Shown here piece after piece: positions 1 to 35,669 of a stretch of DNA of 35,669 bases. Location of the stretch: assembly GCA_004322205.1 (NCBI GenBank), contig SCSN01000008.1:82370-118038 (forward strand), given 5' to 3'. The stretch comes from Patescibacteria group bacterium (GTDB lineage: Bacteria; Patescibacteriota; Minisyncoccia; Phycocordibacterales; Zambryskibacteraceae). Each line of letters starts with the position of its first letter. Positions within the stretch are counted from its first letter, which is position 1. Position numbers and translations under genes: made by a program. A model generated the notes under the pieces. It did not search any database, was not told the origin of the DNA, and saw only the letters and a program-made list of their open reading frames with translations.

Positions 1-1371
1 CGGGATATCGGACGTCTTCAGGGAGAAATTGCTTCGGAAGAACGGGCGTTGCAAAGAGAGCGGGAAATTGTTTCCTCGGATAAAGTCAGAACTGTGCCGC
101 TCCGAGAACTTGAAGAACTGCAGAGTGATCTTGAATCGAAAATTTCCCAAGCAGAGCAAAGTAACGAAATTTCCTTTATAAAAAGCGTGCTGCGTTCTAT
201 TCACTCTCTCTTCTCCAGTTTTGTCGAAAGTAAGAAAGGTGAAAGGCACGACTCTCTAATCCGCGAGTCAGAGGCAGAGCTTACCAAGCTCAAAGCTGAA
301 CTCCAAAACAAAGAGACGGAACTCACTGCGGTTTCGGAAGAAGGGAGCGCTTTTGAGAGAAAGTATGGCACTCTTCGAGCGGAGATTGAGCAAGAGAAAG
401 ATACTAACCGAGATGCTGAAAAAACGCTCTTTCGGATTACCTCCGAGCAGAGCGCTGTGGTGGGGGAACTGGCGCTATTGCGGAGTAAGGAGGAACAGTT
501 GAGAGTGCTTGAGGAAGATTTTAAGAGGGAACTTGAAGAATGCGCGCTCCTCGCCGGGCGCGAAGCGCTGGAGTATGGTTCTGTGTCTCTTGATGAAAGC
601 GCCGCTCTTCAAGAGGAGCGGGCGATGCAGGAAGAGCGCCGCAGAGTCATTGAGAAAGTCAAAATCCAGCTGGAGGAATCTGGTCTTTCGGGAAGCGGTG
701 AATTGCTCAAGGAGTATCAGGAGACAAGTGAGCGTGATTCGTTCTTAGGACGGGAACTCGAGGATTTGGGAAAATCAGCCGAGGCACTGGAGAAGCTCAT
801 TTCCGAACTTGGCGAGAAGCTTGATCAGGAATTCAAAACGGGCGTCGGGAAAATCAACGCAGAGTTTCAAAAATTTTTTGCTCTGATGTTCGGCGGAGGG
901 CAGGCGGAACTCAAGGTAACAAAAAACAAAAAGCGAAAAACGCAAAACATCGAGGAATCTATTTTTGGGGATGAAACTCTTGCCCAGGTCGGGGTGGAGG
1001 AAGAAGTGGAAGAGGAAGAGGGTATTGATATTGAAGTTTCCCTGCCGCGCAAGAAAATCAAGGGGCTGACCATGCTCTCCGGCGGCGAGCGGGCACTGAC
1101 GTCCATTGCACTGCTATTCGCAATGTCTGCCGTTAATCCGCCACCGTTTATTGTTCTCGATGAGACTGACGCGGCGCTTGATGAAGCCAATTCAAAAAAA
1201 TATGGAGATATGATTGAGGATCTCTCCGAACGCTCGCAGCTTATTCTCATTACTCACAACCGCGAGACAATGTCGCGCGCCGGCGTTATTTATGGTGTGA
1301 CAATGGGGCAGAGCGGAGTCTCGAAAATGCTCTCAATTCAGTTTGAGGAAGCTGTGGCAGTGGCGAAGTGA
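1..1371 (+). CDS. smc: Chromosome segregation protein SMC, C-terminal part (5' truncated by window edge)
   Basis: Frame is open to the left edge. Coiled-coil residues, then signature motif LSGGERALTSIALLFA and Walker B FIVLDETDAALDEAN, then ITHNRETM. Confidence 0.93.
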   Translation, partial: RDIGRLQGEIASEERALQREREIVSSDKVRTVPLRELEELQSDLESKISQAEQSNEISFIKSVLRSIHSLFSSFVESKKGERHDSLIRESEAELTKLKAELQNKETELTAVSEEGSAFERKYGTLRAEIEQEKDTNRDAEKTLFRITSEQSAVVGELALLRSKEEQLRVLEEDFKRELEECALLAGREALEYGSVSLDESAALQEERAMQEERRRVIEKVKIQLEESGLSGSGELLKEYQETSERDSFLGRELEDLGKSAEALEKLISELGEKLDQEFKTGVGKINAEFQKFFALMFGGGQAELKVTKNKKRKTQNIEESIFGDETLAQVGVEEEVEEEEGIDIEVSLPRKKIKGLTMLSGGERALTSIALLFAMSAVNPPPFIVLDETDAALDEANSKKYGDMIEDLSERSQLILITHNRETMSRAGVIYGVTMGQSGVSKMLSIQFEEAVAVAK

Positions 1372-1562
1372 TAGATTTTCTTGGCGAGAATAAGCGAGCC
1401 TTAGAAAATCATCACCCCCCACTCACTTTTCCGCTCGAAGTAAGAGATTTTTTGTCTGCAAGACAAAAAATCATTTTCAATTCTTGCGCGCAATCTGAAC
1501 TGACACCATCGCGAATCGTGGTTCTGAAAAGTAAGTGAGGGGTTAAATAAAATATATTTTCC

Positions 1563-1592
1563 GCCAGCCCCGACGGTACCGTCGGGGCTGGC
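1563..1592. terminator. 30-bp perfect palindrome between convergent smc and rnr
   Basis: GCCAGCCCCGACGGTACCGTCGGGGCTGGC is its own reverse complement; it lies between two convergent genes. Confidence 0.6.
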
Positions 1593-1610
1593 TGGCGGCT
1601 CGTTATTTTT

Positions 1611-3560
1611 CTAAACGAACGCAAAATCTAACGTCTTGCGGTCGAGGTCGGCGGCGAGGAGTTTTACCTGTACACTATCGCCGAGGGAGTATTTCTTTTT
1701 GTTGCTTTGCCCGACGAGACAGTAGTTTTTCTCGTCTAAAACGTAGAAGTCGTCGGTCATATCTCGGACTTTAACCATACCTTCAGCCTTGGTTTCTTTT
1801 TCCTCAACATAGACGCCCCACTCCGAGACGCCCGAGACGGTGCCTTCAAAAGTCTCTCCGATTCTCTTCATCATAAACTCAACTTGCTTGTAGCGGATGG
1901 AGGCGCGCTCAGCATCAGCGGCGGCAACCTCTTTCTCCGAGGCGTCTGCCGCCAGCTTTTCGAATTTGGCGAATTCTTCGCTTTCGATTTTTCCTTTTGT
2001 GAGATATCGGTGGAGCAAACGGTGTACCAGTAGATCAGGATAGCGACGGATGGGGGAGGTGAAGTGAGTGTAGAACTCAAAACCCAGTCCGAAGTGGCCG
2101 ATGTTATTGGTGGAGTAGACCGCTTTTGCCATGGCTCGGATGGCGGCGGTTTTGATAAGCGACTCTTCCGGTTTTCCTTCTATCTCCTTGAAAAGTTGAT
2201 TGAGCTCTTTTGCCGTGACCTCGCCTTCTTTCCCTAGGCGAAGGTTGTAGCCGAGAGCTTTGATGAAGATTTGGAGATTGAGAATTTTTTCTTTATCAGG
2301 GACGTCGTGAATCCGATAGACAAATGCGCCGCGCTGCTTCTCCCTGCCGGAGTTTAAATGCATGAAAGTGGCAACTTCGCGATTGGCGAGCAGCATAAAT
2401 TCTTCGATCAGTTTATGAGTTTCAAGCCGCTCTTTCTTGTAGACCCGTAGAGGACGGCCCTCGTCGTCAAGCTCGAAGCGGATTTCTTCCGTCTCAAAAT
2501 CTATAGCCCCGTTTTCAAATTTTTTCTTCTGAAGAATTTTGGCGATGGCGTTTAAGGTGTTGAGTTCTTCAAAAAAAGTTCCTCTCCCGGCGTCGAGAAT
2601 TTCTTGCGCTTCCTCATAGGTAAAACGCTTTTTAGAGTGGATGACGGTTTTACCAAACCATCTTTCTCTGACTTCGCCGTCTTTGGTCATCACAAAAACA
2701 GCCGAGAAGGTCAGGCGGTCAGTCTCGGGATTAAGAGAGCAAAGATCGTTGGAAAGCACTTCGGGCAGCATGGGAATGGTACGGTCAACAAGATAGACGG
2801 AAGTTCCGCGTTTGCGAGCTTCCCTGTCAAGGAGTGAACCAACGGAGACGTAGTGGGAAACATCGGCAATGTGTATGCCGACCTCGTAGTTGTCACTGCC
2901 GAGATCTCTGAAAGAAAGTGCGTCGTCAAAGTCTTTGGCGTCCGCCGGGTCAATAGTGAAGATGGCAGTATCCCGAAAATCCTTGCGCTTCTTAATTTCC
3001 TGGGGGAAGCGGGCTTTCTCTCGTTTGGCAACGCTCTCCGCTTCGCGTTCGGCTTCGGGCGGAAAACGTGAGTCGAAGCCGCGCTCGAGAACGATTGCTT
3101 CCATTTCGACATTGTGTGCACCCTTGGCGCCGAGTACTCGCAGAACTTTCCCTTCCGGACTTTTCTGCGGGTCTCTCCAGCCGATTATTTCAGCTAAGAC
3201 TTTCTCTCCTCCCTTGGCTCCCAGTGCTTTTGACGAATGAATAAAAATATCCCGATACATCCGCCGGTCGTCCGCTTTCATGAAAAAGAAGTCTGCACCG
3301 TTGGCACTCTCTAAAGTGCCGACGAAACGCAAACGGGCGCGAGTGAGAACTTTCAATACCTCTCCTTGCCGGCGAATGCCGGGAGTTTCGGCAAGAAGGG
3401 CAATTTCAACCTGGTCGCTGTGAAGAGCCGTGTTTAAAAGGGGAGTGGGAATTTCAATGTCTTCGGGGAAACCGTCAACATGAAAATAGCCCACTTTGCG
3501 TGAGCTTACTGCGATAGTTCCTCGATAGGTTTTGTCCGGAGACATAAAGGCAGTTACCAC
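1611..3560 (-). CDS. rnr: Ribonuclease R / RNB-domain exoribonuclease with C-terminal S1 domain
   Basis: RNB motifs DFRDTAIFTIDPADAKDFDDALS, HIADVSHYV, YLVDRTIPMLPEVLSNDLCSLNP, FTSPIRRYPDLLVHRLL; S1-like C-terminus. Confidence 0.95.
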   Translation of the reverse strand: MVTAFMSPDKTYRGTIAVSSRKVGYFHVDGFPEDIEIPTPLLNTALHSDQVEIALLAETPGIRRQGEVLKVLTRARLRFVGTLESANGADFFFMKADDRRMYRDIFIHSSKALGAKGGEKVLAEIIGWRDPQKSPEGKVLRVLGAKGAHNVEMEAIVLERGFDSRFPPEAEREAESVAKREKARFPQEIKKRKDFRDTAIFTIDPADAKDFDDALSFRDLGSDNYEVGIHIADVSHYVSVGSLLDREARKRGTSVYLVDRTIPMLPEVLSNDLCSLNPETDRLTFSAVFVMTKDGEVRERWFGKTVIHSKKRFTYEEAQEILDAGRGTFFEELNTLNAIAKILQKKKFENGAIDFETEEIRFELDDEGRPLRVYKKERLETHKLIEEFMLLANREVATFMHLNSGREKQRGAFVYRIHDVPDKEKILNLQIFIKALGYNLRLGKEGEVTAKELNQLFKEIEGKPEESLIKTAAIRAMAKAVYSTNNIGHFGLGFEFYTHFTSPIRRYPDLLVHRLLHRYLTKGKIESEEFAKFEKLAADASEKEVAAADAERASIRYKQVEFMMKRIGETFEGTVSGVSEWGVYVEEKETKAEGMVKVRDMTDDFYVLDEKNYCLVGQSNKKKYSLGDSVQVKLLAADLDRKTLDFAFV

Positions 3561-3659
3561 TATAGCAGATTTTCTCTGTTAGGCATGAGTTTTCCGTGTT
3601 CTTGACTTTTTTTCTGTCTTCTGCTTGTCTAAACCAAGGACCCGCTCTGGAGGAGCAAT

Positions 3660-3956
3660 ATGTCTAGAGGAGCCGCTCGTTGGATTAGAGTCCTCCTCTG
3701 TGCAGGGGGGGTAGCTCTGGCAGTCTGGGTTATCATCCAGATAATCCAAGTAATGCTGATACTCTGGTCGCTGCCAATTATCTTTCTGTTTTTTGCCATG
3801 GCGCGACAGATTCTCGAGGATCTGACGGCTCTGGCAGTCAGGAAGCTTGCCTACCTTGGGCGCCGTCTCAAGGCGAGAATTCCAAGACATGTCGGAGTGA
3901 CGCCAGAATCTCCGGCTTCGGCATCCGTCAAGTGGACGTCCGCCTCTTCTTCGTGA
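3660..3956 (+). CDS. Small membrane protein of unknown function
   Basis: Strong SD (ggaggagcaatATG), two hydrophobic helices, stop codon inside an intrinsic terminator. Confidence 0.65.
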   Translation: MSRGAARWIRVLLCAGGVALAVWVIIQIIQVMLILWSLPIIFLFFAMARQILEDLTALAVRKLAYLGRRLKARIPRHVGVTPESPASASVKWTSASSS

Positions 3957-3973
3957 GAGGCGGACGTTTTTGT
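3937..3973 (+). terminator. Intrinsic terminator
   Basis: CGTCCGCCTCT-tcttcgtg-AGAGGCGGACG followed by TTTTTGTTTT. Confidence 0.85.
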
Positions 3974-4038
3974 TTTATGTTTGTTTTATCTCTGGAAAAT
4001 TGACCGTCTGATTTCTTTCTGTTAGCATAACCCTCTGT

Positions 4039-4506
4039 ATGCTCAAAATTCGACTGCAGAGAGTGGGACGCAAACACGAACCGACTTTTCGGGTAGTTTT
4101 GACTGACTCTAAAAACAGCACCAAAAGCGGTAAATATTTGGAGGTGCTTGGCCACTATGATCCTCGCAGGGAAAGTGAGGAGATGAACGCCGAACGAATC
4201 AAGTACTGGATTTCAGTAGGTGCCCAGCTTTCAGGGACTGTCCACAATCTCTTGGTGGACAAGAAAATTGTAGAATGCAAGAAAATTAATGTTCTTCCGC
4301 GCAAAACACCTGTAAAGAAAGAAGAAAAACCGCAGGGGCAAACCGAAGCGACGAGTGACGATTCCGGGAAAGAGAAGAAAGTTTCGGAGAAAGTGGAGCC
4401 GGGTGAGGAAGAGACTGGTAAGAAAGAGAACGCGCCTGCTCCTTCCGACAGCTCGGAAGTCAAAGGGGAGCAAGAAGAAAAACCGACTCCAGAGAACAAT
4501 GTTTAG
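4039..4506 (+). CDS. rpsP: 30S ribosomal protein S16 with long charged C-terminal tail
   Basis: MLKIRLQRVGRKHEPTFRVVLTDSKNSTKSGKYLEVLGHYDPR; followed by a ~60 aa low-complexity E/K/S/P-rich extension. Confidence 0.95.
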   Translation: MLKIRLQRVGRKHEPTFRVVLTDSKNSTKSGKYLEVLGHYDPRRESEEMNAERIKYWISVGAQLSGTVHNLLVDKKIVECKKINVLPRKTPVKKEEKPQGQTEATSDDSGKEKKVSEKVEPGEEETGKKENAPAPSDSSEVKGEQEEKPTPENNV

Positions 4507-4598
4507 CTTCCTCTTTTGTCTTTTGTTTATTGTTGTGCTATTTTGAATGACGGCAGTACCATACCGCACTGCTCACTATCGGCTCACGTCGTAAAACT

Positions 4599-4904
4599 AT
4601 GGAAAGAGATGTACAGTTTTTGGAGTATGTTATCAAGGCGCTGGTTGATCACCCGGAAGATGTGCGCATCAATCGAACAGTAGACGAGATGGGGGTACTC
4701 ATCACCCTCGATGTTAATCCGGAAGATATGGGTAAGGTCATTGGCAGGCAAGGCAAGACCGCCGAGGCAATCCGTATTCTCCTGCGAGTGGTAGGGATGA
4801 AAAACAACGCCCGGGTGAATCTCAAAATTAACGAACCGGAAGGCCGCCGCGAGGAGGTGAGGACCAAGGATGTTGACCAGGCGCTGGAAGATTTGAAACT
4901 CTAG
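4599..4904 (+). CDS. khpA: KH-domain RNA-binding protein (KhpA/YlqC type)
   Basis: VNPEDMGKVIGRQGKTAEAIRILLRVVG KH motif; located between rpsP and trmD as is typical. Confidence 0.88.
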   Translation: MERDVQFLEYVIKALVDHPEDVRINRTVDEMGVLITLDVNPEDMGKVIGRQGKTAEAIRILLRVVGMKNNARVNLKINEPEGRREEVRTKDVDQALEDLKL

Positions 4905-4939
4905 CTTTTAGCTTTGTTAACTAATTAGCTTGTTAGACG

Positions 4940-4970
4940 CAAAATCCCTGCAGCTGCGGGGATTTTGTCT
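4940..4970 (+). terminator. Hairpin/intrinsic terminator after KH-domain gene
   Basis: CAAAATCCCtGCAGCTGCgGGGATTTTG then tcttct. Confidence 0.6.
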
Positions 4971-5022
4971 TCTCGACTCTTTCTAAAAAGCTAATAAACT
5001 GATAAGCTAATACGCTTATCAT

Positions 5023-5706
5023 ATGACTTTTCACATCATAACTTTATTTCCCAAAGCTTTTGACTCCTATCTCGGCGAGTCTATTTTGAAGCGTGCTATC
5101 GAAAACAAAAAAATCGAAATCAGGTTCTATAACCCTCGAGATTTCGCCGAGAATAAGTGGAGGCGGATCGATCGAGCTCCTTACGGCGGAGGACCGGGAA
5201 TGGTTATTGAGGCGCTACCGGTGATAAGGGCGATAGAGAGCGCAATTAAAAAATTAAAAATAAAAAAGAAAAATCGCAAATCAAAAATCAAAATTATTTG
5301 GACAAGTCCGGGAGGGAATCAGCTTACAAACACCTATGCTGCAAAGATGGCCAAGAGCTATTCTGACATTATTATTGTCTGCGGACGCTATGAGGGGATT
5401 GACGCTCGGGTCGGTAAGGTTTTTTCAATGGATGAAATCTCTATCGGCCCATTCGTGCTCACCGGCGGCGAATTGCCGGCAATGGTAATTATTGACGCCA
5501 CTGCTCGTCAGCGAAAGGGAGTATTGGGAACCTCTAACTCTCTCGAAGAGCGGCGGGTATTATCAAACGAGGTCTACACTCGCCCCGAAGTTTTTGAATA
5601 TAGAGGTAAAAAATATCATGTTCCGAAGATTTTATTGTCCGGGCATCACGGGAAAATAGAAAAATGGAAGGAGAGACGCGGCAAAGGCAGGGCTAAACGG
5701 ACTTGA
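5023..5706 (+). CDS. trmD: tRNA (guanine-37-N1)-methyltransferase
   Basis: MTFHIITLFPKAFDSYLGESILKRA, YGGGPGMV, VCGRYEGIDARV, ISIGPFVLTGGELPAMVIIDA. Confidence 0.95.
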   Translation: MTFHIITLFPKAFDSYLGESILKRAIENKKIEIRFYNPRDFAENKWRRIDRAPYGGGPGMVIEALPVIRAIESAIKKLKIKKKNRKSKIKIIWTSPGGNQLTNTYAAKMAKSYSDIIIVCGRYEGIDARVGKVFSMDEISIGPFVLTGGELPAMVIIDATARQRKGVLGTSNSLEERRVLSNEVYTRPEVFEYRGKKYHVPKILLSGHHGKIEKWKERRGKGRAKRT

Positions 5707-5750
5707 TGCCTTGACGAGTGGGTTACAAAGATGTGAAGTGATCTCGGGCG

Positions 5751-5778
5751 TTGACAGCTTTGAGGCGGTGAGTATAAT
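5751..5778 (+). promoter_or_regulatory. Near-consensus sigma70 promoter for rpoB
   Basis: TTGACA (5751-5756), 16-nt spacer, TATAAT (5773-5778). Confidence 0.85.
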
Positions 5779-5789
5779 TACCCAACTTC

Positions 5790-6015
5790 AGCAAGATTGA
5801 GTTGCGGCTGGCCGGTAGGCAGGTGAGAATAGTTTTCATGTAATCTTGCTTTCTCGTCTCTAAATTTCATAGCGAAAGTGAGATCTCTCCGGAAGGGGAG
5901 AGCGTTTTTTGTTTTTCCTAATCCAGCACTTATTTTGGTTATATAGACATCACCAAAAAGTCTGGGTGCGACCGGACCATTCTTCTTCAGAGGTGATCGA
6001 AATGATAAGTGCTGG
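5790..6015 (+). promoter_or_regulatory. Structured 5' leader of rpoB with internal terminator-like hairpin
   Basis: AGCAAGATT/AATCTTGCT stem (5790-5798/5842-5850); CTCTCC-ggaagg-GGAGAG + cgTTTTTTgTTTTT (5885-5915); CCAGCACTTAT/ATAAGTGCTGG stem (5923-5933/6005-6015) with nested stems. Confidence 0.65.
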
Positions 6016-6056
6016 GTGAAGATTATTTCAAATTCACTTAGTTCCTAAGAAAAATC

Positions 6057-9000
6057 ATGCAGAGGAAATACTTTGGGAAGTACCGCAAACCGCTTGTTGA
6101 GATTCCCAATCTTGTCAAATCACAGCTCGAGAGCTTTCAATGGCTCCTAACGACCGGTCTCAAAGAAATCTTTGACGAGTTTTCTTCCATTAAAGATTTC
6201 TCTGAAAAGAAGTTTACCCTCGACTTTTCAGGTTTTGAGCTGGCAGAGCCGAAGTACGACGAATACTACGCAAAGGAAAACAAACTGACGTATGAAGCGC
6301 CGCTCAAGGTCCGAGTGCGTCTCTCTAACCACATCCTCAAAACCGTCAAGGAGCAAGAGATTTTCATGGCTGACTTTCCGCTGATGACGCCGCACGGCAC
6401 TTTTATTGTGAGTGGAGTTGAACGCGCTATTGTTCCGCAGCTGGCCCGTTCTTTCGGAGTGTTTTTCACGACGCAGGAAATTCGCGGGCGCCGGCTCTTC
6501 GGCGCTAAAATTATTCCGTCGCGGGGTGCTTGGATAGAATTCGAGACTGATTTGGAGAAGGTAATCCATGCCCGAATTGACAAAAAGAGAAAGTTTCCGG
6601 TGACGATTTTACTCCGTGCCTTGGGAGTAAAGACTAACAAGGATATTCTCCATCTCTTCGAGAAGACACCTGGCGGAGGGGAGTTCATTGAAAAAACTCT
6701 TGCCAAGGATCACAGCAAAACTCCCGACGAGGCCTACATCGAGATCCACAAAAAGCTTCGCGACGGTGATTTAGCGACAGCGGAGAACGCCAAAGAGTTC
6801 TTCGATTCTATTTTTGGAGCAGAGCGGTACGACCTCTCAAAAGTCGGGCGTTTCCGCTTCAATAACCGTTTTGGCAAGAAAGTCGACGATAAGGAAATTG
6901 AGCGGCGAACTCTCTCGCTTGACGATCTGGCAACGACCGTGGCTCACATTATCCGTCTTAACACCACTCCGGCGGCAGAGGAGGACGATATTGATCACTT
7001 GGGGAGCCGGCGCGTCCGCTACGTTGGGGAGATGTTCCAGCAGAAAATCCGCGTCGGCATGTCACAGATCAAACGCAACATTCAGAACCGGATGTCAGTG
7101 GTCGATACCAATGTAACCCTGCCGGTGCAGTTTATCTCTCCCAAACCCCTTCAGGCGCGAATAAAAGAATTTTTCACTACCAACCAACTTTCGCAGTTTA
7201 TGCTTCAGGAGAACGCCCTGGCCGAAATTGAGCATCTCCGAACACTCTCGGCACTCGGCCCCGGCGGTCTCTCTCGTGCCCGAGCTGGTTTCGAGGTACG
7301 CGATGTGCACCCGTCGCACTACGGCAGACTCTGTCCCATCCATACGCCGGAAGGACCGAACATCGGTTTGATTCTTCGTCTGACAGTCTATGCGCGAGTG
7401 AATGAATTCGGCATGATCGAGACACCTTACGCTCGCGTCAAGGGGGGAAAGGTTACTGATGAGATTGTTTATCTCAACGCTCTCGAAGAGGAGAGGCACA
7501 ACATTGCCCACGCCGCTACTCCCTGCGACGATGAGGGGCGGATTGCTGTTTCGGAAGTGGAGGTGCGCTTCGGGGGTCGACCGCACGCAGTACCCAAAGC
7601 AAAGGTGGATTTCATTGATGTGGCGATGAATCAAGCGTTTTCCATTGCCACATCAATGATTCCGTTTCTCGATCACGACGACGCCAACCGGGCGCTGATG
7701 GGCTCGAATATGCAGAAGCAAGCGACGCCGTGCATCGTGCCAGAGGCCCCGCTGGTGGCAACGGGTATTGAGAGGGCGGCAGTGCGCGACAGCGGCAGAC
7801 TCCTGCTTGCTTTAGAGGACGGTACGGTCAGTTACGTCGACGGGCGCAGAATTGTGGTCAAGACCGGCAGGGGAAAGGAGCGTGAGTATAGACTGATTAC
7901 TTTTTCCCGAACCAACGGATTCACCGCTTTTCATCAGCGTCCAGCAGTGGAAGTCGGTGCGCACGTCAGGCGCGGCGACCTTCTTGCGGATACTTCTTCC
8001 AGTTTCTCGGGGGAGATGGCGCTGGGCCAAAATATTCTGGTGGCTTTTATGTCCTGGTCTGGCGCCAACTATGAGGACGCCATTATTGTCTCCGAGAGGG
8101 TAGTGCGGGAGAACCGATTTAGCTCAATTCACATTGAAGAGTTCGTGGTCAATGTCCGGGACACCAAGCTCGGCGCCGAGCTGACCACCTGCGATATTCC
8201 GAATGTCGGTGAAACAAAACTTCGCAATCTCTCCGAGGACGGCATTGTCCGCATCGGCGCCGAGGTGCGGCCGGGGGACATTCTGGTGGGGAAAATTACC
8301 CCTAAAGGTGAAACCCAACTTACACCCGAAGAGCGCCTCCTGCGTTCGCTCTTCGGAGAGAAGGCGCGCGATGTCAAGGATACCTCAAAGCGCATGGAGA
8401 ACGGCAAGCGCGGGAGAGTTATCAATGTTCAGGTTTTTTCCCGGGAGAAGGGAGACAAACTCGAGTCTGGGATTATCAAGCGCATTCACATTGAGGTTGC
8501 CCAGCTGCGTTCTCTCTCTGTTGGAGACAAGCTGGCGGGGCGGCACGGGAATAAGGGTGTGATCTCCCGCATTCTCCCTGTTGAGGATATGCCCTACATG
8601 GCGGACGGCACGCCGATTGATATCATCCTCACTCCCCTCGGCGTGCCTTCTCGAATGAACCTCGGGCAGATTCTTGAAATGCACCTGGGGCTTGCCGCTC
8701 ACGCTCTTGGCTACCAAGCCATCGTCCCGCCCTTTGCCGGAGCGACGGACGTTGAAATTAAAGAGGAGCTCAAGCGCGCAGGGTTTGGCGAGGACGGCAA
8801 AGTAGTGCTCTATGACGGGCGGACCGGCGAGTCCTTTGAGCAGAAAGTGGCTGTTGGTTATATGTACATTATGAAGCTCCACCACATGGTTGAGGATAAA
8901 ATTCACATGCGCTCCATCGGCCCCTATTCGCTTATTACTCAACAGCCGCTGGGCGGAAAGGCGCAGGGGGGAGGTCAGCGCTTTGGAGAAATGGAAGTCT

Positions 9001-9272
9001 GGGCGCTCCTCGGTCACGGCGTAGCCTACACTCTGCGGGAGATGCTCACCATCAAGTCCGACGATATTGCCGGCCGATCGCAGGCTTTTGACGCTCTGGT
9101 CAAGGGCGAGAAGATACGTATTACCGGCACCCCGGCGTCGTTTCATGTTCTCTTAAATAATCTCCGCGGACTTGCACTCGATGTGGAGACTGTGAAAATA
9201 AGGGAGGAGGGGGAGGAGAAGAGCGAAGTGTTCACTAGAGCGCCGTATGAAATCAAATCACGACATGAATAA
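6057..9272 (+). CDS. rpoB: DNA-directed RNA polymerase subunit beta
   Basis: [76 protein letters not shown]. Confidence 0.98.
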   Translation: [1071 protein letters not shown]

Positions 9273-12200
9273 TTTCGATGCCATCGTTCTGCGGCTCGCC
9301 TCACCCGAGAGAATCCGTGAGTGGTCGTTTGGAGAGATTACCAAGCCGGAGACAATCAACTACCGCACCCAGCGCAGCGAGCGCAACGGTCTTTTCGACG
9401 AGAAAATTTTTGGCCCGGACAAGGACTACGAGTGCTACTGCGGGAAGTACCGCGGCATTCGCTACAAGGGCATTGTCTGCGAAAAGTGCGGCGTAGAAAT
9501 TACTCGCTCCATTGTGCGCCGCGAACGCATGGGGCATATTGAGCTTGCTTCGCCAGTCTGCCACATTTGGTTTCTCAAAAGTATGCCTTCCCGACTCTCT
9601 CTCATTCTCGGTATCCCCGCCCCGGATTTGGAAAAGGTGGTATATTTCGCCGGCTACATCATCACCAAAATTCACGAGGATGAGAAAGGGCGGGTGCTCA
9701 AGGACCTTGATTCTGAACTGAAAGCTAAAATCAAAAACCTTCAGGATGAAAAGTCAAAAGAGGCACTCCGGGAACTGCATACCACCACCAAGCGCGACAT
9801 TGAGAGTCTCTCGGAGGGCAAAGTGCTTGATGAGATTTCGTATCACAACTACTCACTCCGCTACGGCACGATGTTTGAGGCGGGAATCGGAGCAGAAGCC
9901 ATATACAATATTTTGAAAAAAGTTGATCTCGGGAAGCTCCTCGATTCTTTGGAGAAGCAAGTTGATAATGCCAGTGCCCTGGAGACGCCGAAACTCACCA
10001 AGCGCATCAGTTTGGTGAAGCAGATGATCTCTGCCGGTATCCGACCGGAATGGATGTTTTTAACCCGCATTCCCGTCATCCCTCCGGCGCTGCGTCCCAT
10101 GGTGCCGCTTGACGGCGGGCGCTACGCCACCTCTGACGTCAACGATCTCTACCGCCGTGTTATTAACCGCAACAATCGGCTGAAGAAACTCAAGGATATT
10201 AATGCCCCGGATGTCATTTTGAGAAACGAGAAAAGAATTCTCCAGGAGGCGGTGGACGCTCTCATTGATAATTCCATTCGCCACGGCAGCGCTCTCTCGG
10301 GAGTGAGTTCGCCGGCCCAGCGCCGGCCGCTCAAGTCCCTGGCCGACAACCTCAAGGGTAAGCGCGGCCTCTTTCGCCAGAATTTGCTCGGCAAGCGGGT
10401 TGATTATTCCGGCCGCTCGGTCATCGTGGTTGGTCCTGACCTTAAACTGAATGAGTGCGGACTGCCCAAACATATGGCTCTTGAGCTCTTCCGCCCCTTT
10501 ATCATATCCGAGCTTCTCGGCAAAGAGCTCGCTTACAACATCCGCGGAGCAAGCCGCCTGATTGAGGAAGGAATTCCAGAAGTCTGGGCGATTCTTGAGG
10601 ATGTAATTGCCGGCAAGTATGTTCTTCTCAATCGCGCTCCGACTCTCCACCGTCTGGGCATTCAAGCCTTCAAACCGGTGCTTATTGAAGGAGACGCCAT
10701 TCAAATTCATCCTTTGGTCTGCACGGCTTTCAACGCCGACTTCGACGGTGATCAGATGGCGGTGCACGTCCCGCTCTCCGACGAAGCGCAGCTTGAGGCT
10801 CGCGAGATCATGGCCTCCGACAGAAATATTCTCAAACCCGGCAACGGCGAGCCGACAGTCTCTGCCAAGATGCTCGACATAGTTCTGGGCTGCTTCTGGA
10901 TGACGCGCATCATCCCCGACGAAAAAGGGGAAGGGAAAATTTTTTCGACGCCCAATAGCGCTATTACCGCCTATGATTTCGGGGCAGTGGGGTTCCGGGC
11001 GGCGGTTAAGGTCCTTGCCACCGAGACCGAGAAGTACAAGGTGTTTGAAGGAAAACTTTTTGAGACCACGGTCGGGCGGCTCTTGTTCAACAGCGTCTTG
11101 CCGAGGGACTATCCCTTTGTCAATCAGGAGGTTGACCGCAAGAAAATGGCTGTGCTGGTGGATGACTTGATTGAGCGATACGGAGTCGAGAACATTCCGC
11201 CCATTCTCGATAGGATAAAGGCTTTTGGTTTCAAGTACACAACACAGGCTGGCATCACTTGGGGGATTGATGATGTCCAGATTCCAACAGGCAAAGCCGA
11301 GATTGTCAGGGCGGCAAAAGCTAAAGCCCTCGAAGTGACAGAGCAGTGGAGTGCCGGTCTTCTTTCGGAAGAAGAGCGGCTTCGCAAGCATACCGAGATT
11401 TGGCATGCCGCCAAGGGCGAAGTGGAAAAGCTCGTCCCCGAGACTCTCGATAAAAAGGGATCAGTCTATGACATGCTTGGCTCTGGGGCGCGGGGTTCTG
11501 TGAATCAGCTTACCCAGATGGCGGGCATGAAGGGTCTCATTGTAACCACTGCCGGCGAGACCATTGATTTTCCAATTCTCTCCTGCAGCAAGGAAGGTCT
11601 GACCCCTCTTGAGTATTTCATTACCACCCATGGCTCACGCAAGGGACTCACCGACACTGCTCTCAATACTGCCAAGGCCGGCTATCTCACTCGCCGGCTC
11701 TTCGATGTGGCCCAAGATGCCATTATTACGGAGGAGGACTGCGGCACCAAGGAGGGAATCCGCATCACCAAGCTCAACTCGGTGGGTATTGAAACATCTC
11801 TTGCCAAAAATGTTCAGGGCAGATTTCTTGCCGCGGACGTGACTGGGGAGAACGGGGAGGTGATTTTTCGAAGAGGCTATTTCCTTTCCAAGCGCGATGC
11901 GGCGCTTCTGGAATCGAAGGGCGTTGCCGAAGTGACTGTGCGTTCGCCGCTCACCTGCAAAACTCTGCCCGGCGTCTGCATCCGCTGCTATGGAGCGGAT
12001 CTCGGCAAGCATAAGATTGTTGAGTTGGGCGAGGCGGTGGGAACGGTGGCGGCGCAGGCGATTGGCGAGCCGGGCACCCAGCTAACCTTGAGAACTTTCC
12101 ATGCCGGAGGAACGGCAACTGTTGGAGGTGACATCACTCAAGGGCTCCCTCGGGTTGAAGAAATCTTCGAGAACCGCAAGCCCAAAAACCCGGCAGTTAC

Positions 12201-12879
12201 AAGCCATATTGACGGAGTGGTGACAGAAGTCACTAAGGTCGGAGCGGACAAGATGATTGTCATCGTGCCGGATGAGAAGTTGAAGTCCAAAGAGCGTGCG
12301 GAATATCTCATCGCTCCCAATCGCACGATTCTTGTCGCCGTGGGCGAGAAAGTTATGCGAGGACAAATTCTTACTGATGGCTCCGCCGATCTCGGTGAAC
12401 TCTTTCGCTACGCCGGTCGCAACGATGTGCAGGATTATATTATCCGCGAGATTACCAAACCCTACGAGCTGCAGGGCGAACCGGTTTCTCGCAAGCACAT
12501 TGAAGTTATCATCCGGCAAATGTTCTCTCGCCGAAAAATCAAGGATGCCGGTGATACGGCCTTTACCAGAGGCGAGACTGTCGAGACGGCGCAGCTCGCC
12601 GCCGAGAACTCGCGCGCCAAGGAGCGAGGCGGCAGAGAAGCGAAGGCTGAAGTTGTTCTCATGGGCATTACCGAGGTCTCGCTTGGCCGCCAGAGTTTTC
12701 TTTCCGCCGCCTCCTTCCAGCACACTACTCGAGTGCTCATCGCTGCGTCAGTCAAGGGAGTTACCGACAATCTCGTGGGGCTTAAGGAAAATGTTATCAT
12801 TGGAAGACTTATCCCGGCGGGGACCGGTTTTGCAGGCAGCCCAAAGAGTGCAATGATCGCCAATTTGCAGACGCGCTGA
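9247..12879 (+). CDS. rpoC: DNA-directed RNA polymerase subunit beta'
   Basis: CYCGKYRGIRYKGIVCEKCGVEIT zinc site, NADFDGDQMAVHVPLS, AAQAIGEPGTQLTLRTFHAGG; overlaps rpoB 3' end (alternative ATG at 9265). Confidence 0.98.
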   Translation: MKSNHDMNNFDAIVLRLASPERIREWSFGEITKPETINYRTQRSERNGLFDEKIFGPDKDYECYCGKYRGIRYKGIVCEKCGVEITRSIVRRERMGHIELASPVCHIWFLKSMPSRLSLILGIPAPDLEKVVYFAGYIITKIHEDEKGRVLKDLDSELKAKIKNLQDEKSKEALRELHTTTKRDIESLSEGKVLDEISYHNYSLRYGTMFEAGIGAEAIYNILKKVDLGKLLDSLEKQVDNASALETPKLTKRISLVKQMISAGIRPEWMFLTRIPVIPPALRPMVPLDGGRYATSDVNDLYRRVINRNNRLKKLKDINAPDVILRNEKRILQEAVDALIDNSIRHGSALSGVSSPAQRRPLKSLADNLKGKRGLFRQNLLGKRVDYSGRSVIVVGPDLKLNECGLPKHMALELFRPFIISELLGKELAYNIRGASRLIEEGIPEVWAILEDVIAGKYVLLNRAPTLHRLGIQAFKPVLIEGDAIQIHPLVCTAFNADFDGDQMAVHVPLSDEAQLEAREIMASDRNILKPGNGEPTVSAKMLDIVLGCFWMTRIIPDEKGEGKIFSTPNSAITAYDFGAVGFRAAVKVLATETEKYKVFEGKLFETTVGRLLFNSVLPRDYPFVNQEVDRKKMAVLVDDLIERYGVENIPPILDRIKAFGFKYTTQAGITWGIDDVQIPTGKAEIVRAAKAKALEVTEQWSAGLLSEEERLRKHTEIWHAAKGEVEKLVPETLDKKGSVYDMLGSGARGSVNQLTQMAGMKGLIVTTAGETIDFPILSCSKEGLTPLEYFITTHGSRKGLTDTALNTAKAGYLTRRLFDVAQDAIITEEDCGTKEGIRITKLNSVGIETSLAKNVQGRFLAADVTGENGEVIFRRGYFLSKRDAALLESKGVAEVTVRSPLTCKTLPGVCIRCYGADLGKHKIVELGEAVGTVAAQAIGEPGTQLTLRTFHAGGTATVGGDITQGLPRVEEIFENRKPKNPAVTSHIDGVVTEVTKVGADKMIVIVPDEKLKSKERAEYLIAPNRTILVAVGEKVMRGQILTDGSADLGELFRYAGRNDVQDYIIREITKPYELQGEPVSRKHIEVIIRQMFSRRKIKDAGDTAFTRGETVETAQLAAENSRAKERGGREAKAEVVLMGITEVSLGRQSFLSAASFQHTTRVLIAASVKGVTDNLVGLKENVIIGRLIPAGTGFAGSPKSAMIANLQTR

Positions 12880-12922
12880 GAGTGAGTGCGCTGACACCCC
12901 GCTCGATTGAGGAATTTCTCTT

Positions 12923-14668
12923 ATGTCTTCAACAGTAGAGCAAATCAAAGAGAAACTCGACGCGGTGGAAGTCATCGGCTCCTACGTCAAGCTCGAGAAA
13001 GCGGGCAGCAGTTTCAAAGCCAAATGCCCCTTTCACAATGAGCGAACACCTTCCTTTTTTGTTTCTCCCTCGCGGGGAACATATTATTGCTTCGGCTGCG
13101 GGGCGAAAGGAGACATTTTTACTTTCGTTCAGGAATTTGAGCGCACGGATTTCCCCGGCGCCCTACGTCTTCTTGGAGAGAGGGCGGGTGTGCCAATCGA
13201 GTGGGAGCGGCGGGAGGAGAGAGGCGAGCGTGAGCGTCTCCACCAAGCCCTTGAAGCGGCGGCGCGGTTCTTTGAAGAAAAGCTCACAGAACGCAGAGAG
13301 GCAAAGGATTACCTTGCCTCGCGAGGCGTGCGCGAGGCAACGGTGAGATCGTGGCGCCTCGGTTGGGCGCCGAATGAGTGGCGAGAGCTCAAAGAACACC
13401 TCGGCGGCGTTCGCGGGTTTAGCGAAGCGGAGCTTGTCTCGGCAGGACTTATAAAAAAAGGAGAAGCAGCCGCTACTTCGTATGATCTCTTTCGCGGCAG
13501 GATCATTTTTCCTATCTTTGACAGCGCCGGGCGGGTCATTGGTTTTAGCGGCAGGACTCTTCTGGAGCGCGAAGGTGTCCCCAAATACTTAAACACGCCT
13601 GACACCGCCGTCTTCCACAAAGGCGAGACTCTCTACGGTTTGCATCGGGCAAAAAGTGCCATTCGGCTCAAAGATTACGCGATTTTGGTTGAGGGGCAGA
13701 TGGATCTTCTCGCCTGTCATCAGGCGGGATTTGAGAATGCGGTGGCAACCTCCGGCACCGCTTTCACCGAAACCCATGTGCGGCGTCTCCAGCGCATTTC
13801 CAATAAAATGATTACCGGCTATGATGCCGACTCCGCCGGTTTTACCGCCGCCAAGCGCAGTGCCGAACTCGCTCTTTCTCTCGGCATGGAGGTAAAAATT
13901 GCCGCTCTGCCGCGCGGCTCTGACCCCGCCGAGCTTATCCAAACAAACGAGAGTCTCTGGAAGAAGTGTCTCAAGAGTTCCAAGCATCTCATCGAGTTTT
14001 ACTTGGACCATTTGCTCGAAACAGTTACTGATTCGCGCCGCCTTGGCAGAGAAATTGAGGCAAAAATCTTACCCTATGTTGCTCTGCTGCCGAGCTCTGT
14101 TGAACAATCGCACTTTGTTGCTCTCATTTCGAAGAAAGCAGGTATTCGGGAGGAAGCTCTCTGGAATGATCTTAAGCGCGTCCCTGCCCCTCAACTTTCC
14201 GGAACTTATAATGCCGGCGGGACAACTATTCTTGGTCAAGAGGAGGAGAAAAGAAAAACTCCGGTGGAGCGCAGAATCATCGGCATTGTTTTTTGGCAAG
14301 AAGGGTTGGCCGAGCCGGTGGTCGATACCCACGAGATTCGCACTGCACTTGTTGGCTTAGCCGGCGAGCCGCACGTAAAAGAGCTTTTTTCCGCTCTTCT
14401 GCCCGAGAAAGATACACTCATCTTTGAAGCCGAAGCCTATTATGAAAATGAGATAAAGCTCAAGCGGGAAGTTGACGAACTGTTTATTCATTTTGAGGAG
14501 GACCTTCTCCGGGAGCAGTTTGTCCGCGCTATGAATGAGCTTGAGAGAGCTGAAGGAGCCAAAAATGAAAACCAGGCGCGAGAGCTTCTCTCCCGCTGCC
14601 AGAGCATCTCTGTTCGACTGGCAGAGCTTTCAAAAAAGAAGCTAAACGAGACCGCCGAGGTTCATTGA
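12923..14668 (+). CDS. dnaG: DNA primase
   Basis: N-terminal zinc finger CPFHNERTPSFFVSPSRGTYYCFGCGAKGD; toprim LVEGQMDLLACHQAGFENAVATSGTA, GYDADSAG. Confidence 0.97.
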   Translation: MSSTVEQIKEKLDAVEVIGSYVKLEKAGSSFKAKCPFHNERTPSFFVSPSRGTYYCFGCGAKGDIFTFVQEFERTDFPGALRLLGERAGVPIEWERREERGERERLHQALEAAARFFEEKLTERREAKDYLASRGVREATVRSWRLGWAPNEWRELKEHLGGVRGFSEAELVSAGLIKKGEAAATSYDLFRGRIIFPIFDSAGRVIGFSGRTLLEREGVPKYLNTPDTAVFHKGETLYGLHRAKSAIRLKDYAILVEGQMDLLACHQAGFENAVATSGTAFTETHVRRLQRISNKMITGYDADSAGFTAAKRSAELALSLGMEVKIAALPRGSDPAELIQTNESLWKKCLKSSKHLIEFYLDHLLETVTDSRRLGREIEAKILPYVALLPSSVEQSHFVALISKKAGIREEALWNDLKRVPAPQLSGTYNAGGTTILGQEEEKRKTPVERRIIGIVFWQEGLAEPVVDTHEIRTALVGLAGEPHVKELFSALLPEKDTLIFEAEAYYENEIKLKREVDELFIHFEEDLLREQFVRAMNELERAEGAKNENQARELLSRCQSISVRLAELSKKKLNETAEVH

Positions 14669-14692
14669 GATAAGAAAACTGTCACTTATGAT

Positions 14693-15937
14693 ATGAACAA
14701 AAAACAGAAAACAAAAAACAGGAAACGCTCTTTATTAAAGAAAAGTTCCCGGCGACCGATAAGAAAGGCGGGAGCAAAAAAGGTGCGGAAGGCTGTCTTA
14801 GGCCGCAAACTTCCCCCCAGAGGTTTCAGGAAAATAAAAGGGAGCCCGGCCTCTCTTCGTCGAGCGGAAGAGTTGGAGAGCAAGGTAAGGAAACTCTTGG
14901 CCCGCGGCAAGGATAGGGGATTTGTCACCTACGACGAGATTTTGCGGGAATTCCCGACGATTGAAGATGATATCGTCTTTCTTGAGAGTCTATACGAACG
15001 CCTGCACATTTTTGGCATTGATGTTCTCGAGGGCGGCGGATTGCTCGACCTCACCAAGAATATTCCCGAAACTGGAAAAGAGTACAGCTTCAGCAGGAGC
15101 GATTCATCATACGATTCAATTCAAATGTACCTTAAAGAAATCGGTCAGTATCCCCTGATTACCGGGGCGATGGAGAAAGAGCTTGCCAAACGCATTGAGG
15201 CGGGAGATTTGGAAGCTAAAAATCTATTGGCTCGCGCTAACCTGCGCCTGGTTGTTTCCATTGCCAAAAAGTACGTCGGCCGCTCACCGGATTTGACTCT
15301 GCTTGATCTTATTCAGGAAGGCAATTTGGGGCTTTTTAAGGCGGTGGACAAGTTTGACTGGAAAAAGGGCTATAAATTCTCGACCTATGCCACTTGGTGG
15401 ATTCGGCAAGCTATCACCAGAGCTTTGGCTGACCAGTCGCGCACCATCAGAGTTCCTGTTCACATGGTTGAGACTATTGCCAAGTACAAGCAGGTTGTGC
15501 GTCGTCTGACCCAGGATTTGGGGCGCGATCCTCTGCCTGAAGAAATCGCCGCCGAGATGAATCTGGACGTTGAGAAAATTTACCAGATTGAGAAAATTGA
15601 CCAGGGCACGGTTTCACTCGAGACGCCGGTCGGAGACGAGGATGACGGCAAAAGCAAGCTCGGCGATTTTCTGGCTGATGAAAAAATTCTCTCTCCTGAT
15701 CAAGATTCTTCGCGTCGCATCATTGCCGACCAGGTTCGCGAGATTCTCGGCGATCTTCCTCCTAAAGAAAGAAAGATTCTTGAAATGCGGCATGGTCTCA
15801 TTGATGGCATAACACATACTCTCGAAGAGGTGGGCAGAGTTTTCGGTGTGACTCGCGAACGCATCCGCCAGATTGAAGCCAAGGCGCATGAAAAGATACG
15901 ACAGCACGAGAGGATAAACAGGTTGAGGGGGTACTAA
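14693..15937 (+). CDS. rpoD: RNA polymerase primary sigma factor (sigma-70)
   Basis: Region 2 [63 protein letters not shown]; region 4 [25 protein letters not shown]-rich N-terminus. Confidence 0.97.
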
Positions 15938-16023
15938 CTTAAATAATCGAAATTCGGAACCTGAAGCTCAAGGAGCAAAACCTCCTAAATCGAGAACAAA
16001 GGGTAGATCAACTTTTCAAAAGA

Positions 16024-16067
16024 CACAGAATCTTACAGTCGTAAGATTTTGTGCTTGTTTCTTTTTT
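16024..16067 (+). terminator. Intrinsic terminator downstream of rpoD
   Basis: CACAGAATCTTAC-agtc-GTAAGATTTTGTG then cttgtttctttttt. Confidence 0.85.
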
Positions 16068-16189
16068 AGATATATAAGGTAAAATTGGTTCTTGCTAGTC
16101 TCCACTCTGTTCATTAGTATATCATATATTGTATATTAAGAAGTAGGAGTTTTGGAATCGGGGTCTGGTTTAGAAAGTCTCCAAATGAA

Positions 16190-16220
16190 AAGCGCCGTGC
16201 CCTTAGACACAGCGCTTGGT
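16190..16220 (-). terminator. Terminator-like hairpin for the minus-strand membrane protein
   Basis: Minus strand: AAGCGCtGTGtctaagggCACgGCGCTTttc. Confidence 0.5.
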
Positions 16221-16241
16221 CCTATTTTCATAGAGTTCTAG

Positions 16242-17012
16242 TTACTCAATTCCCATCTCCTTCTTGAACTTCCCTAGCGCCTCCTCTGCAGCGTCTGTAA
16301 TCTGATGCCGCAGAGACATTGCCATGGAAGCGGCAAGGTAGCCGCCAGCAATGCCGAGAATGCCCAGGAGCCAGTCCAGCTTGCCGCTCCAGAGATCTCG
16401 GACGAGCCTCCTGGCTGGAGTTTCCGGAGGGAGAAGCTGACTCGCGTCGTGCTCGGGCATTAGGCCAAAAATCGTGGCCAAGCCCGCCGCGACAAATCCT
16501 ACGGTCACTAACCACAGAAGAACAAATCCGAGTCGCCGCGCCAGACTCATCTCCCGGAAGATCAGCTTCCGGAAACGAATCTCTCTCCAAGCTCGAAGAG
16601 TTCGCTCGAGCTCCTCCTCTTCCTGCCTTAGGAGTAAAATGAGCTTCTCCACTACGATCTCGCTTGCATCCTTTGGGTGAAGCATGTCCTCTCGCCCTCT
16701 CCTGATGTCGTTGAGCAATTCTTCCGCGTCAACGATTATCGTCTGCTTTGCTCTTGTCACGAGATGGTAGAGAAGAAAGAGCAGAGCAAACTGGAGCAGG
16801 GTCGATAAAGCAACGGTGCTCCATAACCATACGGAGTTGGTGTCCGGGTTGGTGAAGAGAAGTATGTTCCGGATGACTAGGGCGGCTAAGAGAGGAACTC
16901 CCATGGCCGCCGTCAGGATTGCCAAGAATACTCTCTCGCCGGTTTTGGTGAGAAAGTGAGGCCGGTTGCGAGGGTCCTCGAAGCGTTCTCTGAACTTGCG
17001 AAACCAACTCAT
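16242..17012 (-). CDS. Multi-pass membrane protein of unknown function
   Basis: SD aggaggatacATG; two pairs of hydrophobic segments separated by a charged helical region. Confidence 0.75.
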   Translation of the reverse strand: MSWFRKFRERFEDPRNRPHFLTKTGERVFLAILTAAMGVPLLAALVIRNILLFTNPDTNSVWLWSTVALSTLLQFALLFLLYHLVTRAKQTIIVDAEELLNDIRRGREDMLHPKDASEIVVEKLILLLRQEEEELERTLRAWREIRFRKLIFREMSLARRLGFVLLWLVTVGFVAAGLATIFGLMPEHDASQLLPPETPARRLVRDLWSGKLDWLLGILGIAGGYLAASMAMSLRHQITDAAEEALGKFKKEMGIE

Positions 17013-17128
17013 GTATCCTCCTGGTGTCTGTCTAGGTGAGAAGTGCTAGTCTATTAGCATAATAAACTATTCATGGTTTTTGTCAATAGGAAAAGAGAAG
17101 TTGCGCGGCCGTATGCTAAAATTCACTC

Positions 17129-17242
17129 ATGTCCGAGGCAGTTTTTAAAAAACTCTACTCCTCGCTCAATACCGAGCAGAAAAAAGCGGTTGATACCATT
17201 GAAGGTCCGGTCATGGTTACTGCCGAGCTGTGTACAGTATAG
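17129..17242 (+). pseudogene. 5' fragment of a UvrD/PcrA/Rep-like superfamily 1 helicase gene
   Basis: MSEAVFKKLYSSLNTEQKKAVDTIEGPVMVTAELCTV*: Q-motif (LNxEQKKAV) and the strand leading to Walker A (GPVMVTA), then stop. Promoter intact (TGC-TAAAAT-6 nt-ATG). Confidence 0.7.
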
Positions 17243-17280
17243 ATAAAGTAACAAAAACCCCCCTATGTTATATTCCTTGC

Positions 17281-18099
17281 ATGAGCCGTAAACAGTATCC
17301 AATAAAACACTGGAGCTATTCGTCTCTTATTACATATCTGCGAAATCCACTCGCTTGGCATAAGCGCTATGTTGAAGGCGTGTATGACATACCAGCGACA
17401 CCCACATCGATCGTGGGGCGTGCGGCTCATGCGGCGCTCAAGCATTTTTACAGCGGATTTTCAAAAGATGAGGCTATTCTGGTTGGTCTTGAATATCTAA
17501 AAAGCACAGCTGATTTTGAGATTAACTTCGGAAAAGCCACATCACTTGCTGCCAAGAAGAAAAAACGCCGAGCTATGGAGGTGGAATATCATCGGGCAAT
17601 ATCATTTTACTTAGCGCGACCGCCGCGGCACAAGATACTTGGCGTTGAGGTGAAAGCGTTCGCACACATCCCCGGCATTGCAGTTCCAGTCAAGGCAGTA
17701 TCGGATCTCGTGGTTGTGTCGGGAGTTTATGCGAGCGCAGTGGATATTGTCGATCATAAATTTGTCAATTCATATAGCCTGTCCGAAATTGATAATCCTC
17801 TCTTTATGATGCAGGCGCTTTTCAACTACTACACCGTGCTGTCTGAATTCAAAAGGCCCGTCAAGAGATTTATCGTCTACGAGTGTAAGAGAAAGAAAAA
17901 CACAGACGGAAGGTCACAACTGCGACGGCACATTATCGATTTCGAGAAACATGCGGAAGAGTTTGCACTCTTCCACCGCCTACTTGCTGATACAACCGAA
18001 GATATTCGCAAGCGCAAGGTATTTTTGCCTAATCCATCCGATATGTTTGAGGGCAAGAACTCACTCGATATTTACCGGTGGGGGATCGCCGACAAGTAG
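17281..18099 (+). CDS. PD-(D/E)XK nuclease superfamily (RecB/Cas4-like) protein
   Basis: WSYSSLITYLRNPLAWHKRYVEG... VGRAAHAALKHFY... SAVDIVDHKFVNSYS...; preferred ATG at 17281 with TGT-TATATT 6 nt upstream. Confidence 0.7.
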   Translation: MSRKQYPIKHWSYSSLITYLRNPLAWHKRYVEGVYDIPATPTSIVGRAAHAALKHFYSGFSKDEAILVGLEYLKSTADFEINFGKATSLAAKKKKRRAMEVEYHRAISFYLARPPRHKILGVEVKAFAHIPGIAVPVKAVSDLVVVSGVYASAVDIVDHKFVNSYSLSEIDNPLFMMQALFNYYTVLSEFKRPVKRFIVYECKRKKNTDGRSQLRRHIIDFEKHAEEFALFHRLLADTTEDIRKRKVFLPNPSDMFEGKNSLDIYRWGIADK

Positions 18100-18140
18100 A
18101 GAGATACCGCTCTTGCGAGGCGGCTATCTACAGAACCGTG

Positions 18141-18173
18141 CAAGATGAGACCCTGTATGCAAGGCTCATCTTG
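18141..18173. terminator. Bidirectional terminator-like hairpin between convergent nuclease and dsbA-like genes
   Basis: CAAGATGAG ... CTCATCTTG; overlaps the dsbA-like stop codon. Confidence 0.6.
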
Positions 18174-18900
18174 ACTTAATATTTACAAGCGCCGTATCAA
18201 TGACTATTTTTAGAGCGTCGTAAGCTTGAGCGCCTTGGATAGAGACTTTTTGACCGTCTTTGGTGATGAGAACGCTGTGAGGCGTGCCGCGGCCGCCGGA
18301 GCGGACGGCGTCTTCGTAATCAGACTGAACCTTGTCGGCATGGCGGCCGCTCGATAAACAGCTTTCAAACTTTTTGACGTCCAGCCCGACATCTTTGGCA
18401 ATTTTGGGGAGCTCTACCGGGTCCAGACCGTTATTGGAGGGAGTGCGCAGGAAAATAAGGTCAAGGTATTCCCAGAACTTGGCGTTGCCGCCGAGCTCTG
18501 CCGCGCATTCTGTGGCTTCGGCTTCTTTTCGCGCCTTGCTGTGGAGAGCGTCAAGAGGGAAATGACGATAAACCCAGGCTACCTTACCCTCTTTGCCGTA
18601 ATCGCTTATGACACGCTTCAGTGTCGGGTGGAATGTCTTGCAGAATGGGCATTCGGTATCGGAGAATTCGATGATTACAACAGAGGCGTTGGGATTACCG
18701 AGAATATGATCGTCGGTGCTTAGCGGGTTGACGGTAATTTCCTCAAGATTGGAGAGAGCGCTTTTCCCAGCATCGGTTCTAATTTCCCTCGGGTTTGCTG
18801 TCTTGGCAAAGTAGATTCCTATTCCAACAAAGGCGCCGGCAATTATAATGGAGAGAGGAATGAGCAGTGGATTATGCTTTGTCTCTTGGTTGGGATCCAT
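18166..18900 (-). CDS. DsbA-like thiol oxidoreductase (thioredoxin fold), membrane anchored
   Basis: N-terminal TM; VVIIEFSDTECPFCKTFHPTLKRV (CPFC active site); GGRGTPHSVLI (cis-Pro). Confidence 0.9.
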   Translation of the reverse strand: MDPNQETKHNPLLIPLSIIIAGAFVGIGIYFAKTANPREIRTDAGKSALSNLEEITVNPLSTDDHILGNPNASVVIIEFSDTECPFCKTFHPTLKRVISDYGKEGKVAWVYRHFPLDALHSKARKEAEATECAAELGGNAKFWEYLDLIFLRTPSNNGLDPVELPKIAKDVGLDVKKFESCLSSGRHADKVQSDYEDAVRSGGRGTPHSVLITKDGQKVSIQGAQAYDALKIVIDTALVNIKSR

Positions 18901-18936
18901 TCGGCTAGTATAACATACTATGATAGGCTAGAGTTC

Positions 18937-19725
18937 ATGACGTTTGGTGAAGGTATACTCCTCGGCGCTGTACAGGGTCTTACGGAATTTATTCCCGTCT
19001 CCTCTTCCGGTCATCTTGTGCTCTTACACCTCTTGGGCGGTCCGACCTCTTTAGATCTAGCCATTGACGTTCTTCTTCAGCTCGCTTCAGTGCTGGCGGT
19101 GATTATCTATTTCCGCCGTGACCTTCTTCGTCTCATCCAATCCCTTGGAGTTGAAGCGAGAGATGAAGCAAAGGGTGGCAGAACGCTTCTCTTGGCGCTC
19201 GTTGCCGGGACCATCCCCGCTCTAATCGCCGGACTTCTGCTTGAGGATGTAATGGAAACAGTGTTTAGAAGCGGAGCCACAGTTGCGGTGGCGCTTCTTT
19301 TCGGCAGTGCTCTTATGTTTCTTGCCGAGCGGCGGGCGAGGCAGGGTGAGGCGCTCTCTCCCCGGAAGGGATTTTTGGTGGGGCTCTTTCAGGCGCTGGC
19401 GCTCTTGCCGGGGGTTTCGCGCTCGGGGGCAACGATTTCAGGCGGACTGCTTGTCGGTTTTTCGCGGGAAGAAGCAGTGCGCTTTAGTTTTCTTCTCTCC
19501 ATTCCCATTCTTTTGGGAACGGGGTTAAAAAAATTATGGGATCTGTTGTCCACCGGTTTACTTTTTTCTCTCGGTCTGCCGCTTATTGTTTCTTTCGCAC
19601 TCTCTTTTCTTTTCAGCCTGCTCTCTATCCACTTTCTTATTTCGTATTTGAAAAAACACAGCCTCAACATTTTTATTGTCTATCGGATTCTGATTGCTGC
19701 ACTCATTTTTATTCTTCTAGTGTAA
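18937..19725 (+). CDS. uppP: Undecaprenyl-diphosphatase
   Basis: GAVQGLTEFIPVSSSGHLVLLHLLG, LPGVSRSGATISGGLLVGFSREEAVRFSFLLSIPI. Confidence 0.95.
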   Translation: MTFGEGILLGAVQGLTEFIPVSSSGHLVLLHLLGGPTSLDLAIDVLLQLASVLAVIIYFRRDLLRLIQSLGVEARDEAKGGRTLLLALVAGTIPALIAGLLLEDVMETVFRSGATVAVALLFGSALMFLAERRARQGEALSPRKGFLVGLFQALALLPGVSRSGATISGGLLVGFSREEAVRFSFLLSIPILLGTGLKKLWDLLSTGLLFSLGLPLIVSFALSFLFSLLSIHFLISYLKKHSLNIFIVYRILIAALIFILLV

Positions 19726-19738
19726 AACATAATGTAAA

Positions 19739-19945
19739 ACACCTCTCCCCGGGCGAGAAGAGGTGTGAAGAACTTGCGTTTGGGGGTGTTTATTTCGACG
19801 AGCGAGGATGGTGCGCAAGCTCTCGGCTTGCATAACGTCCGAGTGAAGTCGAAACAAAGATAGAATACCGCGCGGCTTGCCGCGCGAATGCGCGACCCGC
19901 CGGCTGGCGGGGAGCACCGACAATACCTCGGGGCTTGCCCCGAGG
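19739..19945. repeat. Cluster of five inverted-repeat hairpins between convergent genes
   Basis: ACACCTCT/AGAGGTGT; TTTCGAC..GCAAGC-tctcg-GCTTGC..GTCGAAA; CGCGCGGC-TT-GCCGCGCG; CCCGCC..GGCGGG; CCTCGGGGC-TT-GCCCCGAGG. Confidence 0.75.
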
Positions 19946-19950
19946 AACCT

Positions 19951-20175
19951 TTATGACACGAGTCCCGCCACCGAAAGGATGATGGCGGCGAAGGCCGCAA
20001 CAATGCCGGTAAGGAACCACGGCATCCCCTTCAGACTCTGATTGGCCAAAAAGTTAACCTCCTCTTGGGTCCGGGTGGGAAGCTTCTTCTCGGCTTTGCC
20101 GTATTGCCCGCATCTCCGAAAGGAGAGTGCGGAAAGGAGCGCGAGAAATCCAGCTAGCACCAGCAGTAAAGGCAT
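19951..20175 (-). CDS. Small two-TM membrane protein
   Basis: MPLLLVLAGFLALLSALSF...GMPWFLTGIVAAFAAIILSVAGLVS with ggagag 5' of ATG. Confidence 0.6.
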   Translation of the reverse strand: MPLLLVLAGFLALLSALSFRRCGQYGKAEKKLPTRTQEEVNFLANQSLKGMPWFLTGIVAAFAAIILSVAGLVS

Positions 20176-20241
20176 ATTCTCTCCACGAATGGGTCCAAAT
20201 TACTTCTACACTATTTTATGATTCTTGTCAAATACAAACGA

Positions 20242-20817
20242 TTAAAACGGCAAGGTGTGGGTGATATTATTTTCCTCCGAAATTTCCCACTTTGAAGTAT
20301 CGAGAGGGAAAGTAAAAACTTCCCCGCCTTCTTTGAATTTGAGATGTTTATTTGCGATGGCATAGTCGTAGATCGCCTTGGTAATCCGAACGTCATCGAG
20401 GCAGTAGTCAACGACTTTCTCTCTCTGTCCCTCCCGCCACCAGAGAGTGGCGTCAATTCCTTTCCCTGATTTATTGACGCCAAGCGTGCCTTCGGCAAGC
20501 TGATCTAACTTCATCCGTCGGCCGAATGAATTTTTTATTTCTTTAAGAATATCAAGACTGCGGATTTTAGTGAGATCGCCGGGATAGTATTTATTGAGTA
20601 GGGGAATGTCAAAGTGCTCGGAGTTGAAACCGATCAAAAGGTCTGCCTGCTCAAGGATTGGCCAGAGCGCTGCAAGATCCTCCTGAAGAAATGGCTGGTA
20701 ACTGTCGCTAGCCGAATCGTAGATTGCAACTACCGATAGCTCCAGGGCGGCGGGGTCGGGCGAACCAACGTCAGAGAAAAGGTTGCTCGTTTCAGTGTCG
20801 AAGACAATTTTGCGCAT
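20242..20817 (-). CDS. DEDD-type RNase H-like exonuclease domain protein
   Basis: MRKIVFDTETSNLF..., LIGFNSEHFDIPLL, LDDVRITKAIYDYA. Start at MRKIVF preferred; ORF extends to 20841. Confidence 0.75.
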   Translation of the reverse strand: MRKIVFDTETSNLFSDVGSPDPAALELSVVAIYDSASDSYQPFLQEDLAALWPILEQADLLIGFNSEHFDIPLLNKYYPGDLTKIRSLDILKEIKNSFGRRMKLDQLAEGTLGVNKSGKGIDATLWWREGQREKVVDYCLDDVRITKAIYDYAIANKHLKFKEGGEVFTFPLDTSKWEISEENNITHTLPF

Positions 20818-20847
20818 ATCAAGTGGTAATATACGAATCATTCAAAC

Positions 20848-22140
20848 CTACGAATAGCTGCGAATGAATTCAGAGATCTCTTCTTCTCTTAAGATTTTTT
20901 CTTCACCTGACTTAAGGTTTTTTACTCGATATTTTTTACTTTTGATTTCTTCTTCGCCAAAGCAAAGGACAAAAGAAATGCGCAGGCGATCAGCAATTTT
21001 TATTTGATCGCCAACTTTCTTGCCGCTCAAGTCGAGAGTGACACCTAGCCCCGCCTTGCGCAGACGATCCGCGAATCGCACTAACTCTTCGTAGGCAGTA
21101 TCTCCGGCACGGCAGAGATAAAGAGCGGCGCCAGCGTGATACTCGGGCAGGAGTTTTCTCCCGGCAAGGAAGTCCTTGAGAGTTACGTCACCGAAACCGA
21201 AGCCGATGGCCGGAATCGGATCTGCCCCGAAGATTTCAAGGAGATTGTCATAGCGCCCGCCGCCCAAGAGAGCGCGGCGGTTGGCTGGATCGGTATCAAA
21301 AACTTCGAAGACAATGTCGGTATAATACTCAAACCCGCGGGTAAGCGTAGGGGTAAATGAAAGATTTCTCACGCCTACCGCCTCGAGGCGGCTTACCAGC
21401 TCTTCCATGTTTTTCATGCTGGAAGTGCCTTCTATCCGCTCGCGCAGGCGGTCGTTGACATCAAGGGTGTAGATGACTTCGCCCGCTTTCCCGCCGAGCA
21501 AATCTTTGACGCTCGCTTCGTAGACATCTCTGCCGATTTTTTCCTTTTTGTCGAGAATTTGGGAGAGTTTCTTGGCTTGCTCTGCCGAAATCGAGAAGGA
21601 GACAAAGAGATCTTCAAGAAGTTTTTTGCTATTTATTTTGATTTCAAAATCCGCGTCCAACGCTCCGAAGTTTTTGAGAATGGCAGAGGCAAGAGAGATA
21701 ATCTCGACTTCCGCTTCAAGACCCAGCACTCCAAAGATGTCTGTATTGAGCTGGAAGTGTTCGCGCAGCCGTCCTTTTTGCGGCTGCTCGTAGCGAAAGA
21801 TGTTTTGGATGGAGAACCACCGCAGCGGAAAAGTAAGCTCTCGTCTTTTGGCAGCAATCATCCGCGCCAGCGTTGGCGTCATTTCCGGCCGTAGGGTGAC
21901 TTCGCGCCCCCCGCGGTCGGTGAAAGTGTAAGTCTGCTCACTCACTAGTTCTTCACCGCTTTTGGCGCGGTACAGCTCGGCAGGCTCGAGAGGCGAAGAG
22001 CTGTATTCAGAGTAGCCGAAGCGCTCGGCAGTTTGGTGCCAGACGGAGAAAATGTATTTCTCAATAAACCAATCTTCCGGATAGAAATCTCGCACACCCT
22101 TGTAAGGTGAGGTCTCGATCTTCTTTCGATTTTCATTCAT
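20848..22140 (-). CDS. hisS: Histidyl-tRNA synthetase
   Basis: KGVRDFYPEDW, TLRPEMTPTLARMIA, RWFSIQNIFRYEQPQKGRLREHFQLNTDIFG, LTRGFEYYTDIVFEV, GGGRYDNL. Confidence 0.95.
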   Translation of the reverse strand: MNENRKKIETSPYKGVRDFYPEDWFIEKYIFSVWHQTAERFGYSEYSSSPLEPAELYRAKSGEELVSEQTYTFTDRGGREVTLRPEMTPTLARMIAAKRRELTFPLRWFSIQNIFRYEQPQKGRLREHFQLNTDIFGVLGLEAEVEIISLASAILKNFGALDADFEIKINSKKLLEDLFVSFSISAEQAKKLSQILDKKEKIGRDVYEASVKDLLGGKAGEVIYTLDVNDRLRERIEGTSSMKNMEELVSRLEAVGVRNLSFTPTLTRGFEYYTDIVFEVFDTDPANRRALLGGGRYDNLLEIFGADPIPAIGFGFGDVTLKDFLAGRKLLPEYHAGAALYLCRAGDTAYEELVRFADRLRKAGLGVTLDLSGKKVGDQIKIADRLRISFVLCFGEEEIKSKKYRVKNLKSGEEKILREEEISEFIRSYS

Positions 22141-22229
22141 GGACCCATTCTATCTCACGGAACTTAACAAGGAAAGAGTCTTTTATGATATAATTATAAA
22201 ACGGTCGCAAAATAAAAAAGTGATTGAAT

Positions 22230-22409
22230 ATGCATTGCAAAAAATGCGGAGGTCCGGCTGAAGGGTATAAGTGCGATGTTTGCGGAGAGGAGTCGCCTCA
22301 ACATGATAACGGACATCGTTGCGGCGGAGACCATTGTGTCGCCAAGTGCAATAATTGCGGCGAGTCGGAAACCAAGTGCACCTGTCCGGCAACTGCCGTT
22401 ACCGGATAG
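22230..22409 (+). CDS. Small Cys-rich (zinc-ribbon-like) protein
   Basis: MHCKKCGGPAEGYKCDVCGEESPQHDNGHRCGGDHCVAKCNNCGESETKCTC: several CxxC motifs; followed by a strong terminator. Confidence 0.75.
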   Translation: MHCKKCGGPAEGYKCDVCGEESPQHDNGHRCGGDHCVAKCNNCGESETKCTCPATAVTG

Positions 22410-22435
22410 AGGTTAAATATAAAAGACGTAAGATT

Positions 22436-22485
22436 GCTAATTTGCGCTGACTTTCCTGTGGGAAAGTCAGCGCAAATTAGCTTTT
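22436..22485 (+). terminator. Very long perfect-stem terminator
   Basis: GCTAATTTGCGCTGACTTTCC-tgtg-GGAAAGTCAGCGCAAATTAGC + tttt (21-bp perfect stem). Confidence 0.8.
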
Positions 22486-22503
22486 AGGAAAAGAGTTAGG
22501 AAA

Positions 22504-22540
22504 GAAAAAAGCCGCGCAATCCCTAACGGGATACGCGGCT
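22504..22540 (-). terminator. Intrinsic terminator for the NUDIX-like gene
   Basis: Minus strand: GCCGCGtATCCCGttaGGGATtgCGCGGCTTTTTTC. Confidence 0.8.
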
Positions 22541-22550
22541 CGCATTCCAC

Positions 22551-23213
22551 TCATCGGCGAAGGCATGCCTCTATCTTCGCTCTTTCTTCCCGAGTGAAAT
22601 CCGGAGGGATCAGATGATTCGTTCTCTTGAGGAAGAGATGGTACTGATCTTCCACCTCTCTTAGTCTCGCCAGCAGTGACAAGGTTTTGAGGATTGCCGG
22701 CAGGTGAGTCCGGAAAACCGGAATTCCCTGTGGCCCCCTGTTGATGAGCTCGCTGGCTTCGGTGAAGACGATCGGACCGAGAATGTCTCCGTCGTCGTGC
22801 TTTTCGAAGTCGCGAAGCTCACCCTTGGCAACCGCAGCGAAGAATGCCTTGAGATGCACCCCGCCGGCACGCTCGTAGTCCTCTCCTAACTTCGCGTAGA
22901 CGGGAAAGCCGTCGAGGAGCTCGAGATCGAACCTGTCGGGATGCTTCGCCATCTCCTCCCGTGCTTCACGATAGAGGGTGTCGAGGACTCTCTCGTCGAT
23001 ATCCTCTTTTGTTCCCAGCGGCAGACGAGTAGAGACCTGGCCTCCTCGCTTTGTGTCGGTGTATCTCTGGTTGGCGAACTCAACCACTCCCGTCTCGCTG
23101 ATGCGGAAGAATACGACTCCGATCGCCCAGCTCGTGATGGGGAGTTTGATAAAGTCCTGGGCTGTCAGCACATGCCCTCCTGGGGCAAAGGGTTGAGAGA
23201 ACCGAAAACTCAA
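22551..23213 (-). CDS. NUDIX-hydrolase-like protein (TTG start)
   Basis: LPLGTKEDIDERVLDTLYREAREEMAKHPDRF resembles a slightly divergent NUDIX box (REAREE present). Confidence 0.55.
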   Translation of the reverse strand: MSFRFSQPFAPGGHVLTAQDFIKLPITSWAIGVVFFRISETGVVEFANQRYTDTKRGGQVSTRLPLGTKEDIDERVLDTLYREAREEMAKHPDRFDLELLDGFPVYAKLGEDYERAGGVHLKAFFAAVAKGELRDFEKHDDGDILGPIVFTEASELINRGPQGIPVFRTHLPAILKTLSLLARLREVEDQYHLFLKRTNHLIPPDFTREERAKIEACLRR

Positions 23214-23310
23214 ATACTGTTCTAATTTTCATTATATCATATTGAATACTAACAGTCAATATGTAGAAAAACCCACGATTAAGGCGGTTTTTGTGAGGTA
23301 TAATATTACA

Positions 23311-23547
23311 ATGGTAAACAACCCACTCTCGTTTCTTTCGGGGTTTCCGCTTCAATTGAACTCCGGTATTCTCTTTGGCGTCTTTGGTTTTTTTATCGCC
23401 CTGTTTCTTGTCATAAGCGCCGTGCTTCTCTATCACTGGAGAACCTATGGCATGAAAAACACCACCATTGCCTTCGCTGAAACAATTTATTTTCTTGGAT
23501 CCGCCCTGTTCCTGTTTGTTGCTCTGATTTCTCTTGCAAGATTATGA
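23311..23547 (+). CDS. Small membrane protein, unknown function
   Basis: MVNNPLSFLSGFPLQLNSGILFGVFGFFIALFLVISAVLLYHWRTYG...; TATAAT exactly 6 nt before ATG. Confidence 0.7.
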   Translation: MVNNPLSFLSGFPLQLNSGILFGVFGFFIALFLVISAVLLYHWRTYGMKNTTIAFAETIYFLGSALFLFVALISLARL

Positions 23548-23776
23548 TCCCTTTAGAAGCCGCGGTCACGGTTTCATAAATACTTATGGAATAATATGTT
23601 AGCAGGTCGAATCATTTATCGGGATAACTTTATGCAGGGCGAACTGGCCGCGACCTGCCCCGTGTGAAATTTAACTGACGAACGATGCACCAGATATTAT
23701 TAAAAGCGAAGCATAACTATCAAAGTAGTTTCTTGAAGGAATGTGAAATTTCTATCGGGACCTGCTTTCTAACGGG

Positions 23777-24340
23777 ATGAAAGCTCTTAACCTCGATCCG
23801 GGCGAACAAATCATTTTCGAAGTGCGCAAGCACTGGTTTGTCTTTTTTGTCACAGGTTTGGCGGTGGCAGTTGCGGCGATTATCCCATTTGTTCTCTATG
23901 AGGTCATTTTTCGCTTTCTAAAGAGCGCGATTGTCTTTACGGAGGAAATTTCCGCTCTCTTCTGGCTTCTCTACGCTCTCTGGCTTCTTCTCCTCTGGAT
24001 AATTTTCTTTATTCAGTGGACAAATTATTATCTCGATGTCTGGTATATTACCGGCAAGCGCATCATTGATGTTGAGCAAAAGGGCTTGTTCCACCGAGAG
24101 GTTTCAAGTTTGCGATTTGATAAAATCCAGGACATTACCATCGAGGTGCGCGGCATTCTGGCGACCATCCTTAATTACGGTGATCTCCATGTTCAGACCG
24201 CCTCGGAAGACAGTTCCGATTTCTTCATGCAAAGCGCCGAAAATCCAGAGGGGGTTAGAAAAATCATTTTTGCTCATCACAATATCGCCGCCGAGCGGCC
24301 GGCGGCTGTTAAGATTGTTCCTCATGACGGAGCTCCGTAA
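23777..24340 (+). CDS. Membrane PH-domain (bPH2-type) protein
   Basis: DPGEQIIFEVRKHWFVFF..., TM segments, WYITGKRIIDVEQKGLFHREVSSLRFDKIQDITIEVRGILATILNYGDLHVQTA. Confidence 0.8.
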   Translation: MKALNLDPGEQIIFEVRKHWFVFFVTGLAVAVAAIIPFVLYEVIFRFLKSAIVFTEEISALFWLLYALWLLLLWIIFFIQWTNYYLDVWYITGKRIIDVEQKGLFHREVSSLRFDKIQDITIEVRGILATILNYGDLHVQTASEDSSDFFMQSAENPEGVRKIIFAHHNIAAERPAAVKIVPHDGAP

Positions 24341-25202
24341 TCTGCGGCGTCTTGCTGGCTTTGTAATTCTTGCCGCCGCCTTGCTGGTGTTTGTTTTGAC
24401 AGCAGAGCCGCTCCCACCATATCTCAAGAGAGCAAAGGATTTTCTCAAATTGGAGAATGGGGCCGAGGTTCTCGAGGTAATCCGGAAGGAGGTAAGCAAT
24501 CCCGGCGGCTTGGTCGCTCGCTTTGAATCAGCCCAGACTCTTCTTACTCCAGCCGGGATTCTTGCTTTTACCAATCGAGAGCGCACCGCTTACGGCATTG
24601 CCCTCCTGCGGGCCAATGCTTCTCTTGATACGCTCGCGCGGCGGCGGCTCGATGATATGTTTGCGAAGCAGTATTTTGAACACGTCTCTCCTACAGGAAG
24701 TTCGGCATCTTCCGAAGCCGAAGCCGTTGGTTATGAGTACCTCACTATCGGCGAAAACATCGCCCTGGGAAACTTCGGAGACGATGAGAAGCTGGTGGCG
24801 GCTTGGATGAATTCTCCCGGACACCGGGCAAATATTCTCAATCCCAAATTTCTCGAGCTTGGGAGGGCGGTCGGGAAGGGGACATACCAAGGTAAGGCAA
24901 CGTGGCTGGCGATTCAAATTTTTGCCCGTCCTTTATCTATCTGCGGGTCAGTCGATGTCTCTCTTAAGGAGGGGATTGATGCGATTCTTGCCGAACGCCG
25001 CGAGCTTGAGGAGGAAATTAAAACTTTGGCTCGCGAAATTGAAAATGCCAAGCGCTCTGATCGAGAGAGATACAACATGTTGGTGGATGAATACAATGTA
25101 CTAGTAGCCGACTACAATATGCTTTCAGAGCAAGCCAAAGAGCTGACTGTGGAATATAACGCCGGAGTGAGAGCTTTCAACGCTTGTGTTCAAAATCAGT
25201 GA
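24324..25202 (+). CDS. CAP/SCP-domain (YkwD-like) secreted protein with C-terminal coiled coil
   Basis: TNRERTAYGIALLRANASLDTLARRRLDDMFAKQYFEHVSPTG, GENIALGNF, AAWMNSPGHRANILNPKFLELG; ATG overlaps upstream gene end. Confidence 0.9.
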   Translation: MTELRNLRRLAGFVILAAALLVFVLTAEPLPPYLKRAKDFLKLENGAEVLEVIRKEVSNPGGLVARFESAQTLLTPAGILAFTNRERTAYGIALLRANASLDTLARRRLDDMFAKQYFEHVSPTGSSASSEAEAVGYEYLTIGENIALGNFGDDEKLVAAWMNSPGHRANILNPKFLELGRAVGKGTYQGKATWLAIQIFARPLSICGSVDVSLKEGIDAILAERRELEEEIKTLAREIENAKRSDRERYNMLVDEYNVLVADYNMLSEQAKELTVEYNAGVRAFNACVQNQ

Positions 25203-25343
25203 TATACCCCGTGAGATAACAAAATTTATGTACTACCTCTTAAAGGCAGGCAATATCTGAATCTAAAGAAAAGAGAAGATTGACTAATAGCTTATGGATA
25301 TCTCATAGGGTATACTAAAAGCAGGTCGAAATAAAGCAGACTG

Positions 25344-25583
25344 ATGCATCATATGAAAGGATTACACGGCATTGCCTTTATCGTCCTCATCATTGGAGGT
25401 TTAAACTGGCTCCTCTTGGGATTATTCCAGTGGGAGATCGGTTTCTCGTTTGGAGGTTCGTCGGTTTGGATTTCCCGCCTGATTTACATTTTGATGGGAC
25501 TCTCCGCGCTCTACGAACTCTTCACACACAAGAGAAATTGCAGGCAGTGTGAAGGAACGTCTTCCGGGTCTGGGCAGATGTAG
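25344..25583 (+). CDS. DUF378-like small membrane protein
   Basis: LHGIAFIVLIIGGLNWLLLGLFQWEIG...SRLIYILMGLSALYELF. Confidence 0.8.
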   Translation: MHHMKGLHGIAFIVLIIGGLNWLLLGLFQWEIGFSFGGSSVWISRLIYILMGLSALYELFTHKRNCRQCEGTSSGSGQM

Positions 25584-25602
25584 AAAGTTTCCAGAGACTC
25601 TC

Positions 25603-25647
25603 CGGAAACCTCGCGCCGCGTACGCGACGCGAGGTTTCCGCTTTCTT
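25603..25647 (+). terminator. Intrinsic terminator
   Basis: CGGAAACCTCGCG ... CGCGAGGTTTCCG then ctttcttt. Confidence 0.75.
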
Positions 25648-25781
25648 TGCCGAGATCGTGATGTTTCCACACGGGCCTTGCGGTGCGATAATGTACTTCG
25701 GTAAGACACTGGGTGAACCGACGTCTTTAACTATATGGCGCAAGCCATAAAACCGTATCTTATAAGATTTAGTGTAATTCT

Positions 25782-27023
25782 ATGAAGAAAACAGTTATTT
25801 GGATTTTAGCAATCTCACTTCTCTTTGTTTGGTCAGGTTCTGCTTTTGCGCAAACTGCAACTACATCTGTTTCTGCGCAGATCCAGGCGCTTCTCGACCA
25901 AATCAAAGTTCTGCAAGCGCAGATTGATACTCTCCGTGCCGCTGAAGAGCAAATTAAGAAAGCTCAAGAAAGCGTCCAGGGCACCTTGAAGCTCATCCGC
26001 GGACTGCGAGAAGGAATGAGCGGAGATGATATCAAGGCGCTGCAAGCCATTCTAGCCGTTGATGCGGGCATCTACCCAGAAGCTCTCATTACCGGTTTCT
26101 ACGGCAAGTTCACAGTGGCGGCTGTCAAGCGTTTCCAGAAGAAATTCGGAATTGAAATGCTTGGCATTGTCGGTCCCAGAACGCTTGAGAAGCTCAACAA
26201 AGAACTGGGGCGCAATCCCTTGTCACTCGAAGACGAAGATGAGGGTGAGGATAGTGGACGAGGCCGCGGTAAACGCCTCTGTGCCATTGTTCCTCCCGGC
26301 CATCTTATTGCGCCCGGCTGGCTTCGAGGGCATGGGGGAGAGCGTCCGGTAGTTCTGGTTTGTCAAAAGCTCCCGCCCGGTATAGAAAAGAAGCTGGAAG
26401 GCGAAGATGGCACTTCCCAACTGCCCGACAAAATAGCGCCAGTTATAACCGGCGTGACCGCTCGCGATATCACCTCTTCTTCCACTCTCGTTGCCTGGGC
26501 GACAAATGAAAATGCGGGAAGCAAGGTCTGGCTGGGTACTTCAACTCCGCTCTCGACATCTTCAGCTCCGACAATGAGTTCCGGAACTCTTACCAAGGAT
26601 CATCGTCTGGCACTCACCAGTCTTGGCGCAAATACAGCCTACTATTACATTGTCGGTTCGGCCGATAAGGCAGGCAATGCCGCCGTCTCCGGTCAGTACT
26701 CCTTTACTACAAAATCTGGAGTTGATTTGAACGCACCACTTATCTCTGAAGTGAGAGCCACCAGCATTGCCGTTAATTCCAGCCATATTCTCTGGACGAC
26801 GGATGAATCAGCCACCAGCAAGGTCTGGTATGCGACCACAACCCCTGTTACCATCGAGAACTCCGTTGCTTCTGTCAGCTCGAGCGCTCTGGTAGCAAGT
26901 CACGACCTGACCCTTACAAATCTTGCCACTTCAACAACGTACTACTACATTGCCGTTTCAGCAGATGCGAGCGGCAATGCGGCAACTTCAAGCCAGAGTT
27001 TCTTCACAACGCTGTCGCAGTAG
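25782..27023 (+). CDS. Secreted protein: signal peptide, coiled coil, peptidoglycan-binding domain, two fibronectin-III-like repeats
   Basis: MKKTVIWILAISLLFVWSGSAFAQ; GMSGDDIKALQAILAVDAGIYPEALITGFYGKFTVAAVKRFQKKFGI; two repeats with YYYIVGSADKAGNAA / YYYIAVSADASGNAA. Confidence 0.88.
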   Translation: MKKTVIWILAISLLFVWSGSAFAQTATTSVSAQIQALLDQIKVLQAQIDTLRAAEEQIKKAQESVQGTLKLIRGLREGMSGDDIKALQAILAVDAGIYPEALITGFYGKFTVAAVKRFQKKFGIEMLGIVGPRTLEKLNKELGRNPLSLEDEDEGEDSGRGRGKRLCAIVPPGHLIAPGWLRGHGGERPVVLVCQKLPPGIEKKLEGEDGTSQLPDKIAPVITGVTARDITSSSTLVAWATNENAGSKVWLGTSTPLSTSSAPTMSSGTLTKDHRLALTSLGANTAYYYIVGSADKAGNAAVSGQYSFTTKSGVDLNAPLISEVRATSIAVNSSHILWTTDESATSKVWYATTTPVTIENSVASVSSSALVASHDLTLTNLATSTTYYYIAVSADASGNAATSSQSFFTTLSQ

Positions 27024-27044
27024 CTCTCTCCGAAGAAGCTGACA

Positions 27045-27083
27045 AATGAAAACACTGCGCCTTGCGCCGTGTTTTCATTTGCT
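27045..27083. terminator. Long hairpin terminator after surface-protein gene
   Basis: CAAATGAAAACACtGCGCcttGCGCcGTGTTTTCATTTG. Confidence 0.7.
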
Positions 27084-27167
27084 CACCACACCGGGTAAAT
27101 CAATCAAAAGCAACCTTCTCCGATCTTTTGTTCGGTGTGATTGCAGTTGAGAGACACCTCCTGCCCT

Positions 27168-27296
27168 TTATTTCTTCGTCGTAATATGTTGCCAGAGCCA
27201 GATGCCGAGGAGAACAAGATCCACAATAATCACGATCCAAGTGATTATTCCGAGCGACCCTCCTCCCCACATTCCGCTGTATCCATATCCCATCAT
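27168..27296 (-). CDS. 42-aa Gly/Met/Trp-rich small membrane protein (not in supplied ORF track)
   Basis: MMGYGYSGMWGGGSLGIITWIVIIVDLVLLGIWLWQHITTKK*; TATACT box exactly 6 nt before ATG. Confidence 0.65.
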   Translation of the reverse strand: MMGYGYSGMWGGGSLGIITWIVIIVDLVLLGIWLWQHITTKK

Positions 27297-27531
27297 AGGC
27301 TTAGTATAACTTATTATTCGCTTTAAAATGCACGTCGCTTGCGGTGTGTTTGTTTACTTCTTTTTTGGCTTGCGGATGGGATTGATGCCGATATTCTTCG
27401 CCTTGCACTCGAGGCGCGGAGGAGCGGTGAGATGAAGCTCTTGCGATCACGGGATGTTTTGTTTTTTCTTCATGTTTCTATTTTCGCAAAAGTTTTAGTT
27501 TTTTAAGTTGCTGTTCTGTGGAGTGGGAATT

Positions 27532-27582
27532 CCGGCAAAAACAAAACTCCCCCTGACGGTAGGGGAGTCTTGTTTTTGCCGG
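27532..27582. terminator. Long near-perfect inverted repeat (21-bp stem, one mismatch)
   Basis: CCGGCAAAAACAAaACTCCCC ctgacggta GGGGAGTcTTGTTTTTGCCGG. Confidence 0.65.
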
Positions 27583-27883
27583 TCTTCCTCCTTACAGAGG
27601 TGTGCCCCACGTTATATATAATTTCGTGCCTCTGACATCTGGCTCATAACGCCACATGCTTGAGACCCCGGTGATGATAACTTTACTGGAGTTCTTTGTA
27701 AGGAAGAGAAACCTTTTTTATCGTCGGATGACTCTCTTTTAGTGTCAAATGCCGTTTTGTTGGCAAGCTGTGGAGATATTGTTCATGATCTGTGCACAAC
27801 TGCCGGAAAATTGTTTATATCAAATAGACAACATAAATTATCCTTGGCATCAAGCCTCCTGGCTCAAGTGGCTCAAGAAAAAA

Positions 27884-27912
27884 CCCGCCAGCGTCCACAG
27901 CAGTAGACACTG
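27884..27912 (-). terminator. Intrinsic terminator for glycosyltransferase-like gene
   Basis: Minus strand: GTCAGtGTC..GgACgCTGGC then GGGTTTTTTC. Confidence 0.6.
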
Positions 27913-27922
27913 ACGAGTCAGG

Positions 27923-28969
27923 TTACAGATACAGGAGCAACATGACAGCATCTGCCATTGTCTCGGCGGCGACCCCTTGCCGTTCCGGTTTGGGGTAACA
28001 GCGCTCGTGCACTGCTCGCATGGCACTGTAGCCGCCGAGCGAGAGCAGGTCACAAACCGTTCCCCTTAACTCTTCGGAGCACCAGCGCACCAGGCGAGTG
28101 ATTCCCAAATCACTTCGTTCCCAGCGCCATGCCCCCCTGACGGTTGCCATTCTTGCCATAATGACTTCCGGCATGAAATCGATGACGGGGATTCGCATGC
28201 AGGCCGCCTCGATGGCAGCAGCTGAACCTCCGGTGATGACGAGGTCGGTGCCGCAGAGTGCTTCCTGCGAAGAGATTCCATCATCTCTTCCCAGCACTCT
28301 CGCTCTCACTCGAAGCGGGTAGCTCTCGAGCGCCTTGTACTGTGCCGCCTCGTTTGTGTCTCCGGGGTGGAGAGTGATGAAGGGCCGATACTCTATACCC
28401 AGGCCGGAGAGCGCTTGGAGCACCGCGGCTATCAGAACCCCGTTATCAACCAGGGCTTTGCCGCAAGGGACGAAAATCATCCTATCCTCCTCCTCGAGGC
28501 CGAGGCCTGCGCGAATCTCACTTCGCGACTTCGGAGGGAAGAACGCTTTCTCGTAGATGGGGCTTCCCGACGCCACAACTCTGGCATTCGGGAAGATGGG
28601 CTGCGCTCCACTACACTCTGGCTCTGTCTGGACGAAAACGACTCGCGCCCAACTGCGCGCGAAGCTCATCCACGGAGCGCGGTAGACCCCGAAGGTGTCG
28701 GCGTAGAAGAAAAGGGGAACGCCTCTCGCCATTGCCGCCTTGGCGGCGGCAATCTCCTCTTGGGCGAGCGCTTCGGATGAGGAGAAGCCGCAGAGAACAA
28801 CGTCAGCGGCTTGCAGATCCTGTGTGAGCTCTTCAACTGATCCGCTGAAGGGCTTGCCGAAAGAGAGAAACTTCTTTACTTCACATCCTCTCTTCTCGAG
28901 TTCGTCGGCGCAAGCGCCGACGCCTTCGCTTGGCGCCATATCGCGGGCGACCGCGACAATCTTTGACAT
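27923..28969 (-). CDS. GT-B-fold-like glycosyltransferase/epimerase-type protein
   Basis: Rossmann-like domains; FITLHPGDTNEA, DLVITGGSAAAIEAACMRIPVIDF typical of GT-B C-terminal domains. Confidence 0.55.
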   Translation of the reverse strand: MSKIVAVARDMAPSEGVGACADELEKRGCEVKKFLSFGKPFSGSVEELTQDLQAADVVLCGFSSSEALAQEEIAAAKAAMARGVPLFFYADTFGVYRAPWMSFARSWARVVFVQTEPECSGAQPIFPNARVVASGSPIYEKAFFPPKSRSEIRAGLGLEEEDRMIFVPCGKALVDNGVLIAAVLQALSGLGIEYRPFITLHPGDTNEAAQYKALESYPLRVRARVLGRDDGISSQEALCGTDLVITGGSAAAIEAACMRIPVIDFMPEVIMARMATVRGAWRWERSDLGITRLVRWCSEELRGTVCDLLSLGGYSAMRAVHERCYPKPERQGVAAETMADAVMLLLYL

Positions 28970-29025
28970 CTTTCACCTCAAGTAGTAGTTGTGGTGGTTG
29001 TTTGAACTGTACTTGTCCGATGGGA

Positions 29026-29054
29026 ATAATATACTAAATATAGATGGGTGTCAA
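29026..29054 (-). promoter_or_regulatory. Sigma70-type promoter for 27923..28969
   Basis: Minus strand TTGACA-17 nt-TATTAT. Confidence 0.75.
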
Positions 29055-29058
29055 GGGG

Positions 29059-29823
29059 CTATTTTCTTGATTGGCCGCCTCTTCTTTGCTTGTCAATGAT
29101 TATGCGCACTCGTTTGAGCTGGCGGAGATTGTTGACTTCTTCGCGAATGTAGTTGCCGGCGACTGCCTTGACTTTATAGCCGTGTTCGAGCGCTCTCAAC
29201 TGCTCGAGACTTTCTGCTCGCTCGAGAGGTCTCTGCACCAACCGGACGTAGGTTTGCAGGAATCGGTAGCGGAATGCATACAAACCAAGCTTTGAGTAGT
29301 ATTCCCCATAAGGGTGCCGCGGGTAAGGGATAATGCTTCGGGAAAAGTAGATTGCGTTGCCGTTTTTATCAATGATAGTTTTTACTACGTCCGGATCTTT
29401 CAGTTTTTCTTTGTCGTTGCAGGGTATTGCCACCGTGCCCATAACCGCTTTTTTATCTTTCTTCATTTCTCTCACCAGCTGATTGATGGCTTGCGGCGGG
29501 ACTAGAGGCTCGTCTCCTTGCAGATTGACGACAATCTCCGGCTTAAATTTTTTGAAACGCCGCGCCGCTTCGGCTACCCGATCGCTTCCCGTCTTATGCT
29601 TATCTGAAGTCATCATTGCCGTGCCCCCGAAAAATTGCACCGCTGAAGCAATTTCAGGCGAGTCTGTGGCTACAATGACTTCATCGAGCATCTTGGCGCG
29701 CTTGGCTTGCCGCCAGGTGTAGTAAATGAGGGGTTTGCCGGCTATATCGGCAAGCATCTTCTTTGGCAAGCGCGTTGAGTGGAGCCGAGCCGGGATGATA
29801 CCAAGGATCTTGATTTTTTTCAT
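29059..29823 (-). CDS. kdsB: 3-deoxy-manno-octulosonate cytidylyltransferase (KdsB)-like
   Basis: KILGIIPARLHSTRLPKKMLADIAGKPLI, IVATDSPEI, SDKHKTGSDRVAEAA, VVNLQGDEPLVPP; start at 29823 supported by TGG-TATAAT-6 nt-ATG. Confidence 0.85.
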   Translation of the reverse strand: MKKIKILGIIPARLHSTRLPKKMLADIAGKPLIYYTWRQAKRAKMLDEVIVATDSPEIASAVQFFGGTAMMTSDKHKTGSDRVAEAARRFKKFKPEIVVNLQGDEPLVPPQAINQLVREMKKDKKAVMGTVAIPCNDKEKLKDPDVVKTIIDKNGNAIYFSRSIIPYPRHPYGEYYSKLGLYAFRYRFLQTYVRLVQRPLERAESLEQLRALEHGYKVKAVAGNYIREEVNNLRQLKRVRIIIDKQRRGGQSRK

Positions 29824-29934
29824 GAAAACATTATACCAATCATTCATAATTTTGCCATTCTGTGAAATCAGATTTGTATAAAAAGATGACCGCCGTTCGC
29901 TTTTGCTAGTAGGCGGTCTGTGTTCCTTTTTTCT

Positions 29935-30160
29935 TTAGCCCTCGAAAGGAGGGCTGGACAGGTTCTTTGAAGCTTCGATGATGGCTGCGGCGAGCGCCAG
30001 TATAGGGTAACTAATAGCTGCAACCGCTCTCGCCTGAAGGTATGCAGCGGTACTTTCACTCCTACCATCCGCGACCTTCCCAAGTTCCTCGGCGGGGTTC
30101 AGAAGTGTAGATTGGAGAGGGGTGAGTCGAAAACTTTCTTTCTTATTTTTCTCCGTTCAC
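29935..30160 (-). pseudogene. Possible frameshifted small ORF directly after DoxX-like gene
   Basis: GTG directly after DoxX TAA; removing one A from gaAAAAAtaag gives VNGENKKESFRLTPLQSTLLNPAEELGKVADGRSESTAAYLQARAVAAISYPILALAAAIIEASKNLSSPPFEG*. Confidence 0.35.
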
Positions 30161-30556
30161 TTATAAGTTTTGACTTAGTTCTCTTTGGGTTTCAGTTTTG
30201 GGAATCAGCCGATCTGGTAAAAATTCAATAAATAGAGCCAGCGTTGCCGCCAAGAGTCCAATGTCTCGGACAGTAACGTCATCGATCCCAGACGTAATAA
30301 GCACTACAAGGAGATGAATTGAGCCGAGGAGAGCAGCAAGCCAAATTAAAGTATTGCTCAAAAGCAGTCCACCAATCACCAGGTCAAGAATGGCGGTTCC
30401 CAGCATTGCTTCTTTAAGCGGTATTGGGAGTAGTGCAAGCGCCCAGGGTTTAAGAAACGCGCCCCAAGCTTCTGGGTTTTTCAAGATGGAAATGCCAATC
30501 CAGATAAAAACTATGGCTAAGCCTATTCGCAGAATCAGAAATGAAATCTTTTTCAA
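30161..30556 (-). CDS. DoxX-like family membrane protein
   Basis: LRIGLAIVFIWIGISILKNPEAWGAFL..., LGTAILDLVIGGLLL; four hydrophobic helices. Confidence 0.75.
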   Translation of the reverse strand: MKKISFLILRIGLAIVFIWIGISILKNPEAWGAFLKPWALALLPIPLKEAMLGTAILDLVIGGLLLSNTLIWLAALLGSIHLLVVLITSGIDDVTVRDIGLLAATLALFIEFLPDRLIPKTETQRELSQNL

Positions 30557-30647
30557 GGCGAAGTTGTGGTTACAGAGTAATACTGCCGGCCATTATATTT
30601 CTTTAGAATGTGGAATTCAACAGGCGCCAATCTAGTAGAATAGAATT

Positions 30648-31271
30648 ATGCGCCGTTTCCTGCAAACCCTGACAAAAGAAGAAAATTTTGCGTTCAATAA
30701 ATTAAGCACGCCGAAGAAGATTCAAGACTTCCTCGAATCGTTGCCCGTCAACTTTGAAAGGGGGGGAGATACACTTATGTCTCCGCGCCGTCTCTTGCGG
30801 CAAAAGAAGGCTCATTGTTTTGAAGGAGCACTTTTCGCGGCGGCGGTATTTCTCTATCATGGAGAGCCGCCCCTCATTCTTGACCTCAAGACTGCGCCGC
30901 CCGATGATCACCACGTTGTTGCTCTCTTCCGGCGAAGGAGGCTTTGGGGAGCAGTGAGCAAAACAAACCATGCGGTGCTTCGGTATCGAGATCCGGTATA
31001 TCGATCGCCGCGCGAACTTGCCATGTCATACTTTCACGAATATTTCTTGGATAACGGTAAAAAGACACTTCGCTCGTACGCCCTGTTCAATCTGAATAGG
31101 GTGAAAAGAAATTGGATTACTGACGAAAAAGATTTATGGTATGTTGACCGCACTCTTGATCGCGCAAAGCATGCTCCGATTCTTCCGGGCAAGGGCGCTC
31201 GAATTCTCCGCCGCGCAGAACCCATTGAGCGAAGAGCGGGGAAGCTGGTTGTATGGAAAAAACGCCTATGA
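30648..31271 (+). CDS. Conserved hypothetical protein, possible transglutaminase-like fold
   Basis: RRLLRQKKAHCFEGALFAAAVFLYHGEPPLILDL...DDHHVVALFRRRRLWGAVSKTNHAVLRYRDPVY; TAGAAT 6 nt before ATG. Confidence 0.6.
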   Translation: MRRFLQTLTKEENFAFNKLSTPKKIQDFLESLPVNFERGGDTLMSPRRLLRQKKAHCFEGALFAAAVFLYHGEPPLILDLKTAPPDDHHVVALFRRRRLWGAVSKTNHAVLRYRDPVYRSPRELAMSYFHEYFLDNGKKTLRSYALFNLNRVKRNWITDEKDLWYVDRTLDRAKHAPILPGKGARILRRAEPIERRAGKLVVWKKRL

Positions 31272-31279
31272 CTAAAAGC

Positions 31280-31313
31280 AACACAGTCACGCCGCTAGCG
31301 GCGTGACTGTGTT
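31280..31313. terminator. 34-bp perfect palindrome between convergent genes
   Basis: AACACAGTCACGCCGCTAGCGGCGTGACTGTGTT. Confidence 0.75.
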
Positions 31314-31338
31314 GAGTTTCTTGGCTTTTTAACTTTTT

Positions 31339-32169
31339 TTAATCAGCCCAGATAACGAAGGTGAAAACTTTTTCTCCTCGTCCGAGGTCGCGTTCATAAA
31401 GAGAACTGCGTCCGTCACGAGCGGTGCGGATAACCCGGCCCCACTCTCGCGGGCTGTTGAGATCAAGCTCTTCGAGGTTAGCGCGAGCAAGTGCCAGTGC
31501 TCCTGCGGCCGTTCCACGTCTGTCACTCAAGAGTGTGGCGCTTGAGTCAAGGTGAGCGTATATAGTCTCAAGTTGCTCGTAGTCGTGGTTGTTCGGATGC
31601 TCGTTGCTTAACTGTCCGTTGATGGTTCCGTCTGGGTCACCACTGTAATCCATGCAGGATCCGAGGTTGGAATTGTAGAAGTCTTCATCTTGGTGATCAA
31701 GCCCGAAGGTATGTCCAACCTCCTGGCACATCACGAAACCTCTCCATCCCGGTGTGTTATATCTGCTGGTGTTGAAGTATGTATCATTGACCCTCACCGT
31801 CCCTTTTGTGATATGGCTGCCGCTTATCCAAATAGATGCGATGCCAAGCCATCCATTGTTACCGTATCTGTTACTACACACTTCCACGCGTCCGTTTGTT
31901 GCTCTGCACCGTCGCGAGTCCGTCGAGCCGGAAACAACCGTGGTGTTTAGAATCGAAGATTGTGTCCAGTCACCAGATGCCGTGGCGAGAAACGGGTCCC
32001 ACGCGAATGAGACGTTATCACCGAGCTTAAGCGTAAACGGATTTACCGTTCGCGCCCAGTGATAACTACCCCACGAATGGCTTGCGTCCGCGACCAAAGT
32101 GAATGCGCCGACGAGCGAGAGCAGAGTAACCACTGTTACCAATCTGTTGAGGTGAGAAAATCTAAACAT
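31339..32169 (-). CDS. Secreted metallopeptidase-like protein with QExxHxxGxxH motif
   Basis: Signal peptide, then GWRGFVMCQEVGHTFGLDHQDEDFYNSNLGSCMDYSGDP. ATG at MFRF assumed; ORF extends to 32178. Confidence 0.65.
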   Translation of the reverse strand: MFRFSHLNRLVTVVTLLSLVGAFTLVADASHSWGSYHWARTVNPFTLKLGDNVSFAWDPFLATASGDWTQSSILNTTVVSGSTDSRRCRATNGRVEVCSNRYGNNGWLGIASIWISGSHITKGTVRVNDTYFNTSRYNTPGWRGFVMCQEVGHTFGLDHQDEDFYNSNLGSCMDYSGDPDGTINGQLSNEHPNNHDYEQLETIYAHLDSSATLLSDRRGTAAGALALARANLEELDLNSPREWGRVIRTARDGRSSLYERDLGRGEKVFTFVIWAD

Positions 32170-32515
32170 GGTAGACAAAATTGCTCTGAATTCTTGCGAC
32201 CTTTGTTGCGCTGATTATACTGGACCTCACTCCATCCTGTCAATTTTATTTTTAACAGCCTGGGTTTGAGAGAGCTTTAGTAAAAAATAGAGCCTAGGAA
32301 CTCGTTAATTTCGCGCTGTTCCAAGTCACAAAAGTATCTCTTCCTCATAAAGCGCTGTAGCCGGCGGGGCAGGGAACCCGTTTAGAGAAAATTGGGTAGG
32401 TTGGTTGTATGGAAAAAGCGGAAAGGTAACCTCTCCCGGTTCTGCTTTCTGGAAGAAAAAATAGAATAAGTAGAAGAAAAAGTAGAATAAAAAGTGACAA
32501 GCAAAAACTTTATAG

Positions 32516-32549
32516 TTCATCCAACAATTCCATGGAATTGTTGGATGAA
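32516..32549. repeat. 34-bp perfect palindrome, copy 1 (downstream of arsR-like gene)
   Basis: TTCATCCAACAATTCCATGGAATTGTTGGATGAA. Confidence 0.9.
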
Positions 32550-32571
32550 GGAGGTTTCGGTGTTTGATGGT

Positions 32572-32838
32572 TTAATGGGTAAAAAGTGTCAATGCTCTTG
32601 AGAAGTCTCGAGGCATCTTGCGATTGAGATAGTAAAAAACATGCCCGGCCCTGCCCTCAACTTCCAAGACATCCAGTTTCTGAAGCATAACCAGATGATT
32701 GGAAGTTGCCGTCAGCGAAATTTTAAGTGCCGCAGCAATATCACCGACATTCATTTTCTGACCATCTGATAGCAAATCAATTATTTTAAGCCGGTTGATA
32801 TTACCTAAGATCTTAAACACCACTGTCCATCTTTTCAT
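32572..32838 (-). CDS. ArsR/SmtB-type winged-helix transcriptional regulator
   Basis: WTVVFKILGNINRLKIIDLLSDGQKMNVGDIAAALKISLTATSNHLVMLQKLDVLEVEGRAGHVFYYLN; start at 32838 by TGC-TACAAT-6 nt-ATG. Confidence 0.85.
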   Translation of the reverse strand: MKRWTVVFKILGNINRLKIIDLLSDGQKMNVGDIAAALKISLTATSNHLVMLQKLDVLEVEGRAGHVFYYLNRKMPRDFSRALTLFTH

Positions 32839-32871
32839 CATTTTATTGTAGCACATTTGATCTACTCATAA

Positions 32872-32905
32872 TTTACTCAACAATTCCATGGAATTGTTGA
32901 GTAAA
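32872..32905. repeat. 34-bp perfect palindrome, copy 2 (upstream of arsR-like gene, in divergent region)
   Basis: TTTACTCAACAATTCCATGGAATTGTTGAGTAAA. Confidence 0.9.
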
Positions 32906-33002
32906 AATGTTGTGGTTTGTGGTGGGGCGGGAATCTTGACCACAGATATCATTTGGTGAAGCAGAAGATATTTGCTAGTATTGCGCTTAATTATCTTTCG
33001 TA

Positions 33003-33935
33003 ATGCAGAGTGAATTTATTTTCGAAAAGGCACCGTTTGATTCTTGCCACGCCTCGACGATTGCAGAGTCGGAAGGCAAGCTGGTGGCTGCTTGGTTCGC
33101 AGGGACAAGAGAAGGCAATCCCGACGTCGGTATCTGGCTTGCGCAAAAAAATGCAGATGGCTGGACTGAACCAAGGGAAGTTGCAAACGGCGCGGGGTCC
33201 GGAGGTGTCAGATACCCCTGCTGGAATCCGGTTCTATTTCAGCCTACTCGTGGGCCGCTTCTTCTTTTTTATAAAGTTGGCGCCGACCCCTCTTCGTGGT
33301 GGGGAATGCTTATGACATCGGAGGATGGCGGGAGAACGTGGTCAAACCCCAGACGACTTCCGAACGGGATTCTAGGTCCTATAAAGAATAAACCTATACA
33401 GATTGGCCGCGATATTATATGCCCTTCAAGCACGCAAGATGACGGTTGGAGAGTCCGCTTCGAGCATTTAAGTGATTTTGGAGAGACTTGGCAGACCACT
33501 GGTCCCGTAAACGATGGTAAAAAAATAAGCGCCATTCAGCCGGCAATCCTTCATCATACTGACGGCATTCTTCAGGCCGTAGGAAGAACTAGGCAAGGAA
33601 GAATTTTTTCCATTAAATCATCTGACGTGGGGAGAATATGGGGTGAGATGACTCTTCTTGATGTCCCTAATCCAGATTCCGGCATAGATGCGCTTACCTT
33701 GCGGGACGGAAGACATCTTATGGTTTATAACCATACGAAAGTCGGCCGCAGTCCTCTCAACGCGGCGGTGTCTCTGGACGGAGAGAAGTGGGATATGATT
33801 TTGACTCTTGAGGGCGGCGACGGTGAGTTTTCGTACCCGGCGGTAATTCAGACTTCCGACGACACGGTACATATCACATACACTTGGAAACGTAAACGGA
33901 TTAAACACTTAACATTAGATTCGCAAACGCTTTAA
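33003..33935 (+). CDS. BNR/Asp-box sialidase-like protein, no signal peptide
   Basis: SEDGGRTWSNP Asp box plus degenerate SDFGETWQ and SSDVGRIWG; FDSCHASTIAESEGKLVAAWFAGTREGNPDVGIWLAQ. Confidence 0.85.
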   Translation: MQSEFIFEKAPFDSCHASTIAESEGKLVAAWFAGTREGNPDVGIWLAQKNADGWTEPREVANGAGSGGVRYPCWNPVLFQPTRGPLLLFYKVGADPSSWWGMLMTSEDGGRTWSNPRRLPNGILGPIKNKPIQIGRDIICPSSTQDDGWRVRFEHLSDFGETWQTTGPVNDGKKISAIQPAILHHTDGILQAVGRTRQGRIFSIKSSDVGRIWGEMTLLDVPNPDSGIDALTLRDGRHLMVYNHTKVGRSPLNAAVSLDGEKWDMILTLEGGDGEFSYPAVIQTSDDTVHITYTWKRKRIKHLTLDSQTL

Positions 33936-33991
33936 GTTTCCGATTTGCTCTCACGTTGACCAACGCAAGCAGAGGCAGGCAATTTATACAA

Positions 33992-34022
33992 AAAGAAAAC
34001 CCGCTTCAACATAGAGAGCGGG
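33992..34022 (-). terminator. Intrinsic terminator for 34041..34241
   Basis: Minus strand: AGCCCGCT..AGCGGGTTTTCTTTTTG. Confidence 0.75.
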
Positions 34023-34040
34023 CTCTCCGCAGGAGGCGAG

Positions 34041-34241
34041 TCATCGACCGTGGTTTTTCCACCTATCTAGGGCTCGAACCGCTTGCCTGAAGGTAAGATC
34101 ACCCTCTCGGTAAGCGTTGAGAATACTCCCGGGGTGCAGAGTAAAGCCCTTCTTGAGAGATTTCGGCTTACGCTGAAGTTTCTTGATGCCGGCGTTGACC
34201 TGCTCTACCACTTTCTCCCAGTCGGTATGTTTTGCTGACAT
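34041..34241 (-). CDS. Small hypothetical protein
   Basis: SD ggaggctggcaATG, 66 aa, followed by terminator. Confidence 0.6.
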   Translation of the reverse strand: MSAKHTDWEKVVEQVNAGIKKLQRKPKSLKKGFTLHPGSILNAYREGDLTFRQAVRALDRWKNHGR

Positions 34242-34404
34242 TGCCAGCCTCCACGTAAAGATTTAACCCGCGTTATCCTTTGCTGTTGTATCAAATATAT
34301 ATATAACCTGTCAAGTATTGGCTCCAACTGCTTGACAACCTATCCGCCTAAATGACTTCAGGCGGGGTTCAGAATCCTTGATTTGGTCTCGTGTTCAGAG
34401 GGGA

Positions 34405-34968
34405 TTAGAGTTTAGTGTTTTCTTGCTCTTGCTGTTTAAGGTAAATGAGTGTGTCATATCCATTAGTCACTCTATCTTCTTTTTTAACACCCAGACTCTC
34501 AAGAAAAGCAAGTAGTTCGTTCTGAACCATCTCGGCGTTTTCGTCTTCAGTAATCTTTTCTACCTCAATAAATGAACCCAGTTCTTTTACTTCATCTAGA
34601 CAGATTTCGTAATTTCTGTATTTAGCTTTTCTTCTTACCTTATGAATTTCTACTACTGGCTCGTAGCCCATAAGTAACAGAGCTTCTCTAAATTCTATTG
34701 GGTCTGCTATCTCCGTCTCTCTTTCTAAAGAGTCAAATTCGTTTGTCTTAGGTTGCTTGAGAGTAAAGATGTACTTACCATTAGTTTCTCTTATGCGAAG
34801 TATGTTTTTGTCAGGCTGGAATTTACCATAGTCTCCGTAATTTTCGTCAACAAATGTCTGGTCGTTTTGGATAATTGGTTCAGATAAAACGACTTCCAAA
34901 GCTTTCAGCTTCTGAGTTAGCTCTTTTAGGTTTCCAACTTTTGCTTTTACTTCTATTTCCTTTCTCAT
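34405..34968 (-). CDS. CYTH-domain protein (class IV adenylate cyclase / thiamine-triphosphatase type)
   Basis: MRKEIEVKAKV (ExExK), ILRIRETNGKYIFTLKQPK, EICLDEVKELGSFIEVEKI. Confidence 0.88.
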   Translation of the reverse strand: MRKEIEVKAKVGNLKELTQKLKALEVVLSEPIIQNDQTFVDENYGDYGKFQPDKNILRIRETNGKYIFTLKQPKTNEFDSLERETEIADPIEFREALLLMGYEPVVEIHKVRRKAKYRNYEICLDEVKELGSFIEVEKITEDENAEMVQNELLAFLESLGVKKEDRVTNGYDTLIYLKQQEQENTKL

Positions 34969-34998
34969 ACGAAAATACTAAACCAACTCACTTAAAAA

Positions 34999-35028
34999 GA
35001 AAACCCGCCTCCGTGAGGATTTGGGTTT
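34999..35028 (-). terminator. Intrinsic terminator for minus-strand gene ending at 35052
   Basis: Minus strand: CCCaaatCCTCacgGAGGcGGGTTTTCTTTTT. Confidence 0.6.
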
Positions 35029-35051
35029 CTCACTGGTGACAGCAGCTCTTG

Positions 35052-35168
35052 CTACAGTTGCGCGTCTAGATCAGCGCATCGGCTTGAGCAGTACACCGCC
35101 AGCTGATTTGGAGGGATGGGGTTGTTACAGCTCTCGCGCTCGCATCGTCTGCCTCTAGGATTGGTCAT
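35052..35168 (-). CDS. Small Cys-containing (zinc-finger-like) protein, start uncertain
   Basis: ...CSVCGDRGLLTPMTNPRGRRCERESCNNPIPPNQLAVYCSSRCADLDAQL; terminator downstream; real start may lie further upstream in the open frame. Confidence 0.4.
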   Translation of the reverse strand: MTNPRGRRCERESCNNPIPPNQLAVYCSSRCADLDAQL

Positions 35169-35340
35169 GGGAGTGAGCAAGCCTCTGTCGCCGCACACCG
35201 AGCATCCCAAGCCGCCGCCAAAAATCCCGTCCGTCCGAGCGAGGGTGCGGTGGAAGGGGGGTGTGGGGGGGAATTCCGCCGCACCCGAGCAAAAAATAGA
35301 GGCCAGCCCCGCCGCCTGCTCTGTCAGGAGCAGAAGCCAA

Positions 35341-35643
35341 CAAAAAAGTTTTCTTTTCCTTTTACCTGCCCGCCGAAGCCTCGGCGCAGGCGGGGAAGAA
35401 AAAATCCGGCGCGCGCAAATCAGGAAAAGCAAAGAAAACTTTTTTGCTGGCTGGCGAGCGTCAGCTCGCGGCGGCGGGGCGGCTTCATTCATCGGGGGTT
35501 TGCCGGAAATGGGTTCGGATTTCGTTCAGGGTATGGAGCCAAATTGGATGATACGAACTCATTTTTTGAAAATGAGAGTGTTCGCTCGCCCAGCCCCGCC
35601 ACAAGCGGGGCTGGGCTCGCTTTCGCGACGGCTTCGCCGTCGC
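35341..35643. repeat. Mosaic of inverted repeats at right edge
   Basis: CAAAAAAGTTTTCTTT/AAAGAAAACTTTTTTG; CCCGCC..GGCGGG; GCGAGC-gtca-GCTCGC; CTCATTTT-ttg-AAAATGAG; GCCCAGCCCCGC-cacaa-GCGGGGCTGGGC; GCGACGGC-ttc-GCCGTCGC. Confidence 0.75.
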
Positions 35644-35669
35644 TCTGGCGGGAAATGAAGCGAATTTTA

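Follow-up and report, generated by a model that had tools for sequence, protein, structure and literature searches.

RAYT (TnpA-REP) genes are always flanked by cognate palindromes, further copies of which are dispersed, and both diverge together with preservation of symmetry (PMC2817692). Rickettsia palindromic elements (RPE) are palindromic repeats located between genes and, in frame, inside unrelated conserved genes (PMC10969869). Papers on such palindromes in CPR/Patescibacteria were not found in the open-licence literature. Dispersed palindromic sites, some of them in coding DNA, also belong to transcription-factor-like proteins such as SlmA, Noc, MatP and ParB.

The window analyzed here, a stretch of 35,669 nucleotides from a patescibacterial genome of 667 kb, contains two palindromes of 34 bp which flank a gene with ArsR fold: an upstream copy (U; 32872–32905, TTTACTCAACAATTCCATGGAATTGTTGAGTAAA) and a downstream copy (D; 32516–32549, TTCATCCAACAATTCCATGGAATTGTTGGATGAA), the latter situated 22 bp past the arsR stop. 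Both are strandless, each 34-mer being its own reverse complement, and the identity of their central 22 bp, described in the initial annotation together with the perfect symmetry, was borne out. This 22-bp core occurs twice in the window and nowhere else in it even if three mismatches are allowed. It was recovered in 0 of 100 shuffled windows, and a Markov control of the window contained no zero-loop palindromes with arms of at least 11 nt. In the genomes surveyed below, zero-loop palindromes are 12-fold denser near ArsR genes than elsewhere (1.07/kb vs 0.09/kb). Shuffles, Markov control and density together rule out a chance palindrome.

The gene between the palindromes lies on the minus strand (32572–32841). 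Its open reading frame of 94 codons opens at 32856 (32572–32856), with the likely start at ATG 32841 or 32838. The encoded protein carries the HTH_5/ArsR winged-helix domain that characterizes ArsR/SmtB regulators (PF01022, E = 2e-9, 37.6 bits against a Pfam cut-off of 22), is also matched by HTH_20 and retrieves chains of CzrA, SmtB and HlyU from the PDB. Counted from ATG 32841/32838 onward it contains no cysteine, and metal- or thiol-sensing residues such as the α3N CxC motif were not found, the α3 region reading NVGDI. Because of the missing cysteine, the protein is ArsR in fold without being a classical arsenic or metal sensor. Many ArsR-fold regulators are devoid of metal or thiol sites, so that this absence rejects the metal-sensor subtype only. 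Pfam assigned to the protein exclusively HTH families and the O-methyltransferase dimerisation domain, itself a winged helix; a Y1 (HUH) tyrosine transposase domain was not detected in it, and no transposase or recombinase is encoded within the palindrome-ArsR unit. Both neighbours lie outside the conserved unit. The divergent one is a sialidase-like gene on the plus strand (33003–33935; Pfam BNR_2, E = 1e-82), and the one on the other side is a minus-strand ORF (31339–32178) which resembles a metalloprotease by eye only and gave no Pfam or NCBIfam match.

Like RAYT genes, the ArsR gene has cognate palindromes on both sides and additional copies elsewhere in the genome, and protein and palindrome co-diverge. 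Unlike RAYT, however, the protein is an ArsR winged helix of about 90 residues devoid of a Y1/HUH domain, and the palindromes display no GTAG head, are few in number and occur in frame inside genes. Since the architecture is REP/RAYT-like and the coding copies are RPE-like, but the protein has the fold of a transcription factor and is not accompanied by a transposase, the locus is on balance probably a cognate binder together with a dispersed palindromic element subject to gain and loss, a reading whose binding, autorepression and mobility we infer from sequence patterns. The unit would then comprise a small DNA-binding gene of ArsR fold and, on each side of it, its palindromic site of about 32 bp, and would be one member of a large patescibacterial family, every paralogue of which possesses its own palindrome.

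That bracketing is a rule in the order and not peculiar to this locus can be seen from 197 of its genomes, 65 of which carry ArsR homologues. From 60 regions taken, 63 ArsR genes were scored using a core filter: matching palindromes were present upstream of 39/63, downstream of 37/63 and on both sides of 36/63. Each bracketed locus has its own core, and the unbracketed homologues are mostly diverged ArsRs. The core of the window itself brackets an ArsR homologue in three other species, the proteins being 77, 62 and 52% identical. Exact core matches in named assemblies come mainly from Patescibacteria (Ca. Kaiserbacteria, Ca. Campbellbacteria, UBA2135), and the Campbellbacteria contig recurs, with identical coordinates, as a genome of the window's own order. 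In the reverse direction, palindrome pairs picked by pattern alone in the genomes G082, G130 and G143 enclosed genes of ArsR type, among them those of a second protein group (GTTCTTGAGAAC cores) and of another one (TTCCTAGGAA cores). The two palindromes of the window are thus an instance of a system of repeat and presumed binder in ultra-small Patescibacteria that has apparently not been described.

A phage-borne unit was rejected, as viral contigs contained no relative of the ArsR protein and the sole core match (L308) resides in an unrelated phage-like contig. In the JAUYPG bin (L009, L010, L015), palindromes of the Patescibacteria type occur on contigs labelled Nanoarchaeota, together with an ArsR bracket whose centre is non-palindromic (TATG/CATA) and lies in opposite orientations (G201:C85); this bin is probably mislabelled or mixed. 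A Bacteroidaceae MAG (L011) possesses a pair of long perfect palindromes (106–127 and 1500–1521) which share CAACAATTCC arms, lie 1.4 kb apart and are not accompanied by an ArsR gene; they are probably unrelated terminators or a convergent case.

Alignment of solo copies within genomes defines a site of about 32 bp, ATTC-N4-ATTC-N4-GAAT-N4-GAAT, with each half sharply bounded at about 16 nt; some copies carry extra symmetric arms of up to 25 nt. The copies of the window deviate from this general pattern by two mismatches. Conservation in related loci extends over about 16 nt of each half, and so the arms, far from being free, belong to the site. The proposal that arm changes are compensatory holds perfectly for the two differing arms of the window, but only partially across 35 bracketed loci, where only 26 of the 137 positions at which the arms of U and D differ show symmetry in each of the two copies; strict compensation of all arms was therefore rejected. 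In line with the preferred reading, a protein dimer would most likely recognise the central ATTC-N4-GAAT together with the outer ATTC or TAT at about ±13.

The match between the two sites of a locus is close. Among sites that had been selected as palindromic, U and D of the same locus differ at 1.74 of 14 half-site positions, compared to 5.16±0.27 for permuted loci (10,000 permutations, minimum 4.00), and protein distance correlates with site distance (Mantel r = 0.31, p = 0.0004; main clade r = 0.40, p = 0.0002). This correlation could reflect recognition or joint inheritance. CAATT cores accompany the subgroup containing the window protein, characterized by FK.L.N.NRLKII, and NNATTCG cores accompany the larger group (LKALANRRRLAI; RRLAI). 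Paired, cognate and covarying with the protein across species, the palindromes do belong to the ArsR-like gene, as had been supposed from the window alone.

With regard to the promoter, the extended −10 box TGC-TACAAT noted beside U is present on the minus strand at 32845–32850. As read directly from the sequence, it stands immediately before the start codon, almost fused to ATG 32841/32838, and a near-leaderless transcript is predicted. The box is 38 nt away from the centre of U, the edge of which lies 22 nt upstream at the −35 position; therefore U touches the −35 position and not the spacer. In relatives, too, U sites precede −10 boxes: a TATAAT-like box 8–36 nt beyond the centre of U was found at 59% of loci (peak at 19 nt) vs 20% in shuffled sequence, which agrees with the operator-like placement suggested at the outset. 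Since the U copy usually precedes a −10 box, autoregulation through U is likely, and to judge by this position U is very probably an autoregulatory operator, at which the bound dimer would most likely repress its own promoter. Frequencies of −10 boxes at D sites (12%) and solo sites (16%) do not exceed the background (17%), and these sites were accordingly rejected as regulon operators at promoters.

Fold, sequence family and a putative dyad operator at the own promoter are shared with ArsR/SmtB repressors (SmtB, CzrA, HlyU, BigR). An ordinary autoregulated repressor, for which two flanking operators permit looping and the target is the divergent sialidase-like gene or a small regulon, would account for this fold, for the location of U at the promoter in most loci and for the long dyad site with ATTC half-sites. 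It is nevertheless decidedly unlikely, because the neighbours differ at every orthologous bracket, D and solo sites display no promoter enrichment, and solo sites are found within coding genes but seldom in divergent spacers. The absence of cysteines and of metal-resistance neighbours, the second cognate site behind the gene and the dispersed non-promoter sites likewise set the system apart from known ArsR/SmtB repressors. The sialidase-like gene, originally proposed as the target, is missing beside orthologous brackets, and a conserved sialidase target was consequently abandoned.

Strong RNA hairpins (z = −5.5 and −8.0) and a bias of solo copies to 3′ ends would suit bidirectional transcription terminators or RNA-stabilising hairpins that share the locus with the ArsR gene by chance. 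However, neither window palindrome is followed by a T-run, in agreement with the initial annotation, and T-runs are rare after D sites (3 and 2 of 37) and equal to shuffles after solo sites (7 of 80 sides). Moreover, such hairpins leave the ArsR bracketing and the cognate cores unexplained, which makes this reading very improbable. Since −10 boxes and solo T-runs are at background and D T-runs are rare, neither D nor the solo sites qualify as promoter operators or as intrinsic terminators. A known RNA family was also rejected, as only sub-threshold plant miRNA models were found, which score any hairpin. In contrast to the ArsR palindromes, a perfect 36-bp palindrome at 31279–31314 (CAACACAGTCACGCCGCTAGCGGCGTGACTGTGTTG), located behind a plus-strand gene ending at 31271 and followed by T-rich DNA, is an ordinary bidirectional terminator. 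Another perfect palindrome of 30 bp (GCCAGCCCCGACGGTACCGTCGGGGCTGGC) is found between genes at 1563–1592.

Beyond the brackets, each genome contains roughly 5–28 further sites, mostly intergenic and towards gene 3′ ends, and solo palindromes outnumber brackets. This copy number is far below that of typical REPs, which counts against an element. The ATTCG pattern occurs 4–15 times in most of the ArsR-bearing genomes examined and about 0.5 times in ArsR-free genomes, equal to the reversed control. With a generalised pattern, 14 sites were obtained in the genome of the window, 28 in G082, 25 in G130 and 0–3 in genomes without the ArsR group; these counts are lower bounds, since no site is counted in certain ArsR-bearing genomes whose arms are of other types (e.g. 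G031). By reading, about 15 intergenic solo copies lie between convergent genes, 22 in tandem arrangement behind the upstream gene and 4 between divergent genes. According to the preferred reading, D and the scattered copies would be the repeats of a dispersed palindromic element resembling REP and RPE.

In-frame palindromes are present inside tgt, dusB, uvrC, iscS, mnmA, gnd, miaA, tsaD, pheT, pcm, rnhA (RNase HI) and other genes (names according to NCBIfam), a feature shared with RPE. Enzymes of tRNA metabolism and translation (Tgt, DusB, IscS, MnmA, MiaA, TsaD, PheT) seem to be over-represented among the hosts. The genome of the window itself harbors a palindrome of another ArsR family inside tgt (G000:C10:13498; L160 2425–3708), which encodes the peptide SLIRANKRI. 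Seven genomes carry a palindrome at one and the same loop of IscS, with at least five different cores, and none is present in G181 and G163. Loop positions recur across species, often with different palindrome families, in Tgt, TsaD, PheT, DusB and UvrC as well. Such reuse of the same coding positions could indicate selection for a site there. The net lengthening caused by in-gene copies is only about 3–10 residues, less than a clean insertion of 32–33 bp would add, so that clean insertion is not demonstrated; with net lengths in IscS, Tgt and UvrC that do not fit, a clean 32-bp insertion in genes was rejected. Protein-coding palindromes have been known in Rickettsia since 2000 and, to our knowledge, have no identified partner protein. 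Unlike RPE, which measure about 100–150 bp, the palindromes described here comprise about 32 bp, lengthen their hosts by less than the element, belong to another phylum and have an identified cognate candidate binder gene; in addition, one coding position carries different families in related species.

The Tgt loop of three genomes (L201, L205 and L207 in G130, G055 and G016) also carries hairpins or palindromes of unrelated sequence, e.g. TTCACTTGGGAACTAAGTTCCCAAGTGAA, which suggests that more families of coding palindromes exist for which no partner is known. Where miaA encodes the conserved helix ITIRLFARIR, three genomes (L193 2393, L258 1564, L271 1551) have a one-sided copy of the palindrome arm (AACTATTCGCTTATTCGCGCGAAT).

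Dispersed dyad sites in both coding and intergenic DNA, together with the reuse of positions in IscS, Tgt, TsaD, PheT, DusB and UvrC, are also what chromosome-organising sites would display. Here, the protein would bridge or mark dispersed palindromes in the manner of SlmA, Noc, MatP or ParB, and selection would keep the sites at permissive places including coding loops. This main rival gains from the solo sites of G062 (TAT-N3-CTAATTCG), in which the outer TAT and the inner CTAATTCG are retained and the three bases between them vary without symmetry, a pattern as would be expected of protein contacts. It is unlikely, however, given that one genome contains several independent families with separate binder genes and few sites each, that sites are present or absent between sister species, and that their occurrence in the order is patchy. 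Parallel families, bracketing of each gene by its own sites and rapid gain and loss distinguish the system from SlmA, Noc, MatP and ParB.

Gain and loss are evident from sister species. An intergenic palindrome of G109 is replaced by a gap of 43 nt in G031, the two genomes having about 83–86% DNA identity around these sites, and in UvrC a site with different arms, belonging to another family, is found in G031 and none in G159. The ArsR bracket of G109 and an SDR gene (together 1,212 bp) are missing from G159, in which the same flanks are connected by 60 bp, and the locus is also absent from G031. These absences, as well as the stand-alone gene in unrelated contexts, would be compatible with a mobile ArsR cassette, in which the whole palindrome-gene-palindrome segment transposes and the palindromes are its ends. 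Yet the segment absent from G159 also included the SDR gene and ended elsewhere than at the palindromes, solo palindromes are more numerous than brackets, and a transposase is missing, which renders transposition of the entire cassette quite improbable. None of the genome comparisons yielded an empty site matching a bracket exactly. The suggestion that the palindromes delimit a small mobile cassette comes closer than that of a sialidase target, in that unit and solo sites are gained and lost between sister species; however, neither a transposase nor a clean 350-bp insertion was found, and palindromes also occur alone, even in coding genes.

A cognate binder with a dispersed element would imply a turnover of copies by gain, loss and exchange, both at the intergenic ends of genes and where conserved genes tolerate an in-frame copy. 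More tentatively, and with some doubt, these patescibacterial palindromes may form a class of selfish or domesticated elements that has not been described before and whose owner is a winged-helix protein of ArsR type instead of a transposase. The palindrome would spread between genes and, in frame, into loops of essential proteins of translation and repair that tolerate it; one family would take the place of another at a given site, and protein and palindrome would co-diverge. Such a system would account for the unusual peptides (SLIRANKRI, FSNSRELENS, YSNVLQNIGI) that individual species of these very gene-poor bacteria have within conserved enzymes, and would illustrate how repeat systems persist in genomes of extreme reduction. 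Since each palindrome family is tied to a single candidate binder in many genomes, binding, spread and effect are directly testable. At one further locus (L014, 5423–5863), an IS200-type TnpA gene together with its right-end hairpin abuts the downstream palindrome of an ArsR bracket; this TnpA is possibly a Y1 mobiliser, or its position a coincidence.
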